Positions 1 to 64,000 of a stretch of 64,000 nucleotides of DNA are shown one piece after another. A program made the position numbers and the translations under genes. Where the stretch lies: positions 1-64,000 of the forward strand of contig NCBV01000005.1 of NCBI GenBank assembly GCA_002279355.1. The letters run 5' to 3'. The notes beneath the pieces are model-generated. The model was not told where the DNA came from. It made no database searches and worked only from the letters and a program-made list of their open reading frames with translations. The DNA is from Acidiphilium sp. 37-60-79 (lineage in GTDB: Bacteria > Pseudomonadota > Alphaproteobacteria > Acetobacterales > Acetobacteraceae). The stretch's first letter is position 1, and the number at the start of each line of letters is the position of its first letter.

Positions 1-1
1 A

Positions 2-787
2 ATGATCGAGATTACGCAAGAGATGATTGGGCCTGCGGATCCGGTGGCCTCGATCGAGGAGGAGTATGCGGCGGCGTTGCCGCGTGTGCGGTTTTTGCTG
101 GAGGCGTTCAAGGGGTATGAGCCTTCGAACAATACCGCGCATGGGCGGATCATTTATCAGTTGCGGTGGCTGGAGCGCGAGCTGGTGGCGCGGCGCGTGC
201 CGATCCCGCTCAACCGGGGCTGGATTGGGACGCTGTGTTATCTGGTTGGCTCTGGCGAGGTGGATGATACCAGAGAGATCGCCAAAGCGATGGGTGAGTT
301 GACCCGCATCCTTGAGGGTCCGGGGTTGCTGAAGCCACGGCATACGGTGGTGGTACTCTCGATGCTGGAGGATCATATTGCTGCGCTGCATCATTATGGC
401 GATCCGTTGCAGCCTTTGGAGCAGGAATTGGTCGATGAGCTATCGGCTGTGGCGGCGGGGATACGGGCGGGCACGATTATTCCGCCAATCGGTGGGGGGA
501 TGAATTTGCCGCCTTTGCGTAAAAAAATGCTTTCAATTTACCCGCACGCCAAGAGGTTCAAAACGGTGTTTCCGCCTTTAACGACGCGGAAAGATTATTT
601 GACCATGTCCGATCACTTATCACGCCCATTATTTCACGGATTTTGCCCGTATCCGGCGAAGAAGCCACCGTTGCCGGCGCCGGTGCCGGGGCTTGATCCG
701 ACGCCGCCGGATTTTACTGCGGTGAAGAGGCTGCTGGATGGTGAGATTAACTCGCCAGGATGGTTCAATCGGTTCAGGAAGAAATAG
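2..787 (+). CDS. Hypothetical protein of unknown family
   Basis: This is a 261-residue open frame beginning at an ATG on the second base of the window, so the true start could lie upstream. I do not recognise a family. The first 155 residues look like a soluble helical protein with many Glu, Leu and Arg residues. From about residue 165 to 220 (bases 500-660) the composition changes: it becomes richer in Lys, Phe, Tyr and His, and the DNA becomes more AT-rich than its surroundings. The end is Pro-rich (about residues 216-237) followed by a basic tail. No signal peptide or membrane segment is visible. The composition change could be a domain boundary or a small replacement like those seen in the two damaged genes downstream. 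Confidence 0.6.
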   Translation: MIEITQEMIGPADPVASIEEEYAAALPRVRFLLEAFKGYEPSNNTAHGRIIYQLRWLERELVARRVPIPLNRGWIGTLCYLVGSGEVDDTREIAKAMGELTRILEGPGLLKPRHTVVVLSMLEDHIAALHHYGDPLQPLEQELVDELSAVAAGIRAGTIIPPIGGGMNLPPLRKKMLSIYPHAKRFKTVFPPLTTRKDYLTMSDHLSRPLFHGFCPYPAKKPPLPAPVPGLDPTPPDFTAVKRLLDGEINSPGWFNRFRKK

Positions 788-873
788 GGTGCCGTATCAA
801 AGGGGGAAAGCGGATCGAAAAAAGGTTGTTATGGGGTTCGCTGCCACTCACATATGATTTCGACAGATCATGA

Positions 874-1383
874 ATGAGTTTGGCCCTGGATATGGTGAAC
901 GCGGACGATATTGGGTTTATGCGGCGGGCGATTTGGTTGGCGCGGCAGGGTGAGAATTCTGGCGGTGGGCCGATTGGGTGCGTCATTGTGTTGGATGGCG
1001 CGGTCATTGGCGAAGGGTATAATCGCGTCGATCAGCAGCATGATCCGACGGCGCATGCGGAAATTGTCGCGATGCGGCGGGCGGGGGAGCGGCTGAAGCG
1101 GTCGCGGTTTGGCGGCGCGACATTATATTCGACGTTGCAGCCTTGTGGGATGTGCAGCATGGCCTCGATCTGGGCGGGGATCGGGCATATTATTTATGGC
1201 GCTGAGCGCGAGCAGGTTCATCAGATGTATTTTGAGGATCGGCATTTGCAGACGATTGATTTTATTCGGGATGCTTTCAAGAAAGATGTGACGGTTATTG
1301 GTGGAGTGCTTGGGGAGGAATGCGCTGGATTGTATTTTGGTCCCGATGACGCGCCGGCGGTGGATCAGCAGGCGAACCGGTAG
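874..1383 (+). CDS. Nucleoside deaminase, guanine deaminase/TadA-like (CDA fold)
   Basis: This 169-residue protein belongs to the zinc-dependent cytidine deaminase superfamily. The zinc site is complete: His61-Ala-Glu63 supplies one ligand and the proton-shuttling Glu, and Pro90-Cys91-Gly-Met-Cys94 supplies the two Cys ligands. The length and the N-terminal helix (RRAIWLARQG) fit stand-alone nucleoside deaminases such as guanine deaminase better than tRNA-specific TadA, but the substrate cannot be read from sequence alone. It acts in the cytoplasm in purine salvage or catabolism. The stop codon touches the ATG of the damaged CheB-like gene. An overlapping alternative ATG four bases upstream is out of frame. 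Confidence 0.85.
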   Translation: MSLALDMVNADDIGFMRRAIWLARQGENSGGGPIGCVIVLDGAVIGEGYNRVDQQHDPTAHAEIVAMRRAGERLKRSRFGGATLYSTLQPCGMCSMASIWAGIGHIIYGAEREQVHQMYFEDRHLQTIDFIRDAFKKDVTVIGGVLGEECAGLYFGPDDAPAVDQQANR

Positions 1384-1931
1384 ATGGTTTTGGCAACGGG
1401 ACCGTTGGGTGATGGGTCGGCTGCGGGGGTGATCCCGGTTGTTTGTGTGGGCGGGTCGGCCGGTGGGTTGGATGCTTATATTCGGTTGCTGGAGACGATG
1501 CCGAGCGATCTGGGTGTTGCGATTGTGATTGTTAATCCTAAATTCGGCAGTTTGAAGCTTGCGAATCGGGGCAAATCTGACGGAAATTGGTGTAATGGAA
1601 ACGATAAATGGGGAAATTTTGGCTCACCCCGCACGGGTGGCCCGATGTGATTACGGTATTTTTGCGCTCGTTAGCGCGGCATTGGCGGGGCAAATTGATC
1701 GCGGTGATTGTGTCTGGCTTTGATGGCGATGGGGCGGAGGCGCTGTGCGAGATTAGGGCGGTTGGTGGCACCACGATTGCGCAGCGGTTGGATACGGCCA
1801 AGCAACCCGACATGCCGGAGAGCGCGATTGCGAGTGGGTGCATCGATTTTATTGTGTCGCCTGAGGATATTGGGCGGCAGATTTTGGCTATTTTGCAGCG
1901 CGATGCCGGCGGCGCGGATGCTGTGGAGTGA
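1384..1931 (+). pseudogene. CheB-like protein methylesterase, middle missing
   Basis: Two out-of-register pieces of one gene are visible. The first piece (1384-1536) encodes a CheB-type methylesterase start, with the VCVGGSAGG nucleophile loop around residues 19-27 and a frame that is good up to VIVN. The second piece (about 1622-1931, read from another frame) encodes the C-terminal half, including GWPDVITVFLRSLARHW, the VIVSGFDGDGAE catalytic-Asp region and a family-typical end. Roughly 80-100 residues expected between them are gone, replaced by about 85 bases unlike either flank. No single frame joins the parts, so an active methylesterase is not expected. It seems to be a stand-alone methylesterase domain without a receiver domain. 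Family assignment is confident; the cause of damage is inferred. Confidence 0.75.
1537..1620. repeat. Replacement segment in cheB-like gene, shares its left end with a second one
   Basis: The segment starts at CCTAAATTCGGCAGTTT, immediately after the last CheB-like codon, and runs to about the point where CheB homology resumes. Its first 16 bases match the start of the segment inside rpiB (2224-2239) with one difference. It is richer in A and T than the flanks. No inverted copy of the left end is seen at the right end, so it is not a complete element; it may be one end of an insertion sequence left after a deletion. Confidence 0.45.
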
Positions 1932-1956
1932 GTGGGAATGATGGAGGAGAAAAATC

Positions 1957-2386
1957 ATGCGGATTGGAATTGCGGCGGATCATGGTGGCTATGTGTTGAA
2001 GGAGGAGGTGGCGCGGTTGCTGCGCGGCAAGGGGCATGAGGTGGAGGATTTTGGCGCGTTTCAGTTAGAGCCGACGGATGATTATCCGGATTTTGTGATT
2101 CCACTGGCGCGCGCGATTGCGGGAGGACAGATTGAGCGCGGGGTGGCGATTTGCGGCAGTGGGGTTGGTGCGTCGGTTGCGGCGAATAAGGTTGCTGGTG
2201 TGCGCGCGGGGCTGATCCATGATCCTAAATCCGGCAGTTGGATTTCCTATGGACCGGAGAGAAGGCTAGATTTTCAACGTTTGGTTGTCGCTCAACCTGG
2301 GTTGAATCGGAGTGGTGTTTAGTGGCGCGACGCGGCATCAGCGGCGGTTGGGGAAATTGCGGGCGCTGGAGGCTTGGGATCGGTAA
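1957..2386 (+). pseudogene. rpiB: Ribose-5-phosphate isomerase B, internal segment replaced and frame broken
   Basis: RpiB interconverts ribose 5-phosphate and ribulose 5-phosphate in the pentose phosphate pathway. Residues 1-89 (1957-2223) are a normal RpiB/LacAB start with the ADHGG loop and the active-site Cys66 in CGSGVG. After LIHD the family-typical stretch with the remaining phosphate-binding and dimer residues is absent. About 94 unrelated bases follow. The typical C-terminal end, FSGATRHQRRLGKL and onward, reappears at 2318-2386 in a shifted frame. The open frame left from the start ends at 2322 after 121 residues, where about 140-150 are usual. RpiA elsewhere could cover the function. 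Confidence 0.8.
2224..2317. repeat. Replacement segment in rpiB, related left end to that in cheB-like gene
   Basis: The segment begins CCTAAATCCGGCAGTTGG directly after codon 89 of rpiB and ends just before the shifted rpiB tail at 2318. The start nearly matches the segment at 1537. In both cases the base pair before it is AT and native coding sequence is lost. I could not find a matching inverted end. Confidence 0.45.
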
Positions 2387-2398
2387 CCGGCGGGTGGG

Positions 2399-3307
2399 TT
2401 AGTGGGGGGTAATCGGCTCGGCTGGCGCGGATGATCGCCATTGGCTGAGGGCGACGCTGGCGATGATCAGGCCGGCGCCGAGGATTTGGGCGGCGCGGAA
2501 GGATTCACCGAAGGTGGCGCCGATGAGCGCGGCCCAGACCGGTTCCATGGTGTAGATGATGGTGGCGCGGTTGGCGGAGACGAGGCTTTGCGCCCAGTTT
2601 TGCGCGACCATGATGAAGGCGGTGGCCACACCCATGACCAGGATGCTGAGGGCGAGGCCGGTGCGCGAGATGGTGGGGATGGTTTGGGCGGGCGGATGCG
2701 GGAGGGGGAGCAGAAAACTGGCGAGTAGGGCGAGGAGCGAAACCGAGACGAGTTCGACCAGGGCCATGCGGCGCGGGTCGGTGCCTTTGGCGAGGCGGCT
2801 GATCAAGACGATTTCGATGGCGGCGGCGAGGGCGCCACCGAGGGTGAGCCATTCGCCGAGCGCGAGATGGAGCCTGTGCAGATTTTGGCCGGAGACGAGG
2901 ATGAGGCCGAGGAAGGCGACGGCGATGCCAAGGGCGGCGACGGGTTGCGGGCGGCGGCGAAAGGCGAGGAATTCGATCAGCGGCACCATCGGCACGTAGA
3001 GGGCGGTGAGGAAGGAGGATTGGGCGCTGGCGACGCTGCGCAGACCGATCGCTTGCAGGCCATAGCCGAAACAGAGGGTCACGCCGATCAGCAGGCCGGC
3101 GGCGATGTCACGTTTGCGGAGCGCCAATAAATTGGGGCGGAGGAGTGTGAACAGGAGTAAGGCGGCGACGCCAAAGCGGGCGGCGATGAACAGCAGCGGG
3201 TTGATCAACGTGAGGGCGTTGCGGGTGATGATGAAGGTGCCGCCCCAGAGCAGCGTCATGAACATCAGCACATAATCGGGTTTGGGGAGGGGTTTGGGCG
3301 CGCGCAT
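2399..3307 (-). CDS. EamA/DMT-family inner-membrane transporter
   Basis: About 302 residues with roughly ten hydrophobic segments in two five-helix halves mark a drug/metabolite-transporter (EamA) permease. The first half carries the LWGGTFIITRNA motif, and the second half the TMEPVWAALIGATFGE motif; both are typical of the family. It would export or import a small metabolite across the inner membrane, substrate unknown. The ATG at 3307 is preferred; an in-frame TTG at 3319 abuts the stop of the upstream acetyltransferase fusion. Neither start has a good ribosome-binding site, suggesting translational coupling to that gene. Confidence 0.85.
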   Translation of the reverse strand: MRAPKPLPKPDYVLMFMTLLWGGTFIITRNALTLINPLLFIAARFGVAALLLFTLLRPNLLALRKRDIAAGLLIGVTLCFGYGLQAIGLRSVASAQSSFLTALYVPMVPLIEFLAFRRRPQPVAALGIAVAFLGLILVSGQNLHRLHLALGEWLTLGGALAAAIEIVLISRLAKGTDPRRMALVELVSVSLLALLASFLLPLPHPPAQTIPTISRTGLALSILVMGVATAFIMVAQNWAQSLVSANRATIIYTMEPVWAALIGATFGESFRAAQILGAGLIIASVALSQWRSSAPAEPITPH

Positions 3308-3319
3308 CGGGGGCGACAA

Positions 3320-5863
3320 TCAGGTCAGGGCGAGGCGGGCTTCGATGATGTCGGAATCTTCGGGCAAATGGTGGAGCGTAAAGCCGAGATGTTGGACGAA
3401 GGCGATCATTGGGGTGTTGTCGGCGAGGACTTCGCCGATGATGGTTTGCACGCCTTCGGTGCGCGCCCAGTCGATCAGGCGCAGCATCAGGGCTTCGCCG
3501 AGGCCGAGATGTTTGACGGTGGGTTCGATGAGGATGGCGAATTCGGCTTGGGCGCCGTCAGTGTCCGAGCCGACGAGGCGGGCGACACCATGGGTTTCGG
3601 GCGGCGGATTGCCCGCGATGGGCGGGTCGGTCGCGATGAGGGCGAGTTCGCGGGTGTAGTCGATCTCGGTCATGCGGATGATTTGTTCCGGGGTGAGGCT
3701 GCGCATGGCGGAGAAAAATCGGCGGCGGATGTCTTCGGCGGGGATGCGGGGGAAAAGCCGGGCATGGGCGGCGGCGTCTTCGGGGCGGATGGGGCGGATG
3801 ATGAAGGATTTGCCGTGCAGCGTGACGGTTTCGATGCGGTCGGCCGGATAGGGGCGGATGGCGAGCGGGATGGCGGGTTGGTCGTCGCGCCGGAGGTGAA
3901 TCCGCGCACTGGCGGCGGCGATGCCGGTGGGGGTCGCGAAGAGCGGGTCGATTTCCAGGCTGGCGATGATCGGCCAATCGATCATGAGTTGACTGACGCG
4001 AACGAGGGTGTTGGCGAGAGCATTGCGGTCGGCCACCGCGAGGCCACGGCGCAGGCGGAGCAGATTATCGTCGCCGGCACGTTTGATCAGGGCTTGGGCC
4101 AGAGCGAGGTTGAGCGGCAGAAGTTCGACGGCTTTGTCACTCCGCTCGGCGGGGTCGCGGCCGCCGGGGCCGAGGCTGATGACCGGGCCGAAGGTGGGGT
4201 GGGATTGGACGCCGATATAGAGTTCGCGAGCGGGTTGGATTTGCGCTTGGACGACAAAGACCGCGCCGTCCGGCCATTCATTACGTTGGCGCAGCCGGGC
4301 GGTGATCACGCCAGCGGCGGCGCGGGCGGAAGCTTCGTCCGGGAGGTCGAGCGCGACGGAGCCGTGCGGGCGGTGATGGGCGAAATCGGGGTGCGACAGT
4401 TTGACCACGACGGGAAAGCCGAGATCGGCGGCGGCGGCGGCGACGCCGTCAGGGTCGGTGGCGATGCGGTAAGGTGGGGCGGCGATGCCATAGGCAGTGA
4501 GGAGCGCAAAGGCTTGGCTTTGGTTGAGCCAAGTTTGGTTGGTGCGGGCGACATCGGCGAGCACGGCGCGCACGGCATCCTGCGTGGGGGCGATTTCGAC
4601 GATGGTGGATTGGGGAAGTTCGCGGGCGGTGGCGCGGGCATCACGGTGACGGAGCAGATCGGCAAAGCCGCTGACAGCGTCTTCGGGTGTGGCGAACGCG
4701 GCGAGGCCGGCGGTGCTGAGACGATGGCGCAGCGGACCTCCGGTGGAATCGCCAAGGACCGCGACCAGGAGCGGCTTGGTGATGCTGCGGGCGCAGGCGA
4801 TGAGCGCATCGATCGCGGCGTGGTCGTCCTGGTCGTGCGAGGGGGCGTGGACCACCAGGATGCCGCCGACTTCAGACGCGCCGGCGAGCAGGGCGGCGAG
4901 ATCGGCGAGTTTGGTGCCCGCGACATCGAGCACGGCGATGGGGCCGGAGGCGTCAGGCGCTTGGGTCAGGCCGAGGCTGAGCACGCGGCGGGTTTCATCG
5001 GCAAGGGTGGTGAGGGTGAGGCCGGCGGCAAGGGCGGCATCGGCGGCGAGGCGAGCGACGCCGATGCCGTTGCCGAGGATCGAGAGCGAGCTGCCTTGGG
5101 CGGGGCGGGCGCGGATGAGGGTTTCGGCGGTGGCGAGGAACGCATCGAACCGGGTGGTGAGCAGGATGCCGGCGCGCGACAGAGCGGCTTCGTAGGCGCG
5201 CAGGCCCAGCGCGCTCGGGTCGGCGAGGCGCGCACCGGGGGCAAGTGCTATGATCGGGCGCAGGCGGGCGGCGGCGCGGGCGGCGGAGAGAAACAGGCGG
5301 GGGTCGCGCAGTTGGGCGATGTCGAGCAGGATCAGGCCGGTGCCGGGATCGCGCGCGAGATTATCGAGCAGGCGGCCAAAGCCGATATCGGCATTGCCGC
5401 CGATGCCGATGATATGGGAAAAGCCGACGCCATTGGGCTCGGCCCAATCGATCACGGCGCGGGCGATGGCGGCGGATTGGGTCAGCAGCGCGACGCGGCC
5501 CGGGGGTGCCGGGCGCGGCGCGAGCAGCGCATTCAGGCCGATGGCCGGGTTGGCGATCCCAAAGGAGCGACCGCCGATGACGCGGACATGGGCGGCGCGG
5601 GCGGCGGCGCGCAGGCTATCAGTCTCGATATCGGCATAGATGATCGCGGGGCCGTGCAGTTTGCCGGTGAGCCGGGCAAGGGCGGCGGGAACATCAGCGG
5701 CGAGATCCGCGATTAAAGCGAGATCGATGTGATCGGTGGGCGTTTCGGTGAGCGTGCCGGTGAAGGGCGCCGAGGCGAGGCTGTGGCGCAGCGCGATGCC
5801 GTGTTTGGTGGTGGCACCGGAGAGCAAGATATGGGCCGGGTGCAGCAGGGATTCGGGCTGCAT
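3320..5863 (-). CDS. Pat-like fusion: NDP-forming acyl-CoA synthetase module plus GNAT acetyltransferase
   Basis: About 847 residues carry, in order, a CoA-binding domain (about 15-130), a succinyl-CoA-ligase-like domain (150-440), an ATP-grasp domain (455-680, with VVKLSHPDFAHH near its start) and a C-terminal GNAT domain (about 695-847, with the acetyl-CoA loop around KHLGLGEALM). This is the architecture of Pat/YfiQ protein lysine acetyltransferases, which silence acetyl-CoA synthetase and related enzymes in the cytoplasm; the synthetase part is usually regulatory. An in-frame TTG at 5896 would add 11 residues; the ATG at 5863 is chosen. An 782-codon open frame on the opposite strand is a composition shadow. 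The substrate proteins are not evident from neighbours. Confidence 0.85.
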   Translation of the reverse strand: MQPESLLHPAHILLSGATTKHGIALRHSLASAPFTGTLTETPTDHIDLALIADLAADVPAALARLTGKLHGPAIIYADIETDSLRAAARAAHVRVIGGRSFGIANPAIGLNALLAPRPAPPGRVALLTQSAAIARAVIDWAEPNGVGFSHIIGIGGNADIGFGRLLDNLARDPGTGLILLDIAQLRDPRLFLSAARAAARLRPIIALAPGARLADPSALGLRAYEAALSRAGILLTTRFDAFLATAETLIRARPAQGSSLSILGNGIGVARLAADAALAAGLTLTTLADETRRVLSLGLTQAPDASGPIAVLDVAGTKLADLAALLAGASEVGGILVVHAPSHDQDDHAAIDALIACARSITKPLLVAVLGDSTGGPLRHRLSTAGLAAFATPEDAVSGFADLLRHRDARATARELPQSTIVEIAPTQDAVRAVLADVARTNQTWLNQSQAFALLTAYGIAAPPYRIATDPDGVAAAAADLGFPVVVKLSHPDFAHHRPHGSVALDLPDEASARAAAGVITARLRQRNEWPDGAVFVVQAQIQPARELYIGVQSHPTFGPVISLGPGGRDPAERSDKAVELLPLNLALAQALIKRAGDDNLLRLRRGLAVADRNALANTLVRVSQLMIDWPIIASLEIDPLFATPTGIAAASARIHLRRDDQPAIPLAIRPYPADRIETVTLHGKSFIIRPIRPEDAAAHARLFPRIPAEDIRRRFFSAMRSLTPEQIIRMTEIDYTRELALIATDPPIAGNPPPETHGVARLVGSDTDGAQAEFAILIEPTVKHLGLGEALMLRLIDWARTEGVQTIIGEVLADNTPMIAFVQHLGFTLHHLPEDSDIIEARLALT

Positions 5864-5931
5864 TTGGTCCAGAACATTGGTGCCGATGGGTTGCAACGCG
5901 CGCTACGAGCTGGGGCCGATGATGCGCGGGG

Positions 5932-6195
5932 TCAACGTTGGATCCGATCATCGCGCGCATGGAGTTGGGCGAGATGATTGCTGATATATTGGGGATCGGG
6001 CGAGCCGGAGAGCGGTGTCGCGAATTGATCGGGGCGCGAGAGATGAGCGAAATGGCGGGCTTCATTGATCGCGTCGGCTTGCTTGGTGCAGACCGCTGCG
6101 TCCGCCTGTTGGCTCGCTGATTGCGGCGGCGCGTTGAAGCTGCAGGCGGCGAGCGGGGCGATTAGGCCGAACAGCAGGAGCGAAAAGCGGGGCAT
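5932..6195 (-). CDS. Small putative lipoprotein, unknown function
   Basis: This 87-residue protein begins with a short basic start and a hydrophobic stretch ending in a lipobox, LAAC, with Cys18 as the predicted lipidated residue. The mature part is hydrophilic, with two further features: a Cys at about 36 and a His/Gln-rich helical end. It would be anchored in the inner or outer membrane, facing the periplasm. It lies between the acetyltransferase fusion and another unknown gene on the same strand. I recognise no family. Confidence 0.6.
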   Translation of the reverse strand: MPRFSLLLFGLIAPLAACSFNAPPQSASQQADAAVCTKQADAINEARHFAHLSRPDQFATPLSGSPDPQYISNHLAQLHARDDRIQR

Positions 6196-6210
6196 AGCGG
6201 GTCTCCGAAT

Positions 6211-6684
6211 TTATGAGGGCGAGATAGGCTGGGGCGATAGCAGATTTTGCACGGCGGCGGGATCGAGCGCGCCATCCGGGTTGAGTGTGGCGAGGGCGGC
6301 GGCTTTGAGCAAGCTAGCATCGACCGGGCAGCCATCGCCGCGAAATTGTAAATGGGGGCTGCACCAATCGGCGGCGCTGATCAGCGCGATCAGGCTGAGC
6401 AGGCGCAAGCAGACCGAGACGCCGTGCGCGGTGGACAGATCGGCCAATTCATCGATGGCGCTGGCCCACAGCCGGGCATCGGCGTCGGTGAGCGTAATGG
6501 CGGCGCCGGTCTCGAAGCGAAAGGCGCGGTGCGGCGCGGATTTTTGCCGTGTCGCGCGATGATGGGCGGCATGCCAAGCGCGTTCGAGATCGCGCCCGGC
6601 GACTTTGGGCAAGCGCTCGGGGGCGAGCGGGACAAGATGCAGGGTGGCGCCATCAGGGCCGGTGACGCGCTCGATCGGGGGCAT
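6211..6684 (-). CDS. Hypothetical protein, downstream of kup
   Basis: This 157-residue soluble protein has no family I recognise. Its start codon lies five bases beyond the kup stop, so it is probably translated from the same messenger. The sequence is rich in Ala, Leu and Arg, with one hydrophobic helix near residues 91-105 that could be a buried helix rather than a membrane span. It has no signal peptide. The close spacing on the same strand is the main support that it is real. Confidence 0.6.
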   Translation of the reverse strand: MPPIERVTGPDGATLHLVPLAPERLPKVAGRDLERAWHAAHHRATRQKSAPHRAFRFETGAAITLTDADARLWASAIDELADLSTAHGVSVCLRLLSLIALISAADWCSPHLQFRGDGCPVDASLLKAAALATLNPDGALDPAAVQNLLSPQPISPS

Positions 6685-6689
6685 GATTG

Positions 6690-8561
6690 TTAGATGGCGA
6701 TGCGCACGCCGAGTTCCACCACGCGATCCGAGGGGATTTGGAAGAATTCGATCGCCGAGGTGGCGTTGCGCAGCATGAACAAGAACAAAGCGCGGCGGAT
6801 AAAGCCGAGCTTAGGCACGGTGGCCGGGACCACGGTTTCGCGACCCAGGAAATAGCTCGTTTGCATGGCGTTGAACGGGATATTCTGCTCGCGCAGCAAT
6901 TCGAGCGTGCGCGGAATGTTGGGCGTTTCCATAAAGCCATAGGAGACGATCACCCGATAGACGCCGCTGACCAGCTCTTCGGCATGAACGCGATCCGCGA
7001 GCGGGGTGATCGGGATATCGAGATTGCGGACGGTGACGAAAAAGACCGTTTCGTGGAGGACTTTGTTATGTTTGAGGTTATGCAGCAGCGAGGCCGGGGT
7101 ATATTCGGGGTTGCCGGTGAGAAACACCGCAATGCCGGGGACGCGGACGATGCGCGATTGCGGCAGGCGCTTGAGGAAGGAGGCCAGCGGCAGGCTGTCT
7201 TGTTGCCAGCGGGCGAACAGCAGGCTACGGCCACGCCGCCAGGTGGTCATCAGCAGCACGATGGATAGGCCGATGGCGAGCGGGACCCAGCCGCCTTCGA
7301 AGATTTTCAGAATATTGGCGCTGAAGAAGGCGAAATCGATCACCATGAAAATTCCCCAGACCGTGATGGTGCGCCAGAGTGGCCAATTATACAGGCGGTG
7401 ATAGGTGATCGCGGCGAGGATATTGGTGCAGAGGAACGTGCCGGTCACGGCAATGCCATAGGCCGAGGCTAGGGCGTTGGACGAGCCAAAACCGAGCACC
7501 AACAGCACCACGCCGGTGGCGAGGGCGGCATTGATTTGCGGGACGAAAATTTGGCCTTCCTCGGTTTGGTTGGTGTGGCGGACTTCCATGCGCGGCAGCA
7601 GGCCGAGCTGGATGCATTGGCGCCCGAGGGTGAAGGCGCCGGAAATCACCGATTGGCTGGCAATGATGGTGGCGATGGTCGCGAGAATGACCAGCGGGAT
7701 CAGTGCGCTATGGGGTGCGAGCAGGTAGAACGGGTTATCGGCGGCGTTATGGTCGATGATGACCAAGGCGCCCTGCCCCAGATAATTCAGCATCAGCATG
7801 GGTAGCACGAAAAACAGCCAGGTCAGACGGATCGGGCGGCGGCCAAAATGGCTCATATCGGCATAGAGCGCTTCCGCGCCGGTGACCGAGAGCACCACGG
7901 CACCGAGGGCGGTGAAAGCGAGGAAATCATGGCGCATAATGAAATGGATGCCATAGGTGGGGATCAGTGCCCGCAGGATGATCGGGTGGAGCAGAATTTC
8001 ATGCAGGCCGAGGGCGCCGATGGTGAGGAACCAGAGCACCATGATCGGGCCGAAGAACTGGCCCACAGCGGCGGTGCCGCGCCGTTGCACCATGAATAGG
8101 CCGACAATGACGCCGATGGCGATGGGCATCACGAAGCGGTTGAAACTGGGGGATGCGACGCTAAGCCCCTCAACCGCCGATAGCACGGAAATGGCCGGGG
8201 TGATCACGCCATCGCCCAGAAACAGGCCCGCACCGATGATGCCGATCAGCATCAGGGACGCACGGGTGCGTTTGGAGCGGACCACGCGCTGGGCGAGTGC
8301 CATCAGCGCGAGAATGCCCCCTTCCCCATCATTATCGGCGCGCATGACGAAGGTGACGTATTTCAGGGTGACGGTGATGATCAGCGCCCAGAAAATCAGT
8401 GAATCCAGGCCGAACACGTCGTCATTATGCATTCCCCCTTTGCTGACATAGCTCAGGCAGGCTTGCAGCGCGTAGAGCGGCGAGGTGCCGATATCGCCAT
8501 AGACGATGCCGAGCACACCGATCAGGCCGGTGAGGGTAACGCGGGCGCGCGCAGCACTCAT
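6690..8561 (-). CDS. kup: Kup-type potassium uptake protein
   Basis: This 623-residue protein matches the Kup/HAK/KT family of potassium-proton symporters. The signature [15 protein letters not shown]-like start is present as [16 protein letters not shown] (about residues 17-32), followed by about twelve membrane segments and the usual cytoplasmic tail of 150-170 residues with [11 protein letters not shown]. Kup is the low-affinity potassium transporter that works at low pH, which suits an acidophile. The start overlaps the stop of the Fe-S protein upstream by four bases, so the two are translationally coupled. Confidence 0.95.
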
Positions 8562-9331
8562 GATTTCGGCGCGCCAATCGGGGGTAGGGTGTCAGCGACG
8601 CCGACGAGAATTTCAGCGACGTGGCGGACCGCGATTTGTTGGTTATCGCGGCTGATGGTGCCGGCGAGGTTGAGCAGGCAGCCCAGATCGCCCGCAAGCA
8701 GGGTTGGCGCACCAGTTGCGCGCACGTCGGCGGTTTTATCGGCGGCCATGCGCGCCGAGATATCGGGATATTTGATGCAGAACGTGCCGCCAAAGCCGCA
8801 GCAGATTTCGGGCTCGGCCATTTCCACGAGTTCGAGCCCCTCGATTTGGCTGAGCAGAGTGCGGGGCTGGGATTTCACGCCGAGTTCGCGCAGGCCCGCA
8901 CAGCTATCATGGTAGGTAACTTGGCCGACATGGCGCAGGCCGAGCCCTTCGAATTTCATCACATCGACGAGAAAGCTGGTGAGTTCGTAGGTTTTTGCCG
9001 CCAGGGTTTCGGCGGCGGCGCGCAATTCGGGGTCGTTGGTGAATAAATCGGGCATATGTTTGCGCAACATGCCCGCGCACGAGCCGGACGGGGCGACGAC
9101 GTAATCATAGCCGGCGAAGGATTTGATCAGCCCGGCGGCGAGATCGCGCGCGGTGGCGTGATCGCCGGAATTATAAGCGGGTTGGCCGCAGCAGGTTTGC
9201 GCACGCGGCACCTCGACCATGCAGCCCGCCGCTTCGAGCAGTGAGATGGCGGCAAAGCCGATGCTGGGGCGGTAAAGATCGACCAAGCAGGTGACGAACA
9301 AGGCGATTCGGGGTTTTGGCGAGAGGGTCAT
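8558..9331 (-). CDS. CCG-domain Fe-S oxidoreductase subunit, LutA/GlcF-like
   Basis: About 257 residues contain two CCG domains: [12 protein letters not shown] near residue 50 and ICCGFGGTF near residue 195. This is the arrangement of LutA (YkgE) and of the C-terminal part of heterodisulfide-reductase-like subunits, where the Cys residues hold Fe-S clusters or a quinone site. In LutABC the protein takes part in L-lactate oxidation, but no lutB or lutC is adjacent here. The ATG at 9331 fits the family start ([11 protein letters not shown]); the frame stays open 42 codons further upstream into mltA, which I do not accept. It starts four bases after the mltA stop. Confidence 0.85.
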
Positions 9332-9335
9332 GGGA

Positions 9336-10541
9336 TTAACCGGCGTTGTTGGGGCTGATGGGACGCGGCAGCAAGACGTAGATTTGGCCGGTTTGCAAAA
9401 ATGCACCGGCCTGGGTTTCGGCTTTGGCGCCGACACCAAAGAAGATTTGTGCGGCATCAGCGCCTTTGGCGGCGATGTCGATATCCTGGGCGGCCGTTAG
9501 GCGGGCGAAGCCGGGAGCCGTGACATAGACGGGCGCGCCGAGCGGGATGCTGCCCGCGGCGACGGCGATGGAATGGCGCTTGGTGAGCGGCACGCCGAGC
9601 GCGCCGGGGGCGCCGAGATTATGCGGGATATTTTTGATCCGCTTGAAAAAGACGTAATTGCGATTCTGGTTCATCATCGCGGGGGCCTGCTGCGGATGGG
9701 CTTGCAGCCATGTGATGATCGATTGCACGGAAAGATCATTGGCTGGGAGATCGCCTTTGGCGGCGAGAATTTTGCCGATCGGGGTGTAATGACGGCCATT
9801 GGTGCCATCAAACGCCAGATCGACCAGGGTGCCATCCGGCAGACGCATGCGACCGAAGCCTTGCAGTTGCAGCAAATAGGCATTGGCCGCGGAGCGCAGC
9901 CAGCCGACCGCGTGACCAGAGCGGCTGAGCGCGCCATTATTAATTGCGGCACGGGAATAATAGGGGACCAGCTTTTGCAGGCGCAGGCGACCGGTCAGGC
10001 GTTGGCCTCGCAGCGTTGGTTTGAAGCCGCCAAGATTGATCGTGACCAGATCATCGGGCTTGCCATAGACTGGAAAATCATAGCCCGCGAGGGGAATTTC
10101 CGAGCCTTTGAACGAGGGCTCGAAATAGCCGGTCAGGCGGGTGGGCGCGTTGCTGGCATAGGGCGTGAAATAGCGTGTGAAGAAGGTTTCGGCGGCGGCC
10201 GGATTGCCGGGCGGCACGGCTTTGGCGGCGGCGCAGGCAGGGCGCCAGGCGCCAGCTTGGTTGATGGTCGGCATGCCAAGGCCAGTACCGCCGAGTTTTT
10301 GATCTTCGGGCAGGACCGACAGGGCGGCGCAGGAGCGTTGGAACGCGTGGAGACCCGCTTGGGCCTGGGCGGCGGACCAGCCCGGCAGGGCGGCGAAGCG
10401 GGTCGGGTGAAAGCCCGACGGCGCGTTCGCGCCGGTTTGCGCTTGCGGCAATTGGCAGCCCGCGAGGCCGAGCACAGCGAGGATGGCGAGGGCGCTGCGG
10501 GCACGGTTTTTTCGAGGATGCACAGTCAAACTCCCAGACAA
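9336..10541 (-). CDS. mltA: Membrane-bound lytic murein transglycosylase A (MltA family)
   Basis: The 401-residue protein has a lipoprotein signal (LGLAGC, Cys29), the MltA barrel domain (about 110-300, with LTGYFEP), and a C-terminal 3D domain (about 310-400). The family cleaves peptidoglycan glycan strands with formation of 1,6-anhydromuramic acid from the periplasmic side of the outer membrane. The 3D segment reads AQDIDIAAKGADAAQIFFG (residues 351-369 or so). From memory of E. coli MltA (Asp297 and catalytic Asp308), an Asp is expected directly before the IFFG-like part; here it is Gln365. Activity is therefore uncertain. The neighbour downstream of a Tim44-like gene is a common alphaproteobacterial arrangement. 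Confidence 0.85.
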   Translation of the reverse strand: MSGSLTVHPRKNRARSALAILAVLGLAGCQLPQAQTGANAPSGFHPTRFAALPGWSAAQAQAGLHAFQRSCAALSVLPEDQKLGGTGLGMPTINQAGAWRPACAAAKAVPPGNPAAAETFFTRYFTPYASNAPTRLTGYFEPSFKGSEIPLAGYDFPVYGKPDDLVTINLGGFKPTLRGQRLTGRLRLQKLVPYYSRAAINNGALSRSGHAVGWLRSAANAYLLQLQGFGRMRLPDGTLVDLAFDGTNGRHYTPIGKILAAKGDLPANDLSVQSIITWLQAHPQQAPAMMNQNRNYVFFKRIKNIPHNLGAPGALGVPLTKRHSIAVAAGSIPLGAPVYVTAPGFARLTAAQDIDIAAKGADAAQIFFGVGAKAETQAGAFLQTGQIYVLLPRPISPNNAG

Positions 10542-10574
10542 TAGGGCGTGGGTGATCGGGATGACGATGCGGCC

Positions 10575-11243
10575 TTAGCCGCTGCGGGCGGCGGATAGGC
10601 GCCAGACCGGATCGGCACTGTTGAGGGTGCGATCGAACGTCCAGAGATCGATCATTTCCACCACGGATTCGGACCCGGCGATGACGATGTTTTGGCCATT
10701 GCGGGTGAAATTTTCCTGATCGGAAATGATGCGCACCACGATGGCGGCGTGACCGGCGATGATATCCGCTTCATCGATGGTGGCTTCGACGATCGCTTTG
10801 ATGCGAGTGATTTGGGTATCGCCTGCTTCGTGGCGGGCGGTGATCGCCTGTTCGAACGTGGTGTACACCGATGGGGTGAGCAGGGTTTGCAGGAGCGCAA
10901 GGTCGCCGGCGGCGAAGGCGGTGACGATTTGCTCGAACGCACGCACGGCCTGATCGAGAAAGGTGACGGGATCAAAGCGGGGATCGGCCTCGGCGATGCG
11001 CGCAAGGGCTTGGCCGACGACGGTATGCGGCGGCGGGATCGGGCGGCCGGGCTTGGCGCGCATCGGTTCGACGATGCCATCGATCATCGGACTGAGGCCA
11101 CGGCGCATATCGAGGCTGGGTTGTTCGGGCAGCGGCGGGCGTTCGAAGCCAGTGCGCTTGCCGAGCACGCTGCGTAAGCGGAGCAGCAGGAATCCGGCGA
11201 CCAGCACCAGCATGACGATTGCGACGGGAAAGCCCTTATCCAT
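10575..11243 (-). CDS. Tim44-like (TimA) membrane-anchored protein
   Basis: The protein has 222 residues. An N-terminal membrane segment (about residues 6-22) is followed by a linker rich in Pro, Arg and Gly and a C-terminal Tim44-like domain (about 80-222) with the FDPVTFLDQAVRAFEQIVTAF pattern and the typical end WTFDRTLNSADPVWRL. Bacterial Tim44 homologues sit on the inner membrane of alphaproteobacteria; their job is not firmly settled. It lies 33 bases upstream of mltA on the same strand, the common order in this group. The 205 bases upstream to the divergent phosphatase gene presumably hold its promoter, but I see no clear boxes. Confidence 0.85.
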   Translation of the reverse strand: MDKGFPVAIVMLVLVAGFLLLRLRSVLGKRTGFERPPLPEQPSLDMRRGLSPMIDGIVEPMRAKPGRPIPPPHTVVGQALARIAEADPRFDPVTFLDQAVRAFEQIVTAFAAGDLALLQTLLTPSVYTTFEQAITARHEAGDTQITRIKAIVEATIDEADIIAGHAAIVVRIISDQENFTRNGQNIVIAGSESVVEMIDLWTFDRTLNSADPVWRLSAARSG

Positions 11244-11448
11244 GATCGATCCTTAGAGTGGCCGCACATGGGGACATGCACGGGATGGGGATGGGCCAGA
11301 GGCCCAGATTCGACGCGCGCGAATAGGCCGAAACTTGGAAACTCGAATTCTTTGTACGCCGGAGCCCGGGGCTTCGCAACCGGGTGGGGTGAGCGGATCA
11401 AGCATCTGTGGGTTTACAGTGCGGGGTGGTGGATTGTATCGCTGCGCT

Positions 11449-12003
11449 ATGATATTGCTGCGCCACGGTCAAAGCGAGTTTAATTTGCATTTTAGCGCGA
11501 CGCGGCGTGATCCGGGATTGATTGACCCGGTGCTCACCCAGCTTGGCCATGCGCAGGCGGCGGCGGCAGCAGAGGCGTTGGCGGGTGAGGCGATTTCGCG
11601 GGTGATTGTGTCGCCTTATACGCGCACTTTGCAGACGGCGGCCCCGCTGCTGGACCAGCGGGGGATGCGCCCGGAGATTGTGCCCCTGGTGCGCGAGCGA
11701 TTCGCGTTCAAATGTGATATTGGCAGTGCGCCTGCGGTGCTGGCGGAGCGGTTTCCGGGGCATGTGATGGATCATTTGCCGGCGCAATGGTGGCCGGAGG
11801 AGCGGGAATCGGAAGCGGGGGTGATTGAGCGTGCCGATGCGTTTCGGGCGCTCATGATGGCGGCGGATGATTGGCGCGAAACGGTGTTGATCAGCCATTG
11901 GGGCTTTATTCTGGCGCTGACCGGGCAATCATTGATGAATGGGCAATGGATCCGGTTTGACCCGCATGCGCCGCGACCGGAGACGATTATCTGGCATCCG
12001 TAG
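11449..12003 (+). CDS. Histidine phosphatase family protein (phosphoglycerate mutase-like)
   Basis: About 184 residues start with the LLRHGQSEFN motif whose His is the phosphorylated nucleophile; a second catalytic His is present near the end in LISHWGF. These define the histidine phosphatase superfamily. The substrate cannot be deduced; candidates are sugar phosphates or nucleotide derivatives. The ATG at 11449 puts the catalytic motif at residue 5, as in relatives; the frame is open further upstream with no family similarity. The 205-base gap before it, back to the Tim44-like gene, shows nothing else I can call. Confidence 0.85.
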   Translation: MILLRHGQSEFNLHFSATRRDPGLIDPVLTQLGHAQAAAAAEALAGEAISRVIVSPYTRTLQTAAPLLDQRGMRPEIVPLVRERFAFKCDIGSAPAVLAERFPGHVMDHLPAQWWPEERESEAGVIERADAFRALMMAADDWRETVLISHWGFILALTGQSLMNGQWIRFDPHAPRPETIIWHP

Positions 12004-12069
12004 CGGGGCGTTTGATCGCTGGATTTGACATGGCGCTGTTACAAACCGGTTTTATACGCAAGGGACCAG

Positions 12070-13581
12070 ATGGCGACAAAACAAGTGAGCGGCGCGGTGA
12101 TGCGAATGAGGCGGGGCGGGGCGGTTTTGCCGCGATTGGCTTGGCCCGCACGGCGCTGGGCGACGCTGGTTGGTGTCATGGTCGGGTTAGCCGGTTGCAC
12201 GGTGGGGCCGCGGTTTGATCCACCGAAACTTGCGGTGCCGAGCCGGTTTGTGGCGCACGGCACGGCAGCACCAGCATGGCCGAAGCCGGGTTGGTGGCGC
12301 AATTTTGGCTCGCCGGAATTGGACCGGCTGATTGCTGAGGCGCGGGTGCATAATTTTTCGGTGCGCGAGGCGGTGGACCAGTTGGAGGCGGCGAATGCAC
12401 AAATTCGGGTGTCCGGCGCGCCGCTGTTGCCAAGCATTACCGGCTCGGGCAGTGGCAATTTCCAGCAACAGGGCGCGGGGGCTGGGAGTGGCCAGGGGAT
12501 TACGCTGACCACGCATCGGTATAGCGGGTCGTTTACGGCATCGTATGAGTTGGATTTTTGGGGCAAAAATCGGGATGCGCTGCGTGCGGCCGAGGCCAGT
12601 GCGGCGGCGGCTCAATTCAATGAAAAGACGGTGGCGCTGACCGAGGAAGCCGCTGTGGCGACGACCTATTTTCAGGTGTTGGCGGATGAAGATCAGCTCG
12701 GTATTGCCGAGCAGAATTTGCAGGCGGCGCAGGGATTGCTCAAGCAATTGCGTGCGGAATATCAGGCCGGGGTGATCGACCAGCCGACCGTGGCGCAGCA
12801 GGCGGCTTTGGTGGCGGCGGAGCGGGCGACGATTCCGAATTTGACCTCCGCCTTGCGCCAGCAGGCGATTGGGCTGGGGATTTTGACCGGGCAGGCGCCG
12901 GAATTTTTGCGGGTGCAGGGCGGTTCGTTATCGACGATGCATGTGCCGCCGCTGCAGCCGGGATTGCCCTCGCAATTATTGGCGCGGCGGCCTGACGTGG
13001 CGCAGGCGACGGCGAATTTGATCGCCGCGAATGATAATGTGCGCGGGGCGATTGCGGCGTTTTTTCCATCGATCAGCCTGACCGGCTCGGCAGGATGGCA
13101 GAGTGCGGCGTTGAATACGCTGATCTCACCGGGATCATTGTTACTCTCGGCGGCGTCATCGATCAGCCAGCCGATTTTTGAGGGTGGGGCGTTGAGTGGC
13201 ACGCTCGCGGTGGATCGTGCCACCTATCGTGAGGATGTGGCGAAATATGAGCAGAGCGTTGTGCAGGCTTTTACCGATGTGGAAACGGCGATGACGGCTT
13301 TGCATTACGCGACCTTGCAAGAGCAGTTGCAGCGCGTCGCGGTGCAGCGTGCGCAGACGGCGTTAGCAGGTGCAAAAGCACAGCTTCAGGCGGGAACTGT
13401 GGATGTGAGCACGGTGTTGAATGCCGAGCAGACGGTGTTATCCGACCAAAATACGCTGGTGCAGGCACGGCTGACGCGGTTTCAGGCGGCGGTCAATTTA
13501 TACAAGGCGATGGGTGGCGGCTGGACCGCACCGGGTAGTGTGTATCGCCTGGCGATGAGCGATCAACAGACAGGGCGTTGA
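12070..13581 (+). CDS. Outer-membrane efflux lipoprotein, NodT/OprM family
   Basis: About 503 residues form a TolC-like outer-membrane factor with a lipobox LAGC (Cys43 counting from this start) and the family opener TVGPRFDPP, then two copies of the coiled-coil/beta repeat; ARRPDVAQATANLIAANDNV marks the second repeat. Such proteins trimerise into the exit duct of RND pumps. It opens an operon with the adaptor and two pump genes. The start is uncertain: the ATG at 12070 has AGGGA close upstream; ATGs at 12100 and 12106 are possible. A TTGACA box at 12025 overlaps an earlier frame start and may belong to the promoter, though a good -10 at normal spacing is not seen. Confidence 0.88.
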   Translation: MATKQVSGAVMRMRRGGAVLPRLAWPARRWATLVGVMVGLAGCTVGPRFDPPKLAVPSRFVAHGTAAPAWPKPGWWRNFGSPELDRLIAEARVHNFSVREAVDQLEAANAQIRVSGAPLLPSITGSGSGNFQQQGAGAGSGQGITLTTHRYSGSFTASYELDFWGKNRDALRAAEASAAAAQFNEKTVALTEEAAVATTYFQVLADEDQLGIAEQNLQAAQGLLKQLRAEYQAGVIDQPTVAQQAALVAAERATIPNLTSALRQQAIGLGILTGQAPEFLRVQGGSLSTMHVPPLQPGLPSQLLARRPDVAQATANLIAANDNVRGAIAAFFPSISLTGSAGWQSAALNTLISPGSLLLSAASSISQPIFEGGALSGTLAVDRATYREDVAKYEQSVVQAFTDVETAMTALHYATLQEQLQRVAVQRAQTALAGAKAQLQAGTVDVSTVLNAEQTVLSDQNTLVQARLTRFQAAVNLYKAMGGGWTAPGSVYRLAMSDQQTGR

Positions 13582-13582
13582 G

Positions 13583-14697
13583 ATGGCACAGAGACGGCGG
13601 CGGTTCATTTTCATCGGAATTATCGCCCTGCTGGTGGTGATTGTGGTGGTGCGGTTGATCGCGGGGGGGGCGAAAAAACATAAGCCCAAGGTTGTGGCGA
13701 TCCCGGTTAAGGTGACAGCGGTGATCCAGCAGGATGTGCCGGTATATCTCACGGCATTAGGGACGGTGGTGCCGTATCGGACGGTGGTGGTGCAGCCAAT
13801 GATTACCGGGCCGATGAAGAAAGTACTGTTTCATGAGGGCCAGTTTGTGAAGGCGGGGCAATTGCCCAGGATCAGGCCAGTGCGGCCAATGCGGCGCTGC
13901 AGGCACGGCAATATGCCTCGTTGGTCAAGCAAAATTACACCTCCAAGCAACAGGCGGCGACGGCGCAGGCGACGCTTTTGGAGGCGCAGGCGCTGGTCAA
14001 GCAGGATCAGGCGACGATTGCGACCGACAAAATCAATTTGAACTATACCAAAATTCGTGCGCCGATTGCGGGCAAGACCGGGATTTTGCAGGTTAATGCG
14101 GGCAATATTGTAACACCGAATTTGACCAACGGCATTGTCACCATCAATACGTTACAGCCGATTTCGGTGCAGTTCAGCTTGCCGCAGCAAGATTTGCCGA
14201 TGCTGCGCCAAGCGATGAACCCTGGGCCGGTGACCTTACTCGCCAGTGATGAGAGCGGCGGGACGAGTGTTGCGGCCACGGGCACGGGCATTGTGGACCG
14301 GGGGGTGTTATCGGTGCTGGATAATACGATCAATAGCTCGACCGGCACGCTGACGGCCAAGGGCCGGTTTGCCAATGCCAACAAGGATTTGTGGCCGGGT
14401 GGTTTTGTCAATGTGCAAGTGCTGGTGCAAACCATTCCCCATGCCATGGTGGTGCCGCCGGACGCGGTGGAACAAGGGCCGAACGGGAGTTTTGTCTATT
14501 TGATCACGGCAGCGGCAAAAGGCCGCAAGAGCGAGACGGCGAAGGTGCAGCCGGTGACGTTGGGGTATCAAGGGCGTGATGAGGTGGTGATTACCAAAGG
14601 GTTGAGGCTCGGCGATCAGGTGGTGACGGAGGGTAGTGCGCGGTTGCGTGATGGCTCATCGGTGCAGATCGTTACGGCGGCGCCGCCCAAATCATGA
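13583..14697 (+). pseudogene. RND efflux adaptor (MdtA/AcrA-like), internal deletion and frameshift
   Basis: The N-terminal part (13583-13863) encodes a membrane anchor and the first half of the barrel-lipoyl region, up to EGQFVKAGQL. The remainder, from AQDQASAANAALQ at 13864, is in a different frame and contains the hairpin, second lipoyl half (APIAGKTGILQVNAGN), barrel and membrane-proximal domains. In relatives, about 20-25 residues containing IDPRP separate these two points. Here they are missing and one further base is lost. A recombination between two CAATTG-like copies (GQL and GQL) would explain most of the loss. The C-terminal piece alone would lack its anchor. The pumps downstream are intact. 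A sequencing error cannot remove that many residues, but an assembly fault could. Confidence 0.8.
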
Positions 14698-17600
14698 ATA
14701 TTTCGGCGCCCTTTATTGGCCGCCCGGTGGCGACGACGCTGCTGGCGATTGCGATTTTTCTGTTGGGGATTTTGGGGTATCAGGCCCTGCCCGTCTCGTC
14801 GCTGCCGTCGGTTGATTTTCCGACGATCCAGGTGGTAACCAAATTGCCGGGCGCGTCTCCCGATACGGTATCGAAATTGATTACCGCACCGCTCGAGCGG
14901 CAATTTGGTGAAATTGCCGGGCTGGCGGCGATGAGTTCGATTTCGAGCGAGGGCACCAGCACGATTACGCTGCGGTTCGATTTGAATTTGCACATGGACA
15001 CCGCGGCGCAAGATGTGCAGGCCGCGATTAATGCGGCGTCGGGGACATTGCCACCAAATTTGCAATATCCGCCGGTCTATAACGAGGTTAATCCAGCGGA
15101 TGCGCCGATTTTGACGCTGGCGTTGACCTCGAAAACCGTGCCGATCGATCAAATTGCCAATGCGGCGCAGACTTTGCTCTTGCAGAAATTATCGCAGGTG
15201 CGCGGCGTGGGGCTGGTGACGATTGAGGGGGATTTGCGCCGGGCGGTGCGCATTGACATTGATCCAATGCGGCTTGCTTCATACGGGCTATCGCTCGAAG
15301 ATGTGCGCAACGCGATTGCCAATGCCAATCAGAATGGCGCCAAAGGCGGGTTTGACGGGAAAAACCAGGCCTATGCGTTGGGGGCGAATGATCAACTCAC
15401 CTCCGTGCAGGATTATCGCGATGTTATTATTGCTTATCGAAACGGCGCGCCGGTGAAATTGAGTGCGGTCGGCACTGTGCGGCAAGGGTTGGAGAATAAC
15501 CAGGTTTCTGCAAGCTTTGATGGGATTCCGGCGGTGTTGGTGAATATTCAGCGCCAACCGGGGGCCAATATTGTCTCGACCGTGGGGCGATTACAATCGA
15601 CGTTAAAGTCAATTGAGGCCACGTTGCCGGCGGGGGTCAAAATCCAGGTGGTGGCGAACCGGACTGCGACGATTAAGGCCTCGGTGCAGGATGTCCAGAT
15701 TACGCTGATCATTTCCGCCTTGCTCGTGGTGTTGGTGATTTTTTTATTCCTGCCCAATCCACGGGCGGTGCTGATCCCCGCGGTGGCGTTGCCGTTATCG
15801 ATTGTGGCAACCTTCGCGGTGATGAATGAGCTTGGATTTCAGCTTGATAATTTGTCATTGATGGCGTTGACGGTGGCATCGGGATTCGTCGTCGATGATG
15901 CGATTGTGATGATCGAGAATATCGTGCGGTTTATCGAGGCGGGCGAACCGCCGCTGCGCGCGGCGTATCTGGGATCCCAGCAAATCGGGTTTACCATTGT
16001 GTCGCTCACCGTCTCGCTGATTGCGGTGTTTATTCCGCTGCTGTTCATGCCGGGGGTGATTGGCCGGTTGTTCAGCGAATTTGCGGTGACGCTGGCGGTT
16101 GCGGTGGTGATTTCGGCGGTGATTTCGCTCACCTTGACGCCGATGATGAGCGGGCGGTTACTGCGCCCGGCACAGGGGTCCCATCCTGGACGGGTGGCGC
16201 GGGCGGCAGAGACCTCGTTAGAAAATCTGCGCGGCGTGTATGCGCGTGGACTCACCTGGAGCCTCGCGCATCAAGGTTTGATGATGGTGATTTTTGCGGC
16301 AACTGTGGTGATCACCCTGCTGATGTATGTGGTTATTCCGAAGGCTTTGCTGCCGCAGGAGGATACCGGCGAGATCATTGCGGTCACCCAAGGCTCACAA
16401 GCGGCGTCGTTATCGGCGATGACGCGGCTGCAAGCGCAGGCGATTAAGATCATTCGCGCCAACAAGGCCGTGACGGGTGTGGCCTCGCTGTTGGGCAGCG
16501 GCGCGACCAATCCGACGCCCAATACCGGCCGGTTGACCATTGTGCTTAAGCCGATTGGCCAGCGCCCGGCTTTGCCGACGGTGATGGCGCAGTTGCAAAA
16601 TTCGTTGCAGAATATTGCAGGGTTACGGTTTTTCATGCAGCCGGTACAAGATATTACGCTGTCGTCGCGGGTGTCGCCGACGCAATATCAATATACGCTG
16701 ACCGACACCGATCAGACCGAATTGACGCATTGGGCGGGGCGGATTGAGGCGGCGATGGCGGCGCTGCCGCAGGTGCGCGATGTGGTGAGTGATCAGCAGA
16801 ATGAAGGGCTTGAGACATTTGTGAATGTGCATCGCACCATCGCAGCGCGGCTCGGGATTAGCATGGCGGCGGTGGAGAATGCGTTATATGACGCGTTTGG
16901 TCAGCGGCAAATATCAACGATCTATGCGCAGAATGCCCAATATCGGGTGGTGCTCGGGCTTGATCCGCGCTTTATGACCTCGCCGGCGGCGCTCGCGGAT
17001 ATTTATATCCCCACCGGCTCGGTGAGTAGTGCCGCAACGACCGGCACGCTGGGGCCAGGTGCAGGCGTTAGCGGGTCTTCGACATTGAATAGCACCACAG
17101 CCGCGAGTGCGGCCACGCCGCAAGTGCCGTTGGGCCAGGTGGCGCAGATTGAGGAGATCAAGGCGCCGCTTGCGATTTATCGCCAAGATCAATTCCCTGC
17201 CGTTACGCTGAGTTTTAATTTAGCGCCTGGCGTCTCGCTAGGGGCGGCGGAGAGTGCGATTGCCAAGGCGCAGCAAACACTGAACGTGCCTGAGGGGATC
17301 AACGGGGCGTATGGCGGGGCGGCGGCGCAGTTTCAGGCCTCGCTCAGCGAAGAGCCGTTGTTGATTCTGGCGGCGATTGTGGTGATTTATATTGTGTTAG
17401 GCGTGCTCTATGAAAGCACGATCCATCCGGTGACGATTCTCTCCACCCTGCCCTCGGCGGGGATTGGCGCGATGTTAGCCCTCATGCTGACCGGCACGCA
17501 ATTTACCCTGGTGGCGTTGGTCGGGGTGGTGCTGCTCATGGGGATTGTGAAAAAGAACGGCATTATCATGGTAGATTTCGCGATCGAGGCGGAGCGGTTG

Positions 17601-17882
17601 CGCGGGCTTGATCCGGTGGCGGCGATTACCGAGGCGGCTTTGTTGCGGTTTCGCCCGATTATGATGACCACGATGGCGGCGCTGTTTGGTGCGGTGCCGT
17701 TAGTGCTGGAGGGTGGGGCGGGCGCGGAGTTGCGCGCGCCTTTGGGCATTACCATTATTGGCGGATTGTTATTGAGCCAAGTGCTGACCTTGTTTACCAC
17801 GCCGGTGGTTTATCTGGCGCTTGACCGCACCCGGCGCAAAAAGGGGCCCGCGATGCAGTTAGCCCCGGCGACGCGACCGTGA
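14694..17882 (+). CDS. RND multidrug efflux permease, MdtB-like
   Basis: The 1062-residue protein has the full RND layout: twelve membrane segments, two large periplasmic loops and the pseudo-repeat of halves. Recognisable are the start FIGRPVATTLLAIAIF, the proton-relay region FVVDDAIVMIENI in TM4 and the C-terminal half motif GIVKKNGIIMVDFAIEAE. It pumps drugs or metabolites from inner membrane/periplasm, driven by protons. The start overlaps the adaptor stop by four bases (ATGA). One oddity is a Ser/Thr/Ala/Gly-rich stretch of about 35 residues at roughly 772-808 in the second periplasmic loop, before VPLGQVAQIEEI; relatives are shorter there. Confidence 0.93.
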   Translation: MNISAPFIGRPVATTLLAIAIFLLGILGYQALPVSSLPSVDFPTIQVVTKLPGASPDTVSKLITAPLERQFGEIAGLAAMSSISSEGTSTITLRFDLNLHMDTAAQDVQAAINAASGTLPPNLQYPPVYNEVNPADAPILTLALTSKTVPIDQIANAAQTLLLQKLSQVRGVGLVTIEGDLRRAVRIDIDPMRLASYGLSLEDVRNAIANANQNGAKGGFDGKNQAYALGANDQLTSVQDYRDVIIAYRNGAPVKLSAVGTVRQGLENNQVSASFDGIPAVLVNIQRQPGANIVSTVGRLQSTLKSIEATLPAGVKIQVVANRTATIKASVQDVQITLIISALLVVLVIFLFLPNPRAVLIPAVALPLSIVATFAVMNELGFQLDNLSLMALTVASGFVVDDAIVMIENIVRFIEAGEPPLRAAYLGSQQIGFTIVSLTVSLIAVFIPLLFMPGVIGRLFSEFAVTLAVAVVISAVISLTLTPMMSGRLLRPAQGSHPGRVARAAETSLENLRGVYARGLTWSLAHQGLMMVIFAATVVITLLMYVVIPKALLPQEDTGEIIAVTQGSQAASLSAMTRLQAQAIKIIRANKAVTGVASLLGSGATNPTPNTGRLTIVLKPIGQRPALPTVMAQLQNSLQNIAGLRFFMQPVQDITLSSRVSPTQYQYTLTDTDQTELTHWAGRIEAAMAALPQVRDVVSDQQNEGLETFVNVHRTIAARLGISMAAVENALYDAFGQRQISTIYAQNAQYRVVLGLDPRFMTSPAALADIYIPTGSVSSAATTGTLGPGAGVSGSSTLNSTTAASAATPQVPLGQVAQIEEIKAPLAIYRQDQFPAVTLSFNLAPGVSLGAAESAIAKAQQTLNVPEGINGAYGGAAAQFQASLSEEPLLILAAIVVIYIVLGVLYESTIHPVTILSTLPSAGIGAMLALMLTGTQFTLVALVGVVLLMGIVKKNGIIMVDFAIEAERLRGLDPVAAITEAALLRFRPIMMTTMAALFGAVPLVLEGGAGAELRAPLGITIIGGLLLSQVLTLFTTPVVYLALDRTRRKKGPAMQLAPATRP

Positions 17883-20800
17883 ATTTTTCGGCCCCCTTCA
17901 TTCGGCGGCCGATTGCGACAGCGTTGCTGGCCCTCGCGATTTTGCTCGCGGGCGGGTTGGCCTATCGGCTATTGCCGGTGGCGCCGCTGCCGAGCATTGC
18001 GGTGCCTGCGATTGTGGTGTTTGCCTCGGAGCCGGGGGCTGATCCGGCAACGATGGCGAGCACGGTGGCGGCGCCTCTGGAACATACGCTCGGGATTATT
18101 CCTGGCGCGGACGAGGTGGATTCCGTGAGCTCGGTGGGGAGCACCTCGGTGGTGCTGCTGTTCAGCACCAATACCAAGATTGATGTTGATGCCCATGCGG
18201 TGCAAGCAGCGATTAATGCGGCGTTGCCGAACCTGCCGTCGGACATGCCGAGCCGGCCGCATTATAAGGAGTTCAACCCGGCGTCGCGGCCGGTTTTGAC
18301 CATGTCGCTGACCTCGAAAACGATTGCGCTCCCACAAATTTATGATGTGGCGAACACGGTGCTGGTGCAGCGCCTGTCGCAGGTGCCGGGGGTCGCGCAG
18401 GTTGATTTGTTTGGCGGGGAATCACCGGCGGTGCGCATCAGGCTGCATCCGCAAGCGTTAGCGGCGGCAGGATTAACCGCGAGTGATGTTTATAACGCAG
18501 TGAAGGGAGCAAACAGCCTGTCACCGTTGGGGGTGATTGAGGGGCCAAACCGGGCGCATGTGATTGCGATCAACGGGCAGATTAGCCGGGCGTCGCAGTA
18601 TCGCAAGCTGGTACTGAAGACGCGTAACGGATCGATATTGACGCTGGGGGATGTGGCCTCGGTGATTAACGGGGTGTCCAACACGCAGGTATCCGGCACG
18701 GTGAATGGCAAGCCGGGGCTGGTACTGGCGATTACCAAGACGGCCTCGGCCAATGTGATTGCAACGGCAGATGGGGTGAAGCAGCTTTTGCCGGAATTGC
18801 GGCGGTTTATTCCGCCGGGGATGAAGCTGACGGTGATGACCGACCGGACCACGACCATCCGCGCCAGTGTGAATGATATTCAATACACGATTCTGATCAC
18901 GATTTTACTGGTGCTGGCGGTGGTGACGCTTTTCATGCGGCGAATGACGCCGACCATTGCCGCTGGGGTGACGGTGCCGTTATCGCTGTCGGGCACCTTG
19001 GCGGCGATGTGGGCGCTCGGGTTTTCGCTCGATAATTTCTCGCTGCTGGCGCTGACCATTTGCGTTGGTTTTGTCGTGGACGATGCGATCGTGATGATTG
19101 AGAATATCGTCACGCAACATGAGCAGGGCTATACCGGGATTGAGGCGGCGCTGCGCGGGGCGCGCCAGATTGGCTTTACCGTGTTTTCGATTACGGTGTC
19201 GCTGATTGTGGTGTTTTTGCCGATGACGCTGATGGGCGGAATTATCGGCGGATTATTCTATGAGTTTGCGATGACCATGTCGGTCGCGATTGCGATTTCG
19301 GGGTTGGTTTCGCTGACGGTGACGCCGATGGTGTGCGGCCATTTTATGGGGCGCACCCCCAAAGCGGGGCGCGATAGTGCCTTGGCGCGGCGGATTGATC
19401 GGGCTTATCACGCGACGCTGGAGAGTTATATGCGCAGCCTCGATTGGGCGCTGGCGCATCGGATTTTGATGTTAGTGATATTTTTTCTGACCATTGGCTT
19501 GACGATTTTTCTGTATATCAAGGTACCGAAATCGCTGATGCCGGAGGAGGATACCGGGCTGGTGATCGGCCAGACGATTGCATCGCCGAACGTGTCGTTT
19601 GCTCGGATGCAGCGGCTGCAAGCGCGGGTGGTTGATATTATTCGTGCTGACCCGTCCGTGGCCTCGATCAGTTCGCGGGTGGGGGTAGCAAACGGGTTTT
19701 CGACCGCCAACCGTGGTCATATGTTCATCGGCTTAAAACCGCGTGCGGATCGGCTCTCCGGGCAAGCGGTGATTGCCGAGCTCTTGCCTAAGCTTGCGAA
19801 GATAGCCGGGATTAGAACGCAATTGCAGGTGGCGCAGGATTTGTTCATTGGTGGGCAGAATAATGGTGGGGAGTATAGTTTTTCGGTGCTCGCGCCCTCG
19901 GTGAGTGCGTTGGAGGCGGCGACCTCGACGATTGAGCAGGAGCTGCGGCAATTGCCGGGGATTAACACTGTTTCGAGCGATCAGAATAAGGCGCAGACGC
20001 AGATTGAGCTGAGTATTGATCGTCATGCGGCGGCGCGGCTTGGTGTGACGGTTGCCAATATCGATAGTGCTTTGGAAAATGCTTATGCGCAGCGGCAGAT
20101 TTCGCGGATTTATAAAGATACCAATCAATATACGGTGGTGTTGAAGCTGCCGGCGGGACTTGATCAGTCGCCGGTGGATTTGGATCATAGTTTTGTGCCG
20201 GGACGTGGCGGGGCGGTGCCGTTGCGCGCGGTGGTGCGGGTGGGGCGCGGCACCGCGCCGTTATCGGTGACCCATGTGGGCGGGCAGCCGGCGGGGACCG
20301 TTAGTTTTAATGTGAAGCCGGGAACGACGCTGGGGGCGGCGGTGACCTCGGTGAAGGCCGCGGTGGCGACATTAGCTTTGCCGCCGGGCGTGCGGATTCA
20401 GTTTGGCGGCAATGCGAAGTATTTTCTGAAATCATTGCAGCAAGAGCCGTTGCTTATTTTGGCGGCTTTGGTGGCGATTTATATTGTGTTGGGCGTGCTT
20501 TATGAGAGTTTGACCCAACCTTTGACCATTTTATCCACCCTGCCCTCGGCGGGGGTTGGTGCGCTGCTGGCCTTGTTGATTACCGGGATTCCGCTGTCAG
20601 TGATTGGGATTATCGGGATTTTTCTGTTGATGGGGATTGTCAAGAAAAACGGTATCATGCTGGTTGATTTCGCGCTGGAGGCTGAGCGGGTGCGCGGCCT
20701 TTCGCCCCGCGAGGCGATCGTGGCGGCCTGTGCTGAGCGGTTTCGTCCGATTATGATGACCACGATTGCCGCGATGCTCGGCGCGTTGCCGCTCGCACTG

Positions 20801-20986
20801 TCCTTTGGCACCGGCTATCAGTTGCGGCGACCTTTGGGGGTGGCGGTGATTGGTGGGCTGATTGTGTGCCAGGCGCTGACTTTATACACCACGCCGGTGA
20901 TTTATCTGGCGCTCACCGGCTTTGGCAAAAGGCGGGCGCGGACAATTGGCGTGGAGCCGGATCGAGCGCCCGTGCCGGCCGAGTGA
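17879..20986 (+). CDS. RND multidrug efflux permease, MdtC-like
   Basis: This 1035-residue RND pump is paired with the previous one, as in MdtBC heteromeric pumps. It begins with GTG overlapping the stop of the first pump (GTGA). The start FIRRPIATALLALAIL, TM4 motif FVVDDAIVMIENI and the late motif GIVKKNGIMLVDFALEAE are intact, and no unusual insertion is seen in the second periplasmic loop. With a damaged adaptor gene upstream, the pair would have to borrow an adaptor from another locus to work. The gene ends in a hairpin that overlaps its stop codon. Confidence 0.93.
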   Translation: MNFSAPFIRRPIATALLALAILLAGGLAYRLLPVAPLPSIAVPAIVVFASEPGADPATMASTVAAPLEHTLGIIPGADEVDSVSSVGSTSVVLLFSTNTKIDVDAHAVQAAINAALPNLPSDMPSRPHYKEFNPASRPVLTMSLTSKTIALPQIYDVANTVLVQRLSQVPGVAQVDLFGGESPAVRIRLHPQALAAAGLTASDVYNAVKGANSLSPLGVIEGPNRAHVIAINGQISRASQYRKLVLKTRNGSILTLGDVASVINGVSNTQVSGTVNGKPGLVLAITKTASANVIATADGVKQLLPELRRFIPPGMKLTVMTDRTTTIRASVNDIQYTILITILLVLAVVTLFMRRMTPTIAAGVTVPLSLSGTLAAMWALGFSLDNFSLLALTICVGFVVDDAIVMIENIVTQHEQGYTGIEAALRGARQIGFTVFSITVSLIVVFLPMTLMGGIIGGLFYEFAMTMSVAIAISGLVSLTVTPMVCGHFMGRTPKAGRDSALARRIDRAYHATLESYMRSLDWALAHRILMLVIFFLTIGLTIFLYIKVPKSLMPEEDTGLVIGQTIASPNVSFARMQRLQARVVDIIRADPSVASISSRVGVANGFSTANRGHMFIGLKPRADRLSGQAVIAELLPKLAKIAGIRTQLQVAQDLFIGGQNNGGEYSFSVLAPSVSALEAATSTIEQELRQLPGINTVSSDQNKAQTQIELSIDRHAAARLGVTVANIDSALENAYAQRQISRIYKDTNQYTVVLKLPAGLDQSPVDLDHSFVPGRGGAVPLRAVVRVGRGTAPLSVTHVGGQPAGTVSFNVKPGTTLGAAVTSVKAAVATLALPPGVRIQFGGNAKYFLKSLQQEPLLILAALVAIYIVLGVLYESLTQPLTILSTLPSAGVGALLALLITGIPLSVIGIIGIFLLMGIVKKNGIMLVDFALEAERVRGLSPREAIVAACAERFRPIMMTTIAAMLGALPLALSFGTGYQLRRPLGVAVIGGLIVCQALTLYTTPVIYLALTGFGKRRARTIGVEPDRAPVPAE

Positions 20987-21004
20987 TTATGGCACTCGGT
21001 CGGC
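20974..21004. terminator. Hairpin between convergent RND pump and hpnH genes
   Basis: Arms GCCGGCCGAGTG (20974-20985) and CACTCGGTCGGC (20993-21004) pair over 12 bases with one G-T pair and a seven-base loop. The hairpin overlaps the stop codon of the pump gene and lies between convergent genes. No T-run follows on either strand, so termination is inferred from position. Confidence 0.5.
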
Positions 21005-21039
21005 GCGGGCTTGTTCGCCCAAAAGGGTCAGATGGCAGG

Positions 21040-22194
21040 TTATTCTGCGGCGTCGAGCGGTTCGGTTTTGGTGTTGTGCAATTCGGCCAGTTTTTTCTCG
21101 ACATGGCTTGAGAACACATATTCAGCCGGGCGCTGGTTATCGAGCGCGATGTCCTCGGCCATCGGGCCTTCGGTGCGAATGCCTTGCAGGGCGAGCTTGG
21201 CCATTTTCCAGGGGCGTTTCACTGAATCAACCACGGCGGTGGCTTCAAAGCCGGAATGAACCATGCAATCGGCGCATTTTTCGTAATTGCCGACGCCGTA
21301 TTTATCCCAATCGGTGGTTTCCATCAGCTCTTTGAAGCTGCTGGCATAGCCTTCGCCGAGCAGGTAGCAAGGACGCTGCCAGCCGAACACGTTGCGCGTG
21401 GGATTGCCCCAGGGGGTGCATTTATAGGTTTGGTTGCCCGCGAGGAAATCGAGGAACAAGGGCGATTGGTTGAATTTCCAGCTTTTGCCTTGGGCTTTGC
21501 GCTCTTTGCCTTGACGGAAAATGGCGCGGAACAATTCCTTGGTGCGCTGACGGTTCAAGAAATGCTCTTGATCGGGCGCGCGCTCGTAGGCGTAGCCGGG
21601 TGAGGTCATTACGCCATCGACGCCGATCTCGTTGACGGTATCAAGGAAGGCGGCGACGCGGGTGGGATCGGTCCCATCGAACAAGGTGCAATTGATTGAC
21701 ACGCGGAAGCCTTTGGCTTTGGCGAGCTTGATGGCGGCGACGGCGCGGTCATAGACGCCTTCCTGGCTCACCGCATGGTCATGCATGCCCTTGTCGCCAT
21801 CAAGATGGATATCCCAGCAGAAATTTTTGTGCGGGGTATATTGATCGATTTTTTTCTCAAGCAGGAGCGCGTTGGTGCAGAGATAGATGAATTTGCCGCG
21901 CACGAGGATTTTCTCGACGATTTCGGGCATTTCCTTGTGCAGCAGCGGCTCGCCGCCGGCGATGGCGACGACCGGGGCGCCACATTCATCGACCGCGAGC
22001 AGGGCATCGGCCACCGACAGGCGCTGGTTGAGGATGGGGGCTGGATAATCGATTTTGCCGCAGCCCGAGCAGGCGAGATTGCAGCGGAACAGCGGTTCCA
22101 GCATCAGCACCAGCGGATAGCGCTTACGACCGGTCAGATGCTGCTTGAGCACATAGGCGCCGACCTTGATCGCCTGATTGAGCGGAACCGCCAT
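21040..22194 (-). CDS. hpnH: HpnH, radical SAM adenosylhopane synthase
   Basis: The 384-residue protein is a radical SAM enzyme with the cluster motif CNLACSGC at residues 38-45. HpnH joins the adenosyl radical from SAM to a diploptene-type hopene, giving adenosylhopane, the first step in making C35 side-chain hopanoids. The start PLNQAIKVGAYVLKQHL and the YPLVLMLEPLFRCNL segment are strongly family-typical. The start is firm: AAGGAG lies seven bases upstream of the ATG. It sits 36 bases after ispH on the same strand, and a TATAAT-like sequence in that gap overlaps the leader. Confidence 0.96.
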   Translation of the reverse strand: MAVPLNQAIKVGAYVLKQHLTGRKRYPLVLMLEPLFRCNLACSGCGKIDYPAPILNQRLSVADALLAVDECGAPVVAIAGGEPLLHKEMPEIVEKILVRGKFIYLCTNALLLEKKIDQYTPHKNFCWDIHLDGDKGMHDHAVSQEGVYDRAVAAIKLAKAKGFRVSINCTLFDGTDPTRVAAFLDTVNEIGVDGVMTSPGYAYERAPDQEHFLNRQRTKELFRAIFRQGKERKAQGKSWKFNQSPLFLDFLAGNQTYKCTPWGNPTRNVFGWQRPCYLLGEGYASSFKELMETTDWDKYGVGNYEKCADCMVHSGFEATAVVDSVKRPWKMAKLALQGIRTEGPMAEDIALDNQRPAEYVFSSHVEKKLAELHNTKTEPLDAAE

Positions 22195-22230
22195 GGAGAA
22201 CTCCTTATTATAACGCGAAATAGGTAAAAA

Positions 22231-23220
22231 TCAGACGTCGGCGACTTCGGCCGGCAATTTGAAGCGGACATCTTCAGGGGTGCCCGGTAGGGTTTCGATT
22301 TCGACCGTGCCGAATTGACGCAGCCCATCGAGCACGCCGCGCACCAGCACTTCCGGCGCCGAGGCGCCGGCGGTGACGCCGACGCGGGTGATACCCTCGA
22401 ACCATTCGGCTTTGAGATGGCCTGCATCGTCGATCAGGTATGACGGGCGGCCCAAATCCTCGCCGATTTCGCGCAGGCGGTTGGAATTGGAGGAGTTGCG
22501 GCTGCCGACGACGAGGATCAGATCGACCTGTTCGGCGAGATGGCGCACGGCTTCCTGGCGATTTTGCGTGGCATAGCAAATATCACGCACATCCGGCCCG
22601 TTGATCGAGGGGAAGCGTTCTTGCAAGGCGGTGATGATGCCGCGCGTATCATCGACCGATAAGGTGGTTTGGGTGATGTAAGCGAGCTTATCGGGGTCAC
22701 GCACCGTGAGGGTGGCGACGTCATCGACGGTTTGCACCAGATAGACCGTGCCATCGATCTGGCCGATCGTGCCTTCGACTTCGGCGTGGCCGGCATGGCC
22801 GATCAGCACGATTTCACGGCCCTGCCCGGCATAGCGGCGGCCTTCGGCGTGGACTTTGGCGACCAGCGGGCAGGTTGCGTCGATCACCGGGAGGTTGCGG
22901 TCGGCGGCGGCGCGTTGGACGACGCGGGCGACGCCGTGGGCGGAGAATACGGTGATCGCGCCATCCGGCACTTCGGCGAGTTCATCGACGAAGATCGCGC
23001 CGCGGGAGCGAAGATCCTCGACCACGTGACGGTTATGGACGATTTCGTGACGGACATAGATCGGCGGGCCGAATTTCAGCAACGCGCGTTCGACGATGTC
23101 GATGGCGCGTTCGACGCCGGCGCAAAAGCCGCGGGGCTGGGCGAGCATGACTTTGAGCGCGGGCAAAGCCGGCGCGGCCTGACCGGTCGGCTCGTTCAGC
23201 GTCATTGCGGGGTGATCCAT
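22231..23220 (-). CDS. ispH: 4-hydroxy-3-methylbut-2-enyl diphosphate reductase
   Basis: IspH is the last enzyme of the MEP pathway; it reduces HMBPP to IPP and DMAPP with a [4Fe-4S] cluster. About 329 residues from the ATG at 23220. The cluster Cys residues appear in GFCAGVERA (Cys33), DATCPLV and [22 protein letters not shown] and the C-terminal TAGASAPE motif complete the fold. The frame is open for 29 further codons upstream, but those resemble no IspH. The gene lies directly upstream of hpnH and diverges from dxs, so the first and last MEP genes sit back to back. Confidence 0.95.
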
Positions 23221-23606
23221 CGCTCTTTCGACCTTTCGCCGTTTCGATTCATGTTGGCAAATTCCCAGAATCGATATTTGGGATGATGCGACATTCAACA
23301 ACCCCAATAAGTCATTGGAGTGGCGATCCGCAAGGGCGAAGTTGGGTTCAGCGAGCGCAATGCAGGGTGGCGAGCCGTTTTTGGGGATGATAATGGCCGC
23401 GATCAGAGCGCGGAGCCGCGTTGTGCGGTGGCTGTTTCAATTAGCGACACTGTCTTATATAAAGATCACCATAGAATCGCGTTGCCTTGACTCCGGTTTG
23501 TCTGCCGGAACCGTCGGGATATCGAAGTAAGTCGGAGTTCGGTTATGATGATCCAGAAGAAATCGGCCTTAAAGGGCCAATTTGCATATATTTCGGGGGC
23601 AACGCG
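23221..23606. other. 386-base divergent gap between ispH and dxs
   Basis: No gene is convincing here; short open frames show no family features. The region must hold promoters for both directions. A TATATAAAG stretch at about 23456-23464 is a plausible -10 area for dxs, and GGCC-TTAAAG-GGCC (about 23566-23579) makes a small hairpin in the leader. I looked for a thiamine-pyrophosphate riboswitch and did not find its conserved core. Confidence 0.4.
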
Positions 23607-25550
23607 ATGACCCCGCGCACCCCGCTGCTGGACCGGGTGAAGGTGCCGGCTGATTTACGGAACTTTTCCACCGAACAGCTTAAGCAAGTGGCCGATGAGC
23701 TGCGCGCCGAGACGATTGACACGGTGGCAACCACCGGCGGGCATTTGGGTGCCTCGCTCGGGGTGGTGGAGCTGACGGTTGCCATTCATGCGGTGTTTGA
23801 CACGCCACGCGATCGGCTGATTTGGGATGTGGGGCATCAGGCCTATCCGCATAAAATTCTGACCGGGCGGCGCGACCGGATCCGCACGTTGCGTCAGCCG
23901 GGAGGCTTGTCGGGCTTCACCCGGCGCAGCGAGAGCGAATATGATCCGTTCGGCGCGGCCCATTCCTCGACCTCGATTTCGGCGGGGTTGGGCATGGCGG
24001 TCGCCCGGGATTTGAAGGGCGAGCATCCCAAGCGCAATGTGATCGCGGTGATCGGCGATGGCGCGATGAGTGCCGGCATGGCCTATGAGGCGATGAATAA
24101 TGCCGGGGCCAGCAAATCGCGGTTGATTGTGGTGCTCAACGACAATGATATGTCGATTGCCCCGCCGGTGGGGGCGATGAGTGCTTATTTGTCGCGGTTG
24201 ATTTCCTCACGCAGCTTTTTGTCGCTGCGGGATTTTGCTGTGCGCATGGCCAAGCGGTTTCCGCGTCCGATCGAGCGGACGGCGCGGCGGGCGGAGGAAT
24301 ATGCGCGGGGGATTTTGACCGGCGGGACCTTGTTTGAAGAGCTGGGCTTTTATTATGTCGGGCCGATCGATGGGCATAATATGGAGCATTTGCTGCCGGT
24401 GCTGCGCAATTTGCGCGATGCCGAGGGCGATGAGCCGGTTTTGCTGCATGTGGTGACCCAGAAGGGCAAGGGCTATGCGCCGGCAGAAGCGTCGGTGGAC
24501 AAATATCATGGCGTGTCGAAATTCAATGTGGTGACGGGCGAGCAGGCCAAAGCGCCGCCGGGCCCACCATCCTATACCAAGGTATTTGCCCAGGCATTGA
24601 TCGCGGAGGCGGAAGCGAATCCGCGGATCGTGGCGGTGACGGCGGCGATGCCGGGTGGCACCGGGCTTGATGCGTTTGGCAAGAAATTCCCCGAACGGAC
24701 CTTCGATGTGGGCATTGCCGAGCAGCATGCGGTGACCTTTGCGGCGGGCATGGCGACCGAGGGTTTGGCGCCGTTTTGCGCGATTTATTCGACGTTTTTG
24801 CAGCGTGGTTATGATCAGGTGGTGCATGACGTCGCGCTGCAGAGTTTGCCGGTGCGCTTTGCCATGGACCGAGCCGGAATGGTGGGCGCGGATGGGGCGA
24901 CCCATGCGGGCGTGTATGATTTGGCCTATTTGGGCTGTCTGCCGGGCATGGTGATCATGGCGCCGGCGGATGAGGCGGAGTTGTTTGACTGCGTGGCGAC
25001 GGCGGCGGTGATTGATGATCGGCCTTCGGCGTTTCGCTATCCGCGTGGTGAAGGCATTGGGCTGACGCTGCCGGCGCGGGGCAGCGTTTGGGACATCGGC
25101 AAGGGCCGGGTGTTGCGCGAGGGCAATAAGGTTGCGATTTTGTGCTTCGGACCGCGCCTCTATGACGGGCTGAAGGCAGCGGATGAGTTGGCAGCGCGGG
25201 GATTCTCCGCGACGGTGGCTGATGCGCGCTTCATGAAGCCGCTGGATACCGCGTTGGTCGATCAATTGGCGCGGCATCACGAGGTGCTGATTACCATCGA
25301 GGACGGGGCGATTGGTGGCTTTGGCTCGGCGGTTGCGCATCATCTGGCGTGGAGCGGGGCGTTTGATCGTGGGTTGAAATTCCGGCCAATGACGCTGCCG
25401 GATCGGTTCATCGATCATAATACGCCTGCGGCGCAACTGATTGAGGCGGGGCTGACCGCCAATGATATTGTGAACCATGCGCTCAATGCGCTCAAAATCG
25501 ATGAGGCGTCACGAGCCCGCCCCAGCCCGGTCGCATTTTCGGCGCAATGA
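23607..25550 (+). CDS. dxs: 1-deoxy-D-xylulose-5-phosphate synthase
   Basis: Dxs condenses pyruvate and glyceraldehyde 3-phosphate using thiamine diphosphate, the entry step of the MEP pathway. About 647 residues from the ATG at 23607, which precedes [15 protein letters not shown], the usual start. The thiamine motif is seen as [18 protein letters not shown]; the [13 protein letters not shown] and [15 protein letters not shown] motifs are intact. It heads the run dxs-hpnM-hpnI-hpnJ-hpnK on the plus strand, with 18 bases to hpnM, so precursor supply is probably co-transcribed with hopanoid tailoring. Confidence 0.95.
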
Positions 25551-25568
25551 TCGGGTTGAACTAGAGTT

Positions 25569-26207
25569 ATGAACAGACGGTTGATGATCGCCGCCAGTAT
25601 GGCGGGTTTAATGGCTCCGATGCTGGCGCGCGCGGCGGCTTCGGATGCTGGCGATGCGGCGGTGCTCGCCCCGATTACGGCGCTGGACGCGGCGCTGATC
25701 GCGCTGATGAAGCAAGGCAGCAAGGGCGAAAATTTTAAGCAGCGCTACGACACGCTGATGCCGGTGATCGCCAAAATCTATGATTTGGATATGATTTTGT
25801 CGGTTTCGGTGGGGTTAATATGGTCGCAGATACCCGCCGCGCAACAAGCGACGCTGAAGCAGGTTTTTGCCGCCTACACAGTCGCGACCTATGTGAGCAG
25901 CTTCGACAGCTATAATGGTCAACGCTTCACGGAGCAGAAAACCGTGCGGGTGCTGGGGCCAAGGCGGATTGTGGCGACGCAATTAGTGCCCAAGACCGGC
26001 AAGCCCGTTGATCTGGATTATGTGATGACCCAGATCGGCGCTGATTGGCGGATTACCGATGTGTTGTTTGACGGCACGATCAGCAAGGTGGCGACCCAGC
26101 GCTCGGATTTCAGCGGGCTGGTGATGCCGGGCGATGCGAGCAAGCTGATTGCGGCGTTGCGCAAGAAGGTGGCGACGCTCTCTGGCGGCGCGATTACGGT
26201 TAACTGA
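25569..26207 (+). CDS. hpnM: HpnM, MlaC/Ttg2D-type periplasmic protein of hopanoid clusters
   Basis: This 212-residue protein has an N-terminal signal peptide (about residues 1-23, cleavage after ARA) and a MlaC-like domain, recognisable by FKQRYDTLMPVIAKIYDLDMIL and by the end pattern ADWRITDVLFDGTISKVATQRSDF. MlaC homologues carry lipids across the periplasm; HpnM is the version found in hopanoid loci and is presumed to help move or place hopanoids. The partner pump hpnN is not in this window. It is two bases from hpnI, suggesting coupling. Confidence 0.88.
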   Translation: MNRRLMIAASMAGLMAPMLARAAASDAGDAAVLAPITALDAALIALMKQGSKGENFKQRYDTLMPVIAKIYDLDMILSVSVGLIWSQIPAAQQATLKQVFAAYTVATYVSSFDSYNGQRFTEQKTVRVLGPRRIVATQLVPKTGKPVDLDYVMTQIGADWRITDVLFDGTISKVATQRSDFSGLVMPGDASKLIAALRKKVATLSGGAITVN

Positions 26208-26209
26208 AC

Positions 26210-27346
26210 TTGGTTGCGATACTCGCGGTTGGCGCGGCGGCGCTGGCGGCGGCGGGGTTGATGCAGCAGGCGGTTGGCTCGATTTTGGCGGCGCGGGTGC
26301 CGGACCGCCCCTGCGCGACGATTGAGGATTGGCCGCCGTTGACGGTGTTGAAACCGTTGCATGGGAGCGATTCACTCCTGGAATCGGCGTTGGAATCCTG
26401 GTTCGTGCTCGATTATCCGGTGCTGCAATTGGTGTTTGGCGTGGCTGATGCCGCTGATCCGGCGCTTGCGGTGTTGGAAAGGCTGCAGGCGCGCTATCCG
26501 CACAGCGATGTCGCGGTGGTGATTGACGCGACGCTGCATGGCAAGAACCGGAAAATTGGCAATTTGATCAATATGTTTCCTGCCGCGACGCATGAGATTT
26601 TGCTCATCGCCGATGCGGATATGCATGTTTCGTCGGGCTATGCGCGCGCTGTGGTGACGGCGTTGCACGCGCCGGGGGTTGGGTTGGTGACCACGCTCTA
26701 TACCGGGCTCGCTGGGAGCGAAACGCTGGCCGCATGGGTTGGGGTGACGCAGATTAATCATGGGTTTTTGCCGGCGGCGGCATTGGCGCGGCGGCTGGGG
26801 CGGCAGGATTGCCTGGGGGCGACTATGGCGCTGCGGCGCGAGACGCTGGCGGCGGTGGGCGGGTTGGCCGCTCTTGTTGAGCATTTGGCCGATGATAATG
26901 TGCTGGGGCGGCTGGTGCGGGCGCAAGGATTGCGGATTGATTTTGCGCCGGTGGTGCCTGCGACCGGGGTCACGGAGACCGGCTTGCGCGATTTATGGGC
27001 GCATGGGTTGCGTTGGGCGCGCACCATTCGCGCTTTGGTGCCGGTGGCGTATTTCGGGGTGATTTTGCAGTTTCCGTTGTTTTGGGCCGGGTTGGCGCTG
27101 TTGCTGAGCGGGTTCAGCATATTGGGGTTGGTTGGATTCGGGGTTTTGCTCCTACTGCGCTACGGCATTGCGCGGCGGCTGGAGAGCGCGCTGCGTCTGC
27201 GGCATTTGGTGACGCCCTGGCAGCTCTTGGTAAGTGATATGCTGGCGGCAGCATTGTTTTTGGCTAGTTTTTTCGGTGATCAGGTGGCGTGGCGCGGACA
27301 GATGATGCAAGCCGACGCGGGTAAGCCGAAAAAGGATGGGCGCTGA
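26210..27346 (+). CDS. hpnI: HpnI, hopanoid glycosyltransferase
   Basis: This 378-residue membrane glycosyltransferase begins with TTG two bases after hpnM. It is a GT2-type enzyme: LTVLKPLHGSDSLLESAL near residue 45, the nucleotide-binding DADMH around residue 140, and a Q..RW-like element (LRWARTIRA) near 268, with membrane segments at the N terminus and in the last 100 residues. HpnI adds N-acetylglucosamine to bacteriohopanetetrol, the first step towards the cyclitol-ether head group; HpnK and HpnJ follow in the pathway and are next in the operon. Confidence 0.9.
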   Translation: MVAILAVGAAALAAAGLMQQAVGSILAARVPDRPCATIEDWPPLTVLKPLHGSDSLLESALESWFVLDYPVLQLVFGVADAADPALAVLERLQARYPHSDVAVVIDATLHGKNRKIGNLINMFPAATHEILLIADADMHVSSGYARAVVTALHAPGVGLVTTLYTGLAGSETLAAWVGVTQINHGFLPAAALARRLGRQDCLGATMALRRETLAAVGGLAALVEHLADDNVLGRLVRAQGLRIDFAPVVPATGVTETGLRDLWAHGLRWARTIRALVPVAYFGVILQFPLFWAGLALLLSGFSILGLVGFGVLLLLRYGIARRLESALRLRHLVTPWQLLVSDMLAAALFLASFFGDQVAWRGQMMQADAGKPKKDGR

Positions 27347-27363
27347 CGGATAGATTTTGCAGC

Positions 27364-27449
27364 AACGCCCACAATATGGCAAAGGATGTTTGGAAATGGC
27401 GCGATCTGGTGGGCGTTAAGCCTGATGATTGTTGGCTGATGATTGTTTA
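27364..27449 (+). promoter_or_regulatory. Inverted repeat and tandem duplication in hpnI-hpnJ gap
   Basis: A perfect nine-base inverted repeat, AACGCCCAC (27364-27372) and GTGGGCGTT (27409-27417), encloses 36 bases. It is followed at once by a tandem 14-base unit starting CTGATGATTGTT (27422-27435 and 27436-27449), which ends in the AAGGA ribosome-binding site of hpnJ. The layout suggests a leader structure or internal processing point within the operon, but no function is shown. Confidence 0.35.
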
Positions 27450-27461
27450 AGGATGAGTGCG

Positions 27462-28886
27462 ATGATGAAAACCTTGTTTTTGCAGCCCCCGTCATTTGAT
27501 GGGTTCGATGGCGGTGCGGGATCGCGCTATCAGGCGAAGCGGGAAATCCGCTCATTCTGGTTTCCGACCTGGCTGGCTCAGCCGGCGGCGTTGATCCCTG
27601 GCTCCAAGCTGATCGATGCGCCGCCCGCCGGGCTGACCATGGCCGATGTGCTGCCCCATTCAAACGCGGCGGAGCTGGTGATTATTCACACCTCCACGCC
27701 GTCTTTTGCCAATGATGTGAAGGTGGCGGCGCGGATTAAGGAGCAGAACCCGCATGTGCTGATCGGCATGATCGGCGCGAAAGTGGCGGTGCAGGCGCAG
27801 GAAAGCTTGGAGCGGGCGGCGCCGGTGGATTTTGTCGCGCGCAATGAGTTTGATTTCACCATCAAAGAGATTGCCGAGGGCAAGGATTTTGCTTCGGTGG
27901 ATGGGATTTCCTATCGGGACGCGGCGGGCGCGATTGTGCATAATAAGGATCGGGCGGTGCTCGAGGATATGGACAGCCTGCCGTTTGTTTCGGATGTGTA
28001 TAAGCGCGATTTGCGGATGGAGGATTACTTCATCGGCTATTTGATGCATCCCTACGTGTCGCTGTACACCGGACGCGGTTGCAAATCGCGCTGCACCTTC
28101 TGCTTATGGCCGCAGACGGTGGGTGGGCATCGCTATCGGACCCGCTCGGTTGAGCATGTGATTGCCGAGGTGAAGCAGATCCAGCGCGATTTTCCGCAAA
28201 TGAAGGAATTGTTTTTCGACGATGACACGTTCACCGATAATTTGCCGCGCGCCGAGGCGATTGCGCGGGAATTGGGCAAGCTGGGGGTGACGTGGTCGTG
28301 CAATGCCAAGGCGAATGTGCCGCGTGATACGCTGAAAATATTGCGTGACAATGGCTTGCGGCTGCTGCTGGTGGGGTATGAATCCGGCAATCAGCAGATT
28401 TTGCACAATATCAAAAAGGGTATGCGTATTGAGGTGGCTCGGCAATTCACCAAGGATTGTCATGAGTTGGGCATTAAAATCCATGGCACCTTCATTCTTG
28501 GGCTGCCGGGCGAAAGCCATGAGACGATCCAAGAGACGATTGAGTTCGCCAAGGATATTAATCCGCACACGATCCAGGTTTCCTTGGCGGCGCCTTATCC
28601 GGGCACATTCCTGTATGATCAGGCGGTGGAAAATGGGTGGCTTGATGTGGCGAATGCCGAGTTGATCGATGATCATGGCGTTCAGATTGCCCCCCTGCAC
28701 TATCCGGATTTGAGCCATACTGAGATTTTTGAGAGCGTGGAGGTGTTCTACAAGAAGTTTTACTTCCGCGCGCCGAAAATTTTGTCCATTGTCAATGAGA
28801 TGATCCGCAGCCCGCAAATGATGAAGCGGCGGTTGCGTGAGGGTGTGGAGTTCCGCCGGTTCTTGCGTGAGCGGCACGCTGCTTAA
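27462..28886 (+). CDS. hpnJ: HpnJ, radical SAM enzyme of hopanoid cyclitol-ether synthesis
   Basis: About 474 residues. The N-terminal half is a B12-binding-like domain (KTLFLQPPSFDGFDGGAG start), and the radical SAM core begins at GRGCKSRCTFCLWPQT with the three cluster Cys residues (near 203-210). HpnJ contracts the glucosamine ring on bacteriohopanetetrol to the cyclitol ether, after HpnI adds the sugar and HpnK removes the acetyl group. AAGGA at 27449-27453 is eight bases from the ATG at 27462; 27465 is nearly equivalent. The C-terminal region overlaps the hpnK start by about 20 bases. Confidence 0.93.
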   Translation: MMKTLFLQPPSFDGFDGGAGSRYQAKREIRSFWFPTWLAQPAALIPGSKLIDAPPAGLTMADVLPHSNAAELVIIHTSTPSFANDVKVAARIKEQNPHVLIGMIGAKVAVQAQESLERAAPVDFVARNEFDFTIKEIAEGKDFASVDGISYRDAAGAIVHNKDRAVLEDMDSLPFVSDVYKRDLRMEDYFIGYLMHPYVSLYTGRGCKSRCTFCLWPQTVGGHRYRTRSVEHVIAEVKQIQRDFPQMKELFFDDDTFTDNLPRAEAIARELGKLGVTWSCNAKANVPRDTLKILRDNGLRLLLVGYESGNQQILHNIKKGMRIEVARQFTKDCHELGIKIHGTFILGLPGESHETIQETIEFAKDINPHTIQVSLAAPYPGTFLYDQAVENGWLDVANAELIDDHGVQIAPLHYPDLSHTEIFESVEVFYKKFYFRAPKILSIVNEMIRSPQMMKRRLREGVEFRRFLRERHAA

Positions 28887-29685
28887 AACCAGTGATGTTG
28901 TATTTTCTGCTGACGATTTCGGGCTGACCGAGAGCGTTAACGAGGCTGTTGAGCAGGCGCACCTCGATGGGGTGTTGACCCAGGCCAGCCTGATGGTGGC
29001 CGGGCCTGCGGCCTCGGATGCGGTGGTCCGGGCGCAGCGTCTGCCCGGGCTGCGGGTTGGGTTGCATCTGGTGCTCGTGGAGGGCGATTCGGTGCTGGGG
29101 CATCACGCCTTGCCGCAGATTACGGGCACGGATGGGCGCTTTGGCCGCGATCAGGCTTCTTTGGGAGTGCGGTATTTTTTTTCGTCCGCCGCGCGGCGGG
29201 AATTGGCGGCGGAAATTCGGGCGCAATATGCCGCATTCAGAGCGACGGGATTGCCGCTCCATCATGTTGACGCTCACAAACATATGCATTTGCACCCGAC
29301 TGTGGCGGCGTTGCTGATCGATATCGGCCGTGAGTTTGGGCTGACGCGGGTGCGCGTGCCGAGGGAGCCGCCTCGCGTGCTGGCCGCGTGTGGGCATCGG
29401 CCCGGATGGGGCGATCATGCGCTCTATGCGTGGTCGCGGGTGCTGCGCGGGCAAGTGCGCCGGGCGGGGCTTGATTGCGATGAGCAGGTGTTTGGCATTG
29501 CCTGGTCCGGCCAGATGACCGAGGCGCGGGTGCGGCGATTGCTGGCGCACATGCCGCCGGGGCGGAGCGAGATTTATTTTCACCCGGCGATCGAGAGCGA
29601 TTCGGCGCTGCAGTCGCTGATGCCCGATTATCGGCATCGCGAGGAATTCGAGGCGTTATTGGGGCTGAAATTTCCGATTTCTTAA
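28867..29685 (+). CDS. hpnK: HpnK, hopanoid N-deacetylase (YdjC family)
   Basis: About 272 residues with the YdjC-type fold: FSADDFGLTESVNEAV near the start gives the metal-binding Asp pair, and HHVDAHKHMHLHP supplies the His ligands. HpnK removes the acetyl group from the N-acetylglucosaminyl head of the hopanoid before HpnJ acts. GTG at 28867 lies closest to the family start and overlaps hpnJ; GTG at 28837 would add ten residues. Neither has a strong ribosome-binding site, in keeping with coupling to hpnJ. No further hopanoid gene follows on this strand. Confidence 0.9.
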   Translation: MSGTLLKTSDVVFSADDFGLTESVNEAVEQAHLDGVLTQASLMVAGPAASDAVVRAQRLPGLRVGLHLVLVEGDSVLGHHALPQITGTDGRFGRDQASLGVRYFFSSAARRELAAEIRAQYAAFRATGLPLHHVDAHKHMHLHPTVAALLIDIGREFGLTRVRVPREPPRVLAACGHRPGWGDHALYAWSRVLRGQVRRAGLDCDEQVFGIAWSGQMTEARVRRLLAHMPPGRSEIYFHPAIESDSALQSLMPDYRHREEFEALLGLKFPIS

Positions 29686-29840
29686 TCAATAATCGGCGGT
29701 GAATCCGATAAATGCTCGGTAAAATTGACTTTAAGTTGTAATTTCCAAAGATTGAATGGCGTTAAGGCAGCATTGACCTGTTGTTAACTGGTGCTCGGTA
29801 GCAACCGATCCGGACACACCGTTTTCAACAGGGGATTTTT

Positions 29841-31808
29841 ATGCCACCGAAACAATCAATTGAGTTCGTCACCGTGCAGAGTGGCGTCGGTCAGGTTCAG
29901 CAATTCGCGATCGACGCAGCGGCGGCGGGGTCGATCCAGCTTGAGCTGACCAAGGTGATCAGCACGGCGGTGATTGAGCAGACCTCGTTCAATCCGGTGA
30001 GCGCGACCATGCTGAGCATCAATGCGGATGGTAGTTCGGCGGCATCGGGTTTGAGCGTGCCGAGCGGGGCAAATGCCTATACGCTATCGGATTATCTCTA
30101 TGTGACCGGCACGGTGACCAGCGGGGCGAGCTTGGCGCTGCCGAGCATTACCGTGGGCACCGATCGCGGTTTTGCAGGCTATGTGTTTGGCTTTGATGGC
30201 AGCGAGACCGTGACGGGCGGGGCGGGATTGAACCAACTCGCGGTGACCGGAGCAACGACCAACCTGACCTGGGACCCGCAGGGCGGGGTTGGGATGGATA
30301 CGATCATGGCCGGGGGCGGCAATAATAATTTTACCCTCGATGGCAAGAATTATACGGTGGCGATCGCGAGCGGCAATAACACGGTCGATGCGATTGCTAA
30401 TATTGCTGGCGGGCAGAGCTATAATACGATTTCGACCAGCGGCGGCAATAACCAGATCGCCCTGACGGCGGGTGATAACACGGTGATCTCGGGTGGCAAC
30501 GATCATGTGGTGGCGTTCGATAATAATAACGCGATTACCATGACGGGTAGCGGATTTGTCGGGTTGCATGCGGGAACGTCGGGTAATTCATTGTTAGCGG
30601 CGGGCGGCGGCGTGGTGAATATTGGCGGAACCCGGCAATCGGTCACCTCGACCGGATCGAGCCAGATCAATCTGGGCGGCGATGCCAGCACGCTGAGCAT
30701 CAGCGGGGCATTGGATGCGATGATCACTGGCAATGCCAATAGTGTGACATCGAGCGCGACAGCACCGATGGCGGTGTTTGGCCAGAATAATTTAATCCAA
30801 GGCGGGCCGCTTGGGGATATTTTCGCGTATGGCTCGGGCAATACCGTGGTCGGGGCGGGTGCGGACACGATTTTGGGCAATGGCAGTAATAATCTGATCA
30901 ATGACAGTGCGGGCGGGGTTATTTTTGCCGCCGGGACCAATGATTCGATTGTGGCGACCGGGAGTGCGTTTGTGGTGCTTGGCGGGGCGGGCGCGTCGGA
31001 TTTTGCCACGTTGGGTGGCACGGCTTTTGGCTATTTGCAGGGCAATGACCAGGTGGATGCCACCGGGTCGAACGCGGTGATGTTTGTCACTGGAAATAAC
31101 ATCGCGACCGTGGGTGCTGGGGGATATGTGTATGATTTCGGCGGCAGCAACACGGTGCAGGCGAGCGGCTCAACGGCGATCTATGGCGGGCGCGGCAGCG
31201 TGGTGTTTATCAATGCGGCCAATGCGCATGCGCTGATCACCCGTGGGACGGGCAGCGTGACGGCCGAGGGCGGTGCGGGTAGTTTGCGCGCCTATGGCGG
31301 CACCGATGGCAATAATTTGCTGGTGGGCGGCACTGGCGCAAATATGCTGGTGGGCGAGGGTAGTGGCGATACGCTGATGGCCGGGGCGGGGAGTATTAAT
31401 GCGCTCTATGCCGGTTCGGGCAATGAGACGCTGAGTGCGGCCAGCACCAGCGGTGCGGTGACCATGAACGGCGCCTCAGGTAATTTTGCCAGCACGCTGA
31501 TGGTTGGTGGTAATGGCACGAACATGTTTGTCGGCGGCTTGGGGGCGGCCACGATGATCGGCGGCGCGAATGCGGCGCTGAATAATTTCGTGTTCGGTGC
31601 GGCGGGTCAGGGTGCTCGTGATCTGATTAGCAATTTCCGGGCGGGCACTGACACGCTGACATTGAATTCAGGCGTGACAATTGTCACCGAGACGTCCGCG
31701 ACCGCTGGGCTGACCGTGCAGCTCAGCGATGGCGCGAGTGTGACCTTTAGCGGGCTGACGGGCCGGTTGACCGGCTCGCTCACCAATAATGGCAGCGTTT
31801 GGACATAG
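29841..31808 (+). CDS. Secreted glycine/asparagine-rich repeat protein (RTX-like beta-solenoid)
   Basis: This 655-residue protein is almost entirely short irregular repeats rich in Gly, Asn, Thr, Ala and Val, such as GGGNNNFTL, SGGNNQIAL and GGNDHVVAF, which predict a beta-helix. A late block, LLVGGTGANMLVGEGSGDTLMAGAGS, is RTX-like, and FVFGAAGQGARDLISNFRAGTDTLTL matches the end of RTX/M10-type calcium-binding modules. It lacks a Sec signal, so type I secretion is likely, but no transporter is nearby. AGGGGA precedes the ATG; a TTGACT-17-AAGATT promoter candidate lies about 110 bases upstream (about 29727-29755). No catalytic domain is seen; an adhesive or surface-layer role is a guess. Confidence 0.75.
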   Translation: MPPKQSIEFVTVQSGVGQVQQFAIDAAAAGSIQLELTKVISTAVIEQTSFNPVSATMLSINADGSSAASGLSVPSGANAYTLSDYLYVTGTVTSGASLALPSITVGTDRGFAGYVFGFDGSETVTGGAGLNQLAVTGATTNLTWDPQGGVGMDTIMAGGGNNNFTLDGKNYTVAIASGNNTVDAIANIAGGQSYNTISTSGGNNQIALTAGDNTVISGGNDHVVAFDNNNAITMTGSGFVGLHAGTSGNSLLAAGGGVVNIGGTRQSVTSTGSSQINLGGDASTLSISGALDAMITGNANSVTSSATAPMAVFGQNNLIQGGPLGDIFAYGSGNTVVGAGADTILGNGSNNLINDSAGGVIFAAGTNDSIVATGSAFVVLGGAGASDFATLGGTAFGYLQGNDQVDATGSNAVMFVTGNNIATVGAGGYVYDFGGSNTVQASGSTAIYGGRGSVVFINAANAHALITRGTGSVTAEGGAGSLRAYGGTDGNNLLVGGTGANMLVGEGSGDTLMAGAGSINALYAGSGNETLSAASTSGAVTMNGASGNFASTLMVGGNGTNMFVGGLGAATMIGGANAALNNFVFGAAGQGARDLISNFRAGTDTLTLNSGVTIVTETSATAGLTVQLSDGASVTFSGLTGRLTGSLTNNGSVWT

Positions 31809-31898
31809 GTGATTGCGCGGCTCTACGCGCATGATCGGCTGAGGCGACAAATCCGGACCGGTGAGCGCGATCAACGCCGCCTGTCTGGATCGTTGCGT

Positions 31899-32297
31899 TC
31901 AGCCTGGGTTATATTGGCTATCGGTGACCGGCTCGAGCCAATCAACCGGGGAGCCATTCAGCCTTTCCTGGATCGCGATATGGCTCATCGCCGAGGTGGC
32001 GGTGGCGCCATGCCAATGTTTCTCGCCGGGGGCGAAGCTGATGACATCGCCAGGGCGAATCACCTCGATTGACCCGCCTTCGCGCTGAACCCAGCCGCAG
32101 CCCGCAGTGACAATGAGGGTTTGGCCGAGCGGATGGGTGTGCCAAGCGGTGCGGGCGCCGGGCTCGAAAGTGACCAGGGCGCCGCCAGCCCGTGCCGGTT
32201 CGGCGGCGGTGAAGAGCGGATCGATCCGCACAATGCCGGTGAACCAGTCTGCTGGGCCTTTGGCCGAGGGCTGTGTGCCTGCGCGTTTGATATCCAT
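31899..32297 (-). CDS. Cupin protein, HNL/carboxymuconolactone-associated type
   Basis: About 132 residues form a single cupin barrel with the metal-binding motif [17 protein letters not shown] (two His) and the second motif [16 protein letters not shown]. Close relatives include small manganese cupins that act as bacterial hydroxynitrile lyases or accompany stress-related genes; the reaction here is not known. The ATG at 32297 is preceded by GGAG-type sequence and precedes [13 protein letters not shown], the usual start. The upstream open frame of 74 codons is antisense to the EexN-like gene and rejected. Confidence 0.85.
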
Positions 32298-32432
32298 AAC
32301 TCGCTCCTGAAGGGGGGCCGGTGGTGCAACCGGCAACCGCTCATTTAGGCGGTCTGATTGGTCGGGAAAAGGGCGTGGTGAGCCGTGATTGATCGGCTTG
32401 GCGGGATGGGCGGGCGGCGCTAGAATGGCGAC

Positions 32433-32657
32433 GTGGTGAAACGGGTCCAACAGCGCGGTGCCAAGCCGGTGATTATAGTGATCGCGCTGAGCGTGGCGCT
32501 TGCTGGATGTGCGGGGCAATCACCTCAGAGCTATTATCGCAAACATCCGCACGGGCTGATGCGCGAAGTGGTGAAGTGCGAGAATAATGGCGGGGCGTTG
32601 GCCGCAACGCCAGCCTGTCAGGCGGCGTTGCGGGTGAATGATCGGCTGTTTTATTAG
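32433..32657 (+). CDS. EexN-like small lipoprotein
   Basis: This 74-residue protein starts with GTG (32433, or GTG at 32436), has a hydrophobic signal and lipobox LAGC (Cys26), and a mature part [21 protein letters not shown] followed by a second Cys region ACQAALRVN. This resembles the EexN/entry-exclusion lipoprotein family, a (W/Y)Y..H....... C pattern widespread in small chromosomal lipoproteins and not limited to conjugative plasmids. No conjugation genes are nearby. Its stop codon is the first base pair of the first of three consecutive palindromes. Confidence 0.65.
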
Positions 32658-32688
32658 AGCGTGATTGCTTATCATCAATCACGCTCTA
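32655..32688. terminator. Perfect 13-base-pair hairpin after EexN-like gene
   Basis: TAGAGCGTGATTG (32655-32667) and CAATCACGCTCTA (32676-32688) pair perfectly around an eight-base loop, and CTTTATTT follows. It includes the gene's stop codon and can act as a terminator. The same kind of palindrome is a common dispersed repeat in alphaproteobacterial genomes, so it may also be a repeat unit. Confidence 0.6.
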
Positions 32689-32701
32689 GCCTTTATTTGC
32701 C

Positions 32702-32758
32702 GATCAATTTCATTGGTTTAGGTCCAATCTTTCGATTCGACCCAAACCAATATTGATC
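32702..32758. repeat. Second palindrome of the array
   Basis: Arms ATTGGTTTAGGTC (32712-32724) and GACCCAAACCAAT (32739-32751) pair with one mismatch. They are extended by GATCAAT (32702-32708) and ATTGATC (32752-32758), with a three-base bulge on the left side. Confidence 0.6.
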
Positions 32759-32810
32759 TAGTGTCCCGATTCTGAAATCCGTTGGATTTCGGAATCAGAG
32801 TGGACACTAG
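32758..32810. repeat. Third palindrome of the array
   Basis: Outer arms CTAGTGTCC (32758-32766) and GGACACTAG (32802-32810) are perfect; inner arms GATTCTGAAATCC (32768-32780) and GGATTTCGGAATC (32784-32796) pair with one G-T type mismatch around a three-base loop. An asymmetric AGAGT bulge lies between the two stems. It abuts the second palindrome. Confidence 0.65.
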
Positions 32811-32848
32811 AAAATTCAATGATTTAGTGGCCTGCTTATCCCTGAAAT

Positions 32849-33712
32849 TCATCTAAGGGTGATCAGCGAGGACGTATCCCAGCGCTTGCCGCCTTTGGCT
32901 TGCACGTCGGCGTAGAATTGATCGACCAACGCGGTGAGCGGTAGGGGGGCCGCGCTGGCTCGGCCTTGATCGAGGCAGATGCCGAGATCTTTGCGCATCC
33001 AATCCACCGCGAAGCCGAAATCGAATTTTCGTTCGGTCATGGTTTTCCAACGATTTTCCATTTGCCAGCTTTGGGCTGCACCTTTGGAAATCGCACCGAT
33101 AACGGTGGCGACATCAAGCCCGTTGGCCTCGGCGAAATGCAAGGCTTCGGCGAGGCCTTGGACCACGCCGGCGATGCAAATCTGGTTGACCATTTTAGCG
33201 AGTTGGCCACTGCCGGGACCGCCAATATGGCTGATATTGGCGCCAAAACAGCCCATCGGCTCGACTGCCTTGGCGAAATCGGCGTCGCTGCCGCCGACCA
33301 TCACGGTGAGACGGCCCGCTTGCGCGCCCGCTTGACCGCCGGAGACCGGCGCATCGAGGAAACCAAGCCCCTGCCCTGCCGCGATGCCGTGCAAGTCGCG
33401 CGCAATGGTCGCGGAGGCGGTGGTGTGATCGACAAACATCGCCCCTGCCGCCATGCCATGAAACGCACCGTCGGGGCCGGTGGTGATGCTGCGCAAATCA
33501 TTATCATTACCGACGCAGGCAAACACGATATCCGCGCCGCGTGCCGCCTCCGCCGGGGTGGCGGCGGTGCTGCCGCCGAATTCGCTGACCCAAGCCTCGG
33601 CTTTGGCCTTGGTGCGGTTATAGACGGTGACACTGTGATGGCCTTTGGTGACCAGATGGCCCGCCATCGGGTAGCCCATGACGCCGAGGCCGAGAAATGC
33701 CAATTTTGCCAA
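32849..33712 (-). CDS. NAD(P)-dependent beta-hydroxyacid dehydrogenase (HIBADH/GarR family)
   Basis: This 287-residue enzyme has the N-terminal dinucleotide-binding motif FLGLGVMGYPMAGHL and the family's substrate-side motif FLDAPVSGGQAGAQAG, followed by the catalytic Lys region GSGQLAKMVNQI. Candidate substrates are 3-hydroxyisobutyrate (valine breakdown) or tartronate semialdehyde. The start codon is TTG at 33712, chosen because GGAG lies seven bases upstream. It follows a CoA-transferase and HMG-CoA lyase on the same strand, suggesting branched-chain amino acid or organic acid catabolism. Confidence 0.88.
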   Translation of the reverse strand: MAKLAFLGLGVMGYPMAGHLVTKGHHSVTVYNRTKAKAEAWVSEFGGSTAATPAEAARGADIVFACVGNDNDLRSITTGPDGAFHGMAAGAMFVDHTTASATIARDLHGIAAGQGLGFLDAPVSGGQAGAQAGRLTVMVGGSDADFAKAVEPMGCFGANISHIGGPGSGQLAKMVNQICIAGVVQGLAEALHFAEANGLDVATVIGAISKGAAQSWQMENRWKTMTERKFDFGFAVDWMRKDLGICLDQGRASAAPLPLTALVDQFYADVQAKGGKRWDTSSLITLR

Positions 33713-33750
33713 TTTTTTGCTCCTGCTTTGGTGATGATTTAGGGGGGGGG

Positions 33751-34929
33751 TTAAGTAATGACGTGATCGTGACGGAGTTGGGTGATGGAGGCCTCGTCAT
33801 AGCCAAGCTCGGCGAGAATGTCGGTATTATGCTGGCCCGGTGTTGGAATATCGTGCCTGAGCGTGGTGCGTGCGCCGTCAAAGCTCATCGGCAGACCGGG
33901 GATGGGCATCGAGCGGCCATCGGGGAGCGTTACCGAGAGCAGGCCGCCGGATTGGGTGAGATGCGGGTCGTTAAACAGATCGGCGGGTTTGGCGATCGGC
34001 GCAAAGGGCAGGCCGAGCGTTTCGCAGCGGGCGGCGAGGTCCGCACGGCGATAGGTGCGAAAGCAATCGGCGATGATCGGAATGGTGCGCGCACGCGCGG
34101 CGCGGCGGGCGGCTTGGGTGGTGAGGGTAGGATCATTGGCGAGGGTGGCGAGGGCAAAATCGGTGCAGAGAATTTGCCACTGGCTGTCAGTGACGACGCC
34201 GATGAAAATACGCTCGCCATCGGCGGTGTCAAAAATATCATAGACCGGCCAAGCCACGTCACGCGCGCTCATCGGCTTGGGTTCGACGCCGGTGATGAAG
34301 CCTTGGGCCATATGCTGGGCCATCAGGAGTGATACCGATTCGAACAGGCTCGATTGTACATGCTGGCCACGCCCGGTTTTGCTGCGCTCGGCGAGGGCTG
34401 CGAGGATCGCGACCACGCCGAATGTGCCGCCCATGATATCGATTACCGAGGCGCCCGCACGCAGCGGCTGGCCGATCGGGCCGGTCATGTAGGCGAGGCC
34501 GCCCATCATTTGCACCACCTCATCGAGGGCGGTGCGATGCTCATAAGGGCCGGGGAGAAAGCCTTTCAGCGAGCAATAAATCAAGCGCGGATTTCGGGCT
34601 GCACACGCAGCAAAGCCGAGGCCGAGCTTCTCCAATGCGCCGGGGCGGAAATTTTCGGTGAGAATATCCGCGCTGGCGATCAACCGTTGGGCGATTTCCA
34701 GGCCAGATGGTGATTTCAGATCAAGGGTGAGGCTGCGTTTATTGCGGCTGGTCATCGCGAAAAAGCCGATGCCGGAGCCTTCGAGGCTGCGGGTGTTATC
34801 GCCCTTGGGGGCGGGCTCGATTTTGATCACGTCGGCGCCGAGATCGCCCAGGATCAGACCGGCCATCGGGCCCATCACCATATGGGCGAATTCAATCACC
34901 CGCAGGCCGGCGAGCGGGGTGGCGCTCAT
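33751..34929 (-). CDS. CaiB/BaiF-family CoA-transferase
   Basis: This 392-residue protein is a class III CoA-transferase. LRVIEFAHMVMGPMAGLILGDLGADVIKIE at the start and NKRSLTLDLKSPSGLEIAQ are typical; the catalytic Asp is expected at around residue 165, in the ASVIDIMGGTFGV region. It moves CoA between carboxylic acids, substrate unknown. It overlaps the HMG-CoA lyase gene by four bases upstream and is followed 38 bases later by the dehydrogenase, so the three are a likely operon for acyl-CoA or branched-chain catabolism. Confidence 0.88.
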   Translation of the reverse strand: MSATPLAGLRVIEFAHMVMGPMAGLILGDLGADVIKIEPAPKGDNTRSLEGSGIGFFAMTSRNKRSLTLDLKSPSGLEIAQRLIASADILTENFRPGALEKLGLGFAACAARNPRLIYCSLKGFLPGPYEHRTALDEVVQMMGGLAYMTGPIGQPLRAGASVIDIMGGTFGVVAILAALAERSKTGRGQHVQSSLFESVSLLMAQHMAQGFITGVEPKPMSARDVAWPVYDIFDTADGERIFIGVVTDSQWQILCTDFALATLANDPTLTTQAARRAARARTIPIIADCFRTYRRADLAARCETLGLPFAPIAKPADLFNDPHLTQSGGLLSVTLPDGRSMPIPGLPMSFDGARTTLRHDIPTPGQHNTDILAELGYDEASITQLRHDHVIT

Positions 34930-35846
34930 GCGGCGGCGCGGAAAATGCGGGGGATGCCCGCTTTAGCGACGTGGCCGTGCAGGGGCTCGGCGGGCAAGCC
35001 CGCATGCAGGATTTTGCGCGCCTCGATCAGGGCTTGGAGATCGATGCCAGTGCGAAATCCCATTGCTTCGATCATGAACACCAAATCCTCGGTGACGATA
35101 TTGCCCGAAGCGCCAGGGGCGAACGGGCAGCCGCCGAGGCCGGCGAGGGCTGAGTCGAAATCGCGGATGCCCGCTTCCAGCCCGGCCAGGGCGTTGGCGA
35201 GGCCCAGGCCCATCGTATCGTGCAAATGCAGACCGTGCAGCACCGGGCCGATTTCAGCGCGCACGGCGCGGACCAGCGATTTGATGGCGCCAGGATTGGC
35301 GTAGCCGACCGTGTCGGCCAAGCCGATTGAGGTGACGCCCGCTTGCGCGAGCGCGGTGACCACGCGCAGGACCTGGGCTTCTGGGATTACCCCATCGAAC
35401 GAGCAGCCAAAGGCGGTGGAGCAGGCGACTTCGAGTTCCGCCGGATGATTTTCGCTGCGCAACCACGCAACGATCCGGGCGATTTCCGCGACCTGTTCAT
35501 CCGGGCTGCGATTGAGATTGGCGCGGGAATGACCCTCGCTGACCGAGACCGGGATGCTGACCCGGTGCGCCCCTGCGGCGATGGCGGCTTGGGTGCCGCG
35601 CAGATTGGGGGCCAGGGCGACGACGGTGAGGTTGGGGATGGCGACCGCAGCACGGACAATCGCATCGGTATCGGCCATTTGCGGGAGAAGTTTGGCGGGC
35701 ACGAAGCTGCCGACTTCGATTTCGCGCAGACCGGCCGCCGCGAGGGCTTCGATCCAGGCGATTTTGGTCGGGGTGGCCATGATGGTTTTGGCCATTTGCA
35801 GCCCATCACGCGGGCCTACTTCGCAAATCGTGACGAATTCAGTCAT
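34926..35846 (-). CDS. mvaB: Hydroxymethylglutaryl-CoA lyase
   Basis: About 306 residues form a DRE-TIM metallolyase: CEVGPRDGLQ near residue 10 starts the barrel and HLHDTMGLGLANA supplies metal-binding His residues; GCPFAPGASGN carries the active-site Cys. The enzyme splits HMG-CoA to acetoacetate and acetyl-CoA at the end of leucine catabolism, although related lyases act on methylmalyl- or other hydroxyacyl-CoA. The ATG at 35846 gives the family start; the frame extends far upstream into the aconitase gene, where it is only a shadow. It overlaps the CoA-transferase by four bases. Confidence 0.9.
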   Translation of the reverse strand: MTEFVTICEVGPRDGLQMAKTIMATPTKIAWIEALAAAGLREIEVGSFVPAKLLPQMADTDAIVRAAVAIPNLTVVALAPNLRGTQAAIAAGAHRVSIPVSVSEGHSRANLNRSPDEQVAEIARIVAWLRSENHPAELEVACSTAFGCSFDGVIPEAQVLRVVTALAQAGVTSIGLADTVGYANPGAIKSLVRAVRAEIGPVLHGLHLHDTMGLGLANALAGLEAGIRDFDSALAGLGGCPFAPGASGNIVTEDLVFMIEAMGFRTGIDLQALIEARKILHAGLPAEPLHGHVAKAGIPRIFRAAA

Positions 35847-35925
35847 GACGCATCTCCCTGATGGGGAAGATGTGCGACCGGACCTTGCTTTAGGCAAGGC
35901 CCGGCGGCGCAATTCTGATGGTTGA

Positions 35926-38613
<2,688 letters not shown>

Positions 38614-38725
38614 TCTGATAATCCTTTTTCGCTTGGATCGACGCTGCGCCCCGATGGCTGCACTTGACGGCGCGGTTTAATCACGCGAACGCGGGGACGT
38701 CCATGCACAATTTTCTCTCCTAGCC

Positions 38726-39373
38726 ATGCGTAATATTGCACCGCACCAGCCGATATCGGGGGTTCCGTTGCTGCAAGCACGGGGTTTGGCCGCGATTAGG
38801 GGTGAGCGCGTGGTGTTTCGCGATGTGTCGTTTTCGCTTGATGCGGGGGGAGCACTGCTGTTGGTGGGGCCGAACGGGGCAGGAAAATCGTCCTTGATCC
38901 GGCTATTGGCCGGGTTGACCGCGCCGGCGGCGGGGGATTTGTTGTGGCAAGGGGCGGATGCGCTGGAAGACCCGCCGCTCCATGCGACCCGGCTATGCTT
39001 TGTTGGGCATCATGATGCGATCAAGCCGGGATTGAGTGTGGCGGAGAATTTGGGGCTGGCCGGGCGGGTTGGCGCGGCGGCGATCATGACGGCATTGACG
39101 CGGATGGATTTGCAACGATTCGCGGAATTGCCGGCGCGGCTGCTCTCTTCGGGGCAGCGGCGGCGGTTGGCATTGGCGCGACTAGCTTTGTCTGACGCGC
39201 CGCTCTGGTTGCTCGATGAACCGACGACCGGGCTGGATGCGGCCTCCGTTGCGCGGTTGGAGCGGTTTTTTGCCGAGCATCGGGCGGCGGGCGGGATGAT
39301 TATTGCGGCAACGCATTTGCCGCTGGATATGCCGGGATCGGTGCCATTCGATTTGAGCCGGGGGGTGCTATGA
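38726..39373 (+). CDS. ccmA: Heme exporter ATP-binding protein CcmA
   Basis: This 215-residue ABC ATPase has a Walker A (LVGPNGAGKSSLIRLL), a signature LLSSGQRRRLALARL and a Walker B (LWLLDEPTTGLDA). With CcmB and CcmC it forms the complex that releases heme-CcmE in cytochrome c maturation. The short size and its overlap with ccmB by four bases make CcmA the clear choice over other ATPases. The ATG at 38726 has little ribosome-binding site sequence; family start similarity begins about residue 13. Confidence 0.93.
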   Translation: MRNIAPHQPISGVPLLQARGLAAIRGERVVFRDVSFSLDAGGALLLVGPNGAGKSSLIRLLAGLTAPAAGDLLWQGADALEDPPLHATRLCFVGHHDAIKPGLSVAENLGLAGRVGAAAIMTALTRMDLQRFAELPARLLSSGQRRRLALARLALSDAPLWLLDEPTTGLDAASVARLERFFAEHRAAGGMIIAATHLPLDMPGSVPFDLSRGVL

Positions 39374-40023
39374 GCCGGTTTTGGGCGCTGATCCGGCGGG
39401 AATTGGTGCTGGCTCTGCGTCAGGCCGGGGATAGTGTGGCGGCGTTGCTGTTTTTTGTGATTGCGGCCAGCCTGTTCCCGTTCGCTTTGGGGCCGGGCGG
39501 CACGATATTGGCGCGGATTGCGCCGGGGATTGTTTGGGTGGTGGCGCTGCTCGCGGCGTTATTGCCGCTTAACCGGCTGTTCGGAGCGGATTTCGAGGAT
39601 GGATCGCTCGATCAATTGATGGTGTCGGGACTGCCTGCGAGTGCGGTGGCGCTGGGTAAAATTATCGGTCATTGGCTGACCACCGGACTGCCGTTGCTGC
39701 TGATTGCCGGGCCGGTAGCGATTATGCTGCGCATGGATGGGGCGGCGGTACCGCAGCTTTTGGCGAGCCTGGTGCCAGGGACGATGCTGTTTTCGCTGGT
39801 GGGCGGCATGGCGGCGGCGATTACGCTGGGGGCGCGCGGCGGGACGGTGCTGCTGCCGTTGATTGCGCTGCCTTTGATGATCCCGGCGGTGATTTTCGGC
39901 GCGGCGGGGGCAATTGCTGCGCATCCGATCGGAGAATTTGCCATGTTGTTTGGCTTGCTGTCGTTATTTTTGCCGGTAGCGCCGCTGGCGGCGGCGGGGG
40001 CGTTGCGGGCGGCGGTGTCCTAA
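39370..40023 (+). CDS. ccmB: Heme exporter membrane protein CcmB
   Basis: This 217-residue protein has six hydrophobic segments and the CcmB start FWALIRRELVLALRQAGDSVAALLFFVIAASLFPFALGPG, with FEDGSLDQLMVSGLP between segments. It is the permease partner of CcmA. The usual ccmC, ccmD and ccmE genes do not follow: a strong hairpin and a convergent unrelated gene come next, so the rest of the system must be elsewhere. Confidence 0.93.
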   Translation: MSRFWALIRRELVLALRQAGDSVAALLFFVIAASLFPFALGPGGTILARIAPGIVWVVALLAALLPLNRLFGADFEDGSLDQLMVSGLPASAVALGKIIGHWLTTGLPLLLIAGPVAIMLRMDGAAVPQLLASLVPGTMLFSLVGGMAAAITLGARGGTVLLPLIALPLMIPAVIFGAAGAIAAHPIGEFAMLFGLLSLFLPVAPLAAAGALRAAVS

Positions 40024-40043
40024 GCACAACGGCGGGAGCGGGG

Positions 40044-40074
40044 GCGGCACCAATCCCGAATAGGGTGGTGCCGC
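40044..40074. terminator. Strong hairpin between convergent ccmB and VOC gene
   Basis: GCGGCACCA (40044-40052) and TGGTGCCGC (40066-40074) are perfectly complementary, and CCC/GGG (40055-40057, 40063-40065) extend the stem around a GAATA loop with a two-base bulge. It sits between convergent genes and would serve both. There is no T-run. Confidence 0.65.
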
Positions 40075-40082
40075 TGAGCCGA

Positions 40083-40466
40083 TTATTTCGCCATCCGGTG
40101 CAGCGCGCAGAGTTTATTGCCGTCCGGGTCGCGCAGATAGGCAAGATAAAGGCCGCCGAAGCTGGTCTCGCGCAGGCCAGGCGGATTTTCGATGGCGGTG
40201 CCGCCATGAGCGACGCCCGCTTGATGCCAGACATCGGCCTGTTCGGGATTTTCCATGGCGAAGCCGATCGTGCCGCCATTGGCATGGGTCGCGGGCTGGC
40301 CATCGATCGGCGGGGTGATCATGAGGCGGCCACCATTATGGGCGTAGATCAGGCGGCCTTTATCGTCTTTGATGCCGGGGCTGGCCCCCATGGCGGCGAA
40401 AATGGCATCGTAAAATTTTTTCGAGCGGTCGATATCGTTACTGCCGATCATGATATGGCTGAACAT
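40083..40466 (-). CDS. VOC-family (glyoxalase/bleomycin-resistance fold) protein
   Basis: This 127-residue protein carries the paired beta-alpha-beta-beta-beta modules of the VOC family: FSHIMIGSNDIDRSKKFYDAIFAAMG at the start and GLYLAYLRDPDGNKLCALHR at the end, with possible metal ligands His3-area, Glu and His near 120. Such small proteins act as lyases, dioxygenases or binding proteins; the substrate is not evident. It is a single gene between ccmB and the imu operon. Confidence 0.82.
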   Translation of the reverse strand: MFSHIMIGSNDIDRSKKFYDAIFAAMGASPGIKDDKGRLIYAHNGGRLMITPPIDGQPATHANGGTIGFAMENPEQADVWHQAGVAHGGTAIENPPGLRETSFGGLYLAYLRDPDGNKLCALHRMAK

Positions 40467-40588
40467 GGGGATTGGTTCCTCAGCGATTTGCAGGATGGTT
40501 GAAAATCCGCATTCGAATGCGGATTGGTGACGCGGCTTAGGTTACATTAATTGGCTGAAAATCCAAGCGAGGTGCTGTGGATTCGCGC

Positions 40589-40623
40589 TTGACGACGGGT
40601 GAAAACAAGAACAAAATAAGAAC
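40589..40623 (+). promoter_or_regulatory. Promoter with LexA (SOS) box directly against the imuA start codon
   Basis: GAAC at 40609-40612 and GAAC at 40620-40623 are separated by exactly seven bases, matching the alphaproteobacterial LexA site (GTTC-N7-GTTC on the other strand). TTGACG at 40589-40594 is a good -35; the AT-rich middle of the box then falls at the -10. The last base of the box touches the ATG at 40624, so transcription would start about at the start codon. Confidence 0.8.
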
Positions 40624-41265
40624 ATGTCATCACAGCCTCAGCTTGCTCCGACGCCGCGCGCCGCTTTTCCGCCGCCGATATTGCGGCTGGGGGCGGTGCA
40701 TGAGCTGGGCTGCGGGGTGGATCATGGGTTTGATGCCGCCGGGATGATCGGGTTTGTCGCCTTGCTGCTCGGGGTGGTCGCGCCGAAGGGCCCGGTGCTT
40801 TGGGTGGCTGAGCGGAGTGATCTTTATCCGCCGGGTTTGCTGCGGCTTGGGCTTGATCCGGCGCGGATCATTCTGGCGCATGCCAAAGACGCGCCCGCCC
40901 GTCTCGCCGCTCTGGAAACCGCTTTACGCGGTGGGTTGCATGGGATTGGCCAGGAAAAACTGACCCGGCTCGCTGCGCGGCGCCTTGGCTTGGCGGCCCG
41001 TCAGGGCGGCGGGATTGGATTCATTCTCGCCCCCAAACAGCTCAGCGATTCTACCGCCTGCGCCAGCCGCTGGCGGATTACCCCGGTCGCATCACGCCAG
41101 CCAGACACGCCGCGCTGGCGCGCTGAACTGCTTTATGCCCGCAACACCCCACCCACCTCGTTCCTGCTTGAAGCCGATTGCCATGGATCGTCGCCTGCTT
41201 TCACTGTGGTTGCCGGAATGGCCGATCCTGCGCCAATCCCGGCTTTACGCCGCCAAGCCGGGTGA
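40624..41265 (+). CDS. imuA: ImuA, SOS mutasome accessory protein
   Basis: About 213 residues. The RecA-like core is recognisable by LGAVHELGCGVDHGFDAAGMIGFVALLLG and by VLWVAERSDLYPPGL. ImuA works with ImuB and DnaE2 in damage-induced mutagenesis. It begins the operon immediately after the SOS box, with no room for a usual ribosome-binding site, pointing to a leaderless messenger. It overlaps imuB by 83 bases. Composition shifts inside the gene: the first part is G-rich on this strand, and the last 200 bases are C-rich. Confidence 0.85.
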   Translation: MSSQPQLAPTPRAAFPPPILRLGAVHELGCGVDHGFDAAGMIGFVALLLGVVAPKGPVLWVAERSDLYPPGLLRLGLDPARIILAHAKDAPARLAALETALRGGLHGIGQEKLTRLAARRLGLAARQGGGIGFILAPKQLSDSTACASRWRITPVASRQPDTPRWRAELLYARNTPPTSFLLEADCHGSSPAFTVVAGMADPAPIPALRRQAG

Positions 41266-42658
41266 CGGCGAAGATCAGCCGATTGCCGTGATTACCACCG
41301 AGCGCGGCATGCGGCGGGTTCATACAGTGAATGCGGCTGCGCGGGCGCGCGGTGTGCGGGCGGATTTATCGCTCGCGGATGCCAGCGCGATCTGCCCGAA
41401 TTTGCTTACATGGCCGCATGATCCGCAACAGGACCGCGAAGCCTTGGATCGGCTGGCTCTGTGGGCGCAGGCTGTTACGCCGCTTACCGCCGCCGATCCG
41501 CCGGATGGGATATGGCTTGATATTACGGGTTGCGCGCATTTATGGGGCGGCGAAGCGGGGCTCATGGCGCGCTTGCAGGCACGATTACCCGGCGCGCGCA
41601 TGGCCATCGCTGACACCGCCTCTGCGGCTTGGGCCTTTGCCCGCTATGGCGAGCCGGGGCAGAATGATTTGCATGCCCTGCCAATTGCCGCGTTAGGGGT
41701 TGATGCCGCGACGCAGCGCCGGTTGCGCCGCTTGGGGTTGCGCCGCATTGGTGATTTGGCACCGCTCTCGCGGGGTGAATTGTTAGCGGGTTGCGGCGCC
41801 GATATCCTTGCGCGTTATGACCGGGCGCTTGGCCGTGCGCCTGATGCAGTGCATTTTCTTCCAGCGCCGACCGATCAAACCGTGAGCGAGCAGCATGCCG
41901 AGCCTTTGCTGACCGCAGCGCAACTTGGCGGTGCTCTGACCCGCTTATGCACCAGCCTCTGCGCCCGGCTCACCATTGCCCGCGCCGGCATGACTGCGCT
42001 CACCGCGCAATTTTACCGGGTTGATATGCGGCTCGAAACTCTGCGATTGGGCTTTTCTGGCCCGACCCGCGATGCCGCGCATATCGGCAAATTGCTGCAT
42101 AACGGGCTGAACCAGATCGATCCAGGGTTCGGCGTTGAGATTATTCGGTTAGAGCCGGTGCTCGCGGACATGCCGGATTCCCAGGATGACTGGCTCGCCC
42201 CGGCTGCGATGGATGCCGCCCATACGCTTGATCTGCTGCTCGCCCGCGCAAGCCTACAGCGTTTTGCCCCGCGTGATAGTCATATCCCCGAACGCAGCGC
42301 CCAGCGCGTGGCGATTTCGGCACCGCCCGCGCCATTCCCGCGACCGGTCCGACCACGCCCGGCCGTGCTGTTTGCGCGCCCGGCCCCAATCCAGGTGATT
42401 GCGGAATGGCCTGATGATCCGCCGCGCATGATCCTTTGGCGTAGCCAGCGTTATCGGGTTATTCGCGCTGACGGCCCTGAGCGCATTGGGCGCGATTGGT
42501 GGCGTTTTGCTCCAGATGCGGCGGATACTGAGGCCGAGCGTATGCGCGATTATTATCATATTGAAACGAGTGAAGGGCTGCGGTTATGGATTTTCCGGGT
42601 GGGCATTTATGCGCCTGAACGGTCGGCAGATTGGTTTATTCATGGGGTTTTTGCATGA
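41183..42658 (+). CDS. imuB: ImuB, Y-family polymerase-like mutasome hub
   Basis: About 491 residues from the ATG at 41183 (DRRLLSLWLPEWPI, the usual start). ImuB resembles Y-family polymerases but is not catalytic; it links ImuA and DnaE2 to the beta clamp. The palm-like region, helix-hairpin-helix (RRLRRLGLRRIGDLAPLSRGELL) and a Pro-rich stretch before the C-terminal domain (AISAPPAPFPRPVRPRPA) are visible. Its stop overlaps the dnaE2 start (ATGA). Confidence 0.92.
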   Translation: MDRRLLSLWLPEWPILRQSRLYAAKPGDGEDQPIAVITTERGMRRVHTVNAAARARGVRADLSLADASAICPNLLTWPHDPQQDREALDRLALWAQAVTPLTAADPPDGIWLDITGCAHLWGGEAGLMARLQARLPGARMAIADTASAAWAFARYGEPGQNDLHALPIAALGVDAATQRRLRRLGLRRIGDLAPLSRGELLAGCGADILARYDRALGRAPDAVHFLPAPTDQTVSEQHAEPLLTAAQLGGALTRLCTSLCARLTIARAGMTALTAQFYRVDMRLETLRLGFSGPTRDAAHIGKLLHNGLNQIDPGFGVEIIRLEPVLADMPDSQDDWLAPAAMDAAHTLDLLLARASLQRFAPRDSHIPERSAQRVAISAPPAPFPRPVRPRPAVLFARPAPIQVIAEWPDDPPRMILWRSQRYRVIRADGPERIGRDWWRFAPDAADTEAERMRDYYHIETSEGLRLWIFRVGIYAPERSADWFIHGVFA

Positions 42659-45600
42659 ATTATACCGAACTCACTGCAATCAGCGCGTTCAGCTTTCTCG
42701 AAGGCGCGTCGTTGCCCGAAGAGCTTGTGGCGCAGGCCGCAGGTCTGGGCCATGCCGCCTTGGGGATTGCCGATTATAATAGCCTCGCCGGGGTGGTGCG
42801 CGCGCATGTGGCGGCGAAGGCGGCGGGGCTGCGGTTGTTAGTTGGGGCGCGACTGGTGTTTGCCGATGCGCCGGAGATGATTTGCTATCCGACCGACCGC
42901 GCCGCCTGGGGTCGGCTTTGCCGCTTGCTCAGCCTGGGCAAGGGGCGCGCGGCCAAAGGGGCTTGCGATTTGCGCATCGCGGATTTGGCCGCACAGGCTG
43001 CGGGGCAAATTTTGATTATCGTGCCGCCCGCGATCCTTGATGCAAAATTCAACGATTTTCTAGATCGGATCAGGGGATTGACCTGTGATCGGCTTTATCT
43101 CGCCGCCGCACGGCGGTTTGCACCGGATGATGCGCGCCGTCTTGCGGCGTTGGCGCGGCTGGGGGGCCAGTATCGACTAGGGCTGATTGCAGTGAATGAG
43201 GTGCTGTATCACGCGCCTGAGCGGCGCATGTTGCAGGATGTGTTGCGCTGCATTCGCCTGGGCTGCACCCTCGAGCAGGCCGGCACCCGCCTTGAGCCGC
43301 ATGGCGAACGCTATTTGAAACCGCCCGCGGAAATGGCGCGCTTATTGGCGGCGCATCTCGATGCATTGCGCAATCAAGACGAAATTTTGCATCGTGTGAC
43401 ATTCTCGCTGGATCAGCTGCGTTATGAATATCCTGATGAGCCGGTGCCCGCCGGAACGACGCCCGATGAGCATCTTGCCGCACTCACTTGGCAGGGTGCG
43501 GCACGGCGCTATCCTGAGACTATTCCCGCCGCTGTTCGGGCGAGCATTCATCGTGAGTTGGCGCTGATCGCTGAGCTTGATTATGCGCGTTATTTTCTAA
43601 CGGTCGATGATATTGTGCGCCATGCGCGCAGCCTTGGGATCCTCTGCCAAGGCCGTGGCTCGGCGGCCAATTCGGCGGTGTGCTATGCGTTGGGTATTAC
43701 GGCGGTTGATCCGACAGAAATCGATTTGTTATTTGCCCGCTTCATTTCGGCCGAACGGCGCGAACCGCCAGATATTGATGTTGATTTTGAGCATGAGCGG
43801 CGCGAGGAGATTATTCAATATTTGTATCAGCGTTATGGCCGTGCCCGTGCGGCGCTAGCGGCCACGGTGATCCATTTTCGCCCGCGCAGCGCCATTCGCG
43901 CGGTGGGCCAGGTGATGGGGCTTGCTCAAGACGCAACCGCAGCGCTGGCCGCGCAAAGCTGGAATCCAGGCGATGAAATTTGGTCCGATCCGCAATTGCG
44001 CGACGCCGGGCTTGACCCGACCGCGCCGGTTATTCGCCATGTTGTTAGTCTGGCCCGCGCGTTGATTGGTTTGCCAAGGCATCTTTCACAGCATGTTGGT
44101 GGGTTTGTGCTCACCCGCGAGCGTCTTGATGAAACCGTGCCGATTGGCCCGGCCGCCATGGCAGGGCGCAGCTTCATTGAATGGGACAAGGACGATATCA
44201 ACGCGCTTGGCATGATGAAGGTTGATATTCTTGCCCTGGGCATGCTCACCGCCATTCGTAAATGCTTTGCGCTGCTGGGCATTGATGATTTGGCGGCGAT
44301 TCCCCGAGAGGACCCGCATGTCTATGCTATGCTAACACGCGGAGATTCGATTGGGGTGTTTCAGGTAGAAAGCCGGGCGCAAATGAACATGCTGCCGCGC
44401 CTGGCACCGCGCTGCTTTTATGATCTGGTGATCGAGGTTGCGATTGTGCGGCCCGGCCCGATCCAGGGTGATATGGTGCATCCATATTTGCGCCGCCGCC
44501 AGGGCCATGAGAAGGTACAATTTCCGGCTCCCGATCCGGCCCATGGCCCGCCGGACGAATTGCAGCGGGTGCTAGGGCGCACGCTTGGTGTGCCGTTATT
44601 TCAAGAGCAGGCCATGCGCATTGCGATCGAGGCGGCGCATTTCAGCCCCGATGAAGCGAATGCGCTGCGCCGGGCAATGGCGACGTTTCGCAATATCGGC
44701 ACGATCCAGCATTTTCGCACCAAGCTGGTGGGCGGCATGGTGCAACGCGGCTATCCGACGGCTTTTGCCGAGGCCTGTTTTCGTCAGATTGAAGGGTTCG
44801 GCACTTATGGTTTTCCCGAGAGCCATGCAGCGAGTTTTGCGCATTTGGTTTATGTGTCGGCCTGGCTGAAATGCCATCATCCGGCGGCCTTTGCGGCTGC
44901 CTTGCTGAATGCCCAGCCGATGGGTTTTTATGCGCCGGCGCAAATTATCAGCGATGCGCGCAGCCATGGGGTGCGCATCCGCCCGATTGATGTCACGCGC
45001 AGTGACTGGGATTGCACGCTGAGCGATGGGGCGTTGCAATTGGGCCTGCGCCTGATCACGGGGTTTCGTGCTGGGTGGGCTGCCCAAATCATGCAAGCGC
45101 GTCGGCCGAATGATTTGGCCAGCGCGCTTGCATGCGAGATACCGCGCAGCGCGCTGGATCTGCTCGCCGAGGCGGATGCGTTGCGCGGCATTGGCCTTGA
45201 TCGGCGCCGCGCCCTTTGGCAGATCGGCCAGCTTGATCATGCGCCAACCTTGCCACTTTTTGGTCCCCTGACCCCGCCGGATGGAAACGTGGCGTTGCCG
45301 GTGATGCAAACCGGCGAGCAGGTGTTGACTGATTACCAGACCACCGGCTTTTCGCTGCGCGCCCATCCGCTCGCTTTGCTGCGCCGCCACGCCGCCCTCG
45401 CCGGGACAAAACCCTGTGCCTGCCTTGCAACCGCCCGTGATGGGTCGCGCATCAGCCTTGCCGGGCTGATTACCGTGCGCCAGCGCCCCGGCAGTGCCAA
45501 AGGCACCATGTTCATTACCATTGAGGATGAAACCGGCATCGCCAATTTGATCCTATGGCCTGCGATCGTGGCGTCGTTTCGCGCCGTCATTATCGCCGCG

Positions 45601-45849
45601 ACATTGCTGCGCGCGGCCGGGCAGGTTCAGCGCAGCGCGGAGGGGGTTGTGCATGTAATTATCGAAAATATTCAGGATTGTTCCGCCTTGATCGGCACCC
45701 TTGATGCGCCACTGGCACGGGCGGATGAGGGCCCGTCACGCCCAGCCCCGTCACGCCCAGCCTCGTCACGCCCTGCCCCGCCACGCCGCCCCTCGCCGCG
45801 CCATCCGCGCGATGAACGGCCTTTGCCGCGCAGCCGGGATTTTCGTTAG
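42655..45849 (+). CDS. dnaE2: Error-prone DNA polymerase DnaE2 (ImuC)
   Basis: About 1064 residues of C-family polymerase: an N-terminal PHP domain (YTELTAISAFSFLEGAS), the palm with the catalytic Asp region PPDIDVDFEHERREEIIQYLYQRYG, fingers, and a C-terminal OB fold (ISLAGLITVRQRPGSAKGTMFITIEDETG). It performs translesion synthesis with ImuA and ImuB under SOS control. It ends in a Pro/Arg/Ser tail of about 37 residues coded by a DNA repeat. The stop overlaps the stop of the convergent gene at 45846-45849. Confidence 0.95.
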   Translation: MNYTELTAISAFSFLEGASLPEELVAQAAGLGHAALGIADYNSLAGVVRAHVAAKAAGLRLLVGARLVFADAPEMICYPTDRAAWGRLCRLLSLGKGRAAKGACDLRIADLAAQAAGQILIIVPPAILDAKFNDFLDRIRGLTCDRLYLAAARRFAPDDARRLAALARLGGQYRLGLIAVNEVLYHAPERRMLQDVLRCIRLGCTLEQAGTRLEPHGERYLKPPAEMARLLAAHLDALRNQDEILHRVTFSLDQLRYEYPDEPVPAGTTPDEHLAALTWQGAARRYPETIPAAVRASIHRELALIAELDYARYFLTVDDIVRHARSLGILCQGRGSAANSAVCYALGITAVDPTEIDLLFARFISAERREPPDIDVDFEHERREEIIQYLYQRYGRARAALAATVIHFRPRSAIRAVGQVMGLAQDATAALAAQSWNPGDEIWSDPQLRDAGLDPTAPVIRHVVSLARALIGLPRHLSQHVGGFVLTRERLDETVPIGPAAMAGRSFIEWDKDDINALGMMKVDILALGMLTAIRKCFALLGIDDLAAIPREDPHVYAMLTRGDSIGVFQVESRAQMNMLPRLAPRCFYDLVIEVAIVRPGPIQGDMVHPYLRRRQGHEKVQFPAPDPAHGPPDELQRVLGRTLGVPLFQEQAMRIAIEAAHFSPDEANALRRAMATFRNIGTIQHFRTKLVGGMVQRGYPTAFAEACFRQIEGFGTYGFPESHAASFAHLVYVSAWLKCHHPAAFAAALLNAQPMGFYAPAQIISDARSHGVRIRPIDVTRSDWDCTLSDGALQLGLRLITGFRAGWAAQIMQARRPNDLASALACEIPRSALDLLAEADALRGIGLDRRRALWQIGQLDHAPTLPLFGPLTPPDGNVALPVMQTGEQVLTDYQTTGFSLRAHPLALLRRHAALAGTKPCACLATARDGSRISLAGLITVRQRPGSAKGTMFITIEDETGIANLILWPAIVASFRAVIIAATLLRAAGQVQRSAEGVVHVIIENIQDCSALIGTLDAPLARADEGPSRPAPSRPASSRPAPPRRPSPRHPRDERPLPRSRDFR
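45733..45787 (+). repeat. 15-base tandem repeat coding the DnaE2 tail
   Basis: Units of the form CCGTCACGCCCAGCC start at 45733, 45748 and 45763 (the third with two substitutions), and a fourth partial unit begins at 45778. They encode SRPAP-like steps, in frame at the C terminus of DnaE2. Confidence 0.8.
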
Positions 45850-47003
45850 TTTGGTTCGCCCGCTTGGCGATAGGGCGATTGTTCACCCAGCATGGCCATT
45901 TCATCGGCAATGGCGGGGCGTTCTTCCTCCAAAAACCCAGCGACCGCGCGCGCCAAGCCGCGATGGGCGATCCAATGCGCTGAAAAAGTCTGGCTCGGCA
46001 GATAACCGCGCTGGATTTTATGCTGACCCTGCGCGCCAGCCTCGACCCGTTTGAGACCATGGGTGATGGCAAAATCGATTGCTTGATAATAGCATAATTC
46101 AAAATGCAAAAATGGCACATCCTCGGTGGCGCCCCAATTGCGCCCATAGAGCGCCTCATCGCCCAGCAAATTCAGCGCGCCGGCAATCGGCTTGCCCGCG
46201 CGATAGGCCAGCATCATCACGACCCGATCGCCTAAATTTGCGCCGAGCCGGGGGAAAAACGATTCGGTCAAATAAGCGCCGCCCCATTTGCGATCGACCG
46301 TGGAGAGATAAAATTGGTAAAAAGCCTGCCAATCGCGCTTTGTGAGTTCAGGGCCGCGCAATGTGCGAATCTCCAGCCCCGCCGCGGCTTCGCGCCGTTC
46401 GCGCCGGACCGCTTTGCGCTTGCGCGACGAGAGCGCTGCCAAAAACCCTTCAAAATCGGCATAGTCCTGATTATGCCAATGATATTGCACACCCACGCGC
46501 TGCATCCAGCCCGCTGCCCCTAACGCGCCCCACTCTGCCTCGGTGCAGAACGTTACATGCGCTGAGGAACAATTCATCCGCGTTGCTGCTTGGCGCAGCG
46601 CATCCGCCACCGTGCCGATCGCCACGCCCGGCGCACAGAGCAAGCGCGCGCCGGGCACCGGGCTGAACGGCGCGGCGATTTGTAATTTCGGGTAATATCG
46701 ACCCCCTGCCCGCTCTAACGCCTGCGCCCAGCCATGATCGAACACATATTCGCCGTAGGAATGCGCCTTGGCATAGCAGGGGGCCGCCGCCAGCAACGCC
46801 CCTGCCCCATCGCGCAGCGCTGCATGATATGGATACCAACCGCTATCACCGCCCACCGAACCGCTTGCTTCCAAGGCTGACAGAAACCCATGGCTCACGA
46901 ACGGATTTTTGTCTCTCGCCGCCAGCCGATCCCATTCGCCGGGATCGATCTCGCGGATGTACTGATGCAGGCGCAAAGTCAGGTCGGGCGCGGATTGATC
47001 CAT
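45846..47003 (-). CDS. FemAB-like/peptidoglycan-related GNAT acyltransferase
   Basis: About 385 residues match the GNAT-like FemAB-related family annotated as peptidogalycan biosynthesis proteins. The family order WDRLAARDKNPFVSHGFLSALEASG, then the long internal motif YHWHNQDYADFEGFLAALSSRKRKAVRRERR, then FHFELCYYQAIDFAITHG and QGQHKIQRGYLP near the end, is complete. The role is unknown in detail; FemAB relatives transfer aminoacyl groups. The ATG at 47003 is preferred over the TTG at 47036. It converges with dnaE2 and diverges from pepN. Confidence 0.85.
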   Translation of the reverse strand: MDQSAPDLTLRLHQYIREIDPGEWDRLAARDKNPFVSHGFLSALEASGSVGGDSGWYPYHAALRDGAGALLAAAPCYAKAHSYGEYVFDHGWAQALERAGGRYYPKLQIAAPFSPVPGARLLCAPGVAIGTVADALRQAATRMNCSSAHVTFCTEAEWGALGAAGWMQRVGVQYHWHNQDYADFEGFLAALSSRKRKAVRRERREAAAGLEIRTLRGPELTKRDWQAFYQFYLSTVDRKWGGAYLTESFFPRLGANLGDRVVMMLAYRAGKPIAGALNLLGDEALYGRNWGATEDVPFLHFELCYYQAIDFAITHGLKRVEAGAQGQHKIQRGYLPSQTFSAHWIAHRGLARAVAGFLEEERPAIADEMAMLGEQSPYRQAGEPN

Positions 47004-47198
47004 GCGCTTAATATGCGGCGATTCTGCGCGCTGCAAAGCCTACCTGCTCATCCACTCATAAAATAATCATACTCAACAATCCGACGCATGATAAATCCAT
47101 AATAATCGATTGATTTGACATCTTTTTATTCTCTCCAGCGGATATTGCGCGCTGCCGACCGCTGCGGCACACACGGTCAATGTCAGGAGTACATCAAG

Positions 47199-49856
47199 AT
47201 GCAGCATGATTTGGCCGGAGCCTCTGTCGCGATCACCGAGCAACGCCTTGCCGATTATCGGCCACCAGCCTTCCTGATCGATCATGTCGATTTGATTTTC
47301 GATCTTGATCCGGAGACCACCAGCGTTCGTGCCACGCTGTCGCTGCGGCGCAATCCTGCGCATGGCGATGATCGCGCGCCGCTGGTGCTTGATGGCGAAG
47401 ATCTCAGCCTCAAGGCGGTGATGCTGGATGGCGAACCGCTCGGCGGCAACCAATATAGCTGCACGGATCCTCATTTGACCGTTTTTGATCCGCCGGACGC
47501 TTTCACCCTCGATACTGAGGTGATCATCGCTCCTGCGCGCAACACCGAACTTGCCGGACTTTACCTGTCGGGGGGTGATTTTTTCACCCAATGCGAGGCC
47601 GAGGGCTTTCGCCGGATCACTTTTTTTCCGGATCGGCCGGATGTGATGGCGCGCTTTAGCGCCACCTTGATCGGCGATCCGGCGCGCTGCAAAGTGATGC
47701 TGTCGAATGGCAATCCGGTGGATCGCGGCACCACGGCGGACGGGCGGACATGGGTCAAATGGGTCGATCCGCATCCGAAGCCGAGCTATTTATTTGCGTT
47801 AGTGGCGGGCGATTTGATCGGCGTGCATGATCAATTTACGACCGCTTCCGGCCGTGCGGTGGCACTTGGGATTTATGTTCGCCCCGGCGATGAGGACAAA
47901 GTTAGCCACGCGATGGAGTGTGTCAAACGCTCGATGCGTTGGGATGAGACCCGGTTTGGTCTGGAATATGACCTCGATATTTTTAATATCGCTGCCGTTA
48001 GTGATTTCAATATGGGAGCAATGGAAAATAAGGGCCTCAATGTTTTCAATACCAGCCTCGTGCTCGCACGACCGGAAACAGCGACCGATGCGGATTATGA
48101 GCGGATTGATCGGGTGATCGGCCATGAATATTTCCATAATTGGACCGGGGATCGGGTGACGTGCCGCGATTGGTTTCAGCTTTCGCTGAAAGAGGGCCTG
48201 ACGGTGTTCCGTGATCAGGAATATGGCACCGATATGAATGATGCGAGCCTGTCGCGGATTGCCGATATTGAGGATTTGCGCGCCCGGCAATTTCGCGAAG
48301 ATGGCGGGCCGCTCGCGCATCCGGTGCGCCCGGCGACCTATCGCAAGATCGATAATTTTTACACCGCAACCATTTATAATAAGGGTGCGGAAGTGGTGCG
48401 GATGATCCAAACCCTGATCGGCTGGCCAGCATTTCGCCGTGGGTTTGATCTTTATATCGCGAAGAATGACAATAAAGCTGCGACGATTGAAGATTTTGTT
48501 AGCGCCATGCAGGAAGCCTCAGGGTATGATTTTACCAAGTTCATGCGCTGGTATGATCAGGCCGGCACGCCGGAGGTTAATTTTTCGCAGCATTATGACA
48601 GCACGACCAAGCGTTATGAATTGACACTCCGCCAATCGACCAAGCCGACCCCTGGGCAGGCGCATAAGGACGCTTTTGTGATCCCGGTGGCGTTTGGCTT
48701 GATCGGCCCGGATGGCGGGGAGATGAACCTTGAGCACGCGGGTGATCACGCATCACCTGATCGCGCGGCGCTGCTGGTGTTGATGGCGCCGGAGCAAAAA
48801 TTTGTTTTTGAAAATATCGAGGCTGAACCGGTGCCTTCACTGTTTCGGAACTTTTCGGCGCCGATCAAGCTGAGCGGCTATACGCGGGCACAGCTGCGCC
48901 ATCTCGCCGCTCATGACCAAGATGGGTTCAACCGGTGGGATGCGGGTCATCGCTACGCCACCGAGGTTCTGCGCGATGCAATCGCGGCTGGCGCAGAGGG
49001 ACATATTGATGATGCCGGGCTGCTCGCCGCAATGGCCGCCTCGCTCGATCACGCGGCCACCTCGCCGGGGCTTGCCGCCAAATTACTGGAATTGCCGTCG
49101 GCGTTCACCCTGGTTGATCGGATGGAGGTCGTTGATCCGGTGGCGATCCACACCGCCCGTGAGTCCGCGCGGCGGATGATTGGCCAGCATTTGCAAGCAT
49201 CGCTGCTCACCACATATCGCTTGATGGCGGATCAAGGCGATTTCAGCACCGATCCGGCGAGCGTCGGGCGGCGTGCCTTGCGCAATGCCTGTCTGTCGCT
49301 GCTGATCGCCGCCGATCCGGCGGAGGGGATTGCGCTTGCCGTGGCACAGTTGGCCGAGGCCAAAACCATGACCGCATCGCTCGCGGCCTTGATGCTGCTG
49401 GCCAACCAGGAAGGCCCCGCGCGCAATCAAGCCTTGGCCGCGTTCTATAGCCAGTGGCGGCATGATCCGCTGGTGTTGAATAAATGGTTCTCAATCCAGG
49501 CGCGCAGCACGGCGCCGGATACGTTGGCACGGGTGATTGATTTGACCAAGCACGCTGATTTCGACATCAAAAACCCTAACCGGTTTCGCTCGCTGGTTGG
49601 TGCATTCAGCGCGGGCAATATGCTGCATTTCCACGACGCCAGCGGTGCGGGTTATCAATTTTTCGCCCGCATGACCCTTGCCCTTGATCCGATCAATCGC
49701 AGCATCGCCGCCCGCGGCATCGAAGCGTTTGCTGATTGGCGCCGCTATGATCAATCACGGCAGGCGCAAATGCGCGCTGCCCTTGATATGATCCTGTCCG
49801 AGCCAACGCTTTCGGCGAATACGCGGGAAATGGCTGAGCGCGCCCGCGCCGGGTAA
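47199..49856 (+). CDS. pepN: Aminopeptidase N
   Basis: About 885 residues of M1 metallopeptidase. The GAMEN motif appears as MGAMENKG, and the zinc site as GHEYFHNWTGDRVTCRDWFQLSLKEGLT (about residues 306-330), both complete. This is the PepN type, which trims N-terminal residues from peptides in the cytoplasm. The ATG at 47199 has AGGAG nine bases upstream; an earlier in-frame start at 47115 lacks family features. It converges with the malic enzyme gene, ten bases apart. Confidence 0.96.
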   Translation: MQHDLAGASVAITEQRLADYRPPAFLIDHVDLIFDLDPETTSVRATLSLRRNPAHGDDRAPLVLDGEDLSLKAVMLDGEPLGGNQYSCTDPHLTVFDPPDAFTLDTEVIIAPARNTELAGLYLSGGDFFTQCEAEGFRRITFFPDRPDVMARFSATLIGDPARCKVMLSNGNPVDRGTTADGRTWVKWVDPHPKPSYLFALVAGDLIGVHDQFTTASGRAVALGIYVRPGDEDKVSHAMECVKRSMRWDETRFGLEYDLDIFNIAAVSDFNMGAMENKGLNVFNTSLVLARPETATDADYERIDRVIGHEYFHNWTGDRVTCRDWFQLSLKEGLTVFRDQEYGTDMNDASLSRIADIEDLRARQFREDGGPLAHPVRPATYRKIDNFYTATIYNKGAEVVRMIQTLIGWPAFRRGFDLYIAKNDNKAATIEDFVSAMQEASGYDFTKFMRWYDQAGTPEVNFSQHYDSTTKRYELTLRQSTKPTPGQAHKDAFVIPVAFGLIGPDGGEMNLEHAGDHASPDRAALLVLMAPEQKFVFENIEAEPVPSLFRNFSAPIKLSGYTRAQLRHLAAHDQDGFNRWDAGHRYATEVLRDAIAAGAEGHIDDAGLLAAMAASLDHAATSPGLAAKLLELPSAFTLVDRMEVVDPVAIHTARESARRMIGQHLQASLLTTYRLMADQGDFSTDPASVGRRALRNACLSLLIAADPAEGIALAVAQLAEAKTMTASLAALMLLANQEGPARNQALAAFYSQWRHDPLVLNKWFSIQARSTAPDTLARVIDLTKHADFDIKNPNRFRSLVGAFSAGNMLHFHDASGAGYQFFARMTLALDPINRSIAARGIEAFADWRRYDQSRQAQMRAALDMILSEPTLSANTREMAERARAG

Positions 49857-49866
49857 AGAGCGGGGG

Positions 49867-52134
49867 TTAGTGCGAAGCGGCCTCCATGGCCGCGACCGCG
49901 CTCATATTGACCAAGCCGCGTGCCGTGACGCTCGGCACTGCGATATGCAGCGGCTTGGCTAAGCCTAACAAGAGCGGACCGACAGTTACTGCCTCGCCCG
50001 CCGCCTTCAATAAGTTGAAGGAAATATTGGCGGAATCGATGTTGGGCATAATCAGCAAATTTGCCGATCCTGTTAGGCTGCTATCGCATACTGAGCGATG
50101 ACGGATCGGCTCGAACAAGGCGGCATCGGCGTGCATTTCGCCGTCAACCTCCAAATCCGGGTCCTGGGCGCGGATCATTGCTAACGCGCTGCGCATTTTG
50201 CGCGCGGACGGCAGATTTGATGCGCCGAAATTCGAGTGCGAGAGAAGTGCGACTTTTGGCGCGATGCCGAATTTGCTCACCATCGCCGCCGCTAAATGGG
50301 TCATCTCGGCGATTTCTTCAGCGCTTGGGTCCGGGTTCACATGGGTGTCGCAAAAGAACAAATTGCCGCTTTGCAAAATCAGTGCCGTTAGGGCTGACAC
50401 GCGTTTGATGCCCGGTCGGCGTTGAATGATCGGCATGGCGTAGCGAAATTGCCGCTGCCAATCGCCCAAGCCGCCGCAAATGGCGGCATCGGCCTCGCCG
50501 GACGCGAGCAACATGCCGGCGGCGACCGTGGGCCGGCGCATCAATTGCCGCACCGCCGCATCCGGTGGCACGCCACGCCGGCCGACGAGGCGCTGATAAT
50601 CATCAAGCAGGCGGCGGAATAGCCCGGATTCGCGCTCGAAATCGATGATCCGAAAATCCTGCTCCGGCTTCATCCGCAGGCCGAGTGCTGCAACGCGCTG
50701 CAATATCCGCTCCGTCCGCCCGACCAGATGCGGAACGCCAAGCCGATCATCGATCACGCTTTGCACTGCGCGCAAGGTGCGCTCGTCCTCACCTTCGCTA
50801 TACACGATGCGGATTTTCGCCGCGCGGGCCACTTCGATCACCGGGCGCAGCAATTGGCCGGAGCGGAACACGAAACGCTCCAAATCGGTCATATAGACAT
50901 CAAAATCAGCGATCGGCCGACGGGCCACGCCTTCCGCCATCGCGGCGCGGGCGACCGCCGGGGCAATATGGAGGATCAGCCGCGAATCGAACGGTTTGGG
51001 AATGATATAGTCACGCCCGAACATGGGCGCGTGGCCACCATAGGCAGCGGAAACCGTGTCCGAAGCCTCGATTTGCGCCAGATTAGCAATCGCTTGCACG
51101 GCGGCGAGCTTCATCCCCTCGGTAATCGCGGTGGCGCCGACATCAAGGGCGCCGCGAAAAATGAAGGGGAAGCACAGGACGTTGTTCACCTGATTGGGGA
51201 AATCGCTGCGTCCCGTGCACATGATCGCATCCGGGCGATGGGTGGCCACCAGATCCGGCAAAATTTCGGGTTCGGGGTTGGCCAGAGCCAGAATCAGCGG
51301 ATTCGGCGCGAATTTGCTGAGCCATTCCGGTTTTAACACGCGAGGGGCGGACAGGCCGAGGAAAATATCAGCCCCGTCCAACACATCGACCAGATGCCGC
51401 GCTTTGGTGTCACGCGCGACGGGGGCGAGCGTCGGGTCGAGCTTGGGGCGGCCCTGATAAATCACCCCCTCAATGTCGGTCATGGTGATGCGGTCCGGCG
51501 CCGCGCCCAGCGCAATCAGTATCCGCACGCATGATAGGGCCGCAGCCCCAGCGCCGGAGGTGACGATATTGACCTCGCCAATCGATTTTCCCTGAACTTT
51601 CAGGGCATTGAGCACGGCAGCGCCGACGATGATGGCGGTGCCATGCTGATCGTCATGAAACACCGGAATGGTCATCCGGTCGCGCAAGGTTTGCTCGATG
51701 CGGAAACATTCCGGTGCTTTGATGTCTTCGAGATTGATCCCGCCGAAGCTTGGCTCCAGCGCGGCCACAATATCGATGAATTTGTCCGGGTCCGGCTCGT
51801 TCACCTCGATATCGAACGTATCGATGCCGGCGAATTTTTTGAACAAGACCGCTTTGCCTTCCATCACCGGCTTGGCGGCGAGCGCGCCGATATTGCCGAG
51901 GCCGAGGACGGCGGTGCCATTGGTGATCACCGCGACCAGATTGCCCCGGATGGTATAGTCATAAGAGGTGTCGGGGTCATCCTTGATCGCAAGGCACGCG
52001 GCGGCCACGCCGGGGGAATAGGCGAGCGACAGGTCACGCGAGGTTTCCATGCGCTTGGTGGGGGTGATGGTGAGTTTGCCGGGCCGCGGATAACGGTGAT
52101 ATTCTAAGGCGGCCTTACGGAGCGCGTCATCCAT
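49867..52134 (-). CDS. maeB: NADP-type malic enzyme with phosphotransacetylase-like domain
   Basis: This 755-residue protein has a malic enzyme half (about 1-425, with [17 protein letters not shown], the NAD(P) motif and [13 protein letters not shown]) and a C-terminal half (about 430-755) homologous to phosphate acetyltransferase, as in MaeB. It oxidatively decarboxylates malate to pyruvate; the fused half is regulatory, often sensing acetyl-CoA. The gene converges with pepN and lies 166 bases beyond a tRNA-Leu gene transcribed in the same direction. Confidence 0.95.
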
Positions 52135-52300
52135 GTTTCTCTCTCCCTTGATCCAAGCGCCGCAAGCCGATCAGCGCGGCGGCGTTTTGCGCGAAGCTGA
52201 TTATGCGCAAATGTTTCGCATGGCGCCACACCGTGTGCGCGTTGCAGAGTCGCTATTTTCGATTTTGCCGGTTCAGGGGAGCTCTCGAAGGGAGCAAAAA

Positions 52301-52383
52301 TGCGGTCGAGAAGACTCGAACTTCCACAGGGTTTCCCCCACAAGCACCTCAAGCTTGCGCGTCTACCATTTCGCCACGACCGC
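52301..52383 (-). tRNA. tRNA-Leu (anticodon GAG)
   Basis: On the minus strand the 83 bases form a type II tRNA: acceptor stem GCGGTCG (52377-52383) with CGACCGC (52302-52308), discriminator A at 52301, D-arm, anticodon loop CTTGAGG with anticodon GAG, a long variable arm as expected for Leu, and the T-loop TTCGAGT. CCA is not encoded. A TTTTT run follows directly. Anticodon GAG reads CTC/CTT codons. Confidence 0.93.
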
Positions 52384-52407
52384 ATCGTGATGGACGCCCT
52401 ATAGCCG

Positions 52408-53097
52408 ATGGATCAGCAAGCATCAATCAGGGGGACGCCAATCGGTGAAATCGCTTGGGACGTCACTGTCGGCTTGACCGATTACGTCCAAGCGGTTGAG
52501 GCGATGCAGGCGCGGGCCGCGGCGATTCGAGCTGATGGCGCGGGCGAAAAAATCTGGCTGGTGGAGCATCCGCCGATCTATACCGGCGGAACATCAGCGC
52601 AGGAGGGCGATTTAATCGGGCGCGAAATGATTCCGACGATGCGCACCGGGCGCGGTGGCCAATGGACCTATCATGGCCCGGGCCAACGAATCGCTTATGT
52701 AATGCTCGATTTGACCCGACCGCATGGCGTGGTGCCAGCGCGCGATGTGCGCGGCTTCGTCGCGGGGTTGGAACGCTGGCTCATCCTGACCCTCGCGGCG
52801 TTTGGCATTCACGGCGAAACCCGCGAGGGGCGCGTTGGAATTTGGGTGGTTGATCCGGTTCTGCAGCGTGAGGCGAAAATCGCTGCCATCGGCGTGCGGG
52901 TGTCGCGTTGGGTCAGTTTCCACGGCGTGGCGTTGAACGTTGCACCTAATCTCGATCATTATCAGGGGATTATCCCTTGCGGGATTCGTCAGCACGGCGT
53001 GACCTCGATGGCGGCTTTGGGTGTGCGGGCCCGCATGGGCGACATTGACGCGGCGTTGCGCGAACATTTTTACCGCGTGTTCGGGTCGGCCCGCTAA
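52408..53097 (+). CDS. lipB: Octanoyl-[acyl-carrier-protein]-protein N-octanoyltransferase
   Basis: LipB moves octanoyl groups from ACP to lipoyl domains, the first step in lipoate synthesis for pyruvate and 2-oxoglutarate dehydrogenases. The 229-residue protein has [20 protein letters not shown], the [15 protein letters not shown] motif, the catalytic Lys157 and the catalytic Cys191 in [11 protein letters not shown]. The ATG at 52408 lies 24 bases past the tRNA gene on the opposite strand. Confidence 0.95.
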
Positions 53098-53193
53098 AAA
53101 TCAAGCTGCCCACGCTGGCGTGCGACCCTTGCAAAAAACGCAGAACTAGGACAGTAGCACTCACTCGTATCGCTGCTTATTATCTCGCGTGCT

Positions 53194-53778
53194 ATGAGTG
53201 TTTCAAACCCATCCCACACCGAGCACGGCGCCGAGACTGATCGCGCCGATTTTCTGCTATTGCTCCATGATGTCGCACGCCTGACCCGTATTGAGACCGA
53301 CCGCCGCGCCCGCGCGCAGGGCATGACCCGGGCGCAGTGGGTGATGCTGCTCAAGTTGGCCCGTCATCCCGGCTTGTCGCAAAAAGATTTGGCGGAGTTG
53401 CTGGAGGTCGAGCCGATGACGGTCGCGCGCCTGACCGATCGCCTAGCCGAGCGCGGGCTGGTTGAGCGGCGAGGCGATCCGGCGGACCGGCGGATTTGGC
53501 GGCTGCATTTGCGCGATCAAGCCGCCCCGCTGATCCAACAAATCCAAACCGAGCGCGCGGCAATTGCTGCCTTGATCACCCGCGATTTGCCGGCACCCAT
53601 GCGCGATGTGACGGAGCAAGCCTTGCTGCAAATCAAGCGCAGCCTCGCCGAGGCGACGCAATCCGAAGCTCCAGGGCACGGCGAGTCGCCCGACGCGGCA
53701 AACAACCAATCAAACGCATTCGTCAAAATCCCTTTTACAGCTCAGCCGCTACATTCATCGGCATCGGAGATCGGCTAA
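53194..53778 (+). CDS. MarR-family transcription regulator of the efflux operon
   Basis: This 194-residue protein carries a winged-helix domain of MarR type: RADFLLLLHDVARLTRIETDRRARAQGMTRAQWVMLLKLARHPGLSQKDLAELLEVEPMTVARLTDRLAERGLVERR and the wing DPADRRIWRLHL (about residues 55-110). It opens an operon with EmrA- and EmrB-like genes and probably represses it in response to a substrate drug. It overlaps the membrane-fusion gene by one base (TAATG). A TATTAT stretch just before the ATG may be the -10, so the operator may sit within the 96-base gap to lipB. The C-terminal 55 residues are variable. Confidence 0.88.
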   Translation: MSVSNPSHTEHGAETDRADFLLLLHDVARLTRIETDRRARAQGMTRAQWVMLLKLARHPGLSQKDLAELLEVEPMTVARLTDRLAERGLVERRGDPADRRIWRLHLRDQAAPLIQQIQTERAAIAALITRDLPAPMRDVTEQALLQIKRSLAEATQSEAPGHGESPDAANNQSNAFVKIPFTAQPLHSSASEIG

Positions 53779-54878
53779 TGTCACAATCGCCCCCCCTGAA
53801 CACCGCCACCGCCCGCGACGTTTCTGTGGATACGCCCAAAAAAACGCGGCGCAGCATGCTTAGCCTACGCACGATACTGATGGTTGGCGGCGTGGTGATT
53901 ATTTTGCTCGCCGTGCTAATCTATTGGCTGTTCAGCGGCGGCTCGGTTTCAGTCACGGATAGCTACATTAAAGCCCGGCGCGTTGCACTCTCCACCGACG
54001 TGTCTGGCCTCGTGACCAAGGTGGCAGTGAAGGATCATCAGATGGTTGCTAAGGGTCAGGTGCTGTTTGAACTTGATCCCGCGCAATATGCTATTGCGGT
54101 CGCACGGGCGCGGGCCAATTTGGCTGAAGCGGTGCAACAGGTTAACGGCGCGAAACAAAGCTATGCGGCACAAATCGCCAAAATCGAGGCGCAAAAAGCA
54201 ATGGTCGCGAATGACCGGATCAATTTTAAAAGCTACGCGGCGTTGATTGGCAATGGCGGGGTCACCCGCACCGCCTATAATGATGCAAAGTATAAGTTAA
54301 AAACTGATGAAGCATCGCTCGACGCGATGACGGCTCAAGCCGGTGTCGACCTAGCGCAACTCTCGGGCAACGCGCACATCGCGGTGGCAAAAACGCCGCA
54401 ATATCAACGCGCTCGCACGGCGCTTGATCTAGCGGCACTGAACGCGCGTCACGCCGTGGTGCGAGCCCCCTTCGCTGGCATGGTTACCGAGACGGCGAAA
54501 CTCCAGCCGGGCATGTTTCTCCCGGCCGGCACCGCCGCTTTTGGTTTGGTTTCCAGCACGGATATTTGGGTCCGCTCGCAACCGAAGGAAACCCAACTCA
54601 CCTGGGTTCGTATCGGCGATAAGGTTCGCATCCACGTGGATACCTATCCGGGTAAAGTATGGCATGGCGTGGTCGGCAGCATTTCGCCCGCTAGCGGTTC
54701 GAGCTTTTCGATACTGCCCGCGCAAAACTCTTCGGGCAATTGGGTGAAAGTGGTGCAGCGCATTCCCCTGCATATCAAAATCGTCAGCGGCCCGAAAAAC
54801 CTGGCCTTGCGCAACGGGATGAGCGCGGAAATCACCATCCTGACCGGGCATAAGCGCTCGCTCAGCCAGCTATTTTGA
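53778..54878 (+). CDS. emrA: HlyD/EmrA-type membrane fusion protein
   Basis: About 366 residues. The sequence has an N-terminal cytoplasmic piece, one membrane segment (about 30-50), a first lipoyl-half (GLVTKVAVKDHQMVAKGQVLFELDPAQY), a coiled coil (about 100-190), the second lipoyl-half (VVRAPFAGMVTETAKLQPGMFLPAGTAAF) and a barrel. This matches the EmrA adaptor of MFS tripartite exporters. The start overlaps the stop of the MarR gene. It couples EmrB to a TolC-like channel, which is not adjacent. Confidence 0.9.
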   Translation: MSQSPPLNTATARDVSVDTPKKTRRSMLSLRTILMVGGVVIILLAVLIYWLFSGGSVSVTDSYIKARRVALSTDVSGLVTKVAVKDHQMVAKGQVLFELDPAQYAIAVARARANLAEAVQQVNGAKQSYAAQIAKIEAQKAMVANDRINFKSYAALIGNGGVTRTAYNDAKYKLKTDEASLDAMTAQAGVDLAQLSGNAHIAVAKTPQYQRARTALDLAALNARHAVVRAPFAGMVTETAKLQPGMFLPAGTAAFGLVSSTDIWVRSQPKETQLTWVRIGDKVRIHVDTYPGKVWHGVVGSISPASGSSFSILPAQNSSGNWVKVVQRIPLHIKIVSGPKNLALRNGMSAEITILTGHKRSLSQLF

Positions 54879-54886
54879 GCTGATTG

Positions 54887-56464
54887 ATGGCCGCTGAACA
54901 AGCCGCGTCTGGACCCGAAGTGATGCGGGTCGAAGGGCTGCAGCGCATCGTGATTACAATCGGCTGCATGATTGGCACGCTGATGCAGGCGCTTGATGCG
55001 ACGATCGCTAACGTCTCACTGCCCTATATGCAAGGTTCGCTTTCGGCTTCCTATGATGAGATCACCTGGGTGCTCACCTCCTATGTGATCGCCGCGGCGA
55101 TTATGACGGCCCCGGTCGGCTGGCTCGCCGCACGGTTCGGGCGCAAGAATATTTTTCTGGTTTCGCTGATTGGCTTCACGATATCGTCGATGATGTGCGG
55201 CGTCGCCACCTCCTTAGGCGAAATGGTGGCTGATCGGCTGTTGCAGGGCGTTTTCGGTGCTGCGCTGGTGCCGCTCAGCCAATCAACCATGTTGGATATC
55301 TATCCGGTCGAAAAACGCGGCTCGGCGATGGCGATTTGGGGCATCGGGGTGATGATCGGCCCAATCCTTGGCCCAACGCTTGGCGGCTACCTGACCTATT
55401 TTTACAATTGGCGCTATGTATTTTTTGTAAATTTGCCTTTTGGTATTGCCGCCACTCTGGCGCTCGCATTTTTCATGCCCAAGCGCGCAAAGCGCCCCGC
55501 CTCCGGCAATTTTGACTGGATCGGCTTTGCCGTGCTCTCGCTGTTTCTTGCTGGATTGCAGATCATGCTGGATCGCGGCCAGGAAAAAGACTGGTTTTCC
55601 TCCCCGGAAATCATTGCCTATGCGGTGGTTGCTGTGATTGGGCTATACTTGTTCATTGTGCATATGTTCACCGCCAAAAATCCGTTTATTCCGCGCGCGA
55701 TTTTTCGTGATCGTAATCTGAACGCCTCGCTGATCACGATGTTTGCGGTCGGTTCGGTGTTGCTCTCCTCGGCCACGCTAATGCCGCCCTTCCTTGAGCG
55801 GCTCGGCAATTATCCGGTTGAGGCCGCCGGTTTGGTGATGGCGCCGCGCGGTCTTGGCACAATGGCGGCAATGATGATTGCCGGGCGGCTGTCCAATCGG
55901 ATTGACCCGCGTTGGCTGATGTTTCTGGGCTTCATGATGCTGCTGATCTCGTTCGACATGATGACCAACTGGCTGCCCAGTTCGCCACAATCCTACATTC
56001 TGGAGACCATCATTGTGCAAGGTGCCGGACTTGGTTTTGTCTTTACCCCTCTGCAAGTCGTGGCTTTCTATACGCTTGATCCGGCCTTGCGCACGCAGGG
56101 CACTTCGATCCTGAGCCTGATGCGCAATGTCGGCATGGCTGTCGGTATTGCGATTACCGAGGCCTTTCAGGTGCAAATGGCCCAAGTTTCTCACGCCAGC
56201 CTGTCCAACCTGATCACCCCCTTTAACCGAGCTCTGCAAACAGGCGGTGCCGTGCAGCGTTATCTCGATCCGACCACTCCGCATGGCGCCGCGATGCTGA
56301 GCGCGATGATCAACCAGCAATCGCAGATCATTTCTTATCTCGACGCGTTCAAATTCATGATGTTCATCAGCGTTCCGGCAGTCTTTTGCCTGCTCTTGAT
56401 GCGCCGCCCACCACGGTATAACGCAGTGCCCGCAGAGAAACATGAAATGGCGGTGATGGAATGA
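54887..56464 (+). CDS. emrB: EmrB/QacA-type MFS multidrug exporter (DHA2, 14 segments)
   Basis: About 525 residues with 14 hydrophobic segments. The DHA2 markers are the early motif MQALDATIANVSLPYMQGSL, the A motif GWLAARFGRKNIFL, and the C motif GIGVMIGPILGPTLGGYL. It exports hydrophobic compounds with proton antiport, together with EmrA. The ATG at 54887 is preceded by an in-frame TTG and lies eight bases after emrA. It overlaps the MaoC-like gene by four bases. Confidence 0.93.
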   Translation: MAAEQAASGPEVMRVEGLQRIVITIGCMIGTLMQALDATIANVSLPYMQGSLSASYDEITWVLTSYVIAAAIMTAPVGWLAARFGRKNIFLVSLIGFTISSMMCGVATSLGEMVADRLLQGVFGAALVPLSQSTMLDIYPVEKRGSAMAIWGIGVMIGPILGPTLGGYLTYFYNWRYVFFVNLPFGIAATLALAFFMPKRAKRPASGNFDWIGFAVLSLFLAGLQIMLDRGQEKDWFSSPEIIAYAVVAVIGLYLFIVHMFTAKNPFIPRAIFRDRNLNASLITMFAVGSVLLSSATLMPPFLERLGNYPVEAAGLVMAPRGLGTMAAMMIAGRLSNRIDPRWLMFLGFMMLLISFDMMTNWLPSSPQSYILETIIVQGAGLGFVFTPLQVVAFYTLDPALRTQGTSILSLMRNVGMAVGIAITEAFQVQMAQVSHASLSNLITPFNRALQTGGAVQRYLDPTTPHGAAMLSAMINQQSQIISYLDAFKFMMFISVPAVFCLLLMRRPPRYNAVPAEKHEMAVME

Positions 56465-56958
56465 CCTATCCCGATCGACCGAACGATGATGCATCAAGCA
56501 CGTTGCCTGTTTTCTATTTCGAGGATTTCAAGCCGGGCCAAATCGCGACGAGTGGCTCGGTCACGATTACCGAATCTGACATTATTCGGTTTGCCTCGGA
56601 GTTCGACCCACAACCGATGCATACCGACCCAAAGGCCGCGCTGGCGATCACTGACGGCCTGATCGCCAGCGGCTGGCATACGGCCAGCTTGACAATGCGC
56701 CTGTTGATCACCGGTCGGGGCTATCGCCCGGCCCCCGGCACACTCGGGCTTGGGTTTGAAAATCTGCGCTGGCATCAGCCGGTGCGGCCAGGCGATACGC
56801 TGCACATACGAATCGAACTTCTCTCGACGCGCGCGAGTGAAAGCCGGCCAGATCGCGGCATCATCACCTCGCGTTTCACCACTTTTAACCAGGATAACGA
56901 GGTAGTGCAGTCGATGACCAGCAGCGCCATTGTCCCGCGCCGCCCGGTAACAGCATAA
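56461..56958 (+). CDS. MaoC-like hot-dog dehydratase
   Basis: This 165-residue hot-dog protein has the MaoC signature: FEDFKPGQIATSGSVTITESDIIRFASEFDPQPMHTDPKAA, where the catalytic Asp and His lie in FDPQPMHTD. Such proteins hydrate enoyl-CoA or act in polyketide/fatty acid side reactions. It overlaps the efflux gene, so it is in the same messenger, though the functional link is unclear. A convergent flagellar gene follows after a 60-base gap that shows only weak structure. Confidence 0.88.
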   Translation: MTYPDRPNDDASSTLPVFYFEDFKPGQIATSGSVTITESDIIRFASEFDPQPMHTDPKAALAITDGLIASGWHTASLTMRLLITGRGYRPAPGTLGLGFENLRWHQPVRPGDTLHIRIELLSTRASESRPDRGIITSRFTTFNQDNEVVQSMTSSAIVPRRPVTA

Positions 56959-57018
56959 CCCAAGCCCGGCGACTGCTTTGATACCATCATCAGGTGGGTG
57001 GGTGCACCCGTCGGCCTC

Positions 57019-58005
57019 TCAAGCATCGTCGCCCGGGCCATCGGCTAAGCGGCCGAGGCCCGCGTCGATCACCGCCGCCATTTGCCCGCCGGTTAATCGT
57101 GGCGTTGCCGAAAATAACGAAACATCCCCGCTCCGCAGCACGATGCGCGCATCCGGCCCGCGGCTGATTTCCAGAGTATCCCCCACTTCAAGCTGCAAAA
57201 CCCTGTCGAGTTGCACGACCTGCTCGTCAAGCACCGCTTCAATATTCATTTCGGTCTGACGCAATTCTTCAGCGAGATGGGTCTCCCAAATCCGGTCCCG
57301 GCCAAATTTCTCCCCCATAAATTGCTGCAAAAGCAAATCACGAATGGGTTCGAGCGTAGCGAATGGCAAAATCATCGTCACCTGACCGACCCGCTCCTCA
57401 ATGCGCACCCGCATCACAATATTCAGTCCCGAGCCGGTTACCGGCCCAATCGTTGCAAATCGGGGATCATTTTCGATCCGATCGACCTTAAATCGAGCTT
57501 CGGCCAGCGGCGCAAAACTCGATGTCAGATCACGCAAAATCAGCTTGGCAATCCGATCGGCAATATTAGACTCGATTGAGGTAAACCCTCCCGATTTCGG
57601 TGTCGTATTGGTCCCGGCATGCCGACCTCCCAGCATCACCTCGACGAGGTGTTGCACAAAAGCAGCATCGAATGCGATCAATCCAAGATTGTCCCAGTCC
57701 AATGCACGAAACACGATCAGCAAATGCTGGCGCGCCACCTGTTCCAAACAAACCGAGAGGCGAACTGATTGCAGTGCCACCAACTCGACATCGGCTGTTA
57801 CTTGCATCAAATTACGTAAATCATTGGCAAAAATCCGGGTTAGCCGATCAAACACGATCTCGGCCATCGGTAGACGCTCATATGACACCTTGTTTTGATC
57901 GGCCAACGCCTCGATCGTAATCGGCACCGGTGCGGCTGGCGCTGCATCAAGCACCATTGCACTCACGCTGCCGACCTCGTGTTGTGAGCGCGTCTCCTTA
58001 CTCAT
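57019..58005 (-). CDS. fliM: Flagellar motor switch protein FliM
   Basis: About 328 residues. The middle domain (about 40-230, with IFANDLRNLMQVTADVELVALQSV and FTSIESNIADRIAKLIL) and the C-terminal SpoA/SPOA domain (about 250-320) match FliM. The usual N-terminal CheY-binding motif LSQ.EIDALL is absent; the N terminus reads as an Ala/Pro-rich 25-residue stretch and then ITIEALADQNKVSYERLP. Switching by phospho-CheY may therefore be altered or use another site. The start overlaps the stop of fliL by four bases. Confidence 0.9.
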   Translation of the reverse strand: MSKETRSQHEVGSVSAMVLDAAPAAPVPITIEALADQNKVSYERLPMAEIVFDRLTRIFANDLRNLMQVTADVELVALQSVRLSVCLEQVARQHLLIVFRALDWDNLGLIAFDAAFVQHLVEVMLGGRHAGTNTTPKSGGFTSIESNIADRIAKLILRDLTSSFAPLAEARFKVDRIENDPRFATIGPVTGSGLNIVMRVRIEERVGQVTMILPFATLEPIRDLLLQQFMGEKFGRDRIWETHLAEELRQTEMNIEAVLDEQVVQLDRVLQLEVGDTLEISRGPDARIVLRSGDVSLFSATPRLTGGQMAAVIDAGLGRLADGPGDDA

Positions 58006-58493
58006 TGCACAATCAACTCCTCGAACAAAACCTTGCGCAGCTTCACCGGCACAAACAATGATGCGAGCCGCTTCGTGATTCCTGCACGCAATGCGGCCGT
58101 GCCCGTCTTGCCGCGCAGCGTCTGTCGCGTTTGTGCCCGCAAAAAGGTTTGCACAACGTCCACCACCTCGGGCATCCGCGCCTTGATCGGTTTGATTGCG
58201 GTATGGGCAGGAAAAGCCAAGCTGATTTTCAATTTGATGTACGAAATTGAACCACCATGACTATTCAAGTTTGCAACAATTTGCGGCACGCTCACAAATA
58301 CATCCATCGGTGGCACCACCTTGTGCGCAACCTTGGCAGGCCGATGCAACACGCCTGAATAAACGAGTCCCGCTCCCGCTAGGGCAGCAATGATTAGCAA
58401 CGCCCCTGCGATAATGATCAATTTCTTGCCTCGCCCGCCTTTGGCCGGTGGAACCAAACTCGCCGCAGCATCCGCTGTTGGAGATTTTGCCAT
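58002..58493 (-). CDS. fliL: Flagellar basal body protein FliL
   Basis: This 163-residue protein has a basic N terminus, one membrane segment (about residues 25-45) and a periplasmic FliL domain with the pattern FVSVPQIVANLNSHGGSISYIKLKISLAF and an end typical of the family. It strengthens the stator-rotor contact in the flagellar motor. It precedes fliM in the same operon, transcribed away from flgF. Confidence 0.9.
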   Translation of the reverse strand: MAKSPTADAAASLVPPAKGGRGKKLIIIAGALLIIAALAGAGLVYSGVLHRPAKVAHKVVPPMDVFVSVPQIVANLNSHGGSISYIKLKISLAFPAHTAIKPIKARMPEVVDVVQTFLRAQTRQTLRGKTGTAALRAGITKRLASLFVPVKLRKVLFEELIVQ

Positions 58494-58717
58494 ACTCTAT
58501 CCTAACGCTTGATAATCATGTCAGTCATACACAGAGCTATTTTTGAGCGATTTGATCGCCATGCCGCAGAGGATGTCGGATAAATCTTAATAATTTCTTA
58601 CCAAATGCGAAGGCAAATTTTTTTGTTTCGGATCAAATCATCGGCAAATCGAAATTAAATATTAAGAATCAACGGTGATACTCAGGTCGCTATCAAACAG
58701 AGGACCGCTCGAATCCG
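58494..58717. other. 224-base divergent flagellar promoter region
   Basis: The gap between fliL and flgF is markedly more AT-rich than its flanks, with runs of T near 58618. It must hold promoters for both flagellar operons. I looked for a sigma-54 GG-N10-GC element and do not see a convincing one. No small gene is evident. Confidence 0.5.
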
Positions 58718-59461
58718 ATGCAAAATACCACGTCTATTATTCTGTCCCGGATGATCACCGCATCCCGCCAGATCGATGTTATCGCGAACAATATCGCGAA
58801 TGTCTCAACACCTGGCTATCAGGCATTGCACGTGCAATCCGCCAGCTGGACGGATCAAATGCGCCGGGTCAGCGCGCCACCGGGTGGCGGATCGTTGACC
58901 TTTACATATTCGCCGGGCACTTGGCGCAGCACACGCGCTGGCGCACTCAAAGTTACTGGCAATCCGCTTGATCTTGCTGTCACTGGCGACGGTTATTTCA
59001 CCGTCCAAACAGGCCAAGGTGTGCGACTGACCCGTGATGGGTCTTTTACCCTGCTCGCCAATGGCTCCATCGGCACAATTTCCGGGAATCCGTTGTTAGA
59101 TACCAGCGGTTCGCCGATTCAAGTGCCGCCGCACGGTGGCCCACTAACGGTCGCGGCAGATGGCACCGTGAGCGATCAAACCGGTATTCTTGGTCAAATT
59201 GGCGTGGTGAAAGTCGCTGATCCATCAAATCTGGTCGCGGCTGGCGGCGGTTTGCTACAGTCGAATGCGCCGACGCAAGCCGTCACCCAGCCAGCGATCG
59301 TGCAAGGTGCTATCGAAGGCTCGAACGTGCAGCCCGTTGTCGAAATTACCAGGATGATGCGCGCAAGCCAAAATTTTCAAATGCTTGCTCAATTTATCAG
59401 CGCTGAGCAATCACGCAGCCAAACCGCCATCAGCCAATTGCTTGGCCCAACTAACAGCTAA
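58718..59461 (+). CDS. flgF: Flagellar proximal rod protein FlgF
   Basis: This 247-residue protein has the rod-protein start with the conserved helix IDVIANNIANVSTPGYQAL and the C-terminal end EITRMMRASQNFQMLAQFISAEQ. A beta-rich middle (about 75-190) lies between. FlgF is part of the proximal rod of the flagellar basal body. The ATG at 58718 precedes TTSIILSRMITASRQ. After its stop codon a short AGCTAA-like tandem repeat lies before flgG. Confidence 0.93.
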   Translation: MQNTTSIILSRMITASRQIDVIANNIANVSTPGYQALHVQSASWTDQMRRVSAPPGGGSLTFTYSPGTWRSTRAGALKVTGNPLDLAVTGDGYFTVQTGQGVRLTRDGSFTLLANGSIGTISGNPLLDTSGSPIQVPPHGGPLTVAADGTVSDQTGILGQIGVVKVADPSNLVAAGGGLLQSNAPTQAVTQPAIVQGAIEGSNVQPVVEITRMMRASQNFQMLAQFISAEQSRSQTAISQLLGPTNS

Positions 59462-59496
59462 TAGCTAAAAGCTAACAGCCTAAGGGATCATTCATC

Positions 59497-60279
59497 ATGC
59501 GCGCTCTCGATGTTGCCGCCACCGGCATGCAGGCCCAGCAAACCAATGTGCAAGTGATTGCTAATAATATTGCAAACATGACCACCACTGGCTTTAAACG
59601 CAGCCGTGTCGAGTTTCAGGACTTGCTCTATCAAGATTTGGCGCGTCCTGGTTCAAACAGTTCGGCGTCAGGCACGATCATCCCAACCGGCACCCAAATC
59701 GGCCTTGGTGTTCGCACGGCTGGGGTCTATCGGATCGATCAACAGGGCAATTTGCAACAGACCTCCAACTCGCTCGACCTTGCGATATCCGGCAATGGTT
59801 GGTTCCAAGTCACACTCCCCTCGGGCCAAACGGCCTACACCCGCGATGGCACGTTTGCGCTCGCACCCGATGGGACCATTGTGACCAGCAATGGGTATGT
59901 GGTGCAGCCTGGGATCCAAATTCCGACCAACGCCACGAACGTCACAATTAATAGTTCAGGTCAGGTGCAAGTCTCGATTTCAGGACAGACAGCGCCACAG
60001 ACTGTAGGCCAATTGCAACTCGCCACCTTCCCCAATGACGCGGGCCTTGCCGCCCAAGGGGGCAACTTATTCGTGCAAACCGCAGCCTCCGGCGCTCCTG
60101 TTACCGGCGTTCCAAGTGCCCCGGGGTTTGGACAAGTCATGCAAGGTTTCGTTGAAAACTCTAACGTTAATGTTGTTAGCGAAATTACTGATCTCATTAC
60201 CGCTCAGCGTGCTTATGAAATGAACAGCCAAGTGATCACCACGGCCAATCAAATGATGTCCACCTTGACTCATCTGTAA
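59497..60279 (+). CDS. flgG: Flagellar distal rod protein FlgG
   Basis: This 260-residue protein opens with RALDVAATGMQAQQTNVQVIANNIANMTTTGFKRSRVEFQDLLYQ and ends with EITDLITAQRAYEMNSQVITTANQMMSTL, both standard for FlgG, the distal rod subunit. It lies 35 bases after flgF and five before flgA, in one operon flgF-flgG-flgA-flgH. Confidence 0.96.
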   Translation: MRALDVAATGMQAQQTNVQVIANNIANMTTTGFKRSRVEFQDLLYQDLARPGSNSSASGTIIPTGTQIGLGVRTAGVYRIDQQGNLQQTSNSLDLAISGNGWFQVTLPSGQTAYTRDGTFALAPDGTIVTSNGYVVQPGIQIPTNATNVTINSSGQVQVSISGQTAPQTVGQLQLATFPNDAGLAAQGGNLFVQTAASGAPVTGVPSAPGFGQVMQGFVENSNVNVVSEITDLITAQRAYEMNSQVITTANQMMSTLTHL

Positions 60280-60283
60280 TATC

Positions 60284-61273
60284 ATGTCCCGCCCCATATT
60301 GATCTTTTTGCTGCTCGGCGCTCTCATTTTGGGTCAAATGCCCTGCAGGGCCGATGCTGGCACAAGCCCGTCCGGATTCGTGATTATCAACCGCGCCACG
60401 GTAAAACTCAGCGATCTGTTTCACCATCTCGGTCCGGCAGGAGATCAACCGGTCGGTGCGGCACCATTGCCGGGCCAACAAATAATCGTCCCGGCCACGC
60501 AGCGCGCCGTGATTGCGACACGGTTCCATCTTGCACTCAAAAATCCGCCGCATAATGCTGTCGTGATCCGACGCTCAGGGCAAGCCGTGCCGATCGCTCG
60601 GCTGCAGGCGGCTCTCACCCCCGCCCTCGCCGCGGCCGGTGCGCCAAAACAAGCGGTGATCAGCCTGGTCAACACCCAGAGCCCGATGATTCCGCCGGGA
60701 ACCCAACCCATGATTACCACCACCGATCTGCGATTTAACCCGAGCACTCACAATTTCTCCGCCACACTGGTGATAACCGCTCCCGGGATGGGTCTCGAGC
60801 CGATCTCGGTCAACGGATCAGCACTGCCCAGCGTTTCCGTAGTCATCGCGACCCACACGCTGCAACCCGGTGAAGTGTTGACGGGTGCAGATATTGTCAT
60901 GGCCCGGGTGCCGCGCTCTGGCGTTCCGGCACACCCGGTGCGCGATATAATTACGGCGTTGGGAATGCAGGTGCAGCGTGAGATCAATGCGCACGAGCCC
61001 CTGCCAGAGCGCGCGCTTGCCAGTCCGCTGCTGGTGCGGAAAGGCGCGCTGGTCGAATTAGTGCTGCATATGCCGGGTATCACCATCTCCGCGCACGGCG
61101 TTGCACTCGCAGCGGGCAGCGCGGGCGATGTGATTGCCGTTCTAAACCCGAATTCGCAAGCGGTGCTGCAAGCGATTGTGCGCGGTCCTGACAGGGCTGA
61201 TGTGGTGCCCGGTAGTGTTGCCACGCACCAGCAGCGCCCAAATCCTTATTATCGCGCGGCGGAGGTTCAGTGA
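60284..61273 (+). CDS. flgA: Flagellar P-ring assembly chaperone FlgA
   Basis: This 329-residue protein has a signal peptide (about residues 1-22) and a C-terminal SAF-like domain: VATHTLQPGEVLTGADIVMARVPRSG and the end ADVVPGS pattern. The N-terminal extra portion is longer than in enterobacterial FlgA (about 220 residues). FlgA helps FlgI assemble into the P-ring in the periplasm. It overlaps flgH by four bases. Confidence 0.88.
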   Translation: MSRPILIFLLLGALILGQMPCRADAGTSPSGFVIINRATVKLSDLFHHLGPAGDQPVGAAPLPGQQIIVPATQRAVIATRFHLALKNPPHNAVVIRRSGQAVPIARLQAALTPALAAAGAPKQAVISLVNTQSPMIPPGTQPMITTTDLRFNPSTHNFSATLVITAPGMGLEPISVNGSALPSVSVVIATHTLQPGEVLTGADIVMARVPRSGVPAHPVRDIITALGMQVQREINAHEPLPERALASPLLVRKGALVELVLHMPGITISAHGVALAAGSAGDVIAVLNPNSQAVLQAIVRGPDRADVVPGSVATHQQRPNPYYRAAEVQ

Positions 61274-62028
61274 TGGATCGGTCGGTGCGCTGGGTCAAAT
61301 GGCTCGTGGTACTGCTGATCAGCGCACCGCTTGGTGGTTGCGGCATGTTTGCCAATCTCGCGGATGTTGGTCATCCGCCACCGATGACGCGGATTACCAA
61401 TCCCACCACGCAACCAAGTTGGCGGCCAGTGAGCATGCCTATGCCGCCTAGCTACCCGGTACCCGCAGCTCCGGACAGCCTCTGGCGGCGCGGTGCTCGC
61501 GCCTTTTTCAAAGATCAACGTGCATCCCGTGTCGGTGATATCATCACGGTTTTGGTCAATATTAACGACGGCGCCACGCTCAAAGATCAAACCACACTGG
61601 CGCGCACCGGCTCAGAGTCGCTTGGCGTGCCTAATTTGTTTGGTTTGGAGGCGATGATACCGCGCGTGTTAGGCAAGGCCGTCAGCCCATCCAGCCTCGT
61701 GTCCGTATCGGGCTCGGGCAATTCAACCGGCAACGGGCAAATCCAGCGCAACGAGTCGGTCACCTTGTCGTTAGCAGGTGAGATTACTCAGGTGCTGCCC
61801 AATGGCAATCTGGTCGTGGTGGCCCGCCAAGAAATGCGGGTGAATAGCGAGTTGCAAGTGCTGACGGTGCAAGGCATCTGCCGCCCGCAAGACATTGCGA
61901 GCGGAAATACGATTGCCGCCGATCAGCTCGCCGAAGCCCGAATTTCGTATGGCGGGCGCGGCCAGCTGATCAACGAACAATCACCGCGTGTCGGTCAGCA
62001 GGTCCTCGATGACATTATCCCGTTTTGA
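61270..62028 (+). CDS. flgH: Flagellar L-ring protein FlgH
   Basis: About 252 residues. It is a lipoprotein with lipobox LGGC (Cys23) and the FlgH core: LWRRGARAFFKDQRASRVGDIITVLVNI and the end SYGGRGQLINEQSPRVGQQVLDDIIPF. FlgH forms the outer-membrane L-ring through which the flagellar rod passes. It is the last gene of this operon in the window; flgI is not seen. Confidence 0.94.
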   Translation: MMDRSVRWVKWLVVLLISAPLGGCGMFANLADVGHPPPMTRITNPTTQPSWRPVSMPMPPSYPVPAAPDSLWRRGARAFFKDQRASRVGDIITVLVNINDGATLKDQTTLARTGSESLGVPNLFGLEAMIPRVLGKAVSPSSLVSVSGSGNSTGNGQIQRNESVTLSLAGEITQVLPNGNLVVVARQEMRVNSELQVLTVQGICRPQDIASGNTIAADQLAEARISYGGRGQLINEQSPRVGQQVLDDIIPF

Positions 62029-62047
62029 CCAACATGCGCTGCTCGCC

Positions 62048-62284
62048 TCAAAGTGCTGCGAGGCAGGGGCAGAGGCTGGTCTCGGCCCGCTGCACCGTCG
62101 CAACGCGAGCGCCACTTGCGCTCGACGCCATCAAGATATCGCCAGGTGCCATCAGATCCCCTGCATCGGCAAAATATCCCGCTTGATCGAGCAGATCGAG
62201 CGCATCGTTACCAGCCCGATAATGCCAGAGGGTGAAACCGTTTGCATAAGCCAACACCGAAAGATTGCGCAGAGTAAAAGCCAT
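62048..62284 (-). CDS. Small conserved protein with LSVLAYANGFTLWHYRA motif
   Basis: The protein has 78 residues. From memory, the motif RNLSVLAYANGFTLWHYRAG followed by a Gly-Tyr-Phe...GD..(L/I)M pattern recurs in small hypothetical proteins of alphaproteobacteria and phages. Its role is not known to me. The ATG at 62284 has AGGAG eight bases upstream, which supports translation. It is convergent with flgH (20 bases) and divergent from the S24 repressor gene. The last 18 residues (VQRAETSLCPCLAAL) look variable. A perfect palindrome lies 57 bases upstream of its start. Confidence 0.7.
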   Translation of the reverse strand: MAFTLRNLSVLAYANGFTLWHYRAGNDALDLLDQAGYFADAGDLMAPGDILMASSASGARVATVQRAETSLCPCLAAL

Positions 62285-62328
62285 GACGAAACTCCTGTAA
62301 GAATGGGATGATCTTGAGTTGAACCGGA

Positions 62329-62358
62329 CCTATGTGATTTATAGGATTATTATCCTAT
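62329..62358. promoter_or_regulatory. Candidate repressor operator upstream of the small protein gene
   Basis: ATAGGAT-TATT-ATCCTAT (62341-62358) is a perfect inverted repeat. A third half-site CCTAT lies at 62329-62333, seven bases away, in the reverse sense to ATAGG. On the minus strand the palindrome overlaps a TATAAA-type -10 area. The S24 repressor encoded next door is the natural candidate to bind it. Confidence 0.55.
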
Positions 62359-62463
62359 TTCTAGCCAAATCAAAAGGCGGCCCCGTGCTCTGCGCCGGTA
62401 ATGGGCGCCCTGCCCTCGCCCAACGATACGATCCTGACCTCATCAGCGTCTCTCCGTTAAAAG

Positions 62464-62478
62464 GAACATAACAAGAAC
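62464..62478. promoter_or_regulatory. LexA-type (SOS) box upstream of S24 repressor
   Basis: GAAC (62464-62467) and GAAC (62475-62478) are separated by seven bases, ATAACAA, the same pattern as the imuA box. It lies 105 bases upstream of the S24 gene ATG. A weak CATAAAT -10 follows immediately. Confidence 0.65.
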
Positions 62479-62583
62479 ATAAATACCAGAGGTTGTGCGT
62501 TTGGCAAGTGAAATCGGAACATTTTCCTAAATTTTTTCCTGCCAGCCCTAGAAATCACCCTAAATTACTGTAGAAACAAAATC

Positions 62584-63231
62584 ATGCGGCACGATGAACT
62601 ATGGCGCGCGATCGACACACTGGCCGCCGAGCGCGGTCTCTCGACGTCTGGCCTCGCCCGTGCGGCCGGGCTCGATCCAACCAGTTTCAACCCATCCAAG
62701 CGGCGAGCGCGCAATGGCCTGCCGCGCTGGCCCTCCACCGAGAGCATCGCCAAAATCCTCGCGGCAACCTCGATCTCACTCGATAATTTTGCCGCGCTGG
62801 TCGCCGGCGCCCGTGCGCTCGGCCCGCGAATAGCAGATTCGCGGGCCCGCAAAATCCCCGTCATCGGCGTCGCGCAGGCCGGGCAAGATGGCTATTTCGA
62901 TGATGCGGGTTATCCGGTGGGCGGCAGTTGGGAGCAGGTTGATTTGCCCCAAAATGCCGATCCCAACGCCTATGGGTTGCGCATCAGCGGCAATTCCATG
63001 GAGCCGGTTTATCGCGCGGGCGACATTGTCATTGTCGCGCCGCACGCGACCGCGCGTATTGGCGATCGAGTGATTGCGCGCACCCGAGCGGGCGAGGTGA
63101 TGGCAAAAATCCTCACCCGCCGCACCGCGACCGAAATTGATCTCGCCAGCTTCAATCCGGAACATCCGCCACGCCGCATCGCCCTGGCCGATCTCACCGC
63201 TTTGCACCGGATCGCTTGGGCCAGCCAGTAG
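62584..63231 (+). CDS. S24-family LexA/CI-like transcription repressor with HTH domain
   Basis: This 215-residue protein has an N-terminal helix-turn-helix domain (about 1-75, ISLDNFAAL end) and a C-terminal S24 peptidase domain. The catalytic Ser138 lies in GNSMEP and the Lys175 in EVMAKILTR. An Ala-Gly cleavage site fits AQAG (residues 97-100). Such proteins cut themselves when RecA is activated, relieving repression. The HTH is of XRE type, unlike LexA proper, so it is more like a phage or mobile-element repressor, yet no prophage genes surround it. A LexA box lies upstream. The gene is followed 39 bases later by pyrB. Confidence 0.88.
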   Translation: MRHDELWRAIDTLAAERGLSTSGLARAAGLDPTSFNPSKRRARNGLPRWPSTESIAKILAATSISLDNFAALVAGARALGPRIADSRARKIPVIGVAQAGQDGYFDDAGYPVGGSWEQVDLPQNADPNAYGLRISGNSMEPVYRAGDIVIVAPHATARIGDRVIARTRAGEVMAKILTRRTATEIDLASFNPEHPPRRIALADLTALHRIAWASQ

Positions 63232-63270
63232 CCCCTTCCACCGACTCGCCCATCAAGCTAAGACGCCTGC

Positions 63271-64000
63271 ATGCAACTTCCCGGACGGCATCTTCTTGGG
63301 ATCGAAGGGCTCCACCCGGCCATTATTTCGAATTTGCTCGACCTCGCCGAAAGCTACGCCCTGCTCAATCGCTCCGGGAAAACCCGGCGGGATGTGTTGC
63401 GCGGTCGGACCCTGATTAATCTGTTTTTCGAAGATAGCACCCGCACCCGCACCAGTTTCGAGTTGGCCGGCAAGCGTCTCGGCGCAGATGTGATCAACAT
63501 GTCGGTCTCGACCTCCTCGGTGAGCAAGGGCGAAACCCTGCTGGATACCGCCGCGACGCTCAATGCGATGAATTGCGACTTGCTGGTGGTGCGCCACAAA
63601 TCCTCAGGCGCCCCTGCCCTGCTCGCCCAAAAGGTCGATGCTGCAGTGATCAATGCTGGTGATGGCATGCATGAGCACCCGACCCAAGCCCTGCTCGATG
63701 CGCTGACCATTCGCCGTCACAAAGGCCGCCTCGAAGGCCTCACCATCGCCATTTGCGGTGACATCGCGCACTCACGTGTTGCCCGCTCCAATATTTTGCT
63801 ACTCACCACCATGGGCTGCATCGTTCGCTTGGTTGGTCCGCCGGTGCTCATCCCGACCGGCATTGAACAATTCGGTGTCACCATCCATCACACGATGGAA
63901 ACCGGCCTGCGCGGCGCCGATATAGTGATGGCGTTGCGCTTGCAAACCGAACGAATGAACGGCACCGGCCCTGGCGGCGGGCTGATCCCGAGCGCTCGCG
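63271..64000 (+). CDS. pyrB: Aspartate carbamoyltransferase, 3' part outside window
   Basis: This partial protein (243 residues seen) matches the catalytic chain of aspartate transcarbamoylase, which makes carbamoyl-aspartate in pyrimidine synthesis. The carbamoyl-phosphate loop [14 protein letters not shown] (about residues 52-65), the [11 protein letters not shown] loop and [17 protein letters not shown] are intact. The frame stays open to the last base of the window. It is 39 bases from the S24 gene. A pyrC-like partner would be expected beyond the edge. Confidence 0.95.

Follow-up and report, generated by a model that had tools for sequence, protein, structure and literature searches.

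The window, by which we mean the whole 64,000-nucleotide stretch of Acidiphilium sp. 37-60-79 DNA analyzed here, carries a divergent pair of genes coding for a 78-residue protein and an XRE/S24 repressor. We interpret this locus, at a probability of roughly 70%, as the reduced form of a domesticated, vertically inherited GTA-like system with the S24 protein as its CI-type master repressor. The computed basis for this reading comprises an operator shared by the two genes, a conserved LexA box, synteny in relatives, gene distances that track those of the host and a predicted protein fold, from which we infer DNA-binding, cleavage, induction, antitermination and present-day capsid binding. A preliminary description had likened the locus to a switch of the lysogeny type that lacks phage structural genes. 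This came close, in that relatives carry structural genes behind the same switch, but a Cro-type gene divergent to the S24 gene was not found: its place is taken by a gene with a decoration-type fold in the window and by one with a Q21-like fold in the relatives.

The divergent pair and its control region

Read directly from the sequence, the two genes, the 299-base gap between them (62285-62583) and the two motifs within it, namely a LexA-type box and a perfect palindrome, are all as previously described; the S24 gene itself sits just upstream of a pyrB-like gene, and the nearest named loci of the same genus belong to Acidiphilium. The features of the locus are:

62048..62284, minus strand: small gene, an ORF of 78 aa, relative of phrog_18004 with a predicted decoration-type fold
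62341..62358, no strand assigned: operator O2, the perfect palindrome ATAGGAT-TATT-ATCCTAT, upstream of the small gene, covering its predicted -10
62342-62357, no strand assigned: O2 core TAGGA-N6-TCCTA, part of the palindrome
62346..62373, minus strand: predicted small-gene promoter TTGATT-16-AATAAT, from a consensus scan (9/12 matches)
62464..62478, no strand assigned: LexA-type box GAAC-N7-GAAC, GAACATAACAAGAAC (minus strand GTTCTTGTTATGTTC), conserved in position and core in relatives
62479..62507, minus strand: putative leftward promoter read from the sequence, with -35 TTGCCA (62507-62502), about 17 nt of spacing and -10 ATTTAT (62484-62479)
62514..62529, no strand assigned: operator O1, TCGGA-ACATTT-TCCTA, before the S24 gene, presumed autoregulatory site
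62584..63231, plus strand: S24 repressor gene, an ORF of 215 aa (PF00717, E 1.2e-19; phrog_4 repressor, E 4.2e-24)

The S24 protein retains the Ala-Gly cleavage site (QAG), the catalytic Ser (SGNSM) and the Lys (MAK), and both the cleavage site and the Ser/Lys dyad are conserved in most of 14 aligned S24 proteins. Its HTH is weakly matched by HTH_26 (E 0.04), the match to phrog_4, a transcriptional repressor, spans residues 14-214, and a PDB sequence search with the protein returned nothing relevant.

The pairing is widespread in the family. Across 249 family genomes, 68 of the 84 strong small-gene matches (in genomes with a listed S24 gene) adjoin that gene, all 68 divergently; in a second set of named genome contigs, a few members of which overlap the first, the S24 gene was found at 69 of 80 loci and is divergent in each (69/69). 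The preliminary description had named loss of the pairing or the palindrome in relatives as grounds for giving up its reading, and since this search found both conserved, the locus escapes that objection.

The O2 palindrome, with 14 fixed bases, is the sole match in the 64-kb window even when up to three mismatches are allowed, and the 3.07-Mb genome has a single copy of its TAGGA-N6-TCCTA core. O1, which has the same geometry, had gone unnoticed. We scored the operator as TAGGA-Nx-TCCTA with at most two mismatches and spacers of 2 to 10, against shuffles. At spacer 6, it was recovered in the first set upstream of 29 of 40 small genes (shuffles 2.1) and 29 of 45 S24 genes (shuffles 1.9), and in the second, after removal of congeneric loci and those overlapping the first set, upstream of 62 of 73 and 55 of 64, respectively (shuffles about 4). 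There is a clear peak at spacer 6 alone; spacer 7 shows a smaller excess upstream of S24 genes (19/64, second set). Because a short gap makes the two upstream sets overlap, the operator was also counted separately by layout. Where a middle gene intervenes (gap >500 nt), it is present in 33 of 39 small-gene and 30 of 39 S24 upstream regions; at loci with the layout of the window, 23 of 30 gaps hold at least two sites, which in most cases flank the LexA box. The typical order in the latter, counted from the S24 start, is O1 at 53-69 nt (kept there in most of these loci), the LexA box at 95-119 nt and O2 at 126-138 nt, the last distance being that of short-gap loci. Some genera lack the operators or the box, or have them with more mismatches.

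An operator common to the small gene and the S24 gene is what would be expected if the S24 protein binds both. Two natural tests are consistent with such a link: in G007 (L034) the catalytic Lys of the S24 protein is replaced by Arg, in G003 (L047) the S24 match is in two pieces, and in each case both operators are lost and the LexA box is kept. The earlier suggestion that the repressor controls the small gene gains a candidate operator common to both, with the S24 protein as its presumed binding partner. Likewise, the placement of the palindrome over the small-gene -10 agrees with a consensus promoter scan (1 found versus 0.4 expected). The extra CCTAT half-site is indeed present at 62329-62333, but it is not kept in G009, the closest relative, and so may be due to chance; we dropped it as a third operator.

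As for LexA, the bare GAAC-N7-GAAC pattern means little by itself because it is common genome-wide (46 occurrences versus 91 for a reversed control); the box is credible because its position and core sequence are conserved and a similar box precedes imuA-imuB-dnaE2. The exact box lies between the genes at 42 of 69 loci of the second set and at 26 of the 30 with the window layout. GTTC-N7-GTTC is the reported alpha-proteobacterial LexA motif (PMC3323433), and the genome encodes a canonical LexA (TIGR00498, 171 bits, above cut-off). Within the same window, the LexA-type box of the imuA-imuB-dnaE2 cassette (40609-40623) directly abuts the imuA ATG. The locus resembles the alpha-proteobacterial LexA regulon (PMC3323433) in that a box of the right form stands at the start of a promoter, as at imuA, in a genome encoding a canonical LexA; it differs in that the target gene derives from a phage and is predicted to have a dedicated repressor besides LexA.

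The preliminary description missed that the box lies downstream of a leftward promoter. It starts directly 3' of the leftward -10, as it does in relatives (e.g., TTGCGG-17-TAGTAT-GTTC), and a TTGC-N17-TA..AT promoter is found at the same place in congeners; the -10 in the window is a weak consensus match that was not scored in the promoter scan. Moreover, in three congeneric draft genomes (G001, G004 and G008), in which the small gene was not detected, the S24 gene is kept and the LexA box is absent. Since the box directly follows the leftward -10 and is missing from these three genomes, LexA control of the small-gene side appears more likely than control of the repressor. The circuit proposed earlier places the repressor gene under LexA and the small gene under the repressor, and DNA damage would then raise the repressor and lower the small gene. 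It can draw on the presence of both box and palindrome between the genes, with the box 106 nt upstream of the S24 start. However, a conserved leftward promoter has that box at its start, O1 is closer to the S24 start than the box is, and the three congeners keep the S24 gene, not the box; hence, we regard this circuit as very improbable and its proposal of LexA control over the repressor as unsupported.

Phage structural clusters behind the same switch in relatives

A phrog_3437 capsid gene is present in 61 of the 249 family genomes, and of 64 capsid matches, 52 lie no more than 9 kb from this S24 gene in divergent orientation, in nearly all cases at a distance of 3-5 kb. In 22 genomes of 20 genera the neighborhood is syntenic: the S24 gene is followed, in the opposite direction, by a middle gene and genes for portal, capsid, two tail proteins, a fibre and a terminase. 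The control regions of these 22 clusters display an exact LexA box in 16 and the operator in 18 cases, and in 16 the operator lies over the -35 of the promoter before the portal gene. There is also a second, unlinked locus, where the operator precedes a fibre-type gene that includes the small-protein domain, and a long tailspike-like gene comes next (15/17). Examples of the cluster beside the S24 gene, which spans about 12 kb and looks GTA-like and inherited, are L330:2009-14569 (in G015), L329, L331, L332 and L351-L368; the fibre/tailspike locus behind the S24 operator and a leader is seen in L018, L019 and L334-L350.

The distances of the cluster genes track those of the host aconitase, the one host marker used (Mantel r 0.56-0.82, with 0/1000 permutations as high), which speaks for vertical inheritance. 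It might instead be held that these are ordinary active prophages re-infecting one attachment site, the window being a decayed prophage end. The full head, tail and terminase gene set and the close relatives among viral contigs would fit such a history, but position and gene order are the same in 20 genera with distances tracking the host gene, no integrase or replication gene is present among the ORFs annotated in the clusters (an annotation that is not exhaustive), and the fibre locus is unlinked yet stands behind the same operator; we therefore consider it improbable. Contigs L148, L140, L149, L154 and L160 of the viral collection resemble host chromosome or the inherited clusters of relatives and not free phages; L148 contains the S24/small-gene pair itself.

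In G066, the whole cluster is present with the small gene directly 3' of the capsid gene. This arrangement, the phage gene order and the fact that some congeners have the middle gene suggest that the direction of change was loss of the structural genes and not their gain. Structural and packaging genes are thus a property of the 22 relatives; we do not file the window locus as a GTA, since a major capsid gene of this type is missing from its genome.

The middle gene, absent in the window, lies between the S24 gene and the phage cluster in relatives and has a conserved part of about 105 aa; it is unannotated at L366:2409-2723 and in relatives. Its product has no family match in Pfam, NCBIfam or PADLOC. 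Its structural model (pLDDT 91.9) aligns with the phage antiterminator Q21 at Z 7.8 and 6.6, the next unrelated fold being at 2.1, and Foldseek gives E 5.5; as a single fold family with Z under 8, this is only suggestive of a Q21-like antiterminator. The region before the small gene agrees with that reading: in many relatives it forms a leader with, in order, the operator over the -35, a hairpin, a C/U-rich stretch, an intrinsic terminator and the start codon. Compensatory changes occur in 10 of 15 pairs, and Rfam yielded no match. Of 39 loci that have the Q-like gene, 32 show the terminator, as against 2 of 30 that lack the gene, these loci being related and not phylogenetically independent. 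The leader is seen about 110 nt before the small gene in L012, L051, L076, L078 and others and is absent in the window species. An independent sRNA was also considered for this element; given the neighboring Q21-like genes, a late-promoter leader with terminator fits better.

The small protein and its retention

The small protein belongs with phrog_18004 (E 4.3e-9), a family of unknown function, and has no match in Pfam, NCBIfam or PADLOC. An AlphaFold model from 34 sequences (pLDDT 89.7) has as its best Foldseek match 9eg4_H from the LME-1 phage capsid (E 4.8e-4, TM 0.81), with structure comparison giving Z 11.4 and an rmsd of 1.7 over 75 residues; the next match is at Z 5.1 (VIA). This chain is "orf16" of Legionella phage LME-1, present as seven chains alongside seven chains of the major capsid protein, and presumably decorates the capsid; orf16 has 269 aa, of which about 89 residues are in the model. 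By sequence alone, there is no secure link between the two: a PDB search with a profile of the window family found nothing relevant, and one including the phage homologues ranked 9eg4_H first at a non-significant E of 0.16. In the phage homologues, the gene is directly 3' of a major capsid gene (phrog_3437) and is followed by a tail gene, and the adjacent capsid protein matches that of LME-1 (E 2.7e-27); among annotated phage records, there is a single distant homologue. The window genome has no phrog_3437 capsid match, and its small gene is thus not next to a capsid gene. The role earlier left blank can be narrowed to a predicted capsid-decoration fold. In comparison with the LME-1 capsid (PDB 9eg4), the predicted fold equals the ordered orf16 domain and the major capsid proteins of the relatives are homologous; unlike orf16, the window protein is that domain only (78 aa), encoded by a stand-alone chromosomal gene in a genome without the capsid gene.

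The dN/dS of the small gene is 0.04-0.39, and 0.10-0.17 against unsaturated congeneric copies, which indicates purifying selection; conserved coding by itself says only that the protein is used. Our best guess is that in the window species it most likely still binds the capsids of related podophages. A rival reading is an exapted defence: whenever SOS induction and the growth of a prophage or phage fall together, the decoration protein would coat and spoil LME-1-like podophage capsids, serving as a decoy for the head fibre of the phage itself. The gene is indeed stand-alone, with intact coding under purifying selection and SOS-linked control, and only the capsid-bound domain has been kept, as against the 269 aa of orf16 and the fibre-locus homologues, which are mostly about 216 aa. 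Yet it has no PADLOC match, does not lie in a defence island, and any other use of the protein would give the same pattern; we accordingly see this defensive role as unlikely, if worth bearing in mind.

Alternatively, the locus could be a relic, its repressor kept for another target or for immunity against related phages and its small gene a functionless late gene hitchhiking along. In support of this, the S24 gene persists in the three congeners without the small gene and occurs well beyond the family, and loss of the cluster appears common. Against it are the purifying selection on the small gene, the conservation of its operator and LexA box across genera that have long been without the structural cluster, and the single occurrence of the operator core in the genome, due to which no other perfect S24 target was found. 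A relic, too, is in our judgment an unlikely account.

A proposed switch and its parallels

Under our preferred reading of a reduced, inherited GTA-like system, S24 dimers would bind TAGGA-N6-TCCTA at O1 in their own promoter and at O2 in the small-gene promoter, and LexA would sit on GTTC-N7-GTTC, covering the start of the leftward promoter, so that two locks would keep the small gene off. DNA damage would activate RecA, upon which LexA, and probably the S24 protein too, would be cleaved and the small gene expressed. In relatives, the same switch would control the gene for the Q21-like antiterminator and the late promoters, whose -35 elements are each covered by the S24 operator; these promoters would serve the portal, major capsid, tail, fibre and terminase genes and the separate fibre/tailspike locus. 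In the window species, the structural genes would have gone and the switch and the decoration gene would remain.

We see the closest described parallel, by analogy, in the control of the Caulobacter GTA, where RogA represses GafY and GafZ, which regulate a domesticated, inherited phage cluster with accessory genes elsewhere in the genome, and GafZ, discussed beside Q21, is an antiterminator that reads the GTA cluster past a terminator (PMC11150451, PMC13236601). Shared with it are a predicted repressor over an inherited phage cluster, unlinked accessory genes and a putative antiterminator. The differences are that the repressor here is of the S24 type with a cleavage site, that late promoters are themselves overlain by its operator, that there is a LexA box, that the capsid is of the LME-1/phrog_3437 type and that the window species lacks the structural genes. 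The lambdoid CI-Q-late promoter switch is another likely counterpart, with a CI-type S24 repressor, a Q21-like gene and, in the relatives, a late promoter followed by a terminator before the late genes. Unlike in that switch, no Cro was found, a LexA box lies on the early promoter and the system is host-inherited; further, the Q-like gene, the leader and the terminator are absent in the window species.

In the literature searched, which covers subscription journals little, we found no earlier description of this system under Acetobacteraceae LexA/S24, the LME-1 capsid, host decoration proteins or Acetobacteraceae GTAs. We tentatively propose, at somewhat less than even odds, that it represents an undescribed class of inherited Acetobacteraceae GTA-like particles, with an LME-1-type capsid, podovirus tail genes and a terminase, whose switch would combine LexA with a dedicated CI-type repressor and a Q21-like antiterminator and reach several unlinked loci. 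On this proposal, lineages including Acidiphilium and Acidocella would have lost the structural genes and kept the switch and the decoration protein for a new use, such as interference with phage capsids.

What at first sight is a two-gene locus can be tied to a regulon of phage origin that spans several loci and has been retained in more than 20 genera. The S24 protein, as its predicted master repressor with a defined operator, would offer a direct route to switching the system on. The locus also raises the question of why a bacterium should keep a lone capsid-decoration gene under what may be a double SOS lock after the capsid itself was lost.
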